This document shows, piece by piece, positions 1 through 64,000 of a stretch of 64,000 bases of DNA (position 1 is the first letter of the stretch; each line of letters opens with the position of its first letter). The notes beneath the pieces are model-generated. The model made no database searches. It was given only the letters and a program-made list of their open reading frames with translations, and had not been told where the DNA came from. A program made the translations under genes and the position numbers. The stretch covers positions 1-64,000 of the forward strand of contig CACVBU010001118.1 of the NCBI GenBank assembly GCA_902728285.1. Reading direction: 5' to 3'. Source of the DNA: Clytia hemisphaerica. Its lineage: Eukaryota; Cnidaria; Hydrozoa; Leptothecata; Clytiidae.

Positions 1-3000
1 ACTCCAAAAGGAAGTTGCATTCAATTAGTGTTCTATCATATTAGCTGTTATGTTAGCGCACTTTTTGGGTGTGGTTTCTGGCCCCATTTGATTTGAGGTT
101 AGCTCAATCAGAATACATTCCGACGACGAACATCCTTTTCAAGTTTGAACATTCATATTTTACCGCACATACTCCCAAAGGAAATCATGCTTAACTATCA
201 CGTTCCTTGTCATCGTATGAATCTTGTTATTCCATTTAAGTTGTGAAACTGCAACCTTTGTAAAAATGTCAATTTTGGACTCGTTTATAAAAGAAAAAAA
301 GTTATTGTTCCTTATCAATAGAATGAAAAGCTGGAATTTCGAAATAAATTTCTTCCGTATTGATAATAAAAAAAAGAATTTAAAACTTATAAAACAATTT
401 TCGTTACAAATTTCTTATGAGACATGATAGTACAGTTTGAGGATTGGCTTCTGGCCCCATTTGATTTGAGGTTAGCTCAATCAGAGAACATTCCGTTGAC
501 GATCATGGATTTTTTGAAATCTGAACATTCATTCATATTTTACCGCATATACTCCCAAAGGAAGTTGCATTCAACTAGTGTTCTAATCATATTTACTGTT
601 ATGTTAGCGCACTTTTTGGGTGCGGCTTCTAGCCCTATTTGATTTGAGGTTAGCTCAATCAGAGAACATTCCGACGACGCTCATTGCTATTTTGAAATCT
701 GAACATTCTTCATATTTTACCGCACATACTCCCAAAAAGAAGTTGCATTCAATTAGTGTTTCTATCATATTAGCTGTTATGTTAGCGCACTTTTTGGGTG
801 TGGTTTCTGGCTGGCCCCATTTGATTTGAGGTTAGCTCAATCAAGAGAACAATCTGACGACGAATATCCTTTTCAAGTTTGAACATTCATATTTTACCGC
901 ACATACTCCCAAAGGAAGTCCATGCTCAAATATCACGTCCTATCTTGCATCGTATGAATCTTGTTTATTCCATTTAAGTTGTAAAACTGCTAACATTTGT
1001 AAAAATGTCAATTTTTGAGACTCGTTATAAAAGAAAAAAAAAACATTTTTGCTGACATATGGAATGAACAGCTGAAATTTTTGACAAATAAATTTCTTAC
1101 GTAATTGATAATAAAAAAGAAATTGAAAACTTATGAAACAATTTTCGTTACAATTTGCTTATGAGACATGATAATACGGTTTCAGGATTTGCTTCTAGCC
1201 CTATTTGATTTGAGGTTAGCTCAATCAGAGAACATTCCGACGACGATCATTGCTATTTGAAATCTGAACATTCAATTCATATTTTACCGCACATACTCCA
1301 AAAGGAAGTTGCATTCAATTAGTGTTCTATCATATTAGCTGTTATGTTTAGCGCACTTTTGGGTGTGGTTTCTGGCCCCATTTGATTTGAGGTTAGCTCA
1401 ATCAGAGAACATTCCGACGACGAACATCCTTTTCAAGTTTGATTATTCATATTTACCCGCACATACTCCCAAAAGGAAGTCATGCTCAAATATCACGTTC
1501 TATCTTGTCATCGTATGAATCTTGTTTATTCCATTTAATTGTGTGAAACTGCTAACATTTGTAAAAATGTCAATTTTGGACTCGTTATAAAAGAAAAAAA
1601 AGTTATTGTTCCTATCAATAGAATGAAAAGCTGGAATTTTTGAAATAAATTTCTTCCGTTATTGATAATAAAAAAAAAAATTTTAAAACTTATAAAACAA
1701 TTTTCGTTACAAATTTCTTATGAGACATGATTAGTACAGTTTGAGGATTGGCTTCTGGCCCCTTTGATTTGAGGTTAGCTCAATCAGAGAACATTCCGAC
1801 GACGATCATGGATTTTTTGAAATCTGAACATTCATTCATATTTTACCCACATATTACTCCCAAAGGAAGTTGCATTCAACTAGTGTTCTATCATATTTAC
1901 TGTTATGTTAGCGCACTTTTTGGGTGCGGCTTCTAGCCCTATTTGATTTGAGGTAGTCAATCAGAGAACATTCCGACGACGATCATTGCTATTTTGAAAT
2001 CTGAACATTCATTCATATTTTACCGCACATACTCCAAAAAGAAGTTGCATTCAATAGTGTTTTCTATCATATTAGCTGTTATGTTAGCGCACTTTTTGGG
2101 TGTGGTTTCTGGCCCCATTGATTTGAGGTTAGCTCAATCAGAGAACAATCCGACGACGAATATCCTTTTCAAGTTTGAACATTCATATTTTACCGCACAT
2201 ACTCCCAAAGGAAGTCATGCTCAAATATCACGTCCTATCTTGCCATCGTATGAATCTTGTTTATTCCATTTAAGTTGTAAAACTGCTAACATTTGTAAAA
2301 ATGTCAATTTTGACTCGTTATAAAAAGAAAAAAAAAAACACATTTTGCGACATATGGAATTGAACGCTGAAATTTTTAACAAATAAATTTCTACGTATTG
2401 ATAATAAAAAAGAAATTGAACACTTATGAAACAATTTTCGTTACGATTGCTTATGAGACATGATAATACGTTTCAGGATTTGCTTCTAGCCCTATTTGAT
2501 TTGAGGTTAGCTCAATCAGAGAACATTCCGACGACGATCATTGCTATTTTGAAATCTGAACATTCAATTCATATTTTACCGCACATACTCCAAAAGGAAG
2601 TTGCATTCAATTAGTGTTCTATCATATTAGCTGTTATGTTAGCGCACTTTTTGGGTGTGGTTTCTGGCCCCATTTGATTTGAGGTTAGCTCAATCAGAGA
2701 ACATTCCGACGACGAACATCCTTTTCAAGTTTGATTATTCATATTTTACCGCACATACTCCCAAGGAAGTCATGCTCAAATATCACGTTCTATCTTGTCA
2801 TCGTATGAATCTTGTTTATTCCATTTAATTTGTGAAACTGCTAACATTTGTAAAAATGTCAATTTTGGACTTGTTATAAAATAAAAAAAAATTATTGTTC
2901 CTATCAATAATGAAAAGCTGGAATTTTCGAAATAAATTTCTTCCGTTATTGATAATTATAAAAAAGAAAATTTTAAAACTCATTAAACAAATTTCGTTAC

Positions 3001-6000
3001 AAATTGCTCATGAGAAATGATAGTACAGTTTGACGATTGGCTTCTGGCCCCATTTGATTTGAGGTTAGCTCAACCAGAGAACATTCCGACGACGATCATG
3101 GATTTTTTGAAATCTGAACATTCATTCATATTTACCGCATATACTCCCAAGGAAGTTGCATTCAACTAGTGTTCTATCATATTTGCTGTTTATGTTAGCA
3201 CAATTTTGGGTGCGGCTTCTAGCCTATTCGATTTGAGGTTAACTCAATCAGAGAACATTCGACGACGATCATTGCTATTTTGAAATCTGAACATTCATTC
3301 ATATTTTACCGCCATACTCCCAAAGGAAGTTGCATTCAACTAGTGTTTCTATCATATTTACTGTTATGTTAGCGCACTTTTGGGTGCGGCTTCTGCCCTA
3401 TTTGATTTGAGGTTAGCTCAATCAGAGAACATTCCGACGACGATCATTGCTATTTTGAAATCTGAACATTCATTCATATTTTACCGCACATACTCCAAAA
3501 AGAAGTTGCATCAATTAGGTTCTATCATATTAGCTGTTATGTTAGCGCACTTTTTGGTGTGTGTGGTTTCTGCCCCATTTGATTTGAGGTTAGCTCAAAT
3601 AAATAACATTCCAACGACGAACATCCTTTTCAAGTTTGAACTTCATATTTACCGCACATGCTCCAAAGGAAGTCATGCTCAAATATCACGTTCTATCTTG
3701 CCATCGTATGAATCTTGTTTATTCCATTTAAGTTGTGAAACTGCTAACATTTGTAAAAATGTCAATTTTGGACTCGTTATAAAAAGAAAAAAAACATTTT
3801 TGCTGACATATGGAATGAACAGCTGAAATCTTTTACAAATAAATTTCTTACGTAATGATAATAAAAAAGAAATTGAAAACTTATGAAACAATTTTCGTTA
3901 CAATTTGCTTATGAGACATGATAATACGGTTTGAGGATTGGCTTCTGGCCCCATTTGATTTGAGGTTAGCTCAATCAGAGAACATTCCGACAACGATCAT
4001 TGCTATTTTGAAATCTGAACATTCATTCATATTTAACGCACATACTCCAAAAGGAAGTTGCATTCAATTAGTGTTCTATCATATTAGCTGTTATGTTAGC
4101 GCACTTTTTGGGTGTGGTTTCTGGCCCCATTTGATTTGAGGTTAGCTCAATCAGAGAACATTCCGACGACGAACGTCCTTTTCAGTTTGAACATTCATAT
4201 TTTACCGCACATACTCCCAAAGGAAGTCATGCTTAACTATCACGTTCTTGTCATCGTATGAATCTTGTTTATTCCATTTAAGTTGTGAAACTGCTAACAT
4301 TTGTAAAAATGTCAATTTTGGACTCATTATAAAAGAAAAAAAGTTATTGTTCCTTATCAATAGAATGAAAAGCTGGAATTTTCGAAATAAATTTCTTCCG
4401 TTATTGATAATAAAAAAAAAAATTTAAAACTTATAAAACAATTTTCGTTACAAATTTCTTATGAGACATGATAGTACAGTTTGAGGATTGGCTTCTGGCC
4501 CCATTTGATTTGAGGTTAGCTCAATCAGAGAACATTCCGACGACGATCATGGATTTTTTGAAATCTGAACATTCATTCATATTTTACCACATATACTCCC
4601 AAAGGAAGTTGCATTCAACTAGTGTTCTATCATATTTACTGTTATGTTAGCGCACTTTTTGGGTGCGGCTTCTAGCCCTATTTGATTTGAGGTTAACTCA
4701 ATCAGAGAACATTCCGACGACGATCATTGCTATTTTGAAATCTGAACATTCATTCATATTTTACCGCACATACTCCAAAAAGAAGTTGCATTCAATTAGT
4801 GTTTTATCATATTAGCTGTTATGTTAGCGCACTTTTTGGGTGTGGTTTCTGGCCCCATTTGATTTGAGGTTAGCTCAATCAGAGAACAATCCGACGACGA
4901 ATATCCTTTTCAAGTTTGAACATTCATATTTTACCGCACATACTCCCAAAGGAAGTCATGCTCAAATATCACGTCCTATCTTGCCATCGTATGAATCTTG
5001 TTATTCCATTTAAGTTGTAAAACTGCTAACATTTGTAAAAATGTCAATTTTGGACTCGTTATAAAAAGAAAAAAAACATTTTTGCTGACATATGGAATGA
5101 ACAGCTGAAATTTTTTACAAATAAATTTCTTACGTAATTGATAATAAAAAAGAAATTGAAAACTTATGAAACAATTTTCGTTACAATTTGCTTATGAGAC
5201 ATGATAATACGGTTTCAGGATTTGCTTCTAGCCCTATTTGATTTGAGGTTAGCTCAATCAGAGAACATTCCGACGACGATCATTGCTATTTTGAAATCTG
5301 AACATTCAATTCATATTTTACCGCACATACTCCAAAAGGAAGTTGCATTCAATTAGTGTTCTATCATATTAGCTGTTATGTTAGCGCACTTTTTGGGTGT
5401 GGTTTCTGGCCCCATTTGATTTGAGGTTAGCTCAATCAGAGAACATTCCGACGGACGAACATCCTTTTCAAGTTTGATTATTCATATTTTACCGCACATA
5501 CTCCCAAAGGAAGTCATGCTCAAATATCACGTTCTATCTTGTCATCGTATGAATCTTGTTTATTCCATTTAATTTGTGAAACTGCTAACATTTGTAAAAA
5601 TGTCAATTTTGGACTCGTTATAAAAGAAAAAAAGTTATTGTTCCTTATCAATAGAATGAAAGCTGGAATTTTCGAAATAAATTTCTTCCGTTATTGATAA
5701 TAAAAAAAAAAATTTAAAACTTATAAAACAATTTTCGTTACAAATTTCTTATGAGACATGATAGTACAGTTTGAGGATTGGCTTCTGGCCCCATTTGATT
5801 TGAGGTTAGCTCAATCAGAGAACATTCCGACGACGATCATGGATTTTTTGAAATCTGAACATTCATTCATATTTTACCGCATATACTCCCAAAGGAAGTT
5901 GCATTCAACTAGTGTTCTATCATATTTACTGTTATGTTAGCGCACTTTTTGGGCGGCTTCTAGCCCTATTTGATTTGAGGTTAGCTCAATCAGAGAACAT

Positions 6001-9000
6001 TCCGACGACGATCATTGCTATTTTGAAATCTGAACATTCATTCATATTTTACCGCACATACTCCAAAAGAAGTTGCATTCAATTAGTGTTCTATCATATT
6101 AGCTGTTATGTTAGCGCACTTTTGGGTGTGGTTTCTGGCCCCATTTGATTTGAGGTTAGCTCAATCAGAGAACAATCCGACGACGAATATCCTTTTCAAG
6201 TTTGAACATTCATATTTTACCGCACATACTCCCAAAGGAAGTCATGCTCAAATATCATGTCCTATCTTGCCATCGTATGAATCTTGTTTATTCCATTTAA
6301 GTTGTAAAACTGCTAACATTTGTAAAAATGTCAATTTTGGACTCGTTATAAAAAGAAAAAAAACATTTTTGCTGACATATTAAATGAACAGCTGAAATTT
6401 TTTACAAATAAATTTCTTACGTAATTGATAATAAAAAAGAAATTGAAAACTTATGAAACAATTTTCGTTACAATTTGCTTATGAGACATGATAATACGGT
6501 TTCAGGATTGCTTCTAGCCCTATTTGATTTGAGGTTAGCTCAATCAGAGAACATTCCGACGACGATCATTGCTATTTTGAAATCTGAACATTCAATTCAT
6601 ATTTTACCGCACATACTCCAAAAGGAAGTTGCATTCAATTAGTGTTCTATCATATTAGCTGTTATGTTAGCGCACTTTTTGGGTGTGGTTTCTGGCCCCA
6701 TTTGATTTGAGGTTAGCTCAATCAGAGAACATTCCGACGACGAACATCCTTTTCAAGTTTGATATTCATATTTTACCGCACATACTCCAAAGGAAGTCAT
6801 GCTCAAATATCACGTTCTATCTTGTCATCGTATGAATCTTGTTTATTCCATTTAATTTGTGAAACTGCTAACATTTGTAAAAATGTCAATTTTGGACTTG
6901 TTATAAAAATAAAAAAAAATTATTGTTCCTTATCAATAATGAAAAGCTGGAATTTTCGAAATAAATTTCTTCCGTTATTGATAATTATAAAAGAAAGATT
7001 TTAAAACTCATTAAACAATTTTCGTTACAAATTGCTTATGAGAAATGATAGTACAGTTTGACGATTGGCTTCTGGCCCCATTTGATTTGAGGTTAGCTCA
7101 ACCAGAGAACATTCCGACGACGATCATGGATTTTTTGAAATCTGAACATTCATTCATATTTTACCGCATATACTCCCAGAGGAAGTTGCATTCAACTAGT
7201 GTTCTATCATATTTGCTGTTATGTTAGCACACTTTTTGGGTGCGGCTTCTAGCCCTATTCGATTTGAGGTTAACTCAATCAGAGAACATTCCGACGACGA
7301 TCATTGCTATTTTGAAATCTGAACATTCATTCATATTTTACCGCACATACTCCCAAAGGAAGTTGCATTCAACTAGTGTTCTATCATATTTACTGTTATG
7401 TTAGCGCACTTTTTGGGTGCGGCTTCTAGCCCTATTTGATTTGAGGTTAGCTCAATCAGAGAACATTCCGACGACGATCATTGCTATTTTGAAATGTGAA
7501 CATTCATTCATATTTTACCGCACATACTCCAAAAAGAAGTTGCATTCAATTAGTGTTCTATCATATTAGCTGTTATGTTAGCGCACTTTTTGGGTGTGGT
7601 TTCTGGCCCCATTTGATTTGAGGTTAGCTCAAATAAATAACATTCCAACGACGAACATCCTTTTCAAGTTTGAACATTCATATTTTACCGCACATGCTCC
7701 CAAAGGAAGTCATGCTCAAATATCACGTTCTATCTTGCCATCGTATGAATCTTGTTTATTCCATTTAAGTTGTGAAACTGCTAACATTTGTAAAAATGTC
7801 AATTTTGGACTCGTTATAAAAAGAAAAAAAACATTTTTGCTGACATATGGAATGAACAGCTGAAATCTTTTACAAATAAATTTCTTACGTAATTGATAAT
7901 AAAAAAGAAATTGAAAACTTATGAAACAATTTTCGTTACAATTTGCTTATGAGACATGATAATACGGTTTGAGGATTGGCTTCTGGCCCCATTTGATTTG
8001 AGGTTAGCTCAATCAGAGAACATTCCGACAACGATCATTGCTATTTTGAAATCTGAACATTCATTCATATTTTAACGCACATACTCCAAAAGGAAGTTGC
8101 ATTCAATTAGTGTTCTATCATATTAGCTGTTATGTTAGCGCACTTTTTGGGTGTGGTTTCTGGCCCCATTTGATTTGAGGTTAGCTCAATCAGAGAACAT
8201 TCCGACGACGAACGTCCTTTTCAAGTTTGAACATTCATATTTTACCGCACATACTCCCAAAGGAAGTCATGCTTAACTATCACGTTCTTGTCATCGTATG
8301 AATCTTGTTTATTCCATTTAAGTTGTGAAACTGCTAACATTTGTAAAAATGTCAATTTTGGACTCGTTATAAAAGAAAAAAAGTTATTGTTCCTTATCAA
8401 TAGAATGAAAAGCTGGAATTTTCGAAATAAATTTCTTCCGTTATTGATAATAAAAAAAAAAATTTAAAACTTATAAAACAATTTTCGTTACAAATTTCTT
8501 ATGAGACATGATAGTACAGTTTGAGGATTGGCTTCTGGCCCCATTTGATTTGAGGTTAGCTCAATCAGAGAACATTCCGACGACGATCATGGATTTTTTG
8601 AAATCTGAACATTCATTCAAATTTTACCACATATACTCCCAAAGGAAGTTGCATTCAACTAGTGTTCTATCATATTTACTGTTATGTTAGCGCACTTTTT
8701 GGGTGCGGCTTCTAGCCCTATTTGATTTGAGGTTAGCTCAATCAGAGAACATTCCGACGACGATCATTGCTATTTTGAAATCTGAACATTCATTCATATT
8801 TTACCGCACATACTCCAAAAAGAAGTTGCATTCAATTAGTGTTCTATCATATTAGCTGTTATGTTAGCGCACTTTTTGGGTGTGGTTTCTGGCCCCATTT
8901 GATTTGAGGTTAGCTCAATCAGAGAACAATCCGACGACGAATATCCTTTTCAAGTTTGAACATTCATATTTTACCGCACATACTCCCAAAGGAAGTCATG

Positions 9001-12000
9001 CTCAATTATCACGTCCTATCTTGCCATCGTATGAATCTTGTTTATTCCATTTAAGTTGTAAAACTGCTAACATTTGTAAAAATGTCAATTTTGGACTCGT
9101 TATAAAAAGAAAAAAAACATTTTTGCTGACATATGGAATGAACAGCTGAAATTTTTTACAAATAAATTTCTTACGTAATTGATAATATAAAAGAAATTGA
9201 AAACTTATGAAACAATTTTTGTTACAATTTGCTTATGAGACATGATAATACGGTTTCAGGATTTGCTTCTAGCCCTATTTGATTTGAGGTTAGCTCAATC
9301 AGAGAACATTCCGACGACGATCATTGCTATTTTGAAATCTGAACATTCAATTCATATTTTACCGCACATACTCCAAAAGGAAGTTGCATTCAATTAGTGT
9401 TCTATCATATTAGCTGTTATGTTAGCGCACTTTTTGGGTGTGGTTTCTGGCCCCATTTGATTTGAGGTTAGCTCAATCAGAGAACATTCCGACGACGAAC
9501 GTCCTTTTCAAGTTTGAACATTCATATTTTACCGCACATACTCCCAAAGGAAGTCATGCTTAACTATCGCGTTCTTGTCATCGTATGAATCTTGTTTATT
9601 CCATTTAAGTTGTGAAACTGCTAACATTTGTAAAAATGTCAATTTTGGACTTGTTATAAAAATAAAAGAAATTATTGTTCCTTATCAATAATGAAAAGCT
9701 GGAATTTTTGAAATAAATTTCTTCCGTTATTGATAATAAAAGAAAGATTTTAAAACTCATTAAACAATTTTCGTTACAAATTGCTTATGAGAAATGATAG
9801 TACAGTTTGACGATTGGCTTCTGGCCCCATTTGATTTGAGGTTAGCTCAACCAGAGAACATTCCGACGACGATCATGGATTTTTTGAAATCTGAACATTC
9901 ATTCATATTTTACCGCATATACTCCCAGAGGAAGTTGCATTCAACTAGTGTTCTATCATATTTGCTGTTATGTTAGCACACTTTTTGGGTGCGGCTTCTA
10001 GCCCTATTCGATTTGAGGTTAGCTCAATCAGAGAACATTCCGACGACGATCATTGCTATTTTGAAATCTGAACATTCATTCATATTTTACCGCACATACT
10101 CCCAAAGGAAGTTGCATTCAACTAGTGTTCTATCATATTTACTGTTATGTTAGCGCACTTTTTGGGTGCGGCTTCTAGCCCTATTTGATTTGAGGTTAGC
10201 TCAATCAGAGAACATTCCGACGACGATCATTGCTATTTGAAATCTGAACATTCATTCATATTTTACCGCACATACTCCAAAAAGAAGTTGCATTCAATTA
10301 GTGTTCTATCATATTAGCTGTTATGTTAGCGCACTTTTTGGGTGTGGTTTCTGGCCCCATTTGATTTGAGGTTAGCTCAATCAGAGAACAATCCGACGAC
10401 GAATATCCTTTTCAAGTTTAAACATTCATATTTTACCGCACATACTCCCAAAGGAAGTCATGCTCAATTATCACGTCCTATCTTGCCATCGTATGAATCT
10501 TGTTTATTCCATTTAAGTTGTGAAACTGCTAACATTTGTAAAAAATGTCAATTTTGGACTCGTTATAAAAAGAAAAAAAACATTTTTGCTGACATATGGA
10601 ATGAACAGCTGAAATTTTTTACAAATAAATTTCTTACGTAATTGATAATAAAAAAGAAATTGAAAACTTATGAAACAATTTTCGTTACAATTTGCTTATG
10701 AGACATGATAATACGGTTTCAGGATTTGCTTCTAGCCCTATTTGATTTGAGGTTAGCTCAATCAGAGAACATTCCGACGACGATCATTGCTATTTTGAAA
10801 TCTGAACATTCATTCATATTTTACCGCACATACTCCAAAAGGAAGTTGCATTCAATTAGTGTTCTATCATATTAGCTGTTATGTTAGCGCACTTTTTGGG
10901 TGTGGTTTCTGGCCCCATTTGATTTGAGGTTAGCTCAATCAGAGAACATTCCGACGACGAACATCCTTTTCAAGTTTGAACATTCATATTTTACCGCACA
11001 TACTCCCAAAGGAAGTCATGCTCAAATATCACGTTCTATCTTGTCATCGTATGAATCTTGTTTATTCCATTTAATTTGTGAAACTGCTAACATTTGTAAA
11101 AATGTCAATTTTGGACTTGTTATAAAAATAAAAAAAATTATTGTTCCTTATCAATAATGAAAAGCTGGAATTTTCGAAATAAATTTCTTCCGTTATTGAT
11201 AATTATAAAGAAAGATTTTAAAACTCATTAAACAATTTTCGTTACAAATTGCTTATGAGAAATGATAGTACAGTTTGACGATTGGCTTCTGGCCCATTTG
11301 ATTTGAGGTTAGCTCAACCAGAGAACATTCCGACGACGATCATGGATTTTTTGAAATCTGAACATTCATTCATATTTTACCGCATATACTCCCAAAGGAA
11401 GTTGCATTCAACTAGTGTTCTATCATATTTACTGTTATGTTAGCGCACTTTTTGGGTGCGGCTTCTAGCCCTATTTGATTTGAGGTTAGCTCAATCAGAG
11501 AACATTCCGACGACGATCATTGCTATTTTGAAATCTGAACATTCATTCATATTTTACCGCACATACTCCAAAAAGAAGTTGCATTCAATTAGTGTTCTAT
11601 CATATTAGCTGTTATGTTAGCGCACTTTTTGGGTGTGGTTTCTGGCCCCATTTGATTTGAGGTTAGCTCAATCAGAGAACAATCCGACGACGAATATCCT
11701 TTTCAAGTTTGAACATTCATATTTTACCGCACATACTCCCAAAGGAAGTCATGCTCAAATATCACGTCCTATCTTGCCATCGTATGAATCTTGTTTATTC
11801 CATTTAAGTTGTAAAACTGCTAACATTTGTAAAAATGTCAATTTTGGACTCGTTATAAAAAGAAAAAAAAACATTTTTGCTGACATATGGAATGAACAGC
11901 TGAAATTTTTTACAAATAAATTTCTTACGTAATTGATAATAAAAAAGAAATTGAAAACTTATGAAACAATTTTCGTTACAATTTGCTTATGAGACATGAT

Positions 12001-14800
12001 AATACGGTTTCAGGATTTGCTTCTAGCCCTATTTGATTTGAGGTTAGCTCAATCAGAGAACATTCCGACGACGATCATTGCTATTTTGAAATCTGAACAT
12101 TCAATTCATATTTTACCGCACATACTCCAAAAGGAAGTTGCATTCAATTAGTGTTCTATCATATTAGCTGTTATGTTAGCGCACTTTTTGGGTGTGGTTT
12201 CTGGCCCCATTTGATTTGAGGTTAGCTCAATCAGAGAACATTCCGACGACGAACATCCTTTTCAAGTTTGATTATTCATATTTTACCGCACATACTCCCA
12301 AAGGAAGTCATGCTCAAATATCACGTTCTATCTTGTCATCGTATGAATCTTGTTTATTCCATTTAATTTGTGAAACTGCTAACATTTGTAAAAATGTCAA
12401 TTTTGGACTTGTTATAAAAATAAAAAAAATTATTGTTCCTTATCAATAATGAAAAGCTGGAATTTTCGAAATAAATTTCTTCCGTTATTGATAATTATAA
12501 AAGAAAGATTTTAAAACTCATTAAACAATTTTCGTTACAAATTGCTTATGAGACATGATAGTACAGTTTGACGATTGGCTTCTGGCCCCATTTGATTTGA
12601 GGTTAGCTCAACCAGAGAACATTCCGACGACGATCATGGATTTTTTGAAATCTGAACATTCATTCATATTTTACCGCATATACTCCCAGAGGAAGTTGCA
12701 TTCAACTAGTGTTCTATCATATTTGCTGTTATGTTAGCACACTTTTTGGGTGCGGCTTCTAGCCCTATTCGATTTGAGGTTAACTCAATCAGAGAACATT
12801 CCGACGACGATCATTGCTATTTTGAAATCTGAACATTCATTCATATTTTACCGCACATACTCCCAAAGGAAGTTGCATTCAATTAGTGTTTTATCATATT
12901 TGCTGTTATGTTAGCGCACTTTTTAGGTGTGGTTTCTGGCCCCATTTGATTTGAGGTTAGCTCAATCAGAGAACATTCCGACGATGATCATTGCTATTTT
13001 GAAATCTGAACATTCATTCATATTTTACTGCACATACTCCCAAAGGAAAATGCATTCAACTAGTGTTCTATCATATTTGCTGTTATGTTAGCGCACTTTT
13101 TGGGTGTGGTTTCTGGCCCCATTTGATTTGAGGTTAGCTCAATCAGAGAACATTCCGACGACGAACATCCTTTTCAAGTTTGAACATTCATATTTTACCG
13201 CACATACTCCCAAAGGAAGTCATGCTCAAATATCACGTTCTATCTTGTCATCGTATGAATCTTGTTTATTTTATTTTATTTGTGAACCTGCTAACATTTG
13301 TAAAAATGTCAATTTTGGACTCGTTATAAAAAGAAAAAAAACATTTTTGCTGACATATGGAATGGACAGCTGAATTTTTTTACAAATAAATTTCTTACGT
13401 AATTGATAATAAAAAAGAAATTGAAAACTCATGAAACAATTTTCGTTACAATTTGCTTATGAGACATGATAATACTGTTTGAGGATTGGCTTCTGGCCCC
13501 ATTTGATTTGAGGTTAGCTCAATCAGAGAACATTCCGACGATGATCATTGCTATTTTAAAATCTGAACATTCATTCATATTTTACCGCACATACTCCCAA
13601 AGGAAGTCATGCTCAAATATCACGTTCTATCTTGTCATCGTATGAATCTTGTTTATTCCATTTAATTTGTGAAACTGCTAACATTTGTAAAAATGTCAAT
13701 TTTGGACTCGTTATAAAAAGAAAAAAAATTATTGTTCCTTATCAATAGAATGAAAAGCTGGAATTTGCGAAATAAATTTCTTCCGTTATTGATAGTAAAA
13801 ATAAGAATTTAAAACTTATTAAACAATTTTCGTTACAAATTTCTTATGAGACATGATAGTACAGTTTGAGGATTGGCTTCTGGCCCCATTTGATTTGAGG
13901 TTAGCTCAATCAGAGAACATTCCGACGACGATCATGGATTTTTTAAAATCTGAACATTCATTTCATATTTTACCGCATATACTCCCAAAGGAAGTTGCAT
14001 TCAACTAGTGTTCTATCATATTTACTGTTATGTTAGTGCACTTTTTGGGTGTGGCTTCTGGCCCCATTTGATTTGAGGTTAGCTCAATCAGAGAACATTC
14101 CGACGACGATCATGGATTTTTTGAAATCTGAACATTCATTCATATTTTACCGCGTATACTCCCAAAGGAAGTTGCATTCAACTAGTGTTCTATCATATTT
14201 GCTGTTATGTTAGCGCAATTTTTGGGTGTGGTTTCTGGCCCCATTTGATTTGAGGTTAGCTCAATCAGAGAACATTCCGACGACGATCATGGATTTTTTG
14301 AAATCTGAACATTCATTCATATTTTACCGCGTATACTCCCAAAGGAATTTGCATTCAACTAGTGTTCTATCATATTTGCTGTTATGTTAGCGCAATTTTT
14401 GGGTGTGGTTTCTGGCCCCATTTGATTTGAGGTTAGCTCAATCAGAGAACATTCCGACGACGATCATGGATTTTTTGAAATCTGAACATTCATTTATATT
14501 TTACCGCGTATACTCCCAAAGGAAGTTGCATTCAACTAGTGTTCTATCATATTTGCTGTTATGTTAGCGCACTTTTTGGGTGTGGCTTCTAGCCACATTT
14601 GATTTTGGGTTAGCTCAATCAGAGAACATTCCGACGACGATCATTGCTATTTTTAAATCAGAACATTCATTCATATTTTACCACACATACTCCCAAAGGA
14701 AGTTGCATTCAATTACAATTAGTGTTCTATCATATTTGCTGTTATGTTAGCGCACTTTTTGGGTGTGGCTTCTGGCTCCATTTGATTTGAGGTTAGCTCG
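1..14800. repeat. Higher-order satellite array, family 1 (177-bp monomer)
   Basis: A continuous tandem array whose monomers share the core TTTGATTTGAGGTTAGCTCA, then a CCGACGACGA box, then ACATTCATATTTTACCGCAC. Consecutive starts near 4681, 4858, 5237, 5415, 5794 and 5969 give alternating units of about 177, 379, 178, 379 and 175 bp. The 379-bp unit is the monomer with ~200 bp of A/T-rich insert, and the insert has two alternating versions (one with GCTGACATATGG, one with GTTCCTTATCAATA). The marker ATGATAGTACAGTTT recurs near 424, 4467, 5758, 7045, 8508, 9794, 11261 and 12555, so the higher-order period is ~1,290 bp, or ~1,465 bp when one extra monomer is present. Short open frames that recur in every unit (60-99 codons) are by-products of the repeat. 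The window begins inside the array. A centromeric or heterochromatic role is possible but unproven. Confidence 0.93.
13925..14645. repeat. Monomeric 177-bp expansion inside satellite family 1
   Basis: Here the plain monomer is repeated head to tail without the 379-bp form. CATGGATTTTTT occurs at about 13933, 14110, 14288 and 14465, a spacing of 177-178 bp, and the copies are nearly identical (shared CGCGTATACTCCCAAAGG variant). This looks like a recent local amplification at the edge between higher-order family 1 and diverged family 2. Confidence 0.85.
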
Positions 14801-17800
14801 ATCAAAGAACATTCCGACAAGGAATATGTTTTCCAAGTTTGAACATTCATATTTTAACGCACATACTTCCAAAGGAAGTTACGTCTGAAAAGATGTTAAT
14901 TACTTCTTCAAATGTAATGGAACATTTTTTTGGAAATAGCTTCTGGCCCAATTTGATTTGAGGTTAGCTCAATCAGAGAAAATTCCGACGACGAACTTGT
15001 TTTCCATGTTTTAACATTGATATTTTAACGCACATACTTCCAAGAGAAGTTACTTCCGAAAAGATGTTAATTACTTCTTCAGATGTAATGGAACATTTTT
15101 TTGGAAATAGCTTCTGGCCCTAATTGATTTGAGGGCAAGCTCGATCAGAAAATATTCTGACGACGTATAATTTTTCCAAGAGTTTTAACGTTCATATTTT
15201 AACGCACATAATTCCAAAGGAAGTTACTTCTGAAAAGATGTTAATTACTTCTTCGGATGTAATAGAACATTTTTTTGGAAATAGCTTCTGGCCTAATTTG
15301 ATTCGAGGTTAGCTTGATCAAGGAACATCCCGACGAGGAATATGTTTTCCAAGTTTGAACATTCATATTTTAACGCATATACTTCCAAAGGAAGTTACGT
15401 CTGAAAAGATGTTAATTACTTCTTCAAATGTAATGAAACATTTTTTTGGAAATAGCTTCTGGCCCAATTTGATTTGAGGTTAGCTCAATCAGAGAAAATT
15501 CCGACGACGAACATGTTTTCCATGTTTTAACATTCATATTTTAACGCACATACTTCCAAGAGAAGTTACTTTCCAAAAGATGTTAATTACTTCTTCAGAT
15601 GTAATGGAACATTTTTTTTGGAAATAGCTTCTGGCCCTAATTGATTTGAGGGCAAGCTCGATCAGAAAATATTCTGACGACGTATATGTTTTCCAAGAGT
15701 TTAAACGTTCATATTTTAACGCACATAATTCCAAAGGAAGTTACTTCTGAAAAGATGTTAATTACTTCTTCAGATGTAATAGAACATTTTTTTGGAAATA
15801 GCTTCTGGCCTAATTTGATTTGAGGTTAGCTCGATCAAACAATATTCCGACGAGGAATATGTTTTCCAAGTTTGAACATTCATATTTTAACGCGCATACT
15901 TCCAAATGAAGTTACTTCTGAAAAGATGTTCATTACTTCTTCGGGTGTAATAGAACATTTTTTTCGAAATAGCTTCTGGCCCAATTTGATTTGAGGCTAG
16001 CTCAATCAGAGAACATTCCGACGACGAACATGTTTTCCTTGTTTGAACATTCATATTTTAACGCACATACTCCCAAAAGAAGTTACTTCTGAAAAGATGT
16101 TAATTACTTCTTCGGGTGTAATAGAACATTTTTTTGGAAATAGCTTCTGGCCTAATTTAATTTGAGGCTAGCTCAATCAGAGAACATTCCGACGACGAAC
16201 ATGTTTTCCTTGTTTGAACATTCATATTTTAACGCACATACTCCCAAAAGAAGTTACTTCTGAAAAGATGTTAATTACTTCTTCGGATGTAATAGAACAT
16301 TTTTTTGGACATAGCATCTGGCCCAATTTGATTTGAGGTTAGCTCAATCAGAGAACATTCCAACGACGAACATGTTTCTATGTTTTAACATTCATATTTT
16401 AACGCACATACTCCCAAGAGAAGTTACTTTCGAAAAGATGTTAATTACTTCTTCAGATGTAATGGAACATTTTTTTGGAAATAGCTTCTGGCCCAATTTG
16501 ATTTGAGGTTAGCTCAATCAGAGAACATTCCGACGACGAACATGTTTCTATGTTTTAACATTCATATTTTAACGCACATACTCCCAAGAGAAGTTACTTC
16601 GAAAAGATGTTTATTACTTCTTCAGATGTAATGGAACATTTTTTTGGAAATAGCTTCTGGCCCTATTTGATTTGAGGGCAAGCTCGATCAGAAAACATCC
16701 TGACGACGTAAATGTTTTCCAAGAGTTTGAACGTTCATATATTTTAACGCATATACTCCCAAAAGAAGTTACTTCTGAAAAGATGTTCATTACTTCTTCG
16801 GATGTAATAGAACATTTTTTTGGAAATAGCTTCTGGCCTAATTTGATTTGAGGTTAGCTCGATCAAAGAACATTCCGACGACGAACATGTTTTCCAAGTT
16901 TGAACATTCATATTTTAACGCACATACTCCCAAAGAAGTTACTTCTGAAAAGATGTTAATTACTTCTTCAGATGTAATGGAACATTTTTTTGGAAATAGC
17001 TTCTGGCCCTATTTGATTTGAGGGCAGCTCGATCAGAAAACATTCTGACGACGTAAATGTTTTCCAAGAGTTTGAACATTCATATTTTAACGCACATACT
17101 CCCAAAAGAAGTTACTTCTGAAAAGATGTTCATTACTTCTTCGGATGTAATAGAACATTTTTTTGGAAATAGCTTCTGGCCTAATTTGATTTGAGGTTAG
17201 CTCGATCAAAGAACATTCCGACGAGGAATATGTTTTCCAAGTTTGAACATTCATATTTTAACGCACATACTCCCAAACGAAGTTACTTCTGAAAAGATGT
17301 TAATTACTTCTTCAGATGTAATGGAACATTTTTTTGGAAATAGCTTCTGGCCTAATTTGATATGAGGTTAGCTCGATCAGAAAACATTCTGACGACGTAA
17401 ATGTTTTCCAAGAGTTTGAACGTTCATATATTTTAACGCACATACTCTCAAAAGAAGTTACTTCTGAAAAGATGTTCATTACTTCTTCGGATGTAATAGA
17501 ACATTTTTTTGGAATTAGCTTCTGGCCCAATTTGATTTGAGGTTAGCTCAATCAGAGAACATTCCGACGACGAACATGTTTTCCAAGTTTGAACATTCAT
17601 ATTTTAACGCACATACTCCCAAGAGAAGTTACTTTCGAAAAGATGTTAATTACTTCTTCAGATGTAATGGAACATTTTTTTGGAAATAGCTTCTGGCCCT
17701 ATTTGATTTGAGGGCAAGCTCGATCAGAAAACATTCTGACGACGTAAATGTTTTCCAAGAGTTTGAACGTTCATATATTTTAACGCATATACTCCCAAAA

Positions 17801-20800
17801 GAAGTTACTTCTGAAAAGATGTTCATTACTTCTTCGGATGTAATAGAACATTTTTTTAGAAATAGCTTCTGGCCTAATTTGATTTGAGGTTAGCTCGATC
17901 AAAGAACATTCCGACGAGGAATATGTTTTCCAAGTTTGAACATTCATATTTTAACGCACATACTCCCAAAAGAAGTTACTTCTGAAAAGATGTTAATTAC
18001 TTCTTCGGATGTAATAGAACATTTTTTTGGACATAGCATCTGGCCCAATTTGATTTGAGGTTAGCTCAATCAGAGAACATTCCAACGACGAACATGTTTC
18101 TATGTTTTAACATTCATATTTTAACGCACATACTCCCAAGAGAAGTTACTTTCGAAAAGATGTTAATTACTTCTTCAGATGTAATGGAACATTTTTTTGG
18201 AAATAGCTTCTGGCCCAATTTGATTTGAGGTTAGCTCAATCAGAGAACATTCCGACGACGAACATGTTTCTATGTTTTAACATTCATATTTTAACGCACA
18301 TACTCCCAAGAGAAGTTACTTTCGAAAAGATGTTAATTACTTCTTCAGATGTAATGGAACATTTTTTTGGAAATAGCTTCCGGCCCTATTTGATTTGAGG
18401 GCAAGCTCGATCAGAAAACATCCTGACGACGTAAATGTTTTCCAAGAGTTTGAACGTTCATATATTTTAACGCATATACTCCCAAAAGAAGTTACTTCTG
18501 AAAAGATGTTCATTACTTCTTCGGATGTTATAGAACATTTTTTTCGAAATAGCTTCTGGCCTAATTTGATTTGAGGTTAGCTCGATCAAAGAACATTCCG
18601 ACGAGGAATATGTTTTCCAAGTTTGAACATTCATATTTTAACGCACATACTTCCAAACGAAGTTACTTCTGAAAAGATGTTAATTACTTCTTCAGATGTA
18701 ATGGAACATTTTTTTGGAAATAGCTTCCGGCCCTATTTGATTTGAGGGCAAGCTCGATCAGAAAACATCCTGACGACGTAAATGTTTTCCAAGAGTTTGA
18801 ACGTTCATATATTTTAACGCATATACTCCCAAAAGAAGTTACTTCTGAAAAGATGTTCATTACTTCTTCGGATGTTAAAGAACATTTTTTTCGAAATAGC
18901 TTCTGGCCTAATTTGATTTGAGGTTAGCTCGATCAAAGAACATTCCGACGAGGAATATGTTTTCCAAGTTTGAACATTCATATTTTAACGCACATACTTC
19001 CAAACGAAGTTACTTCTGAAAAGATGTTAATTACTTCTTCAGATGTAATGGAACATTTTTTTTGAAATAGCTTCCGGCCCTATTTGATTTGAGGGCAAGC
19101 TCGATCAGAAAACATTCTGACGACGTAAATGTTTTCCAAGAGTTTGAACGTTCATATATTTTAACGCACATACTTCCAAATGAAGTTACTTCTGAAAAGA
19201 TGTTAATTACTTCTTCGGATGTAATAGAACATTTTTTTGGAAATAGCTTCTGGCCTAATTTGATTTGAGGTTAGCTCAATCAGAGAACATTCTGACGACG
19301 AACATGTTTTCCTTGTTTGAATGTTCATATATTTTAACGCACATACTCTCAAAAGAAGTTACTTCTGAAAAGATATTCATTACTTCTTCGGATGTAATAG
19401 AACATTTTTTTGGAATTAGCTTCTGGCCCAATTTGATTTGAGGTTAGCTCAATCAGAGAACATTCCAACGACGAACATGTTTCTATGTTTTAACATTCAT
19501 ATTTTAACGCACATACTCCCAAGAGAAGTTACTTTCGAAAAGATGTTAATTACTTCTTCAGATGTAATGGAACATTTTTTTGGAAATAGCTTCTGGCCCT
19601 ATTTGATTTGAGGGCAAGCTCGATCAGAAAACATTCTGACGACGTAAATGTTTTCCAAGAGTTTGAACGTTCATATATTTTAACGCACATACTCCCAAAA
19701 GAAGTTACTTCTGAAAAGATGTTCATTACTTCTTCGGATGTAATAGAACATTTTTTTAGAAATAGCTTTTGGCCTAATTTGATTTGAGGTTAGCTCGACC
19801 AAAGAACATTCCGACGAGGAATATGTTTTCCAAGTTTGAACATTCATATTTTAACGCACATACTCCCAAAAGAAGTTACTTCTGAAAAGATGTTCATTAC
19901 TTCTTCGGATGTAATAGAACATGTTTTTCGAAATAGCTTCTGGCCTAATTTGATTTGAGGTTAGCTCGATCAAAGAACATTCCGACGAGGAATATGTTTT
20001 CCAAGTTTGAACATTCATATTCTAACGCACATACTTCCGAAGGAAGTTACTTCTGAAAAGATGTTAATTACTTCTTCGGATGTAATAGTACATTTTTTTG
20101 GAAATAGCTTCTTGCCTAATTTGATATGAGGTTAGCTCGATCAAAGAATATTCCGACGAGGAATATGTTTTCCAAGTTTGAACATTCATATTTTAACGCA
20201 AATACTTCCAAATAAAGCTACTTCTGAAAAGATGTTAATTACTTCTTCGGATGTAATAGAACATATTCTTGGAAATAGCTTCTGGCCTAATTTGATTTGA
20301 GGTTAGCTCAATCAGAACATTCCGACGACGAACATGTTTTCCAAGTTTGAACATTCATATTTTAACGCACATACTCCCAAAAGAAGTTACTTCTGAAAAG
20401 ATGTTCATTACTTCTTCGGATGTAATAGAACATGTTTTTCGAAATAGCTTCTGGCCTAATTTGATTTGAGGTTAGCTCGATCAAAGAACATTCCGACGAG
20501 GAATATGTTTTCCAAGTTTGAACATTCATATTCTAACGCACATACTTCCGAAGGAAGTTACTTCTGAAAAGATGTTAATTACTTCTTCGGATGTAATAGT
20601 ACATTTTTTTGGAAATAGCTTCTTGCCTAATTTGATATGAGGTTAGCTCGATCAAAGAATATTCCGACGAGGAATATGTTTTCCAAGTTTGAACATTCAT
20701 ATTTTAACGCACATACTTCCAAATAAAGTTACTTCTGAAAAGATGTTCATTACTTCTTCGGATGTAATAGAACATTTTTTTCGAAATAGCTTCTGGCCTA

Positions 20801-20965
20801 ATTTGATGAGGTTAGCTCGATCAAAGAATATTCCGACGAGGAATATGTTTTCCAAGTTTAAACATTCATATTTTATCGTACATACTTCCAAAGGAAGTTA
20901 TTTCCGAAAAGATGTTAATTATTTCTTCGGATGTTAATTACTTCTTCGGATGTAATAGAATATAT
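14800..20965. repeat. Satellite array, family 2 (diverged ~170-178-bp monomer)
   Basis: A tandem array of ~170-178-bp units that keep the family 1 core (TTTGATTTGAGG, CGACGA, AACATTCATATTTTAACGCA) but end in a different half, with GAAGTTACTTCTGAAAAGAT, ATTACTTCTTCGGATGTAAT and GAACATTTTTTTGGAAATAG. Sub-blocks recur: a three-monomer block repeats at 511 bp (ATGTTCATT at 19890 and 20401), and a block with the GGACATAGCATCTGG variant repeats about 1.71 kb apart (near 16,310 and 18,025). No coding capacity is supported; short ORFs on either strand follow the repeat. Confidence 0.92.
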
Positions 20966-21103
20966 TTTAACTAGTGTTCTATCATATTTGCTGTTATGTT
21001 AGCGCACTTTTTGGGTGTGGCTAGTGGCCCTATTTGATTTGAGGTTAGCTCAATCAGGGAACATTCCGACGACGAACATCCTTTTCAAGCCTGAACATTC
21101 ATA
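20966..21103. repeat. Residual family 1 monomer at the array edge
   Basis: After the family 2 array, family 1 sequence returns for less than one monomer (ACTAGTGTTCTATCATATTT through the CGACGACGAACATCC box) and then stops near ATTCATATGAAATAC. This marks the right border of the satellite block and shows that family 2 sits within or beside family 1. Confidence 0.85.
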
Positions 21104-22084
21104 TGAAATACAGCATTCATGTGTGCATTTTTAGCCAATCAAATTGCTCATATTTTTAAATTTGACGATAAGGAACATTATGTCTTATCTAAAAAATACT
21201 TAAGTTTCATGAAATGAGAAAAAGTAATGAAAACTATTGATGACATTGAAAAACAAACTTTGCTTCAAAAAGTACTCGCTGAACACACTTTTTCTCTAAA
21301 ATCCCCGAACATTTTTGTTAAAAAAGATGTTGATTGAACTGTTTTAATGGTTTGGCCTAGCCTTTAGTTGACACTTTTTTACTCCTGCGCCTTTATTTTT
21401 GAGCTAGGAAGAAAAGACAGTATTGAATCTTTCGAGGGTTAGATCAGTCAGTCTAGGAAGGAAAGTTCACATCAAATTCTTTGAGGACTTTATATAGCAA
21501 GTCTTGGATTTCTATTTACAAAGAAAAGGAGGAGCTTCAAACCGTAACATGGCAACCATCCACCACGTATATGCAGAGCTGATTAAAATGACGACGCAAA
21601 CATGTTCAGGTAATAATTGATCAGGTTTATAAAAGCCCCGATCCAAAATTAGCTATAAGTGGCTTCATTTCCCATCCAAAATGCGTGACCCGCGTGGTTT
21701 TCACGCAAACGCCAGTTTGAAAGGAAAACCCCTCGCCAGATTTTGAAAAATGTGTTGCGCAACAACAATGAAAAGGCTAGATTCAATCCGTCAGTCAAAA
21801 TGCTTTGCGAATCTTAAGATTTCACTTTTTCTTACTCGAGAAAGTTTTAAGATGCCTCTTAGCCGATTCGGGGCTTTGAACTCAATGGTCCACCCTCCTT
21901 TTAATGTCTTCTAGAGGGAAATACAGACCTGACCAGAAAAAGGCTTCAATTGCTTCATACACTTTGAAATAAGGTTAAGGTTAAAAAAGGTTACGTAAAT
22001 TTTTTTTAACCAAATCATCTCAACTTACCTCAATGGAATTAATGTATCTGATTCAGGACTAACAGGTCATCCTGGATGCAAGAT
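21104..22084. other. Non-repetitive intergenic DNA next to the satellite
   Basis: AT-rich sequence with no ORF longer than about 60 codons that looks like a protein, no tandem structure and no terminal inverted repeats that I can see. I find nothing to annotate here. Confidence 0.6.
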
Positions 22085-22242
22085 GTATTCATGATATGCA
22101 CCATTGCAATGTCTTCCTCAAACCCAACAGCTGATTGGTTGAAAGTGACGTATTGACTGATTTTACGTCACTTACAACCAATCAGCTATTGGGTCAATGA
22201 TGTAATGTCAGAAGACATTGCAGTGATGCATATCATGAATAC
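22085..22242. mobile_element. Small foldback (inverted-repeat) element
   Basis: Two arms of about 67 and 75 bp meet around a short centre near 22,155. The left arm starts GTATTCATGATATGCA and the right arm ends TGCATATCATGAATAC. Internal blocks such as CAGCTGATTGGTTG and TGACGTA are mirrored as CAACCAATCAGCT and TACGTCA, with a few mismatches and indels. This is the structure of a MITE or foldback relic. I cannot define a target-site duplication. Confidence 0.7.
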
Positions 22243-23232
22243 TTGTCCATAGTGTTAAAAGTGTAAAATGAAATAAAACGATTTGACTCTTTATGGCCCG
22301 CATTTTTTAGGTATGGGGAGGTGGATTCAAAGTCGCTTACAGAGCAGGATTCGAATATCACAATCAATCACATGTCCAGTTATTTACACTTGGTCCATTT
22401 AAACAGACCCAGCAAATTGACTCGCAAACAGGTATGAGTTCTGATTCAAAGAATCTTAAATTCTTGGTTTTCCAAGGGACGAGTACAGCTGCATAGTGTA
22501 CTGACCCATAGCCGGGTGGTGGTTTCTAATCCCTAAAACATATATGTTTACATTACATTTGGGATGGAGTTGGTATATCTCCCGTTTTGTGCTAGTACTG
22601 AATTTTGGTTTTTGATGGATAAAATGGCTGAGGATTTCCAAATTTAGGCAAATCAGAACGGAGATTTTCCTGATTTTCGAAATTTTCAAAAATAATTCCC
22701 TAAATAATAAGATATTTTTTTCAATATCCTGATTTTCTAATTCAAAAAAATCGAATAGTCGCAGAAATATTTCCTGATTTTGAGCGCTCCCACATTTTGG
22801 TGACCTGAAATTGATTGTGAGGTATTACAATGTATTTTGCCAGGGTCGTGTAGCCATATTTTCATCGGTAACTGGCTCTGAATAGAAGGTTGGGGTCCGT
22901 TTTTCACAAAAAAATTTAGTACCAAGTAGAAAAGAAAGGAAGATGGTAACCAAAGCCAAAATCATCTACTCCTTGTCCTCTTTCGTCTGTTGTTTGATAG
23001 TTTGTTTTATTCCTTCTTCTTTCCAGCCTCTGTACTCATGTGGCATTTTGAAATCTCACGGTTGCTGTTCAACTATCTTGTATTTTGTATTGAGTGGCAC
23101 CTCTTTTAAAGTCATCAACAAAATCAGACTTAAAGGTATTCAATTATTCCAACCCAAATTTCAAATTCATGTAATCGAACCATGTTTTGTTTTTCTGAAT
23201 GTAAAGTAATGAACGTCACTTGGTAGATTATA
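22243..23232. other. Intergenic DNA without supported features
   Basis: Contains a few short open frames, including an 88-codon one at 22943-23209 with a hydrophobic stretch. It has no recognisable domain, conserved motif or gene context. I see no coding feature I can defend. Confidence 0.5.
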
Positions 23233-23339
23233 TTGTAGAACTTTCAATTAGCGGACACCGTTGGGGAGACAGGTTATTATCCGCTAATTAGAGGTGTGGT
23301 GTCCACCTTTAAGAGAGTCCGCTGATTAGAGTTCTACTG
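23233..23339. mobile_element. 107-bp MITE with GTAGAAC/GCGGAC ends (pogo/Tigger-like style)
   Basis: The left end reads TTGTAGAACTTTCAATTAGC and the right end, reversed, reads CAGTAGAACTCTAATCAGCG. Both lead into GGAC and are flanked by TA (23231-23232 and 23340-23341). Inner copies of CCGCTAATTAGAGG add further inverted repetition. TA duplication plus CAGTAGAAC-type ends resembles non-autonomous pogo/Tigger (Tc1/mariner) elements; that family assignment is inference. Confidence 0.55.
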
Positions 23340-23479
23340 TAGTTAGATTTTTTAGATGATAAAACTTAGAGGGTTCCCGTCGTCGCAAACGACGTTGCTG
23401 AACGCACACAGTTCTTCTAGAGATAAGCTATCATGATGAAATGATGATAATCTATATCTAGCTGTCACCCGAGGCTAGA

Positions 23480-24112
23480 TATTGACAGCTTTTGGTTGGC
23501 AAAGTTTTTGTTTGTTTTATCAAGCGAAGATTATCTGTTCTCGGGCTTTCTCTCACACGCCAAATGAAATCACCACCACATTAGGAGTTCCATTTCTTAG
23601 CTTTTTCGCACATCTCTTTGATTTTCCTTCTTTCATTGATGGTGAAATCATCAGTGATGCTTAGATGATATCCAAGCCCCTTCAACTTTTTTAGGTTGCT
23701 CACGATTCTTTCTTTTTCTTCTTCGCTTTGCAAGGTCACCTTTATCGGACTCCATTTCCCGGCCCATTTTCATGTTCGAACCCAATACGATGTTGATGCG
23801 TTGGTTTGATGTCGCGTATACTGATATCGTTGAGCAGATCCTCAATTTCCTTTTTGTCCTCTTTTTGATCTTTTTCTTTCATTTCTTCAATTTGCTCAGG
23901 AAGTCTATGAATTATGATGTTTCTTTTCCTTGATTCGATGTCTCGTTTTTCTCTCCGCTGCTCTTCTTTTGTTCCGAAACAACAGATTTAAGATTTTCCT
24001 TGTGTGCTTTGGTTATATCAGCGTAGGTTTTACGTGATGACTCTTTCATAAAATCTTTTGTCTGTTGTATCTCTTCTTTTATCATTTTCCTTTCTTCAGT
24101 TGTTAGCAATAG
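23480..24112 (-). pseudogene. Degraded LINE ORF1-like gene (coiled coil plus RRM-like region)
   Basis: Reading the minus strand from 24109, a lysine/glutamate-rich start (MLTTEERKMIKEEIQQTKDF, coiled-coil-like) leads, with frame changes, into ESRKRNIIIHRLPEQ, then EEIEDLL-type spacing and KPTHQHRIGFE, then SEEEKERIVSNLKKLKGLG and ITDDFTINERRKI, ending near FIWRVRESPRT. This order matches the ORF1-type proteins that accompany non-LTR retrotransposons in invertebrates: an NxxIFGVPE-like strand, an RIG turn, a basic KV strand, an EEEKxxxxxNLKxLKG helix and a WRVRGSPR tail. The segments lie in different frames and stops interrupt them, so the copy is dead. The family assignment is by motif memory, and I cannot tell which LINE clade it belongs to. 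No linked ORF2 lies beside it. Confidence 0.6.
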
Positions 24113-24774
24113 AACTTTTCAAATATAAAAATAGCATGTCACCATGTCAGATCTAACTAAAGACATTTTCAAACATGATGAAAATATCAAAGTAAATCGC
24201 AGACTCGCTTTAGCTACTGGTTACTTGCATGTTCGTTCTCTTTTAAATAGAAGGACATTTTCTCCTCTCAAGACCCTAATATAAACGTTGGAGCTATCCA
24301 ACAAGATCAGAGATGATATTTTCATTCTCTTAGCTTAAAATTTGTCTTGTATTGACTTTCATTGATTTATTTCTTTGTTTTTCATCGCCCGAAGCTGTGG
24401 TTCTTGCTAAAACAATTTAGTTTAGGGCCGAATTTTGGGTTCAACTTTAGTTTTGTGTTCGCGCTAAGATATATTTTCAAATGGGTGTGATTCCATTGAG
24501 GCAGTTAGACAGCTCTTCTCACGTTCAAAGTTTTCGTATCATGAAGCAAAATACTTTCCACACACTATTTGAAGAAGGATTACTGAACGTGTTGCAGGAA
24601 AAAAAGATGTCACGCTTGGCTTTTGCTAATGTTAGAATCTTTTCTTTAGTCTACAATTTAGAAGCCTGGGTTCTTAAATTATGGCACTACATTAAGTGCA
24701 TTTCCGTCAGTTTAGAGGTGCACGATCGATGTTTGATGTTAAAATATTTCATCTTTTTGGTGTTCAATGACAGG
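24113..24774. other. Intergenic DNA without supported features
   Basis: AT-rich. The 144-codon open frame at 24481-24915 on the plus strand runs into the MITE at 24783 and shows no recognisable domain. I do not annotate it as a gene. Confidence 0.5.
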
Positions 24775-24782
24775 CCTAAACA

Positions 24783-24991
24783 CCGGGGGCAAACTTTTTT
24801 AAAGCAAAAAAATTCAGATTTTCGAGCAAACGTTTGCAATTTTTTCCTAGATTTGCTGAAATTTCCACCCATACAGTGCATTAATCAAAAGTCCACCCCT
24901 ACAGTGCATTTCTGATATTTTGAAAAACATACCCTTAACTGCCGCACATACCCGTCGGTCAATTTACCTGACTGCCCCCCCCCTCCTCCGG
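24783..24991. mobile_element. 209-bp CCGGGGG-ended MITE with 8-bp target duplication
   Basis: The element starts CCGGGGGCAAAC and ends CCCCCCTCCTCCGG. It is flanked on both sides by CCTAAACA (24775-24782 and 24992-24999), an exact 8-bp duplication. Near the right end it carries GCCGCACATACCCGT, a motif also seen in the 34.8-35.27 kb copy. Eight-base duplications are typical of hAT and P elements, so a hAT-like non-autonomous origin is plausible. A second member with its own 8-bp duplication is at 49768-50050. Confidence 0.8.
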
Positions 24992-24999
24992 CCTAAACA

Positions 25000-26169
25000 A
25001 GATGTTGCTTCTTCAAACATAGTTGAGGACTAGCTGTGCGGTGCCATGCTGGTGCAGATTTTCAATTCAATGTTCATTTGTTCTTTTCTAACCCTTTAAG
25101 TGCCACGGTAATTTTTTCTGAGTTTTTTAAAGAAAATCGCTAGTTCAAACTTTAAAGGCTTATCTCCGGATCTAGAGGAGTTAGAAGCTCGTTTATAGCC
25201 CGTTGGATAGTTTAGAGTCTCCTCTTTTTTTAGGCGCCTTCGGCATCATCATTTTTGGCCAAAAAACTGAAATCCTTGAAAAATGCTGACGTCATCAAAT
25301 CAATGAAATCTTCTGAAAATTTGCATTGAAATGTATCTTTGATGAAAATTTGAAATTGTTTTGATAATTCTATCAAAAGTTATTGGAATTTCAATTTTTA
25401 TGACGTCATCAAAAAATAGCGCAAAATTGAGGATTTTTGCGAATTACTCAAAATTTCTAAATAAAAAAACATCTGCCTGGACTGAATCTTTTTCTACTTA
25501 GTTATACGCTTCGTTTGAGCCCAAAAAGAGATTATGAAAATAATTTGTAACGTTGCAAAAATTTTGATCTCCGCGAACCTGCCTTATTCCTCTAGAGGTA
25601 CCTTGTGCCCCAAGGGCCAAAAAAACCAAAAAAACATCAATTATTTCCAAGGGAAAGTGGGTTTTTAAATTTGCGAAAGATTTACACTGCAACAACTTCT
25701 CCCCCAAAACGCTAATAGATTACCTATATCCGTATACTCTTACGGCTATGTGAAGCCTGTGATAGACAGAGGTGTGTCTTAATGCTGGGATAGCGTTACA
25801 GAAATTTTTCATAAACTCATTTAGTATAGTAAGATATAGAATGCCATGGTTTTGCTGCGTAGATCGTCAGAAAAACACATTTTATACACGAAAAATATGA
25901 GAATTCACTATGGGCAGAGCCCTTAACAGCAATACCATGTGATTTCTTGATTCCAAACCATTTCCCCGGTGAAGTGAATGTCACCGATGGATCCCTCAGT
26001 CCTCGTTTTTCGGTTGTATTTTCTTAGATTCAATTTTTGGCGAATACTACTTGCTTCTTTTTGGGTCTTGAATGTCAGAGTTCTTGATTTGATCTTGATG
26101 GTATCAAATCCATAATTTGTGTCACCTATCGATTATTGATTCATTTGAGAGAGGAAAGGTTACCAATAA
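25000..26169. other. Intergenic DNA with a degraded interspersed repeat
   Basis: Between about 25,085 and 25,720 the text has the look of an old dispersed repeat, with TGACGTCATCA at about 25288 and again, preceded by TTTTTA, at about 25400, and A/T-rich blocks between. I cannot define its ends. The rest holds nothing I can support. Confidence 0.35.
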
Positions 26170-26171
26170 TA

Positions 26172-26717
26172 GTAGGGGGCCAAGCCCGGGGTCTCGTGAC
26201 ATCTTTTTTACGACCTAACCATTTTAGTCCATCCGAAAAAACAGTATATTACAAGACATTTTTGAGTGGGAGGACGTGGATTAGGCCCGGGAAAACTTTT
26301 TATGACCATAATAGTGACGCCATAGGCAAAACTGCAAGGGAAAACGCGAGGTTTAGGAAAATAGCTGATTTTCAAAAGTCAAAATAAACGAAACCGATTG
26401 GTACCATCTGAAAGAGCATGAAATTCTAAGCCAAAAATGTATTACAACAACTCTCTAACTAAAACACACAAAGAAATACAGCCGCTTTAATGTCAACTAA
26501 CTGTCAGCTCTACTGTGATTTGACGTCAACGTCAAATCGTATCTTGATTGTACTGACGTCGGAATGTTTTTGAACTTCAAGAGGCTGTATTCACTTTTGT
26601 GTTTGAGTCAGAGAGTTGCTGTAATAAATTTTTTTGCTCAGAATCTCGTGCTCTTTCAGATGGTATCATTTTCATTTTCGTTTATTTCGAATTTTGACCT
26701 CAGGCTTGGTCCCCTAC
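26172..26717. mobile_element. 546-bp foldback element with TA target duplication
   Basis: The left end reads GTAGGGGGCCAAGCCCGGGG; the right end reversed reads GTAGGGGACCAAGCCTGAGG. TA flanks both sides (26170-26171, 26718-26719). Inward, a second pair of mirrored blocks (TACCATCTGAAAGAGCA near 26,401 and its complement near 26,650; CAACTCTCT near 26,450 and its complement near 26,605) makes most of the element one imperfect hairpin centred near 26,530, where TTGACGTCAACGTCAA sits. It encodes nothing recognisable and is a non-autonomous TA-specific element. Confidence 0.75.
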
Positions 26718-29700
26718 TATAACTGAAAATTTTTTCAAACTTTTTCACTACAAAGGCAAACTAGAAAAGGACGTTCCTTTTTAATGTGTTGGTTTTCTGA
26801 GGCGAGTAACGCGTCCGAAAATGGCATGTGTGTCTTTATAAGATCATCGACCCATGAAGGATCGTTGTTTGGATCCTGTTTACCTAAGTCATGGATTATC
26901 ACGTTTTGGCTCTTTTTATTTTGTCATTTCCTCGGCTTCTTCAACACGCCACGCTTCCCGATGGCTTCCCTAAATGTACTTTGAAAACTTGGGGAACTTC
27001 AGAAGTCTTGGCGGCAATAGCGTAAATCTTTTCGGAAATTACCCTCAATTTCGTTTTGATCAGATCATGGATGCTATGTTTAAACTTTGCCATTCTATAT
27101 TTTGTTCAATATACCCCAAAGTATAGAGTGCTGTCCAATTTTGACTTCAGACAGTTCTTGTCATCATCTTGCTTCGTTAGCAGTTCTGCTTCTTTTTCCG
27201 CTTTTTTTCTTTTTTCTCTTTTCGCAATCCGCCACACCCCACAGTAATGATTTTACTCTCTTATTTAAGGAAGTGCATTTTTTGCCGATAGTCGATATAT
27301 TTGGATTTGCATATTGTGATATACTCCATAATTTCGGATATCACATCAGTCTATCCCAAAATAAATTTTACTTTACTAACTAGTTTAGAATAGGATCTAT
27401 ACAATAAACCACTGTCAGTAATAAAATTTAATAGACTAGAAGCTCTAACAAAGTTCCTTAGTATGATTTATACTGCACCTTTCCCGTAATTCAAACTTCT
27501 CAGAAATGGCCCGGCAAAATGTGCGCTCCATCGTTGTGTATGAAATTGTTTGGGAGGTAAATGAACGCGTTTTTGCCTGCGAGGGGTTAGGGAAAGTGGG
27601 TTTTCAGCTTCTAACTTTCGATAGTGGTCTTCTTTTGGCAAAAAAATTCAGGGTGGTATAATATCATGATGAGATTGAACATATTAGAATTTGAGGGATT
27701 TTGATCTATAGAACTTAAGAAAAGCTCAAAAAACCAACCTAAGGAAACACATGCAAAAACGGGTTTGTTTTCCTCCAGAGACCAAACGGCGAAGAGAATC
27801 AAAATAATGCGTGCGCATTAGGTTGGCGAATTACTGAATGGGTTTATTATTTGGTATTTACTTTAAAGATTGCATTTTCACTCATTATGCTTACCATATG
27901 AAACTTTGCAGTCTTTTGTATCAGTGCTTCATTCTTTGTTTGTAGATTGTTTGCATTGCACTGTCACAGGTCGTGGGCTACAGTTTTGATGTAATCGGAA
28001 TCGGAATCAACCACTGAAACAGATGAAACCCAAAGCTTGATGTCGCTCCTCAGTTGAACCAACATGAACAAGGTATATTGAAGTTTTCTTTGACTTAGGG
28101 TTTGAAAAAGTACAAGCATTTTATTCCTTTTTTCGTAAGGGTACATGGTGTTTTCAAAGCAATTTAAACACTGATGAGCTAGATGGTTTAGCGAAATTTG
28201 GATTCAGTTTTCCATTTAGTTTTGAGATTAGAACTGAAAAGAGCCAAATGAGAAATTTGAATGTTAATGATTTCAGAAATAATTCAGTCAATAATTAAAT
28301 GTGAAAGGCTTATCGTGGGTGAAAATGACGTCACACAGAATCGGTCTATAGAGGCTCTTAATTCTAAAAAGCATATTTGGGTAAAATTATATGGGTTCTT
28401 TCATTTTGAAATTGGGTACGTGAAAGTTCCTATATCCAATAAGCTGTTTGAAAATCCAAGTAAAGTTTTTATAATCCTGCCGATGAAAAAGGAGCCTCAA
28501 GAAGCTAGCCAATATTGTAAGGGCCCTTGAATCTGGTTTGAACGTTGAAATGAAAGAAAATGTCTTCAAGAAAAGTTTAATTATTTTTGGGTAATATTTT
28601 GTTTTTCAGTTTGAAAAGCAGTCGGCAAGTCGTATAACTGTTTTAAATAAAGCTCTCATTTATAAAAGTTTCAATTCACTATGGCTAATACTCTGGAATA
28701 ATCGATACCTATACTTTAGGGGCTACAACTTTATACATTTTAACGCTAAACCATAAGATTACATTTTGCTTTTTTTATTGACCGTGTCACCGCTAAAATA
28801 AGTCCAAAGAGAATTTTAAAAAGTCCATATCCGCGAAAATAAGTCCCTGCGAAATATTTGGAAAGTGTCACCGCGAAAACAAGTCACCACAGGCAAAGGA
28901 TTTCTGCAGCGAGGGTTGGTTTATTTGATTATTATTACCATTTCCATGGTGTCTAAGGATTTTTTTTCATTTTCAAGTGAGTTTCATTGAAGTTTTTTTT
29001 TTGCGTAGGTTAGATCTTACTCTGAAATTCCCAAGGGTTGAAAGATTAATTTTAGTTCATCCACTCTAGCGTTATAAAGAAGAATTCTCGCAAGGGTAAT
29101 AGAGTCCTTTTTTCCAGGGATTTTGCACAAATATTGAAATTTTTTTAGTGTTATCCTTTAATTTGCAAAAAAAGTAGATAAAGACAATATTCAATGTAAT
29201 TGAAAGTGTTAAATGCATTTTAGAAAGTAGTTTTTACCATTCCACTTTTTCAATTTTTTTCTGATCATAGTCAGAAAGTTTGTTAAAGGATTTGAAGATA
29301 AAACTTTTGTTTTGGGTTCCTTGACACTTTATCCTGTCAAGAGTAATTAAAGAATTTAATTACAAAAATGACGTTATGAACTTTAAAAAGACGTTAATAA
29401 AATGTTATATTACCCTCTTCATAAAAAAGTGCTAAGTTTAAGTTTCTAAGAAAAATTGGGATGTAAAATTGGTCAAAAGGCACTATTTTCAACATTTCGA
29501 GACAAATAAGCTTTTACAAAAATTTTCCGAAAATCTCTTTTTAGTTTGGTTAAATATACACCATCTAAAGCAAAAATTTTTTCAAAATGTTTTTTCTTCG
29601 CCGAATATAAGGTCCTCAAAGGTTGAAATACTCTTCTCGCAAAAGTCTTCATTTTCTTCTTCATCAATTTTTTTCATTACGATTTTCGAAAAAATAAAGG

Positions 29701-29796
29701 AGTACACCATTAGGGTTCATAAACAAAGCACTGTCATAGAAGACAGTATTTAGGATATTGACGGGTTTTTTTTATTTTGAGATTACAACTATCCTA
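26718..29796. other. Long intergenic stretch without supported genes
   Basis: About 3 kb with only short open frames (60-98 codons) that have skewed, T-rich composition and no recognisable domains. A short block at 28,780-28,880 repeats a GCGAAAAtAAGTC phrase three or four times, possibly a decayed tandem repeat. Nothing else stands out on either strand. Confidence 0.5.
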
Positions 29797-30078
29797 CTCT
29801 CGGGTACCTAATAGCCGGGGGGGTTGGAATAAGCAGGGGGGGGGTTGGAAAAAATCTCAAAACTTAATAAGCGGGGGGGGGGTTGGAATAAAAATGTCCT
29901 GGGTGGAAAATTTTTGAAAAGGAGGCTAATACAGCTGAATTAGGACAAAAAAGGGAACTTTCAAAAACATTTTCCCAAAAATTAATAAGCGGGGGGGGGG
30001 GTTGGAATAAGAATGTCCTGGGTGGAAAATTTTCGAAAAATTAATTAGCGGGGGGGACGGCTATTAAGTACCCGAGAG
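29797..30078. mobile_element. 282-bp CTCTCGGG-ended MITE, copy 1
   Basis: Ends read CTCTCGGGTACCTAATAGCC and, at the right, GGCTATTAAGTACCCGAGAG. TA lies on both sides (29795-29796, 30079-30080). The interior has G-runs (GCGGGGGGGGGTTGGAATA) repeated about four times with GTCCTGGGTGGAAAATTTT. Related copies at 48155-48565 and 49530-49744 share the TIR and TA flanks. TA duplication suggests mobilisation by a Tc1/mariner-like enzyme; no coding sequence is present. Confidence 0.82.
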
Positions 30079-30404
30079 TATTCCTATTCGATTATGTAAA
30101 TAAATTGTAAACACGAGAGACTCCGCTTACAAACATTGAATTATTAATCATGATAATCAATTTTTCTTTTTCACTTCTTCAGACACTGTTGGTCAAAGTT
30201 CCGTACAGTCGGTTTACATCCCGATGATTCCAGTATTAATATCAACCATCTTTGGACTGCATCAACAATGGATTTTCAGCAATAATGGAAATGATTTTAA
30301 CATGAAGTGAAAGGGTGAGTTACATTTTTCCAATTTCTTTTTACAGTGCCCCTCTTCAGCTTGCTTGAATAGCATCATGCTATACTTTAGCCCCTATACT
30401 GTGT
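30079..30404. other. Intergenic DNA without supported features
   Basis: AT-rich sequence between two repeat elements. No ORF, hairpin or repeat of note was seen. Confidence 0.5.
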
Positions 30405-31204
30405 TGTACTAACGCAATTTGTGATACCTAACGAACTTTTTAATAAAAAATGACACACTTTGTAATGAAGATTGACGCACTTTGTAATAACATTTGACGC
30501 ACTTTGTAATAATTTATAAATTTAAATACTAAGAAAAGGCTTTCTAAAACGCCCTGTAAATTGTTTAACTATACATTCAAAACAGCGAAAATTGAAGATT
30601 TTTTTGCCCATATTTCTTATAAAAAATTTCAGACTTAACAAGTTAGTAAAATTATAAACAATACCTTGATCATAGGCTGACTATAATAATACGCGTAGAG
30701 CCCGACATGGGCTAGAAATACTAATCGAACAAACTTATAACTTTCTTTCGAGCTCGGTGCTCTTTTCATCTTTCATAGATCGCAATTCGATTTGCATTCA
30801 CATTTTGACAGGCTTTACCAATGGTTCGTCTTCATAGTTGACGATCAACAACCAGATCCTGGCATTGGCCTAAGATTCTTCCAGATCTAAGAACGCTTTT
30901 GTACGTATCGACAAAACATGGGACAGCAATTCTTCCACCATTTCACCGAACCTCCAAAGTCATTTGATTTGAGTTAGTGAATGGCGTATCAAAAAATACG
31001 CGATTTCTCTTTCGCACCGAGTAGGCTTTTAGATCGAAGTATGAAAAGAATCCGTAGTGGAACACACCAATGCGAGTGTCTGTGCACTCTAAGACTAAAG
31101 AAGAACGGAGAAGTATGATTGATAAACTTGGCGGAGTTATCAAAACAATTTTGTTGTCAAAGAGATTTAACAGTATGTGAAAATACAGGCCAGATATCAA
31201 CCAG

Positions 31205-33010
31205 TCCTATGTTTCGACCAATCGTCCCAAGTTAGAGCAGTTGACGGTATCTTTATATCGTAGTTTCGGTCGACCAACAGAACGAGTGGCTTTGTTAAGC
31301 TGACCATACATGAGAGCTTTAACGGGACGATTGTCGTTCATTCTTGACACATGACCAAGCCAACGTAGACGATTTGTAAGGAGTGTAATTTCTATATCGT
31401 CAACATCTGCTCTTCTTAGTACTTGCTTACAAAGTCACTCCATTTTATTCGGAGAATCTTCCTCAAATGCCGTTGTTGGACTGTACGAAGCTGATTGATG
31501 TGGTGTCGATATAGTATCCAGCTTTCAGAACCATACGTGAGAAGTGGTGTTAAACACTGAGCATACACTTTCAGTTCTGTCAATATTGTAAGGTTGAAAA
31601 CACGTTCAAAGAGCCTACCATAAGCAGAAGGCAAAGCTTGGTATATGTGTGATGAGCTCGGTGTTCATTGAGCAATCTTTGGTAACAATGTTTCCAAGGT
31701 ATTTGAAACGTTTTACACTTTTGATTTGTGTACCGTCAATGAAACACTCCTCTTCTGGACCAATGGACATTGTCTCGGTTTTCTGATATTAATCGAAAGC
31801 CCCACTCGTTTAGCCATGTTATTATAAGCGTTTAATCGAACCTGTAGTCCAAGTGCTGAGTCACTTAAGATTGCAATATCGTCAGCAAATCGTGCTTCTC
31901 TGATGAAATTGATAAAGGTTTTTGTTTTGGCTTTCAATCTACTCAAATCGAAGAGATCACCGTCAGACCGAAATCTGGTTTTTACGCTGAATTGATGACC
32001 AATAGAGAAACGAGCAAGAAAAGTACAGCAGCCTAGATGCCATACAAGGTGGGTGCTAGCTTGCACCCTTGTTTTACACCACTATTGTATTCAAACGGTT
32101 CGGTTAGGACACCATCTACAATAGACGAGCATTACCTTCGGAATAGAGGCTTTGAATAAGTCTGATGAATTTTGGAGGACAGCCGAGTTTTATTGAATAT
32201 TGAACATATTTTGTCGTTGCTCTCTGTTTTTTTTTCAGTTGTTTCAGAGTAAAGATTCCGTCGATGGTACTTCTGTTCTCACGGTAGCCGGATTGGGACA
32301 GGGGATACACTTTGTCAGCTATACATTTAAGCCTTTGCGGGAGAATGTCAGCAAACAAAACCTTCCTACAACACTTAGGAGGGAAATGCCACGGTAGTTT
32401 CCGCATTGATATCGATCCCCTTTTTAAAGAGAATAGTGATGTTTGGGTCAGTTACTTCGGATGGCATGTTCTCAGTAATCCAAAATGTTGAGATTATGGC
32501 AAAGAGGAAAGCTTTCAGTGTATTTCCTCCGTGTACGAGAACTTCGGGAAGAACGCCGTCGTGACCATTGCATTTACCAAGCTTTGTGTTTTTTAGTGCG
32601 GTGTCAAGTTCCTCTTCTGTTAATGGGAGGTCGAGGGAGTTATCAATGGGAAGCTGCTCAATTTTGTCAATGAGGCTATTGCCAACGTCGGTAGGTTGAT
32701 TGAGGAGTTCGTCAAAGTGTTCCACCCATCTCTTTTTTATATCGGTGGATGACGTGAGAAAGTCGCCGTCTTTGAAACGGATAGAGTGAGTCGAATTGCT
32801 CCTAGGACCATATACTTTGTTGACAGTTGCATAAAGCTCTCGATGATTCTTGGACTGGGCATATCGTTCAGCTTCTACAGCTCTTTTATAGAACCATCTC
32901 AGTTGTCTTATACATTTACGCAATTCGTTCCGATCCAAGCGTTTATCTTTCAGGAGTCGTTGTATCTATTCGTTGTGATCGCCAAACCAATCATTTGATA
33001 CCTTTTTCTT
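31205..33010 (-). pseudogene. Dead non-LTR retrotransposon, RTE/BovB-like reverse transcriptase
   Basis: Minus-strand fragments occur in LINE order from right to left. 32938-32375 has KRWVEHFDELLNQPT, LPLTEEELDTALKNTKLGKC and NITILFKKG. Next, near 32,400-32,116, are KVYPLSQSGYRENRSTIDGI and FTLKQL. Then near 31,889-31,878 is FADD, the catalytic reverse-transcriptase motif, within REARFADDIAILSDSALGLQ. Finally 31634-31416 has LLTYGSESWILYRHHINQLR and the RHLRKILRIKW tail. The order and motifs match the reverse-transcriptase and C-terminal part of RTE-type LINEs often annotated as craniofacial-development-protein-2-like. The segments are in different frames and parts of the fingers/palm are missing, so it cannot be active. 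The 5' endonuclease part is absent. It lies inside the 30,405-35,556 repeat pair. The clade name is inference. Confidence 0.82.
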
Positions 33011-33409
33011 TCGATCATAGGTGTGTTTTTCTGCTTCTTGTATAATCATTTTAAATTCTTCCAAGTCGTATCTACAATTCGGTAGCTACTCATCAAGAAA
33101 CGATTGCAGGCCTTGCTTCTTGTGTCGAACGTGATATCGAACTTTTTAGGAGGTTTTTTCCCTTTCTCTCTACGATGAATTCAGAAGTTGACGTTAACAA
33201 CTTAGAGAAGTTTGTTGCATATCACAAAGCCAACACCGGCTTCCTGTCACTCCCACTCCAAAAGATTGTATGACTTTTCTCCACAAGGTTGCCTGTTCCA
33301 GGGCGACGAACTTATGTGCACAAATATCGATTGACGATTTTTCGAGCTCTTAAATTTGAGAAGCTACATTACACTTACGAACATATACTACTTACAAAAC
33401 AAACACAGA

Positions 33410-33618
33410 AAAAAATAAATAGCTCATCCCCCCGCAAGGCACTAAGTGATATCGCCAAGGGTACTAAGCTATTGAATAAAATAAACAAGAAGCCCAGAGG
33501 GCATGAAGGCCCAGCGAATAAAAGTATGAACTGAACAAGACTTGAGTAGCAGAGGGGATTTGAACCTGGAGTCGCTAATACAAACCATAGACGCCTTAGA
33601 CCATTCGGCTATCTCTTA
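33410..33618 (-). mobile_element. tRNA-derived SINE
   Basis: On the minus strand, from about 33,615, a tRNA-like head contains an exact A box (TAGCCGAATGG) and, 33 bases later, an exact B box (GGTTCAAATCC), the internal RNA polymerase III promoter. The T stem does not pair fully and the acceptor ends do not match, so it is not a working tRNA. Downstream is GCTGGGCCTTCATGCCCTCT followed by GGGCTTCTTGTT, which recurs at 60214-60262 on the plus strand with few changes; this shared body marks a dispersed SINE family. The tail runs to a CCTTGCGGGGGGATGAGC block near 33,425. Confidence 0.72.
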
Positions 33619-34799
33619 TTTACAACAATAAGAAATAATTCATAATATTTAAATCTTAATAGAGAAATGTAAAACAACTTTTTTTTAAAAGAACATCTTC
33701 CTAAAGAGAAGAAGGTTTTTTACGGTTTGTTACATTGTTTTTCTTAAAACACACTACATCTGTTATGTTCTTATAGTTTTAATATTTAATTGTATTTTCT
33801 CCTTTTATGTTTTTAACCAATAAAGACGATTTCAATTGTTTTTTATTCATTCTGTCAATCATGTTCTAACAGCCAATCAAATCCTTCACAATCTGAATTA
33901 GCCTGTGCTTGAAAACGCCATATATGAAAACGCGTATCGCCTAGTAAATTGTTACACACTGACACCGGGCAGAATGCTAATGAAAGGCCCAGTACGCTAA
34001 AGCTAGCTGGGCCAAAAACTTAAAGGGAAAACCATCACTAAAAGGATAAACACAAATATTAAAAAATATTATAGAGCTGTGTAAGAAGCTCTTTACATAA
34101 TGTCTATCGCACGTTCGGGTCTGATCGAAGCATCGCTGTCGTTTGTCGTTCTTACATTCCATGCACCGAGCTTTAGTTAGAGTGATTTGCATGGATTTTG
34201 TTTCTTTTTCGCCACTGCCGTGACCTGAAGCACATCGGTTGCCCCGGATGCGGTAGATTGATCGGTTAAATTCAAATCTGCTTCCATCATTTCATTTGAG
34301 TAAGGCTGCACGATGACGACACTAAACGCCATGGATGTTGCCGAGTTGACAGTGCATTCATGTCGGGTGCCAGCGATGTTGCCGAGATGACGAAGACATC
34401 ACTGGTGAGTGTCGGAGCTGGTATCGAGTTAGTAGCCAGAGCCGCCATTATCGTACTCTGACACGGTGGGGGGGCTACGGGTAGGATAGCAAACGCTATC
34501 AGAGTTCACAGCCCCAACTGTGAACACCCATGATAGTGGAGGGAAGGAGTCGCCCTACTTCTCCATTTTAAAGTCGGGCCTAGGCCCGACAATAGCCACT
34601 ACCCTAGGGGCTGATTATATTTACATTGATATAGACATGTAATAGCCCTGCTTTTGTAATCTCAAAGAAAAATCTTTATTGGTTTGAAAAAATAATTTTT
34701 CAATTTTTTTAACCTATCAATTTCATAATATAGCAGTTTGTTGAAATGTTTTGATTGGTTATGGAAAAAATGAATTCGAAAGTTTTATCATTTCATTTA
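33619..34799. other. Intergenic DNA without supported genes
   Basis: Includes a GC-richer patch at 34,220-34,620 with no open frame that looks coding, and a GGCCCAG...CTGGGCC inverted pair near 33,990-34,015. Nothing can be firmly annotated. Confidence 0.45.
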
Positions 34800-35265
34800 C
34801 CCGGGGAGGGGGGTACTAGGGTTGCGAGCTGACGGGTAAAGAGTAGAAATTTTCCTATTTTTCCTACCCTTAGTGGGACTGAACCCGGGAGGGGGTACTA
34901 GCCTTGCCGACCGACGGGGGTGCCCGCTGAGGTTCTAAAAATTGACCCTATGCCTACGCCCACTCGTTTTTTCAAATATTTTGCCGAAATTTGCGAAAAA
35001 AGTGACCCTGAATGCGATTGAATTTCCAAAATGTTCTCAAATTTTCTACTTTTTCCCCAAATTTTCCAAAAAAGCACCCTACGAGGAACTGATTTTTCTA
35101 TTTTGGTGTTTTTGCGACCCTACCTGGGACTCTTGGAGGTTAAAAAAGGTACCATGAACAGCGGCACATTCCGGTAACCCTTTTTGTCTTAGTTTCAAAA
35201 ATAACATCCTTAAGGGCGGCACATACCCGTACCCTCAATTTCCTCCGTACCCCCCCCCGGATTTA
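34800..35265. mobile_element. CCCGGGG-ended G-run element, composite copy
   Basis: Starts CCCGGGGAGGGGGGTACTAG and ends GTACCCCCCCCCGG. Within it a second CCCGGGAGGGGGTACTAG start (near 34,872) shows either nesting or a duplicated end. GCGGCACATACCCGT near the right end links it to 24783-24991, and CTAGGGTTG...GCTGACGGG near the left end matches the reversed right end of 49768-50050. The flanks share ATTTA but not a full 8 bp, so the duplication has decayed or the ends belong to different copies. Confidence 0.65.
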
Positions 35266-35556
35266 TTTATAATTGAGGCTGTTTCGAAACGTCTCCCCCA
35301 ACTCATGTGTTAGCGTGTCAGAGAGTTAAACCTACATTATTTTGTGACTGAAACCTCTGCTTTTATTGCTTTTACGGTTTTAAGATCTTAACAAGAAATT
35401 CTAACTTTTGTTTTGGATTGAAATTTTCCACTATTACAAGTGTGGCAGCTTTTCGTATTACAAAGTGCGTTAGGTATTTAGAAAGTGCGTCAAGATGTAT
35501 TACAAAGTGTGTTAGATATTACAAAGTGTGGCGTTTTTACAAAGTGCGTTAGTACA

Positions 35557-37139
35557 GCCCTAATTTACAGTTGATCTGAATTTCTAACGTTCATAAACTA
35601 AAACTTAAGACGAATTAAAGACATGTTATAAGTCCTCAAATTCATTAAACGAGTTTATGATTATTTAATATTCGGTAAACTCTCAAAGATGTAAGTTGAT
35701 GAAGCATCAACTGCGAATAGCCCACATCTACCACAAAGATTACTTATGAATTGCAACAATTAGACTGGCAGCATTCTCTATTCTTTCTCTCTATAGTTTA
35801 CCCGGTTTTTTAAAGGTTTCAAGTCTAGACTGGTACACAAAAAAAGCTTACCTGTGTTCACTTAAGTGATAACTGCGATCGCACAGAGAACAAAGCATTG
35901 TCCGCTACTTAATAATCATTTGAAACTGTTGTTTTGAAACATTACTTGTTTTCCTTTCAGTTGTAAAGCTGTCGATGTTCATTAACAATTCATTAACAGA
36001 ATTTTGTTGTTCTACATGATACGAAAGGTACAAAACTTTCTTCATTTATTTCTCTTGGCTTTTTTTAAATTGATGGGGAGGTAATCTTCAACCGTATTGA
36101 GGTCAAAATGTTTCGCCTTTTCAAAGGACAGATTGAATTATATTGTCAGATAGCTATGATGACCAGAAAAGATAAGGAAAATAAGAAAAATTTATTTCGT
36201 TTGATTTTCTTGTTAATGTGTAAGACTGAATGTGTAGAACAACAAGTGAAGAATCTTTTGTACCTTTGACGCTCTCTCGTGGTCATTAATATTTTGAAGA
36301 GTTAAATGTCGTCAGCATACCAATTTGCAGGATGATTAACATGATACCCAGACATTCTTTGCTCTCATGTGCAAGCTGTAGGTCTAATTCTGTATTTTGG
36401 TTTTACAGATTGAATATTTTCTTAAGCGATTTTATTTCGGAGTATTTGGATAATTTAAAGGCAAAAATCCGTTGGATTGATTTGATTTCGTCAAACAACA
36501 TCATCGAAAACGGCACTGAGATCGAAGACTGTATTTAATTTGCAATTTGTTTTATTCTTTGGGTGAAAATTGATTCCATCGGAAGTTTGTTGAACAGGGT
36601 TTTGTCGTACCAGTTTCTCAATTTATTGAGAATGGTGAAAATATAAGAATTTTTCACAGTATCATGAAGACACCTGTAAGCTTACGAATAATGTTGGACT
36701 TCATTTGGATGCACTTTTCCACGGACAATAAAGAAAATTCGAATGCGTCTAGCTGGCAGGATTTTTACGAAACTCCTTAAATGAGGTCACCAAGCGGTTT
36801 GCGTGATATCGTGATAGGGACTTTTTTTCTAGCATGATTACGTGATTTGGAAATTTTTTCTTTGTGATGCGTGATTTAGACTTTTTTCAAAGGGATGCGT
36901 GACTATCCAAGATTTTTACTGTTTTACGTGATCATGGTTGAAGAAAAAATTGCGTGATATCGTGTTGGAGCACTTCTTTTGCTGATTTTGAGATCATTAT
37001 TTATTTATTCAATGAATTCTGCTTTGCAGGCATTTCTGCCTCTCTGAAAGGATCTACAATAAGGTTTGGAAAAAATTCGTTATGTTAAGTCCGGAATTTA
37101 AAAGTTATCTTCTATCCCGTTTGGTTGCTGTAGTCTTTT
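35557..37139. other. Intergenic DNA without supported features
   Basis: AT-rich with short random open frames. From 36,780 to 36,970 the phrase GCGTGAT/CGTGATTT recurs about seven times in a loose pattern, possibly an old satellite fragment; a similar phrase appears near 44,935-45,010. Nothing else can be supported. Confidence 0.45.
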
Positions 37140-37325
37140 CGGTCATTCTTTCAATGCTTCGCCCAGGTTAACCTTGAATTGGAACACCGTTTTGGATTTA
37201 GCGATGTCGGCTGGTAGATTATTCCAAGGACAAATTGTTCGATGATTAAATGAATTGAACTGCGCACCTCTCACACCATCGCTCAACGAGTTGAAGGTCG
37301 TGTTCATGGTTCCTTGTGACACGCG
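37140..37325 (-). pseudogene. C-terminal tail of a CR1/Jockey-like LINE (separated 3' piece)
   Basis: The minus strand encodes SDGVRGAQFNSFNHRTICPW followed by NNLPADIAKSKTVFQFK. This is the hallmark end of CR1/Jockey-type ORF2 proteins (F/NxRxxxxWNxLPxxxVxxxxxxxFKxxL). The preceding codons on the same strand belong to a different LINE (37,325-38,590), so a junction lies near 37,325. The piece is best explained as the 3' end of the LINE at 38,590-40,262, split off by the insertion. Confidence 0.7.
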
Positions 37326-38590
37326 TCTGACATCTTTTTCAGTAGAGTTAACCCAGGACCCGAGGTATTTGAAACCGTCCACCCACGTAAGGATGGTGCC
37401 GTTGGATGTGTGGAGTGGTGTAGGACTATCGATGTTATATGCAAGAAATTTCATATTCTTTGCGTTCAGTCCTGTCCCACCTTAATACACTCTCCTTCCA
37501 CTGCAGACAACAGCTTTTGTGCTTTCGTAATATCATCTGACGCTATATCATCAGCGAAGTCTAGATCAGTCAGGGCGATTGAAGGAGTTATGGTAAATCC
37601 AAACTCAGATTCTTTGCCTGTAATTGCTTTGCGCAGAGCATGATCCAAAAGAATAACGAACAAGAAAGGAGCTAATGTGTCACCTGGCAGTACTCCTGAC
37701 GATATCCGGAACATTTCTGTATCACGATACATTACGAATACATCATACATTACGTCAATTGCACCTAGCAGTTTGGTGGTATTTCGTAAGCACGAAAAAT
37801 CTTCAGCATTTACCTCGATGTATTGAGTCGAATGCGTTTTTAAAGTCGATGAAAGTCATTTCGCCTTTCAGATTGTTATCTTTCACCCCTTCAATAATTC
37901 GCCGTAGAGTTAGTATTTGCGCAACTGTAGTTCTCCCAGAGCGAAAACCATTTTAATTTAAACGTAGTTTAAGGTCGTTTGTCTTCCGAATACGATTGAG
38001 GATAAGTCTATTGAAGATCTTGGCAATGATATAGATAAGACTTATTCCTCTGTAATTATCAGGTTTTGAGAGATCACCAGACTTGGGAACAGGTATCATA
38101 CCTGTTCATATATGACCAGAGGACCTGGACCAGGACCTGCAGCTTTTCCAATTTTAAGCTCTTTTTTGGCTTTTTCATACTCTTCTAATGTGAATTCCTC
38201 GTCGTCGATTTCGACGTCATCGAAGACTACATCAATTTGTTCGTCTGGATCTTCAATATCAGGCTGTTTGCCTAGAACGTTCTGGAAATGATTGATCCAG
38301 CAACCTAACCTTCCATTGTTTTTTCCTACCGGATATTTTGTTTATCAATTTCCAAGATTCCCCATATTGACGAGTATCATGAAGGTTTTCAAGCTTATCT
38401 ACCTTCTCCCTGAGATGGTTTCCAATTTCTTGGTATGTACGATAGATATTCCGTAATGCTTGATTCCAAGCTTCTTTGGAGTTAGCGGCATCAGCTTGAT
38501 CCCGTGCGGCTATTACCGTTGGATTGGCTGAGATGGACAAAAATTTAGTTTTCTTTTTCCTTGGCAAATGCTCTTGCATCGACTGTTTGT
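37325..38590 (-). pseudogene. Second LINE reverse-transcriptase fragment, nested in another LINE
   Basis: From right to left on the minus strand: a linker with LREKVDKLENLHDTRQYGES and WKLINKISGRK (38,450-38,310); KPDNYRGISLIYIIAKIFNR (about 38,070-38,010); GFRSGRTTVAQILTLRR; motif A with FIDFKNAFDS (about 37,840-37,870); GVLPGDTLAPFLFVILLDHA near 37,690-37,630; FADD at about 37,558-37,547; and a tail with DGFKYLGSWVNSTEKD near 37,370-37,325. These are RT motifs 1 to 6 in order. Frames change several times and the stretch after FADD is shortened (ADDIASDD). It is a dead copy, inserted in the same orientation into the CR1-like LINE around it. Confidence 0.8.
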
Positions 38591-40262
38591 TCGCCTCAAC
38601 AAACTTTATAAATCTGTAGATGTTGAAATGTTTAAATATTTCAATCATATCGTTCCGCTCTCGTCTGTATGCAAGCGTCGAAAGATCGTAAACGTTCTTG
38701 TTGTTCTAAGTTCTGGAAACCATCGATCAACTTACTCGCTCTCCTTTTCTACGGCTGTGATATTTCTCTTTAAGTAAGATGTCCAGACTGCTTGGCCATA
38801 TTCAAGGTGAGGACGAACATACGTTGTGTATTAGGTCTTGAACATATTTTTATTTGGGTAGGAAAAGCTTCTGCGAATCAAACCAACAATACTATTTGCC
38901 TTCTGAACCTTGGTTGCGATGTGTGGTTCGAAAGATAGTAGCTCGTCAAAAGTAACCCTGAGGTCTTTCTCATTCTTCTACATGTTTAAGTATTTAGCCA
39001 TTGAGGTTATATGGATGTGCATGAACGATGTGGCGAAATTTGTGTTAATAATACATGGTATTTCGGGATGAAGTTAACAGTCAGGTTTTTGACCATATTC
39101 TTCCAACTTCTTTAAATCCTGTTGAAGAAGCTCGGCGTCAAAGGCGCCTCTTATCCTCTTGGAGATCTTTGATATATAATAACAAACAGTAAAGGGCCGA
39201 GTACACTGTCTTGTGGGATCCCATTTGAGGGTTGCCATTTCACACCATTGACGTTAAAAGCTTGAGTACGTTGATTAAAGAAACTTCTTATATTCATTCC
39301 CATAATTTTCCGCTTATCCCATATGCTCTGACCTTCTTCATCAGACGACGGTGTGGACAGGTATCAAAGGCTTTTGCGAAATCAAAGTAATTGGTGTCGG
39401 TGACCTTGTTAGATGCCGTAGCGTCGGCACAATCTGTTAGAAATCTAAGAAGTATTTTCTGGTAAGAATCCGAATTGTTCTTGCGCTAGAAGTTGTTCGT
39501 TGGTGAGATGTTCCATGATAACGTCTTCAATGATTGATTCCATCATCTTACAGATAATTGAAGTCAAACTTACTGGGTGATAGTTGGCTGCGATATTGCG
39601 ACTTCCTTTCTTATATATAGGTGAAATCTCTGCACATCTGCAATCAACCGGCACGCATCGATTAGTTCATTATCATTGTTAAAATGGAGTTAAACAACTT
39701 CATCAGACAATTCTTTTAAGTAATTGCGAGTGGATTCTATCTGGACCGCATGACTTATCAGCATCAAGTTTGAGAAGTTTTTTTCATTACTGCATGTTCT
39801 GATATCAGTATGTCCGATACAGTGGTGTTTGTTCTTAGATCAAATGGTGGCAATTCATCGTAAGGCTCGATAGTAAAAACACTGGTGAATTGATCTTGTA
39901 GTATCTCGGCTTTTTCAATATCATCGAACTTCATTGACGCTTTGTCTTCTGGGTTTAGCAGGAGTGGAGAAACACCTGTTTTGGTCTTGAGTTTACTACG
40001 AACATAAGACCAAAAAGACTTTGGATTTTGTTTGAAGTTATCGATTATAGTTTTCTCCATTTTTCGTTTGGCTTTGCGCATCAGTGATTTGACCGTGTTA
40101 CTCGCTCTTGTATATGATCGAAATCTTCTACGATCTTCGCTACCCTCATTCCTTAGATTGGACATTCAGCTCCTGTGAAATCTGTTTTTGTCTGCAATAT
40201 GTCTCCGGATTTCGTCAGTTAGTGGGACATTTCCTTTTGTTTTCCAATGTGGTGTCGACATT
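38590..40262 (-). pseudogene. CR1/Jockey-like LINE reverse-transcriptase fragment (host of the nested LINE)
   Basis: From the right: HWKTKGNVPLTDEIRRHIAD (about 40,255-40,195); 40165-39764 with KAKRKMEKTIIDNFKQNPKS, FWSYVRSKL and ILQDQFTSVF, the typical pre-RT segment; 39654-39445 with CRCAEISPIYKKGSRN and NEQLLAQEQFGFLPENTS; motif A YFDFAKAFDTCPHRRLMKK near 39,395-39,340; GIPQDSVLGPLLFVI near 39,225-39,180; then YVRPHLEYGQAVWTSYLKRN near 38,830-38,770 and DMIEIFKHFNIYRF ending at about 38,600. The FADD segment is missing, as an internal deletion follows FVI. The protein then switches to another LINE, and its expected C-terminus is found at 37,140-37,325. Inactive. Confidence 0.82.
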
Positions 40263-40353
40263 TCCTTTGTTGGTATGTATTATGTATGTATTAATTAATT
40301 GAAATGAAATTGAAAATAAAAATTGAAATGAAAATTTGAGAATTTCATTTCAA

Positions 40354-40397
40354 TTTTTACTGATGATGGTGATCGGAAGACACCGAAACGTCTAAAA
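40354..40397 (+). ncRNA. Hammerhead-ribozyme-like motif (Penelope-type, possibly decayed)
   Basis: On the plus strand, CTGATGA (40360-40366) is followed by a hairpin GGTG...CACC (40368-40371 with 40381-40384), then GAAA (40385-40388) and CGTC (40389-40392). A flanking helix I can form between TTTTA just before the core and TAAAA just after GTC. This is the type I hammerhead layout, CUGANGA, stem II, GAAA, very short stem III, cleavage after GUC, as found in Penelope-like retroelements. One extra U (40367) lies between the CUGAUGA core and stem II, which may lower or abolish activity. It lies 80 bases beyond the 5' limit of a minus-strand LINE and no Penelope protein is visible nearby. Confidence 0.5.
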
Positions 40398-40402
40398 TAT
40401 AT

Positions 40403-42699
40403 GTTTTAAATTTTATTCAAATAAAATGAAAACACTTCTGTGCTTGAACTCCACGTTGAAAATATTCAGGAGGACCAATCAATTTAATAATATGTTGTTT
40501 TGTTTTTACCGTTTTCCATAAAGGTCCTGCACCAGTTCTTATGAATTAGATGATTTCGAATATCATCGAAATGTTTTACTGTAGATGTATTTTGTCGCTG
40601 AGGATGAAATCTCAAGGAAAAATTTGAATTCAAAAACTTAGGTCGAGTAATCACTTTTTCTCTGTGGAGCGAGATATTTTATGTTGCTGACTTGTTTTTT
40701 TTTCTTCGGTCATTATGAGATCTATCAGTGATGCTTCATCTGAGCCTATGCTGATAGAAGTAGCAATTCCCCAATATCATGTTTATCAAATTTCGTGATT
40801 TTTCGTGTCGTTATTGCTAGGTTTACTTTATTCGTTTTAAACGTTGGTGCTTAGATAATACCTATCTATATTGGAGAGTTTTTATAAATCAAGTGTATTT
40901 TTTTGCAGAGTTTGGTTCTTGCAAATATCTCTTTTCTTTTTTTTCTTTCTTTTTTTGCATAAAAGTTATTTCTTCTTTATCAAAACTGCTTTTCATCAAC
41001 CGCTGATCATATTGTTCACTAGCCTCCCTGGATATCCAGGCACTAAACTATGTCACAGTCTAGTTTTTGACATTTTATGTCTTGGTTTACAGCCTGGTCT
41101 CCCTATAGCGATTTGCATTCTCAGATCAGAATGCAGACCACTTGCGCTTACTTTGCTAAAGCCGTAAGGGCCAATCTACATGGTGCGAGAAATTCTACAA
41201 CGAAAATAGGGTAACCGATTATTTGCTAGTGAACATACAGCTTTCTGTTAAATGAAAACATTTAAAAAAAGAAACAGAGGCGAGTTCATTTTCCTAGAAA
41301 ACATGGTTGATCATGAATAGTACACGTAAACTTGCTCATATGGACTTTGGTGTAATGTTTTTAATCGCTTTAGGTTTTGTAAGGCTCCTTTTTATTAACT
41401 TTTGTTTCGCTGCATTACGTTGGCTAGGAAAGTTTTGGAAACATGGGTTTGCACTTTCATTCTCTAAAAAGAGCAATCTCTATAATTTTAGAACTTTGTA
41501 TGTTGAGGTAATTTTTGGTTTTCTAAAATTTTGAGCTTGGATATCCAGGCTAATTGTTCACCTTTGCGTTTTCGTTTGTACTCTGACCTATTGCGAATTT
41601 CCCCAAATTGTTGATTACTCGATTGATTAATTTTCCACGCCTTACCATTTGTCTTCTTGGAATAGAAGAAATTGGAGGTCTTCTTTTGACATTTCTTTGG
41701 CGATCGAGACATTTTAGCTCCCTTATCATTTTCTGATTCCTCGTGACCCACGACCAGAATATCTTCAGGTTGATTTAGTCGCACTTCTTTTAGCTTCAGG
41801 TTTTAAGTATTTCCGTCGGACTTCCACATGATTTTGCTGCTTGTTTTGTTTTGTGAGTGGAATTATTTAATTAATGATCATTCAGCCTGCTTGATCAGTT
41901 TAGTTTGAAGATTATTCCTTACTAGATGTTGTGGAATCGGTCTTTAGGTCGAAGAGAGAGCAGAAGATTTGCTTTTAATCTTATGAAGAACAGATTTGGC
42001 TTCCTTGGACACAATCCTAAAATTTGACCTACGTAGAAAATGTTGACTACAATACCAAGTTATTACCAAAACGCAAAGAAACCGCCAACTTCTTAAACAC
42101 TTTGAGACACCCAAGAGTGTGAATTCCTCAAAATTGAATGGTTTTAAGGATGTTTAGTCATCGTAGCTATCTGACAAATTTCTTGTGGTCTGTTTTCCTG
42201 GTTGGACAACCCTCTGAATTTGGTACTAAATTGGGAGCTGAAATAAATGAAAAATATCAGGCCTGGGAAATACACACTTTTTTCAAAATGCATAAAATCA
42301 TTGTTCACTTCGTTTGTGAAGTGTTGCTGTCATGATGCGTCAACGTAAAGTGTCAAGTGTATCAAAATCGGAAAAAGATTTCTTTTTAGTTTAGGTACTT
42401 ATTAAAATTGTGGAAGTGGCATTTAAAGTATTGATTCTATTTTAGATACCCAAAGGGTGTATTATATAGGATAAACTGACATGAAATTTTCCTCTTTTTT
42501 TCAGATATTTCAGGATATTACTTCATCTCCGACGAACAAAGTTCAAGCAATCAAGAATGCATAGTATATATAGATTTTCCCAAGAATTTGTGGTTATTTA
42601 TTTTTTATAATAATTAGGACCGTCTTCAGTGTCATTTCTTAAACACTTTCAAAAAATAGCCTCTTCTAAACTCTCTCCTCTGCAGAACTCTCACAAACC
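40403..42699. other. Intergenic DNA without supported genes
   Basis: Several open frames up to 98 codons occur. The one at 41488-41784 (minus) encodes a lysine-rich, low-complexity 98-aa peptide with no domain I recognise, and I leave it uncalled. An imperfect TGGATATCCAGG palindrome occurs at about 41,030 and again near 41,540. Nothing else is supported. Confidence 0.45.
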
Positions 42700-44235
42700 A
42701 CTGTTTTGTAATCGATTGTGACTCCTGTCTCACAACCCCTATAACCTCTGTTTTGTGACCAATACAGTCCCTTGTTTCACAACTTCACAACTCATGTTTC
42801 GCAACTCGCAAAAATCCTGTTTCACAACTCTCAAAACATCTGTCTCGAAGCCCTCGAAAACTGTGTCTCACAACCCTTATAACCCCTGTTTCATTACCCG
42901 CACAACCCCTGCTTCGAAACTCATACAGTCCCGCTTCACAACCCCTAAAACCCCTGTTTCAAAACCTACAACACCTCTGTTTCACGATTTACATAAACCT
43001 TGTTTCGCATCCCACACAACCCCTGTTTCAAAACCTACACAACCCCTGTTTCAAAACCTACACAACCCCTGTTTCAAAACCTACACAACCCCTGTTTCAA
43101 AACCTACACAACCCCTGTTTCAAAACCTTGTGTCACAACCCCTGTTTCAAAACCTTGTGTCACAACCAGTACAATTCATGTCTCACTACCCGCAAACCCC
43201 ACGCGCAATTCCTGTTTCGAAACTCGTACAATACCTGTTTCACACCTCTCGCAGCTTCGTTTTCACGAGCTACACAACCCTTTTTTGCAACCTACACAAC
43301 CCCTGTTTCCCAACCTAAACAACACCTGTTCCAAAACCTACACAACCCCTGTTTCGCAACCTAATCAACCCCTATTTTAAAACCTTGTGTCACAATCCCT
43401 ACAAACCATTTCTCATTCCCGGACGACCCCTATTCCAAAAACCGCGCCGCGCAATTCCTGTTTAAAAACTCGTACAGCTCCGTTTACAATCCCTAAAACC
43501 CCTGTATCACAACCTATTCAACCCATGCCTCAAAACCTTGTCTTCCAACCCCTGCAACTCCTGTTTCACTGCTCTCGCAACCCCCGCTTTAAACTTCTCA
43601 CTGCTTTTTTTTGTTTTATCCCTAAATAACAACCATCACAGCTCCTGTTTCACAAACACCGCAAACCTATGTCTCACAAACCTTCCGACCTTCAGTCCTT
43701 GCAACTCGTTTCATAACTCTCATATCCTTGTCTCGCAACCCCTACAGCCCCTGTTTCGCAGCCTTATATATAACCCAAAACCCTGTTTCATAACCCTGAA
43801 AACCCTAGGCTTCTGATCATCCTCTAGTGAAAAAAGTTTTTCATAGGAAGCATATCTATAGAGGTCTGCGATTTAGTCTATGGAAACCCTTGTTTCACAG
43901 CCCTTGCAATCTTTTCAACCAATTTTTCTTAGTCCACATAAACCTCTTTGTTTCATAGCCCCTGCTTCACAACCTGAGCAGCCCCTGTTTCGCAGCTTGC
44001 ACAGCTTCGCTTCCATAACCTTTAAAAACATTGTCTTGCAAACATATCAATGTATATTTCGACAGCTCTCACAGCCTCCTGTTTACAAATCCTTCAACTC
44101 GTGCTTTACAATCATCACAAATGCTGTTTTATAAGCCTCGCAATCCTTGTGTAGTAAACGCTTCAACCCCTGTTTGAAAATTAATATAATCCTTGTAGCA
44201 AAATCCTGGTTGTCTCTGTTTCACAAAATCATGTC
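42700..44235. repeat. CCCCTGTTTC-type minisatellite, degenerate
   Basis: A ~1.5-kb C/A/T-biased array of a ~23-bp unit close to CCTACACAACCCCTGTTTC plus AAAA. It is perfect at 43,013-43,130 (about five units) and loosens on both sides to phrases such as CAACCCCTGTTTCACAAC. The strand has almost no G-rich counterpart, so open frames of up to 187 codons run through it in all plus frames (for example 42755-43318) with repetitive Pro/Thr/Phe peptides. The frames follow from the repeat unit and are not evidence of a gene. Confidence 0.88.
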
Positions 44236-45029
44236 TCACTACCAATCTTAAAAAAGTTTATTTGACAACTTTTGCGACCGGTTGAAAATGATGGCATAAG
44301 ACGCATCGAAATAATCCGCTAACATCGAACGTGTTTCCTTGTTATTTTTATTTGAAATCCAATCCAAGGAGATTATTATTTTTGGGTTATGGTTCTTTTT
44401 ATACAAACCGGTAATACTAACCGGAATATTCATAATCCTCGCGAAGTTATTTTACAACGCAACACAACCGCTACTCTGTACCAGAGTGTACACGTTTATC
44501 TCACATCTATCGTTTCGTAGTACACTCTGTGTACAATGCCTGTTTGATAAAAAATTCCCGTACGGAGACATCTGCGATGAAGTGATTTATAAATAGCGAC
44601 ACTTTTCTCGTCGTCTCCCCTCTCTGACCCGTACTCCATCTCAGCGGTCAGTTTGTAAATCTCAAATCAGAAAAGACAATGACAACAGACCCTCTACAGC
44701 AATGAATTTTGAAATAAGCAGTAATATCGGGTCCATGTATAGACTACACAACCAATGTCTCATAAGTAAACAAATACAGTTTCAATACGGCAAATCATTC
44801 TTATTAGCCCTTGCATGGTCTTGCATGCATACATAATCCAACAAAATAATTTCTTGTAATCTTGGTAACATTAAACTGCATTTCTACTTTTCGTAGAAGA
44901 ACTGCCAATAACTGTCAAACAAACTTATCAGCGTGATCGTGATAGAAAGGAAATTCAACTCGTGACAACGTGATTTGGAAATTCTTCTTTGCGTGACTGC
45001 GTGATTTGAAAGGTGGCTGAGGGGGTTCC
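44236..45029. other. Unrelated segment splitting the CCCCTGTTTC minisatellite
   Basis: The minisatellite stops near 44,235 and resumes at about 45,030 in the same orientation, so these ~790 bases may be an insertion. A short inverted pair around ACTCTG...GTACAC occurs at 44,475-44,540. I do not see matching ends or a target duplication, so the insertion cannot be proven. Confidence 0.4.
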
Positions 45030-45165
45030 CTTCAAGACAACACAACTCATGTTTCACAACTCGCAAAACCCCTGTTTCGCAAACAACAGAGCCCTTGTCT
45101 TGAACAATGCCTGTCTCACATCTCTTACAAATGTTATGTCCCAAAGCTCTCAAAATCTGCCCTTT
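45030..45165. repeat. Continuation of the CCCCTGTTTC minisatellite
   Basis: Phrases CAACTCATGTTTCACAACTC, GCAAAACCCCTGTTTCGC and AATGCCTGTCTCACATCTC repeat the pattern of the larger array at 42,700-44,235, on the same strand. Confidence 0.7.
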
Positions 45166-48154
45166 AACCAGCTTGAGGGTTGAACTGGAGTCGTTTATGA
45201 TTTATAGTATAGGTGTTATCTGAATATGCGATAATTTTTCTATCCATTGTCCACTAAATAAACCGATGTTCGTCCGTTCGTCTGTTAGCAGCTTTTCTCG
45301 GGATTGGCTCATAGTTTTTTCCTGATTTTTTGCACACTGATGCAAAATGGTGATGCCCAAAAAGTAACAAAGCCCGATTGTCTAGAAAATAAATTTCCGG
45401 CCGCAAATGCCGGAAATATGCCGGAAAACCGTTTTTCGGCATTTTTTCGAGATTTCATCATTAGTTTTTTCTATGATTTTTTGCGCAAAGATGCGTATTA
45501 GCAACGCCCAAAACATGTACCGTGAAAATCACATACCGACCGAATATATGCCGAAATCATATATCGACCTGTGATGGCAAATCGAGATTCTATCAGCGCG
45601 CAATCAACGCAAAGAAAAGTAACCATGACGACAATCCAAGATCTTGTTGATATTTTTATTCGCGTCGTTGAAAACACTACTCAAATATGTCATCGCCGCT
45701 TTTTAAAACGAATCAGTTTCTGATACTCAGGGCACAAAACATGTTCGAGTCCGATTTTTGAAGTTTTTCCAGGTCTATAATGCCGAAAATATACCGGATA
45801 TTGCCGTTTTTGCTGATTTTCATTGGACTTTTTCCTTATATTTCTTTGTTTTCACACAAAAACATTATTGATAATACCAATCAAGCACGATTCAATTGTC
45901 AATAAAACTGATCGTTCTTTTTTCACGATCTTTTCCATTATCGCTTTAAACTATACGGTCGACTTTCCATAACTCCAAACACCTCAACTGGGTTATCTCC
46001 ATAAACTCAAACGATTTTTCCGGTCTCTTGAGGAAATTCTTACGATATTCTGCCTAGTCTAGCAAGCTAGACGACTAATTCATACATAGTAGAAATAAAG
46101 CAAAAAGTATTAAAGGGAACAATTTTAGTCGTCTAGAAACCTTTGTACACTAACTCCAAATAAAAGAAAAGTGTCAATATTTGCAATTATAATTTTTTCC
46201 CGCTCAAAATAATTCTTGAGAAAAACATGTGTGTGGATTTGTGTATTGAAAGTTTTTCATTTGAGTTGATTTTGTTTTGAGAGTTTGTTATTGCTTGATA
46301 AATTGTTTTCTCGCTACGCAAGTTTCTGCGTAGCTAGCCCCTGTATCTATAAGGCTGAAACACCGGATTCTTCCAGTCGTTTATACAAACCAAATCCCGT
46401 TTTATTATTAGTAGTATTGGTATTATTTAGTATTACATGCATTATAAACGACTCCAGTCTATATTCTGCCTCTCTATATACTCGAATTTCAGTAGCTCGA
46501 ACGATTACTGAGTATCACTGTTTTTTATTTTCTGAAATAGTGGTCCAGTATGCTAGACTACTTAAGGGTATAAAATGTTTAAAATCAAAAAGCCTAATTA
46601 TCACTTTCTCTCTTTCACAACAGACTTTCTTCTGTTCGAGTTAACAAAAGTCGTTTCCCAAAAAAAAACAGAATTGCGCAAAACATTAGGCCCATACGTA
46701 CTACTTATAAGTTATCAACGTATGTCAATGTTTCTGATAACGTGGAACCGATTTTGTGCAATTACGGAAAATGCTTTCCTCTTCAGAATTTAAACGAAAA
46801 TAGGACTTCAATTGGCAAACGATTTCGTGTTTTGTAGAATTAATTTATTAAATTTATTTTGATATTTGAAAGTTTTTTTGGCGGAAATCCAAAAATTTTT
46901 CATTTTTTAACTCTCAGTACACGCTTTCTTTTCTCAAGCATTTTTTTGATTATTTGAGCTTGACGTAATTTCCTATTATTGTATAACAATAGATCTATTG
47001 TTTTCAAACCAAAATCGTAATATGGCTATGCTTATAAGCGTTACGCTTATAAATAAAAAATGTCTAATGCACAATGGTCTGGTGCAGAATGCATACAGCA
47101 AGCATTGTCCTCAAACTAAGGAATGGCTTTTCCCTCCGTCTTGCACGTTAAACTTGCATAAATAAAATTCGAGAGGATTTCCCGAGGTATTTTTTTAACA
47201 TCGCAGACATCGCATTATTTATATAGAATATCGTTATCTCCGTCACCGCCGCCGGCGCTATCGCTGATATCCTGGCAAAACTTTTCAAACACCGCATTCC
47301 TTATAAATAGAATTGAAGTTACCGCCACCACCGCCGGCAAAAAAGATCAAATCGTTAGAATTTCAATAACAATTTGAAGATCGATTTTTCTTCATAACAA
47401 TTTTGAAGGAATTTTTGTTTGTATTTGCTTTTTGCTGAAAGCTTATTTTTCTGATGGAAAAGCCTTGCCTAGTCCCTAGGCAACTCGACGCCCTATTATT
47501 CGAAATTGTTAATAATAGGGCTCCTGTTATTTATGAAAATTCTCCTGTCGCCAGTAGAGCCGGGAATGACTTGAAAAAGCGGGTTTTTGTACCGTGAATA
47601 GCACAGGTCAAAATCATACGGCCATCCAAGATCTTGGATGAGGTTCAAAGTTGATATTTTTATTCCCGTCGTTGAAAACACAACTTACAAAAAGTCATCA
47701 ATGCTTTGTAAAAAGAGTCAATACATTTGGAGATCATATAAAAGATTTCTTTCGAAATAAACTCATTTCAATTACACTTGGAGGTTTCTGGGGAATTCTT
47801 AAATAAAAAACTGCATACTGATACAGTCTGCTAGACATTAATATTTGCTCTTTATCTTTGATTTTTTGTACAGTGATTAGATTGACACATGCGCGATAAA
47901 ATTTCTATTATTTGTCTTCAGAGGTTAATATATTTTTTGAAAACTCAACCTCTGATACTCAAGGTAGGGTTTTTGGGGTTTTCTCGAGATTTGATCACTT
48001 GTTTTCTGATTTTCTGTACATAAATCCACATTATGTTGAACTGTGAAAATAAATGCGCCTATTTTTTAATTTTCCCTCTTCTCTTTGAGGTGGCCGCTCG
48101 GGTACGGGACGCCGAACCGGGCTCTAGGCCGACATTTTAACCTTTTCTGCTGTA
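45166..48154. other. Intergenic DNA with a dispersed repeat pair
   Basis: A ~75-bp block with CCAAGATCTTG and TTGATATTTTTATTC...GTCGTTGAAAACAC occurs at about 45,625-45,705 and again, diverged, at 47,625-47,720. Phrases such as ATGCCGGAAA are repeated loosely at 45,395-45,560 and 45,780-45,810. Open frames here (for example 119 codons at 46285-46644) have no recognisable domain. TTAGTCGTCTAG near 46,125 is mirrored by TAGACGACTAA near 46,067. Confidence 0.45.
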
Positions 48155-48565
48155 CTCTTAGGTTTCAAATAAACGGGGGAGGTTGGAATATTTTCGAGAT
48201 TTAAAAAACGGGGGAAGGTTGGAATATTTTCGAGATTTTAAAAAACGGGGGAAGGTTGGAATATTTTCGAGATTTTAATAAGCGGGAGAAGATTGGAATA
48301 TTTTCGAGATTTTAATAAGCGGGAGAAGATTGGAATATTTTCGAGATTTTAATAAACGGGGGGGGGGGCTAATTGCGGTGGGGTTGGAAATTGTATTTCT
48401 GAAAACCCAAAAATAAGTTAAATATATGCTAAAATAAGGGGCATTCTCTTTGACAACTGACAAATTTACTTAAAAATCAATAAATGGGGGGTCCTAATAA
48501 GGTCCGGGAGGTTGAAAATTTTCGAAAAATTAACAAGCAGGGGGTGTTTATTTGGAACCTAAAAG
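48155..48565. mobile_element. CTCTCGGG-family MITE, copy 2 (diverged, expanded)
   Basis: Left end CTCTTAGGTTTCAAATAAAC and right end GTTTATTTGGAACCTAAAAG are inverted copies. TA flanks both (48153-48154, 48566-48567). The interior is five to six tandem copies of a ~36-38-bp unit, AACGGGGGAAGGTTGGAATA with TTTTCGAGATTTTAA, which corresponds to the G-run units of the copies at 29797 and 49530. The internal tandem expansion makes this the longest copy. Confidence 0.75.
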
Positions 48566-48621
48566 TACTTAGAAATGTATGGTCTTTGTTCCTTTATTTT
48601 AATTTATTTCATATTGTTAAG

Positions 48622-48718
48622 CTGACAGGTGCGGCTCTAGAGTGGTAAGAGATGCTTACTCAAGGTACCGCACCTGATCTCAGACTTCGGTCTTCAGCTT
48701 ATCACTTCCTTTTGTGTC
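48622..48718 (+). other. tRNA-like structured segment (uncertain)
   Basis: AGGTGCGG...CCGCACCT (8-bp stem) encloses CTCTAGAGTGGTAAGAGATG, reminiscent of a tRNA D arm. Outside it AAGCTGA pairs with TCAGCTT, and AGAC-TTCG-GTCT forms a UUCG tetraloop hairpin. No B box matching GGTTCRANNCC is present. It could be a decayed tRNA, a SINE head or chance structure. Confidence 0.3.
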
Positions 48719-48767
48719 TTGTGCATTAATTTTGTTTTGTACTTTTTTTATTTCTTCCAAAATGTAT

Positions 48768-49527
48768 ATTGAGTTTTTGGTTTTTGTTACAGATTGTCAT
48801 GGTTAGTCGCACTAGTTTGTATTTTCTTCAGTGCATATAACTTCATTATACCTTATCGGGGAAAAAATGTCGGAGTTTTATTTAGTCGAGAAAAAATTTC
48901 GTCACCTAGAGGCATTTTTGTCACTTTTCCCCGACCAAAATTTCAAATTCTTCACTTTCTCCGACCAAATTGACAATTCGTCGGGGGAAAATTTCGTCAC
49001 CCCCTCAAAATTTTCGTCACTTTCCCCCGACATTTTTTTCCCTGATAAGGGGAATTACTCCTTTAAATGCGAAACAGTAATACCATCAATGAGTTGTAAA
49101 CAGCTTCCTGAAAAAAGATTTACTGGAAAAATCCTGGAAATCCCCGTTTTTCATAATTCCGTGACATATTTTTTCATTTGATTTTGTTTCTTTAAAGAAA
49201 AAGATACAGTATGTGGTCCCCAAAACGTCGATTAAATCTAAAGTTTCTCTCAAATCTGGAGGAAGAGTAGCCAGTACCTTCCCACAAACCAAATTGTTTC
49301 TTTGTTTTATCGCGATAAAAAAGCAGTTTTCGTCTAACAGGCTAGAGGAAGAGAGGTTTTACAAAACTCTTTGCTGCACGCAAAACTTTAACATCTCTAC
49401 TACATTTCTACTAAATTTCACAAAAATCGTGAAATTCTGATAAATCTACAGGTCAGAATCCTCATTTTAATGGCGTTTTGGGGACCATATACTGTATAAT
49501 AAACTACGTTAACTAGACTTTGTATAA
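48768..49527. other. Intergenic DNA without supported genes
   Basis: Contains an imperfect inverted repeat: TATCGGGGAAAAAATGTCGG near 48,857 against CCGACATTTTTTTCCCTGAT near 49,027, with AAAATTTCGTCACC-like phrases between, perhaps another small foldback element. GTCCCCAAAACG near 49,216 is mirrored near 49,475. Open frames of 60-116 codons follow these repeats and have no recognisable domain. Confidence 0.4.
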
Positions 49528-49529
49528 TA

Positions 49530-49744
49530 CTCTCGGGTATCTAATACCCGGCTTGGAATAAGCGGGGTGGGTAGAATAACTCTCAAAACTTGATAAGGGT
49601 TGAAATAAAAATGTCCGGGGTGCAAAATTTTTGAAAAGGAGGCTAATACAGCAGAATAAGGGCAGAAGAAGCAACTTTCCAAACACTTTCCCAAAAATTG
49701 GATTAAATTAATGAAGCAAGGGGTGCTAATTAGGTACCCGAGAG
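49530..49744. mobile_element. CTCTCGGG-family MITE, copy 3
   Basis: Left end CTCTCGGGTATCTAATACCC and right end AGGTACCCGAGAG are inverted, with TA on both sides (49528-49529, 49745-49746). Interior phrases TTGGAATAAGCGGGG, AAAATGTCCGGGG and GGAGGCTAATACAGC match copy 1 at 29797-30078 closely. This is the shortest of the three copies. Confidence 0.8.
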
Positions 49745-49767
49745 TATTTCATGGTGATGCTGAAATC

Positions 49768-50050
49768 CCGGGGGGGGTACTTAGAAGGGTTACAAAAATC
49801 AGGAAATTTCAAAGTAGTCTCTCTAAGGGTGGGAAAAATCACGATTTTTAGAAAAAAAATTTGATTTTCAGAGAAAAAATTACAAAAAAGTCTCACTAAG
49901 GGTAGGAAATTTTTGAAAATCAGAGAAAATTTTTCGAAAAAGTCTCTCTAAGGGTCACTTTTTCACTAAAATTTGGTCTCTCTAAGGGTCGGTTTTCGGA
50001 GGTCCCGTCAGCACATACCCCTCATTCACCAACCCTAGTACTCCCCGGGG
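49768..50050. mobile_element. 283-bp CCGGGG-ended MITE with 8-bp target duplication
   Basis: Starts CCGGGGGGGGTACTT and ends AGTACTCCCCGGGG. It is flanked by CTGAAATC on both sides (49760-49767, 50051-50058), an exact 8-bp duplication. The interior repeats GTCTCTCTAAGGGT four times. It inserted only about 20 bp from the copy-3 MITE to its left. An 8-bp duplication fits a hAT-like mobilising enzyme. Confidence 0.82.
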
Positions 50051-50240
50051 CTGAAATCTTTGCAAAAACATAAATCTAGACGAATCTAAATTGGCCGACG
50101 AAAGAATTTATCGACGTTACATCGCCCACCAAAGTTTAATTTTCTAACCCAAATTGGTCAAAACGTTTCCAGGTTTCCAGACATTTTTATTATACACAAA
50201 CTCAAAATTTGGAGTCTTATTGCCCAGCGCTAGCGAGTGG

Positions 50241-51438
50241 TGTAAGAGGCCAAAATGGAAGCAGAACCAAAGTCGAAGCAAGATGAATAGAACGGGGGGT
50301 TATGTTTTAAACATTCATTTTTCTCTTTCTCTTTTTTATGATCTTGTTTAAGGTTTTAACTTATTAATAAAAGACGCCGCCTATTTAAAAAAGATGTTCC
50401 TAACTTTACGTAACTTTAACAATGCCGGAAGATCAGCTGTTGAAAATCTTATCTTTTTATAAGAACTGTTACAGCTAATCTGCTTGGTTAATACAGCAAC
50501 AGAACCAAAATGGAAGCACCGGTAAAACTCGGACAAATCTTAAAGAAAATTGATTCTAGGCAATAGAGATTCACTTATTTTCGTTTCAATGTGTTCTCTG
50601 ATGTCAGAATTTTCCTGAAAGATATTCCCAAGTAGATTTAGGTTCTTCCTCCATTCTGGTTTAGGTTTTAAAAAAATATCATGGAACCAAGATTGAAGCA
50701 CTAGCAGTAACATTTAATCTTCTTTGAAGTGTTTTGGATCTTCCTAAATCTCAGATTTAGAATCTGCTTCCGTTTTGGCCCAGGTGTTGAATGTAGCAGA
50801 ACCAAAATGGAAGCAGTTGTAAAAACATAAGGAAAACTGGTTTTATGTTTTATTAACTCCTTTATTTTTATTTCAAAGTAGGTGGATCTCAATATCTCCC
50901 TAAAACAGTTTCCAGATTCTTATCTAGAATCTGCTTCCATTTTGGTTCGGGTGTTGAATATAGCAGAACCAAAATTGAAGCAGATCTAAATCGCAATTCG
51001 GAATACCTTTCTAAAGAAGAATTAGACCGTTAGACTCCCAAAACACTTCGAAATGAAAATATTGTTTTAATTTTCTTAATGTTTTCACAAGTGCTTCCAT
51101 CTTGGTTCCGTGATATTCAAAACCTAAACCAAACTGGAAGCAGAACCTAAATCCGAATCTTTAATTACATAACGCCTTTACATTGCATAAAAGACTTAAA
51201 CTTCTCTCTTCAATCCACAAAACTTACGCTCACTGTAAGTTCTTATAAAAAGTATATTAGTCTCATTTCTGATTTTTAAGAAATATATGATTACCCCCTG
51301 AATCGTTATTTGATCTTTCATAATAATTTCTCACTTCAAGTGCGTGTAAATAACTTCTATTGTTAAATACAATAGAATTCATCGAGGCGATTACTAGCTG
51401 CTTCAAGTTTGGTTCTGCTTCCATTTTGGCCTCTTACA
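50241..51438. mobile_element. 1.2-kb inverted-repeat element with TGTAAGAGG ends
   Basis: The left end reads TGTAAGAGGCCAAAATGGAA and continues GCAGAACCAAA; the right end is its inverse (TTTGGTTCTGCTTCCATTTT then GGCCTCTTACA), a TIR of about 31 bp. AGTGG flanks both sides (50236-50240, 51439-51443), suggesting a 5-bp duplication. The subterminal motif GCAGAACCAAAATGGAAGCA recurs inside in both orientations (near 50,500, 50,800, 50,930-50,985, 51,090-51,140), so the whole element is a series of nested hairpins. It has no coding capacity. The superfamily is unknown to me. Confidence 0.75.
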
Positions 51439-51443
51439 AGTGG

Positions 51444-52324
51444 GCCTTTAATGAGAGTCTGTCTCACTATTTTTTTTTCCGTGTTTCCTTCTGTCTGTCC
51501 GTTTTGGTAGAAACGGCGCTTAATACCAGTACCACACTTTTTGCCGCCTGGACAGTAGACTAGAGTCTACTTCTGGCTGAACTTTGCTTTTTGATAATTT
51601 TTTATGACGCTGAGTCCAGTGAAGTAGACTAGGAGCATTTGGCGAGGTCGCCATTTTGAAAAAAAAAATTAAAAATCAAGATAACAATAAAACTACTTGG
51701 AGTTGAATGATATAATCAAAAATGAGAAACAAACACGATTAACAGATTTGTAATCCCTTATTCTCAAATAAAAATATTGCTTCATACTGTTTTTACCTTC
51801 CAAAAACAACTAAAATCTGGCGGACTGTTTTACAGTCCGCCTAGGCAAAAGCATATTACCATATACTACCGGGCCACTTATCAGCGCCAAAAAGTCCATA
51901 AAAAAGCTTTAAGTGGACCCCGGGCTACCTGGACAGGGAAAAGCTTGCTAAAGTCGGGTACTGGCTAAAAAAGATATATTTTCTGATTTCGCGCTCCTTA
52001 ACAACAAATGTTTTCAAACAAAACAAGATGGCGGTCGAAGCGAGGAAATTGATTCGTGTTGATTCATACTTTCTTGAACATTTTCTTTGCTTTAGAGACT
52101 TTTCAAACCAAAGAAACCTTTTAGTGATTTTTCTTTGTAGACCTTTTTCAACATTCTGTCATATCTTATAGTTTTTGCTCAAGTTCTCATAAAGCTTTAG
52201 GGCTGAAAATTCAACCTTAAATCACTGTCATTTTAAGTTTCTTGTTTTCAAAAAGACTTTATTTTTAGGAAATAATGGCTTCTAATATAGAAATAAATAA
52301 ACTGAAATGTGTAAATTTAAATAA
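51444..52324. other. Intergenic DNA without supported features
   Basis: AT-rich. CTGGCGGACTGTTTTACAGTCCGCCTAGG near 51,817 is a short hairpin (GGCGGACTG with CAGTCCGCC). No gene or other repeat was recognised. Confidence 0.45.
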
Positions 52325-53776
52325 GACACACTGTTGCTTCTGGATCTGTCGCTGTTAAACAACGTGGCATGATTTTTCAAACTCGACAACGTACTCGACA
52401 CAGAATTATTTCAAGTAAACTGATTCTGGAACTTTTTTAATGGACACTAAAATGGAGTTAATGTGTAAATTGGAACAAGATTGGAACTTTTCCATGATGC
52501 TACGTGTGAAAATGGTAATTTCTGGATCTGTCTCGTTTAACGATTGGTGGCTTGATTTTTCAAACACGACATAGAATGGGTTGGTCTAAAAAGCAGGGTA
52601 GCCAATTGGGGTAGCCAATTGGGCTAGGTTGTGGGGTACCTAAATATTTTACAGACCAGAATAGAAATACCGAAAATGAATGCACAGAACCACATTTTAC
52701 TGACCAGGGAGCCTGAATCTGATTGATACTTAGATTGATCATGTATGATTCCAAAGATAAACAAAGATATAAATTACCACGTGCTAATGCACGAGGAGTA
52801 AGAAATAGAGCTTCATTATAATAGAGCTATTTCGAAAGACCTTTTGTACCTATTATAAGCTGCCATATTTAAAAATTTGGAAGGAATTAATTGTTTGAAA
52901 CATCTAAACATGATTTAAATTAAACAATAGATTCAATAACAAAGGATTGTTAAGATATGACAAGATTAGAGATCATATGGCCCAAAGGCGATTCCAAGCT
53001 ATTATCATCGAATTACAGCTTCACGGAAATAACAATTAAAAACATAAATAAAATCTAAATCTAAAATATTAAAAACTGTTCTGTATATATTTTTTATTCG
53101 GGTCTGTAAATTTTCAAACGAAGCCAAGATGGAAGACAAAATGGCGCCAGGTCTCTTGAGAAGTAACAAGTTTCAGTACCTTTGGAAAAAAGGCTATTGT
53201 GGCTGAAGTTCGAAAGGAATCTTAAATTTTATTACAAGGAATCATTAACAAGATGTTGTAATAGTTATTTCCACATGAAAACAGGTTTCAGATTTCAAAA
53301 GTTTAGGCAAAAAGAGGTACCCCATAACCTAGCCCAATTGGCTACCCCATTGGCTACCCTGCTTTTTAGACCAGCCCACATAGAATTATTTCAAATATAT
53401 ACCGATTTAAAATGGAATATGGCAATGGAGACTAAAATGCAGCTCATGTGTAAATTTGAACAAGATTGGAACTTTTTCCATGATGCTACGTGTGAAAATG
53501 GTTGTTTCTAGATCTGTCTCGTTTAAAGAATTGGTGGTTTGATTTTTAAACTCGCAACACAGAATTATTTCAAATATATATACCGATTATTAATGGATTA
53601 TGGCAATGGAGACTAAAATGCAGCACTTGTGTAAATTTGAACAAGATTGGAACTTTTTCCATGATGCTACATGTGAAAATGGTTGTTTCTAGATCTGTCT
53701 CGTTTAACGAATTGGTGGTTTGATTTTTCAAACTCGCAACACAGAATTATTTCAAATACCGATTATTAATGGATTA
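52325..53776. repeat. 181-bp tandem repeat (left part)
   Basis: Units contain ATGGCAATGGAGACTAAAAT, AACAAGATTGGAACTTTTTCC, CATGATGCTACGTGTGAAAA and CTGTCTCGTTTAA. ATGGCAATGGAGACTAAAAT recurs at about 53419 and 53600 (181 bp). An older, more diverged copy is at 52,325-52,577. An 800-bp element (52578-53377) interrupts the array, and the 6.2-kb palindrome (53777-59931) interrupts the next unit, whose remainder continues at 59932. The intact units supply the empty-site sequence for both insertions. Confidence 0.85.
52578..53377. mobile_element. 800-bp element with ~64-bp TIRs and 9-bp target duplication
   Basis: Left end GGGTTGGTCTAAAAAGCAGG, then GTAGCCAATTGGGGTAGCC; the right end carries the inverse with two or three differences for about 64 bp, to GGGGTACCT. 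ACATAGAAT is duplicated exactly on both sides (52569-52577, 53378-53386), and joining the flanks restores the 181-bp repeat. Long TIRs with a 9-bp duplication fit Mutator-like or Merlin (8-9 bp) non-autonomous elements. A Merlin-type transposase gene lies 10 kb away, but no link between them is shown. Confidence 0.85.
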
Positions 53777-53796
53777 CACGTTTTTTTTATAAGAAC

Positions 53797-53994
53797 GTCG
53801 AAAATTTTCGAAGTCTTCGGATGTTCTTAGTTTTTTGGATTTGAAGCCTAAAAATGTTCTTAAAATGTTCTTATTTTCAGCATTTTTTGAGCATTTTGAT
53901 GTAATTTCTTAAGAAAATGCATGTTTTTCTCCAAAGCCTTAGAATGTTCTTAGAATGTTCTTAAATTTTTGGGCCTCGAAGCCTTATGTTCTTA
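53797..53994. repeat. Left-end-only subterminal segment with GTTCTTA repeats
   Basis: These ~198 bp lie between the terminal 20-mer and the arm on the left only; on the right the terminal 20-mer joins the arm after a few bases. GTTCTTA occurs at about 53823, 53856, 53867, 53946, 53957 and 53988, and the segment is bordered by ATAAGAAC and GTTCTTAT. Either the right end lost this part by recombination between GTTCTTA copies, or the left end gained it. GTCGAAAATTTTCGAAG near its start is a short palindrome. The repeats could be binding sites for the mobilising enzyme. Confidence 0.65.
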
Positions 53995-54039
53995 TATAGT
54001 AGTAGATAGAATATGATAGTTCTGGCACAGCATGCTCAA

Positions 54040-54175
54040 AGTGAGTGACTCAAGGTGTGAAAAACAACTCATGGTGTGAAAAACGACTCAATGTGTGAAA
54101 AACGACTCAATGTGTGAAAACGACTCAATGTGTGAAAAATGACTCAATGCGTGAAAAACGACTCAATGTGTGAGA
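54040..54175. repeat. 19-bp TGACTCA minisatellite, left arm
   Basis: About seven units of GACTCAATGTGTGAAAAAC with small variants (GACTCAAGGTG, AACTCATGGTG, TGACTCAATGCG). It lies outside the first gene, near the element end, and is mirrored at about 59,730-59,865. Some units contain TGACTCA, the AP-1/bZIP consensus. Its position suggests a subterminal regulatory or recombinase-binding array. Confidence 0.8.
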
Positions 54176-54362
54176 AAATAATGCTGAAAATGTGCTCCCA
54201 CAAACCTAACTTAAGCTATGGGTAAATATTCTGTCTTTTTCATTAACGAGAAAAATGAGCTTCGTTCGAGTTTGCTCTAAGATCTGGAATACTTGGTTCA
54301 CTACTAGAGGATTTCTTTACTCCCTTGGATTTATATTTTTTACGCTATCTCTCTGTTAAACA

Positions 54363-54950
54363 ATGGCAACACCAAATCAAAAAAGAAGTTTATCCTGTTC
54401 AGATGCTCCAAAGAAGAAACGGTGTTTCAAGAGCAGAATTTCAAGGTGGAAGAATGACCGAACCATAAATTTCAATGTCGAAAACTACTTTGATCAAGAA
54501 GAGGAATTCTTTATCATAACTCAAAAACTTAGTGGGCAACATACCAACTCGATCATTTTCTCTCCTGACAAAGCTAATCTTCTCATCGCTAATGTCACTG
54601 GTTATCTTTTGGAATGGAAACGAAAGAAGTTCAAAAATGAAATGCAAAACGTGTTTTTTAAGATCATGCGAGAAAAAGTCTTGCAAGTGCGGCGAGAAAT
54701 GTGCGAAGGATGTTTGGAGGACTACCCAAGTCAACTTCATCACTACTGTCTCACAACGGAGACTAAGCAATTTGTAGAAGATGCATTTTCGAATCTCCTT
54801 AAAGTGGTCGATGAAGAGGAAGCCAACGAAATTTGCAACAAGACGCTACAGATGAATGGTGAAATCAAATATTCCAAACAAGAACTCTTAGTTGATGAAC
54901 AATGGGTCAGAAATTTGAAACAATTAATTTTAAAATATTTAAATTGTTAA
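54363..54950 (+). CDS. Unknown 195-aa protein with PKKKR and CxxC/HxxC motifs, left-arm copy
   Basis: I do not recognise the family. The protein has a basic N-terminus with PKKKR at residues 16-20 (a classical nuclear-localisation pattern), a second basic block KSRISRWKN (23-31), and a mixed helical region with EWKRKKFKNEM (84-94). Then C114-E-G-C117 with H126, H127 and C129 form a likely metal-binding site, followed by an acidic helical C-terminus. The start ATG is in an AACAATGG context, about 25 bases after a TATATTTTT stretch. Stop is at 54948-54950, with AATAAA at 54985-54990. It points toward the centre of the palindrome and converges with the next gene across only 26 bases. An identical-length copy lies at 58955-59542. 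Nuclear, nucleic-acid-related function is inference. Confidence 0.72.
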   Translation: MATPNQKRSLSCSDAPKKKRCFKSRISRWKNDRTINFNVENYFDQEEEFFIITQKLSGQHTNSIIFSPDKANLLIANVTGYLLEWKRKKFKNEMQNVFFKIMREKVLQVRREMCEGCLEDYPSQLHHYCLTTETKQFVEDAFSNLLKVVDEEEANEICNKTLQMNGEIKYSKQELLVDEQWVRNLKQLILKYLNC

Positions 54951-54976
54951 ATTATTTTATTACTCATAATATACCG

Positions 54977-55374
54977 TTACATAAAATAAATAAATAAAGC
55001 TAATGAAATAATCAAATTGTTGTCTTTACATATGTATTGATCTCTTATAGAAAAATGAATGCCATCAATATAATAAATCAGCGTGTTAAGATAATCCACC
55101 TGTTCGATTTTCTTTTGTTGGGTACATTTCTTCACAACTTTTGCTTTCTTTGATTGAATTGGGACCAGTCTCTTTTTATCTTTGTAGTGAGCGTGATGGT
55201 ACATTGAGTACATCTTCGCTTTTAACTTGATAATACTCTCATTCAGCAAAGCCTTAAAAGTAACTCACTTTTTTTAGTCTTACTTACATTAAGGCAGTTG
55301 AGCTTGACGAAAGCCTCAAATAACTTCAATAAAATACCTTGAAGACTTTCAAAAAGCGGACTTCCCAAATTCAT
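54977..55374 (-). CDS. Unknown 120-aa basic protein with an apparent 35-nt intron, left-arm copy
   Basis: Exon 1 is 55374-55288 (29 codons, starting MNLGSPLFESLQG). A GTAAGT donor follows at 55287, and a TTTTAAG acceptor ends at 55253. Exon 2 is 55252-54977 (91 codons plus stop), with ALLNESIIKLKAKMYSMYHH, lysine-rich KRLVPIQSKKAKVVKKC and a hydrophobic end LIISLALFIYF. Without splicing, exon 1 meets a stop after the junction, so splicing or a frameshift is needed; 35 nt would be extremely short for an intron. A TATAAATA box lies 90 bases upstream (55465-55472). The family is unknown. If the gene starts instead at the internal Met, it is a 90-aa protein at 54977-55249. The right-arm copy is frameshifted. 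Confidence 0.5.
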
Positions 55375-55464
55375 TCTTTATAATTAAAAATAAGACATCA
55401 TTGTTTTCTTTAATCACGATTACTGATGAGGTCATTTTGTTATTACAATACTCCATTTCATTTA

Positions 55465-55472
55465 TATTTATA
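55465..55472 (-). promoter_or_regulatory. TATA box of the 120-aa gene, left arm
   Basis: TATAAATA on the minus strand, 90 bases before the proposed start codon. The mirror copy is at 58433-58440. Confidence 0.5.
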
Positions 55473-55730
55473 CATTTCTTCTAGCTTTTTGTTAGTGCTA
55501 ACATCCTTATCCTGTTACTTTTATTCTTAAACAACGTATCTGAAACTTAAAGCATCATATATATTATCATGATGTTTCAGTAACCCTACCTTACGCTAAA
55601 TACTTGACCTCGGGTAAAATGATTGACCCAAAGAATAAAAGAAATAAAATACAAGTATTATCTAATCAGAGAGCAATATATTCAGAGCTTTAATGAAAAT
55701 ACAAGTGTCCATTACAGAGATCGTTTCGTT

Positions 55731-56171
55731 TCATTCTTTCATTTCATCATTTGAAAATTGAATTATTTGTCGATGAATCAAAAACCGACGTTTTTCAATA
55801 GCAAAATCCAATGCTTCCTCAAAGTCCATATCTTCTTCGTCTCTAACTCTTTGCAAAGTTTGCATGATGGCTTTATGAGTCATATTCTTTTTCATTGCCC
55901 GGAGAAAAAGGATCTTGTATTTATAAATTTCATTAATTGATAAACCAGTCTCTTCGCATTCGTTGAACATGGTCTCCCAGATATTTATTGTTTCTTCATC
56001 ACCTTGAGATTGTTCACTGTCATCAGAATCTTCATCATTGGACATCGACTCACTGTCTGGATGATCCTCATCTTCTTCATCTTCAGATTCTTCAGGGTGG
56101 GCTTTTGCAACATGGCGATTGTAGTTGCTTTTTGTGGAAAAGGTCTTTTCGCAATCGTCACATTCATACAT
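55731..56171 (-). CDS. Acidic C2H2 zinc-finger protein, 146 aa, left-arm copy
   Basis: The N-terminus holds one classical C2H2 finger, C4-x2-C7-x12-H20-x4-H25 (YECDDCEKTFSTKSNYNRH). A long acidic, serine-rich linker follows (residues 28-62, with EESEDEEDEDHPDSESMS). A helical C-terminal part has NIWETMFNECEETGLSINEI, YKYKILFLRAMKKN and EEALDFAIEKRRFLIHR. One finger plus an acidic tract suggests a DNA-binding regulator; the C-terminal part may be a protein-interaction domain. I do not recognise the family. A TATAAA lies 51 bases upstream (56223-56228), and ATTAAA follows the stop (55689-55694). A short upstream ATG opens a 9-codon frame ending in a TGA that overlaps the main start. It is transcribed away from the centre. 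The right-arm copy is identical in length. Confidence 0.8.
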   Translation of the reverse strand: MYECDDCEKTFSTKSNYNRHVAKAHPEESEDEEDEDHPDSESMSNDEDSDDSEQSQGDEETINIWETMFNECEETGLSINEIYKYKILFLRAMKKNMTHKAIMQTLQRVRDEEDMDFEEALDFAIEKRRFLIHRQIIQFSNDEMKE

Positions 56172-56222
56172 CGTCGCCCTTGGTTTTAAACATTATGAAG
56201 AAATGGAATCTTTTCTTGCCAA

Positions 56223-56228
56223 TTTATA
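56223..56228 (-). promoter_or_regulatory. TATA box of the zinc-finger gene, left arm
   Basis: GGCCTATAAATTGG on the minus strand, 51 bases before the ATG. The mirror copy is at 57677-57682. Confidence 0.6.
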
Positions 56229-56399
56229 GGCCAAATGCAAGAGGAATCCGATATAGGGTTTCTCTTTAGGATCTTGGATTCTTGCTCTTCAATTGAATAC
56301 GCTCGTGTCTTTTTTTTTCTTTTCTTTACAATCGATTTTTGACTAAGCTAGCTTGATCTTATTCTACATTTCCTAATCTATTTTATTAATCATTTTGGG

Positions 56400-56872
56400 A
56401 CTATCACCTAATCTTTGTTTGGGATTACCTAATCCCTATTAAAGATTACCTAATCCCTCTTTGGGATTACCTAGTCTAAGGGAATCCTTTTTGAGATCAC
56501 CTAATCCATGTTTAAGATTACCTAATCTTTAATTGGGATTATACTGAATCCATGATAATATGTTTTGGAGATCACCTAATCCCTGTTTAAGATTACCTAA
56601 TCCTTCACTTAATCTCTCTTTGGGATTACCTAATCTCTCTTTGGGATTACCTAATCTCTGTTTGGGATTACCTAATCTCTGTTTGGGTTTACCTAATTCA
56701 AGCTAATCCTTATCTCAGATCACCTAACCCTATTATAAGATCACCTAATCCCTCTTTGTAATTACCGGATTCAAGTAAATCTTTTAGAGATTAGCGAATC
56801 TCTTTATTACATTACCTAATCCCTCTTTGGGACCAACTAATCCTCATTTGAGATTATATAATCCCTAAGTTT
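56400..56872. repeat. GATTACCTAATC motif array, left of centre
   Basis: About 18 copies of GATTACCTAATC or close variants (GATCACCTAATC, GATTACCTAGTC), many spaced ~20 bp apart with CCCTCTTTGG or CTCTGTTTGG between. The 12-mer is itself palindromic except for its central CC. GGATTA/TAATCC is the core recognised by K50 homeodomain proteins, and ~20-bp spacing places copies on one face of DNA, as in iterons. It lies in the shared upstream region of the two divergent zinc-finger genes. Confidence 0.85.
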
Positions 56873-56901
56873 TTTTCTTCCAATTCACATCATTAACTGA
56901 A

Positions 56902-57004
56902 ATCGCTGGGCGGGGAACGCCTTCGGCGTTCCTTTTTAACAAAAAGGAAAACCTCTGGTAAGTGGAAGTACAGGGAACGCCGGAGGCGTTCCCCGCCCAG
57001 CGAT
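56902..57004. other. GC-rich multi-hairpin centre of the palindrome
   Basis: Left arm CGCTGGGCGGGGAACGCC and right arm GGCGTTCCCCGCCCAGCG face each other. Each side also folds on itself: GAACGCC-TTC-GGCGTTC at 56915-56931, and GAACGCC-GGA-GGCGTTC at 56975-56991. A third small hairpin, CCTTTTT-AAC-AAAAAGG, sits at 56931-56947. The unpaired spacer between arms is about 41 bp (56933-56973). The local GC content contrasts with the AT-rich arms. It could form a cruciform; a replication-origin or resolution-site role is speculative. Confidence 0.8.
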
Positions 57005-57029
57005 TTCAGTTAATGATGTGAATTGGAAG

Positions 57030-57510
57030 AAAAAAACTTAGGGATTATATAATCTCAAATGAGGATTAGTTGGTCCCAAAGAGGGATTAGGTAATGTAAT
57101 AAAGAGATTCGCTAATCTCTAAAAGATTTACTTGAATCCGGTAATTACAAAGAGGGATTAGGTGATCTTATAATAGGGTTAGGTGATCTGAGATAAGGAT
57201 TAGCTTGAATTAGGTAAACCCAAACAGAGATTAGGTAATCCCAAACAGAGATTAGGTAATCCCAAAGAGAGATTAGGTAATCCCAAAGAGAGATTAAGTG
57301 AAGGATTAGGTAATCTTAAACAGGGATTAGGTGATCTCCAAAACATATTATCATGGATTCAATATAATCCCAATTAAAGATTAGGTAATCTTAAACATGG
57401 ATTAGGTGATCTCAAAAAGGATTCCCTTAGACTAGGTAATCCCAAAGAGGGATTAGGTAATCTTTAATAGGGATTAGGTAATCCCAAACAAAGATTAGGT
57501 GATAGTCCCA
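57030..57510. repeat. GATTAGGTAATC motif array, right of centre
   Basis: Inverted copy of the array at 56,400-56,872, with the same unit order and spacing. A substitution near 57,360 and a one-base deletion near 57,529 are among the few differences between arms here. Confidence 0.85.
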
Positions 57511-57676
57511 AAATGATTAATAAAATAGATAGGAAATGTAGAATAAGATCAAGCTAGCTTAGTCAAAAATCGATTGTAAAGAAAAGAAAAAAAAAGACAC
57601 GAGCGTATTCAATTGAAGAGCAAGAATCCAAGATCCTAAAGAGAAACCCTATATCGGATTCCTCTTGCATTTGGCC

Positions 57677-57682
57677 TATAAA
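57677..57682 (+). promoter_or_regulatory. TATA box of the zinc-finger gene, right arm
   Basis: GGCCTATAAATTGG, 51 bases before the ATG at 57734; identical to the left-arm copy. Confidence 0.6.
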
Positions 57683-57733
57683 TTGGCAAGAAAAGATTCC
57701 ATTTCTTCATAATGTTTAAAACCAAGGGCGACG

Positions 57734-58174
57734 ATGTATGAATGTGACGATTGCGAAAAGACCTTTTCCACAAAAAGCAACTACAATCGCCATGTTGCAA
57801 AAGCCCACCCTGAAGAATCTGAAGATGAAGAAGATGAGGATCATCCAGACAGTGAGTCGATGTCCAATGATGAAGATTCTGATGACAGTGAACAATCTCA
57901 AGGTGATGAAGAAACAATAAATATCTGGGAGACCATGTTCAACGAATGCGAAGAGACTGGTTTATCAATTAATGAAATTTATAAATACAAGATCCTTTTT
58001 CTCCGGGCAATGAAAAAGAATATGACTCATAAAGCCATCATGCAAACTTTGCAAAGAGTTAGAGACGAAGAAGATATGGACTTTGAGGAAGCATTGGATT
58101 TTGCTATTGAAAAACGTCGGTTTTTGATTCATCGACAAATAATTCAATTTTCAAATGATGAAATGAAAGAATGA
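57734..58174 (+). CDS. Acidic C2H2 zinc-finger protein, 146 aa, right-arm copy
   Basis: Same product as 55731-56171: one C2H2 finger at residues 4-25, an acidic serine-rich linker to about residue 62, then a helical, charged C-terminus. Both copies are full length and their translations are identical over 146 residues, so either recent duplication or gene conversion between arms keeps them the same. It is transcribed outward from the central motif array, divergent from the left copy with about 1.56 kb between start codons. ATTAAA at 58211-58216 is the likely poly(A) signal. Confidence 0.8.
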   Translation: MYECDDCEKTFSTKSNYNRHVAKAHPEESEDEEDEDHPDSESMSNDEDSDDSEQSQGDEETINIWETMFNECEETGLSINEIYKYKILFLRAMKKNMTHKAIMQTLQRVRDEEDMDFEEALDFAIEKRRFLIHRQIIQFSNDEMKE

Positions 58175-58432
58175 AACGAAACGATCTCTGTAATGGACAC
58201 TTGTATTTTCATTAAAGCTCTGAATATATTGCTCTCTGATTAGATAATACTTGTATTTTATTTCTTTTATTCTTTGGGTCAATCATTTTACCCGAGGTCA
58301 AGTATTTAGCGTAAGGTAGGGTTACTGAAACATCATGATAATATATATGATGCTTTAAGTTTCAGATACGTTGTTTAAGAATAAAAGTAACAGGATAAGG
58401 ATGTTAGCACTAACAAAAAGCTAGAAGAAATG

Positions 58433-58440
58433 TATAAATA
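58433..58440 (+). promoter_or_regulatory. TATA box of the 120-aa gene, right arm
   Basis: TATAAATA, about 90 bases before the ATG near 58531; mirror of 55465-55472. Confidence 0.45.
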
Positions 58441-58530
58441 TAAATGGAATGGAGTATTGTAATAACAAAATGACCTCATCAGTAATCGTGATTAAAGAAA
58501 ACAATGATGTCTTATTTTTAATTATAAAGA

Positions 58531-58928
58531 ATGAATTTGGGAAAGTCCGCTTTTTGAAAGTCTTCAAGGTATTTTATTGAAGTTATTTGAGGCTTTCGTC
58601 AAGCTCAACTGCCTTAATGTAAGTAAGACTAAAAAAAGTGAGTTACTTTTAAGGCTTTGCTGAATGAGAGTATTATCAAGTTAAAAGCGAAGATGTACTC
58701 AATGTACCATCACGCTCACTACAAAGATAAAAAGAGACTGGTCCCAATTCAATCAAAGAAAGCAAAAGTGTGAAGAAATGTACCCAACAAAAGAAAATCG
58801 AACAGGTGGATTATCTTAACACGCTGATTTATTATATTGATGGCATTCATTTTTCTATAAGAGATCAATACATATGTAAAGACAACAATTTGATTATTTC
58901 ATTAGCTTTATTTATTTATTTTATGTAA
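58531..58928 (+). pseudogene. Frameshifted right-arm copy of the 120-aa gene
   Basis: Inverted counterpart of 54977-55374. One extra A near 58,540 breaks exon 1 a few codons after its ATG, and one missing T near 58,771 breaks exon 2 in the lysine-rich segment. The putative GTAAGT donor and TTTTAAG acceptor are retained. Both changes are single-base indels, so assembly error must be excluded before calling the copy dead. If real, only the left copy encodes this protein, while the other two genes remain intact in both arms. Confidence 0.55.
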
Positions 58929-58954
58929 CGGTATATTATGAGTAATAAAATAAT

Positions 58955-59542
58955 TTAACAATTTAAATATTTTAAAATTAATTGTTTCAAATTTCTGACC
59001 CATTGTTCATCAACTAAGAGTTCTTGTTTGGAATATTTGATTTCACCATTCATCTGTAGCGTCTTGTTGCAAATTTCGTTGGCTTCCTCTTCATCGACCA
59101 CTTTAAGGAGATTCGAAAATGCATCTTCTACAAATTGCTTAGTCTCCGTTGTGAGACAGTAGTGATGAAGTTGACTTGGGTAGTCCTCCAAACATCCTTC
59201 GCACATTTCTCGCCGCACTTGCAAGACTTTTTCTCGCATGATCTTAAAAAACACGTTTTGCATTTCATTTTTGAACTTCTTTCGTTTCCATTCCAAAAGA
59301 TAACCAGTGACATTAGCGATGAGAAGATTAGCTTTGTCAGGAGAGAAAATGATCGAGTTGGTATGTTGCCCACTAAGTTTTTGAGTTATGATAAAGAATT
59401 CCTCTTCTTGATCAAAGTAGTTTTCGACATTGAAATTTATGGTTCGGTCATTCTTCCACCTTGAAATTCTGCTCTTGAAACACCGTTTCTTCTTTGGAGC
59501 ATCTGAACAGGATAAACTTCTTTTTTGATTTGGTGTTGCCAT
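58955..59542 (-). CDS. Unknown 195-aa protein with PKKKR and CxxC/HxxC motifs, right-arm copy
   Basis: Inverted copy of 54363-54950 with the same 195 residues: PKKKR at 16-20, C114/C117 with H126, H127 and C129, and an acidic helical end. It points toward the palindrome centre and converges with the broken copy of the 120-aa gene across 26 bases. Identity of the two translations implies recent duplication or ongoing conversion. Family and function are unknown to me. Confidence 0.72.
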   Translation of the reverse strand: MATPNQKRSLSCSDAPKKKRCFKSRISRWKNDRTINFNVENYFDQEEEFFIITQKLSGQHTNSIIFSPDKANLLIANVTGYLLEWKRKKFKNEMQNVFFKIMREKVLQVRREMCEGCLEDYPSQLHHYCLTTETKQFVEDAFSNLLKVVDEEEANEICNKTLQMNGEIKYSKQELLVDEQWVRNLKQLILKYLNC

Positions 59543-59727
59543 TGTTTAACAGAGAGATAGCGTAAAAAATATAAATCCAAGGGAGTAAAGAAATCCTCTA
59601 GTAGTGAACCAAGTATTCCAGATCTTAGAGCAAACTCGAACGAAGCTCATTTTTCTCGTTAATGAAAAAGACAGAATATTTACCCATAGCTTAAGTTAGG
59701 TTTGTGGGAGCACATTTTCAGCATTAT

Positions 59728-59866
59728 TTCTCACACATTGAGTCGTTTTTCACGCATTGAGTCATTTTTCACACATTGAGTCGTTTTCACACATTGAGTC
59801 GTTTTTCACACATTGAGTCGTTTTTCACACCATGAGTTGTTTTTCACACCTTGAGTCACTCACTTT
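59728..59866. repeat. 19-bp TGACTCA minisatellite, right arm
   Basis: Inverted copy of the minisatellite at 54,040-54,175, with the same seven-unit order, including the TGACTCAATGCG variant. A one-base difference just inside it (AAAA versus AAA near 54,178) separates the arms. Confidence 0.8.
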
Positions 59867-59931
59867 GAGCATGCTGTGCCAGAACTATCATATTCTATCT
59901 ACTTATAGTTTGTTCTTATAAAAAAAACGTG

Positions 59932-60003
59932 TATGGCAATGGAGACTAAAATGCAGCTCATGTGTAAATTTGAACAAGATTGGAACTTTTTCCATGATGC
60001 TTC
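59932..60003. repeat. 181-bp tandem repeat (right remainder)
   Basis: TATGGCAATGGAGACTAAAA to CCATGATGCTTCG continues the 181-bp unit broken at 53,776. It confirms that the palindrome inserted into this repeat at TA. The array ends near 60,003. Confidence 0.85.
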
Positions 60004-60213
60004 GTTTCCCTGTTCTAAGAAATGAAGAAAGGGAGAATTATCCTTTTGGACTTATTTTTCATTGTGTTTTGTTCGACGCAGTAAAAAAATTTTAAATCCT
60101 TTGGCCATCCCTTTTCCTGGGGGGAAATTTGAAATCTGTTAAACATTTTTTGGATTTTTAGAAATTCCGAAATTCGCGAAAATCACGCGCAAAAATTTCA
60201 CTTTGCTGGGCCT
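60004..60213. other. Short intergenic segment
   Basis: AT-rich with CCTTTTCCTGGGGGGAAATT near 60,110. Nothing recognised. Confidence 0.4.
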
Positions 60214-60262
60214 TCACGCCCAACGGGCTTCTTGTTAAACAATTCATTACAGTAAAAAATAC
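60214..60262 (+). mobile_element. SINE body fragment
   Basis: GCTGGGCCTTCACGCCCAAC followed by GGGCTTCTTGTTAAACAATT matches the SINE at 33,410-33,618 (minus strand) downstream of its tRNA-like head. No A or B box lies upstream, so the copy is 5'-truncated. Confidence 0.6.
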
Positions 60263-60837
60263 TCCAGAAAAAGTATTACTAGGTCAGCGTGTTTCAAACA
60301 CACTGTTGGCGATCGCTTATTTCCGACAAAATCATCGGAGAAAGAACCTTCTGTAGTGTTCACTAAGAAAAGAATTTTTACTTTGTCCATTTTTCTCGTT
60401 TAGTCGTAGAAGGGCAAGGTTGATGGCTTATAACTTTACACCCTGTGATATGGATTTGTCTCTGATAAATTAGGGCAAGAATAGAGCAGGTAGACGAAAT
60501 TATAAAGTGGAGTAAAATGGTCGAGTGAACATTACCTCTTAAAAAGCTACTTACATCGTTTGTTTTGTTTAAAAGGCCATGTAATTTCAATTCGAGGCAG
60601 TACTTACTTTACTATCAAAATCGTTGTAGTAAAAAACAAAATATTTACGCATGCGTTTTAAAACAGCTGTGAAATTATTGTCTCGCTTTAAGTAAATCAA
60701 TTTAACAGCTCTAAGCATAATGTGGCATATAATGAACTGTCGAACGTGCTAACCACACTGGCTCAACTTCAGTATCTTTGAATCATTCGTAGGCCCAATT
60801 GTAAACTTAATAGCTTAAGAAAAATTATAGCATTTTG
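60263..60837. other. Intergenic DNA without supported features
   Basis: AT-rich, with only a 70-codon open frame on the minus strand that has no recognisable domain. Confidence 0.5.
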
Positions 60838-61512
60838 GGTTTTAGCCTCGTTTGGCGAAAAAACTCGTCCCCATGCCCCAAAAATTAAAATTTTGAAAAA
60901 ATGAAAAAAACCACCCCCAGGGATTTGCCCAAGGATCAAGTGTGAAAAATTTCAGTCCAATCGGACCATTTTTGAAGTCTCCAGCCTGCCCTAAAGTTTT
61001 AGCCTCGTTTTGGCGAAAAACCCGTCCCAGGCCCCAAAAATTAAATTTTGAAAATAATGATAAAAACATCCCCAGGGATTTGCCCAAGGATCAAGTGTGC
61101 AAAATTTCAGCCCAATCGAACCATTTTTAAAGTCTCCAGTCTGCCCCAAAGTTTTAGCCTCGTTTTGGCGAAAAACTCGTCCCAAGGCTCCAAAAATCAA
61201 AATTTTGAAAAAATGAAAAACACCCCCAGGGATTTGCAAAAGGATCAAGTGTGCAAAATTTCAGCCCAAACGGACCATTTTTGAAGTCTCCAGCCTGCCC
61301 CAAAGTTTTAGCCTCGTTTTGGCGAAAAACTCGGTCCCCAGGCCCCAAAAATCAAAATTTTGGAAAAATGAAAAAACTACCCCCAGGGATTTGCAAAGGA
61401 TCAAGTGTGCAAAAATTTCAGCCAAATCGGACCATTTTTGAAGTCTCCAGCCTGCCCCAACGTTTTAGCCTCGTTTTGGCGAAAAACTCGTCCCTAGGCC
61501 CCAAAAATTAAA
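60838..61512. repeat. ~156-bp tandem repeat, about 4.3 copies
   Basis: Units start GTTTTAGCCTCGTTTTGGCG at about 60838, 60996, 61151, 61305 and 61462 (spacing 153-158 bp). Each contains CCCCAGGGATTTGC, GGATCAAGTGTGCAAAATTT and TTTTTGAAGTCTCCAGCCTG. Open frames of 62-86 codons on both strands recur once per unit and are repeat by-products. Confidence 0.9.
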
Positions 61513-61874
61513 AGCCTGAGTACAAACGTGCGAGTGAAAAATGAGAGCGAACGAGAGCACAGTGAGAGGACCATGAAACCTGGGCAAATGCAAATGAAAA
61601 AATGAAGGCCAGAAAACTTAACTAGTGTGGCTCGAATCCTGAAATTCATATGTTAAAAAAAAATATTACCCGTTCGTTAATGTGTCTGGTTGTTAAAGAG
61701 CAAGTGGGATTTTTCTTCACACCATTGCAATTATTTGCATTTGCTGAAGTACGTTGGTTGTGTTTACTTGGGAATGACGAGTGGTAGTACAGTTTTAAGT
61801 ACTTAGTGAAGAGCTGATAGATAGAACTTTCTATAACGTACTAGATCCGGATCAGGTGCAGTTATCGGTACCCA
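61513..61874. other. Intergenic segment
   Basis: Contains GAGTGAAAAATGAGAGCGAACGAGAG-like purine-rich text at about 61,532. No gene or repeat border can be defined. Confidence 0.4.
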
Positions 61875-61920
61875 AGGTAGCATTCTTTACCAGTAAAAAA
61901 GCTGGTAAAGAATGCTACCT
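61875..61920. other. Perfect 19-bp hairpin at the head of the 36-bp minisatellite
   Basis: AGGTAGCATTCTTTACCAG (61875-61893) is exactly complementary to CTGGTAAAGAATGCTACCT (61902-61920), with an 8-base loop. The right arm is one minisatellite core, so the array begins with one unit in inverted orientation. Confidence 0.9.
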
Positions 61921-62765
61921 AAGAGTGGTTTTTTTCAATTTACTGACCAGATTTCACTAGTAAAGAATGTTACCTAAGAGTCATCTCCTTTCACTGGTAA
62001 AGAGTCTTACCTAGGCGATTCCCTGCACTGGTAAAGAATCGTACCTAAGTATTTTTATGGTCACTGGTAAAGAATGTTACCTAAGTATTTTTATGGTCAC
62101 TGGTAAAGAATCGTACCTAAGCATTTTTATGGTCACTGGTAAAGAATGTTACCTAAGTATTTTTATGGTCACTGGTAAAGAATCTTACCTAAGTATTTTG
62201 ACTGTCACTGGTAAAGAATATTACCTAAGTATTTTGACTGTCACTGGTAAAGAATCTTACCTAAGTATTTTGACGATCACTGGTAAAGAATCTTACCTAA
62301 GTATCTTGACGATCACTGGTAAAGAATCGTACCTAAGTGTCTTGACGATCACTGGTAAAGAATGTTACCTAAGTATTTTTATGGTCACTGGTAAAGAATG
62401 TTACCTAAGTATTTTTAGGATCACTTGTAAAGAATCGTACCTAAGTATTTTTATGGTCACTGGTAAAGAATGTTACCTAAGTATTTTTATGGTCACTGGT
62501 AAAGAATCGTACCTAAGTATTTTTATGGTCACTGGTAAAGAATGTTACCTAAGTATTTTTATGGTCACTGGTAAAGAATGTTACCTAAGTATTTTTATGG
62601 TCACTGGTAAAGAATCTTACCTAAGTATCTTAACGATCACTGGTAAAGAATCGTACCTAAGTGTCTTGACGATCACTGGTAAAGAATCTTACCTAAGTGT
62701 CTTGACTATCACTGGTAAAGAATGTTACCTAAGTTTTTTTTATGGTCACTGGTAAATAATATTGC
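61921..62765. repeat. 36-bp minisatellite (CACTGGTAAAGAAT...ACCTAAGT)
   Basis: After three or four loosely spaced cores at 61,945-62,050, about 19-20 units of exactly 36 bp follow: GGTCACTGGTAAAGAATGTT then ACCTAAGTATTTTTAT, with variants (TCGTACC, TTTTGACGATCAC). Because 36 is a multiple of three, an uninterrupted 232-codon frame (62057-62755) reads a 12-residue repeat, MVTGKECYLSIF. I treat it as a repeat artefact: no promoter, start context or non-repeat domain supports translation. Confidence 0.92.
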
Positions 62766-63152
62766 CAAGGTATCTTGAGGCCATTGAGAATCACAGTTAA
62801 AGAAATTCACTTATAGGTTCATTATTCATAAAGTAAGAATTCCCTCCCCCTTGTACTCATAGCACGATTGAAATGTCTACATTTGAATAATAAGGATGTA
62901 TGTTTTGCTGAACCCCCTTCCCAATCATTGCACACGTACTAAATAGGTGACCCCTAAGTGCTTGGAAGGTCATTGGTAAGAACAATATAATGTGACAAAA
63001 GTTTGCAAGTCCATTTTATAATCATAAAAAAGACACGTGGTTTTTGCTTTGGATAATAAATCTTTAACAAAAGAAATGTAATTATATACAAGGTTTAACA
63101 TCGTGCTTTTCTCCGTTCAATATAATGACCTGCAAATTTGAAATGAGATGAA
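62766..63152. other. Downstream region of the Merlin-like gene
   Basis: AT-rich sequence between the minisatellite and the stop codon of the minus-strand transposase gene. It probably includes that gene's 3' UTR. Decayed minisatellite-like cores appear at about 62,800 and 62,970 (GGTCATTGGTAAGAA). Confidence 0.4.
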
Positions 63153-64000
63153 TTATTGAGGGTAATCCATGTTGATATCAAGAATTAAGTTTCCCAGTGG
63201 ATCTGCCAGCCCAATCCAATCCCTGAAATTGAAATTGTAGAATTGTTTGTTAAAGAACTGAGCCTTCTTTGCTGTTTAGGTGTTTTTACAACAGGTTTTT
63301 TCCAATCCTGAAGGAAGTTTTCTTTGCAAAAATTTCAAATTCATCAAGAATTTCCGCACAAGTTTTGTCACCTTTTGAGTAATGCCTTTCAATTTCTAAT
63401 TTTCAGATAATTACCGAGAGATTAACAATCGTTTTTCCGATCGAATTATAAAAGCTTACCTCCATAAAAATTCATCAATGTAGCTCTGCAAATTCATTCT
63501 TAACACTCCTTTCATCTCTTTAAGTTTCAATTTGAACTTGTTCCAATAACTTTCAACATGCTTAAAAATAGAGATAAAAATGTTTTTAGCTTTATGAAAC
63601 GAACCTTAGGCTAGGTGAATTATTACTAGGTAAAGAAGCAGAGTATTTCGAAATTACCTTCATCTTCTTCAATGTCTTTAACTCTCACTGTGTGAGATTA
63701 AAAAATGGATAGAAAGCATGTTAACAACCCAATGAAAAGGTTTCAGAAGTGTGAGCTTACTTGTGTGTGGACGCCAGTTCTTGGATCGACGAAATTTACT
63801 GTGTGGTTTACAGTTCCGTGGTGCACGCAATTCGGAACAAATTGAGGAAGTCTAATGTAGCCCCTCCACTCATCACAATGAACTACACTGTTTGGTTGCA
63901 GGACACGATTTATGACTGCAGTAAGGGTTGCGCGGTCTCGTCTTGCAACAATTTCCATGTATCCCTTACTTGGCTGAAATCTCGTATCTACGAGGCCGAA
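63153..64000 (-). CDS. Merlin/IS1595 (ISXO2-like) transposase, last three exons, 5' end beyond window
   Basis: A DDE transposase of the IS1595/Merlin type, or a host gene derived from one. On the minus strand the first visible exon (64000-63761) reads FGLVDTRFQPSKGYMEIVAR, then VVHCDEWRGY with the second catalytic Asp in the typical HxDEW context, and NFVDPRTGVHTQ. A GTAAGC donor follows. After a 200-nt intron ending TTTTTAAG, exon 63560-63460 continues in phase with HVESYWNKFKLKLKEMKG, supplying the catalytic Glu (HxExxW), and SYIDEFLW. A second GTAAGC donor and a 237-nt intron ending TTTCAG lead to exon 63222-63153, which restores Arg and ends LGNLILDINMDYPQ-stop, matching the family's ILxDIxxxYP tail. 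No stop or frameshift interrupts the spliced frame in the window. The N-terminus, with the first Asp, lies beyond 64,000. Whether it is mobile or domesticated is unknown. Confidence 0.85.

Follow-up and report, generated by a model that had tools for sequence, protein, structure and literature searches.

The window, a 64,000-nt stretch of Clytia hemisphaerica DNA, contains a long inverted repeat whose two arms carry the same genes, raising the question of what kind of element this is and how its arms come to be so alike. The combined evidence from ends, insertion site, gene content and dispersed relatives makes it very probably a Polinton/Maverick derivative that is non-autonomous and snap-back (fully palindromic), its replication and integration presumably being supplied by autonomous relatives.

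Limits, insertion site and dispersed copies

The palindrome recognised in the initial annotation is real, with a size of 5,903 bp instead of the 6,155 bp claimed (Table 1). Its description as two ~2.9-kb inverted copies with few differences holds, with 99.76% identity over 2,933 alignment columns and seven differences between the arms of the window, four of them single-base indels. The region around the centre (56895-57013) has a single-strand fold z of -12.9, small internal palindromes are present in the central hairpin, and a centre of 39-41 nt with few substitutions recurs in 8 other examined copies of the window's family.

Table 1. Positions of the palindrome, its parts and its host MITE in the window
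Feature	Position	Strand	Details
Probable palindromic non-autonomous Polinton derivative	54001..59903	.	5,903 bp; ends AGTAGATAG.../...CTATCTACT
Left arm	54001..56932	+	2,932 bp
Right arm	56974..59903	-	2,930 bp, 99.76% identity to left arm
Unpaired non-palindromic centre	56933..56973	.	41 nt, unique
Gene 1	54363..54950	+	195 aa; basic KKKR stretch, CEGCLEDYPSQLHHYC motif; accessory gene common to longer Polintons
Gene 1, second copy	58955..59542	-	identical
"Gene 3", relic of PolB 3' end	54977..55264	-	most evident at 55127-55237; convergent to gene 1
PolB relic, mirror copy	58642..58928	+	1-nt difference breaks frame
Gene 2	55731..56171	-	146 aa; one C2H2 zinc finger, acidic stretch, conserved tail; reads outward from centre
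Gene 2, second copy	57734..58174	+	identical
19-bp subterminal repeats	54047..54177	+	~7 copies (GACTCAATGTGTGAAAAAC)
19-bp repeats, mirror copy	59727..59857	-
Array of ~21-bp repeats	56397..56877	+	TTTGGGATTACCTAATCCCTC; between gene 2 and centre
21-bp repeat array, mirror copy	57029..57509	-	limits by mirroring
246-bp MITE hosting palindrome, left part	53777..54000	.	20-bp end CACGTTTTTTTTATAAGAAC
246-bp MITE, right part	59910..59931	.	its 20-bp end, inverted
Target-site duplication, left copy	53995..54000	.	TATAGT, 6 bp
Target-site duplication, right copy	59904..59909	.	TATAGT, 6 bp

The identical 20-mers at 53777-53796 and 59912-59931, originally taken for the termini of the palindrome, are the ends of a MITE, and nothing on the right side corresponds to 53797-54000; matches to the 20-mer are these two exact ones and one with 3 mismatches at 33675 (chance expectation 0.01). 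At L014 (from 8146), a related copy of the MITE that lacks the palindrome reads ...TTATGTTCTTA-TATGGT-TTGTTC..., and its window counterpart reads ...TTATGTTCTTA-TATAGT-(AGTAGATAG...CTATCTACT)-TATAGT-TTGTTC.... Because the L014 MITE displays the empty site, the palindrome is delimited to 54001-59903 with the 6-bp target-site duplication (TSD) TATAGT. The palindrome jumped into the 246-bp MITE, where it is nested. The TA duplication and short terminal inverted repeats (TIRs) of a TA-targeting MITE are found for the outer 246-bp element only, which duplicated TA inside a 181-bp satellite (sequence read by eye). This 20-mer is absent from the ends of the other full palindromes; near L016 one occurs ~100 bp beyond the palindrome, which is likewise inserted in a MITE.

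Many dispersed palindromic relatives occur in the same genome, with flanks differing between copies; the search covered the best 40 of 2186 candidates, making copy counts lower bounds. Looking for copies with like ends and different flanks, as the initial annotation had proposed, gives a positive outcome: perfect 6-bp TSDs, all different, are present in 9 of the 12 copies checked, with no perfect TSD pair in the other three (L011, L016, L036). The different flanks and perfect TSDs at these 9 loci support its claim that the sequence behaves as one mobile element. In every one of these 9 copies the two ends share one 22-mer that begins with AGTAG; 7 types of the 22-mer occur, with AGTAGT at the ends of seven copies and AGTAGA in two. 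Repeats similar to the 19-bp ones are also seen near the ends of other palindrome copies.

Gene content and probable Polinton ancestry

Three genes per arm had been proposed, of which genes 1 and 2 stand, with frames intact in both arms, while gene 3 is a polymerase relic, its frame being disrupted in the right arm. The view of gene 3 as a separate spliced gene was rejected, since it had no homologues; it then matched the 3' end of PolB (62% over 37 aa, E 1e-9; DNA 72% over 96 bp in L010), and its convergence with gene 1 is the arrangement of the Polinton at C730. The stretch 54001-59903 contains no long frames beyond genes 1, 2 and "gene 3", and a Pfam scan of the three encoded proteins gave no integrase, packaging ATPase, protease or capsid match. 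Because these genes are missing, the element is filed as a non-autonomous derivative and not as a full Polinton. The palindrome also carries no transposase, as first remarked.

Pooling non-independent pairs of intact frames from the 16 loci examined, one arm per locus, gives pN/pS of 0.19 for gene 1 (intact at 9/16 loci) and 0.17 for gene 2 (10/16); comparisons restricted to the window give a less clear picture, gene 1 differing from that of L010 at 4 synonymous and 4 non-synonymous sites. Pfam, PHROGs and PDB sequence searches returned nothing informative for gene 1. The likeness of P0010, a 192-aa protein, to gene 1 is confined to its first 47 residues. A possible role of gene 2 is to bind repeats of the element or to act as its regulator. 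The genome has at least 105 gene-2 copies (130 matches before fragments of one copy were merged; best 150 of 209 candidates), with 72 in 36 divergent pairs and one convergent pair; 33 of the 105, a minority of them inspected, stand outside divergent pairs.

PMC8097293 gives (AGT)2 ends and 6-bp TSDs as Maverick hallmarks. The palindromes have the 6-bp TSD, terminal AGT (or AG) units at the 5' ends, and terminal inverted repeats shared with long elements; the PolB gene is present only as the relic of its 3' end. At C65:226687-241714 lies a 15,028-bp Polinton (TSD ATCCAA) that starts with AGTAGATAG like the palindrome of the window, the outer 9-mer being all that the ends of the two elements share. 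It contains a PF03175 polymerase piece above cut-off and an rve integrase (E 4e-9), the only integrase sequence among the longer elements found, and a gene-1 homologue (58% over 103 aa) adjoins its right end. In palindrome L010 the terminal 188 bp match both ends of the 16-kb elements C792, C248, C856 and C730 at 86-98%, one C730 match lacking the outer 19 nt, and the one end found at C308 falls within this range (best 40 of 89 candidates). Each of the five loci has gene 1 (fragmented at C856; best 150 of 156 candidates for gene 1), and PolB pieces are seen in C730. A divergent gene-2 pair occurs in 12 of the 13 shorter elements with both L010-type ends matched. Window-type ends (best 40 of 42 candidates) lie 15.8 kb apart at C285, with a 91-92% match at both and TSD GTTTGC; in its first 4.5 kb only a gene-1 remnant was recognised. 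Among the genome matches scored, no autonomous Polinton combines an intact gene set with the exact window ends. Neither gene 2 nor the 21-bp repeats turned up in the autonomous Polintons identified here, so that for part of the arm no parent is demonstrated. The Polinton ends, gene 1 and the PolB relic bear out the earlier suggestion of a virus-derived element; the options of a long-TIR transposon or a head-to-head dimer of a linear replicon came close, the element being probably of Polinton type with a terminal repeat that fills it entirely.

Likeness of the arms and competing explanations

Within each of the 8 copies tested that have two arms, one arm is the nearest relative of the other (12 loci entered the tree, with one usable arm at L009, L012, L015 and L016; L020-L023 were left out), indicating on sequence grounds that the arms are re-copied from one another. 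Arm distances are 0.00-0.67% within copies and 0.24-3.69% between copies, ranges that overlap because some copies are very close.

Hairpin replication would be the simplest route of such re-copying. Once the interior of an autonomous Polinton was lost, one of its ends would have served as template for its own inverted copy, with gene 1 inherited from this parent, and both ends of the new molecule would be the same replication origin and integrase end. The PolB and integrase of autonomous Polintons would act on the palindrome in trans. The single strand freed by protein-primed strand displacement would form a 2.9-kb hairpin closed by a 41-nt loop, and the duplex end of this hairpin would again be a normal terminus; priming there and copying round the loop would yield the full palindrome, both arms from one arm, keeping the arms alike each round.

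The inverted arms of sex-chromosome palindromes are kept alike by ordinary gene conversion. The same Polinton origin could be combined with such chromosomal conversion after insertion, in place of replication, which we regard as possible but rather unlikely. Conversion also predicts the sister arms seen in 8/8 copies, and the same 22-mer at both ends of 9 copies, in 7 types, fits replicative copying and also conversion. Continuous conversion should, however, leave near-zero arm distances in decayed copies too, whereas these are 0.28-0.67% where gene 1 is intact in neither arm (L014, L017, L018, L019) and 0.00-0.16% where it is intact in at least one (window, L010, L011, L013), a comparison of only 8 copies, in which sequencing errors could raise both measures, that argues weakly against conversion.

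A linear-DNA virus or replicon in its own right, akin to parvoviruses or bidnaviruses in its hairpin telomeres and caught as a dimer, would suit the central hairpin with its small internal palindromes and the flanking repeat arrays, but is very improbable: there is no NS1/Rep-like frame or Pfam match and no bidnavirus gene set, the ends, gene 1 and relic are those of a Polinton, and IMG/VR scans found no relative (GTDB and Rfam scans likewise gave nothing). The perfect 20-mers at both ends and the TA duplication in the satellite would speak for a foldback-like or Tc1/mariner-like transposon of the cut-and-paste kind, whose very long TIRs end at the 20-mers and which a transposase moves in trans; this is extremely unlikely, since other full palindromes lack the end 20-mer, the ends are AGTAG with 6-bp TSDs, and a relative of the 20-mer element that lacks the palindrome displays the empty site. 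Such movement is refuted for the palindrome, and the TA-duplicating, 20-mer-ended reading holds for the 246-bp MITE. An assembly or library inversion artefact, to which the single-base indels among the arm differences could point, has a negligible likelihood given that 9 loci have perfect TSDs and flanks of their own, that arms differ by substitutions, and that a nearly identical centre of 39-41 nt is found in 9 members of one family.

Relation to known systems and significance

The snap-back Polinton derivative shares with Polintons/Mavericks its AGT-type ends, 6-bp TSD, terminal sequence and the order of gene 1 and the PolB 3' end; it differs in having no polymerase, integrase, ATPase, protease or capsid genes, in measuring 5.9 kb and not 15-16 kb, in a terminal repeat that is the whole element, and in having gene 2. 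Foldback (FB) and long-TIR MITE-like elements have long inverted arms with subterminal tandem repeats, but other ends and TSDs and no Polinton sequence. Adenovirus symmetric recombinants and incomplete genomes, from a protein-primed parent, carry the same viral end twice in a palindrome; they are known from virus stocks and are not known as a transposing family. AAV snapback genomes (PMC8235507) resemble the palindrome in being defective and self-complementary, with one parental end in inverted duplication and with promoters and genes doubled, but AAV is a parvovirus with snapbacks from virus particles and the palindrome is a dispersed, inherited Polinton-derived family. No palindromic Polinton family was found described in the titles and abstract starts searched, a scope with subscription journals largely outside it, and a term search in PMC11071308 gave no hits.

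Jointly, and only tentatively, these observations may reflect a long-lived satellite lineage and not chance defects, with a self-complementary genome as its replicating form, a gene 2 missing from autonomous Polintons, and termini swapped so as to use different helper Polintons (L010), maybe packaged in helper capsids as hairpin or duplex DNA, that is, hyperparasites of an endogenous virus. A full-palindrome Polinton, if confirmed, would mean that a terminal inverted repeat can fill a genome that is still replicated and integrated, and the kinship of arms copy by copy would document, from sequence alone, the way in which these molecules are copied. Short-read assemblies may reduce such palindromes to one arm. 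If the family has a conserved gene of its own, it would count as an endogenous satellite of a virus-like element, a counterpart of the defective genomes and satellites known from animal DNA viruses, yet inherited in the host genome.

Extent and insertion history of the palindrome

The near-perfect inverted repeat within 53777-59931 of the window comprises two arms, which differ by 3 substitutions and 4 single-base indels, and a centre that folds, together with its neighbours, far better than shuffled sequences (z -12.9). Both arms carry gene 1, of 195 aa, and gene 2, a C2H2 zinc finger gene of 146 aa, in intact frames, and the two copies of each are identical. The outer 20-mers, taken by the initial annotation for the termini of the palindrome, match each other perfectly, yet 53797-54000 has no mirror image, and the other fetched full palindromes lack these 20-mers at their ends, carrying AGTAG at both ends instead. 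Additionally, a relative of the surrounding 246-bp MITE, found in the fetched region L014, contains no palindrome and reads TATGGT, versus TATAGT-palindrome-TATAGT in the window. These three observations together place the palindrome at 54001-59903. Judged from these sequences, the palindrome evidently inserted into the MITE with a 6-bp duplication, and the MITE had evidently inserted earlier into a 181-bp satellite with a TA duplication, its TA site being read by eye against the adjoining satellite unit. In L016, the 20-mer lies ~100 bp outside the palindrome because that palindrome is also located inside a MITE; two palindromes within such MITEs hint at a target preference.

Features of the window and of related elements in the same genome
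Feature	Location	Details
Left arm	window 54001-56932	99.76% identity to right arm over 2,933 aligned columns
Centre	window 56933-56973	41 nt, non-palindromic
Right arm	window 56974-59903	
MITE family, ends CACGTTTT...TATAAGAAC	window 53777-54000 and 59910-59931; L014 from 8146; L016 from 1575	
Long satellite arrays	window 446-20934	171-178 bp; higher-order units 347 and 387 bp
Frame, putative non-LTR reverse transcriptase fragment	window 32375-32965	
Tandem arrays	window 60839-61513; 61991-62760	155-bp; 36-bp units
6-bp duplications	window; L009; L010; L013; L014; L017; L018; L035; L037	TATAGT; ATGACA; TGAAGG; GTAGTC; TCCCTC; AAAATC; AAGAAC; CAAATA; TTTCTA
Palindromes of other families	L035; L036; L037	arm identity 99.5; 98.7; 96.7%; centre 236; 446; 583 nt
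16-kb-class elements, L010-type ends	C792:69665-85955; C248:784762-801032; C856:8639-25211; C730:217276-233613	
Polinton	C65:226687-241714	15,028 bp; TSD ATCCAA; ends AGTAGATAG

Mobility and similarity of the arms

One arm has at least 144 matching stretches in its own genome (417 Mb, 951 contigs; 40 of 2186 candidates scored). Among 20 fetched regions, self-comparison identified palindromes of ~6-8 kb in L010, L011, L013, L014, L017, L018 and L019, the rest being partial, rearranged or of another kind. The ends were checked in 12 copies, namely the window, eight of the 20 regions and three fetched later. Nine are flanked by perfect 6-bp duplications, all different, bearing out the proposed mobility, for which copies with different flanks had been named as the test; a 6-mer match by chance has a probability of ~0.0004 per comparison at the observed base composition. 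No perfect 6-bp duplication was found at the remaining three (L011, L016, L036). Each of the nine carries the same 22-mer at both ends, with 7 types overall.

Of 12 loci entered for the arm tree, 8 had both arms usable, and in every one of them the arms came out as sisters (supports 0.92-1.00). Arm distances were 0.00-0.67% within copies versus 0.24-3.69% between copies, the ranges overlapping owing to copies that differ very little from one another. The centre, 39-41 nt long in nine examined copies of the window's family, differs by few substitutions and occurs in either orientation, which makes a single origin of this family's palindrome, followed by inheritance in palindromic form, the most likely history. 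A single origin without re-copying would leave left and right arms as two separate groups, which is not observed. Hairpin copying during protein-primed replication would explain directly why arms are alike within a copy; chromosomal gene conversion between arms, which would also keep them alike, is possible. Arm distance was 0.00-0.16% in four copies with gene 1 intact in at least one arm and 0.28-0.67% in four without, a pattern that, across only eight copies, fits as expected with arms equal at insertion and later drifting apart.

Gene 2 has at least 130 matches in the genome (150 of 209 candidates scored), or 105 copies after merging, of which 72 form 36 divergent pairs and only one pair is convergent. 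The defective family L024-L027 accounts for part of the remaining 33, with further copies making up the rest. Other palindrome families are represented by L035, L036 and L037, where gene 2 shows 68-83% identity; the L035 centre encodes a P-loop-like stretch, to us reminiscent of a packaging ATPase, for which Pfam returned nothing significant. Intact copies of gene 1, from 9 of 16 loci, give a pN/pS of 0.19, and those of gene 2, from 10 of the 16, one of 0.17. Calculated from non-independent pairs, these values suggest that both proteins are constrained, at any rate in the lineage feeding the copies. Public assemblies yielded 10 relatives of gene 1 (46-99% identity, one covering just 24% of the query) and 10 of gene 2 (47-91%). 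One protein among the gene-1 relatives, P0010 (192 aa), has residues 1-47 in common with gene 1 and is unrelated beyond them, perhaps through a fusion or insertion.

Relationship to Polintons

A fragment of L024, which we take to be adenain-like, together with PF03175, served as the search route to the Polinton on contig C65. Its inverted repeats span 248 bp at 99.6%. Its coding content includes part of a polymerase, scoring above the curated cut-off of PF03175, an integrase of the rve type (E 4e-9) and a frame with a weak, below-cut-off Ulp1-protease match (E 0.08), along with long frames without family match that we presume capsid-like from their look. A gene-1 homologue adjoins its right end, read inward, with 58% identity over 103 aa. 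The contigs C730, C308, C792 and C248 each carry one gene-1 copy at 63%, and on C730 (region L038) polymerase sequence lies within frames convergent with gene 1. L038 itself gives a weak PF03175 match (E 0.007, below cut-off), but at the DNA level its similarity to the polymerase region of C65 reaches 80% over 97 bp. Of the three genes initially assigned to each arm, the first two stand, while 'gene 3' proved to be a polymerase 3'-end relic, matched by the 3' part of the L038 frames (62% over 37 aa, E 1e-9; DNA 72% over 96 bp in L010). Given gene 1 and this convergent polymerase match, the arm evidently retains the layout found at one end of a Polinton: terminus, inward gene 1 and convergent polymerase 3' end.

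The termini extend this relationship. The terminal 188 bp of L010 (contig C460) match, at 86-98%, both ends of four 16.3-16.6-kb elements, with lengths computed from the match positions; the left match on C730 lacks the outer 19 nt. One end on C308, both ends of 13 shorter elements and single ends at a few further places are also matched. Twelve of the 13 contain a divergent gene-2 pair (C460, C630, C276, C38, C717, C597, C526, C128, C618, C129, C924, C236), one gene-2 copy was found in C672, and both fetched members, C460 and C526 (L035), are palindromes. None of the 130 listed gene-2 matches falls on C792, C248, C730, C856, C308 or C65. A 15.8-kb element on C285 (TSD GTTTGC) is bounded on both sides by window-type termini, and its first 4.5 kb hold only a gene-1 remnant. 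The L010 core is near the window's (2.1-2.2% distance), with both arms bearing the other terminal type, from another Polinton family, which indicates that termini have been exchanged.

L024-L027 represent another type of defective Polinton that carries gene 2 and several 21-bp repeat array copies; in L024-L026 these are joined by protease fragments and a frame resembling gene 1 (CKGCQEEG..HH), and L025 has long terminal repeats.

Vertebrate Mavericks are described with end motifs (AGT)2 or (AG)3 and 6-bp TSDs (PMC8097293). The palindrome shares the end features of Polintons but lacks their core genes. No description of a palindromic Polinton family was found in the literature searched, a scope outside which most subscription journals lie. 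The window palindrome is a derivative of Polintons, and is very probably a snap-back, non-autonomous Polinton, mobile and multi-copy, whose arms are kept alike.
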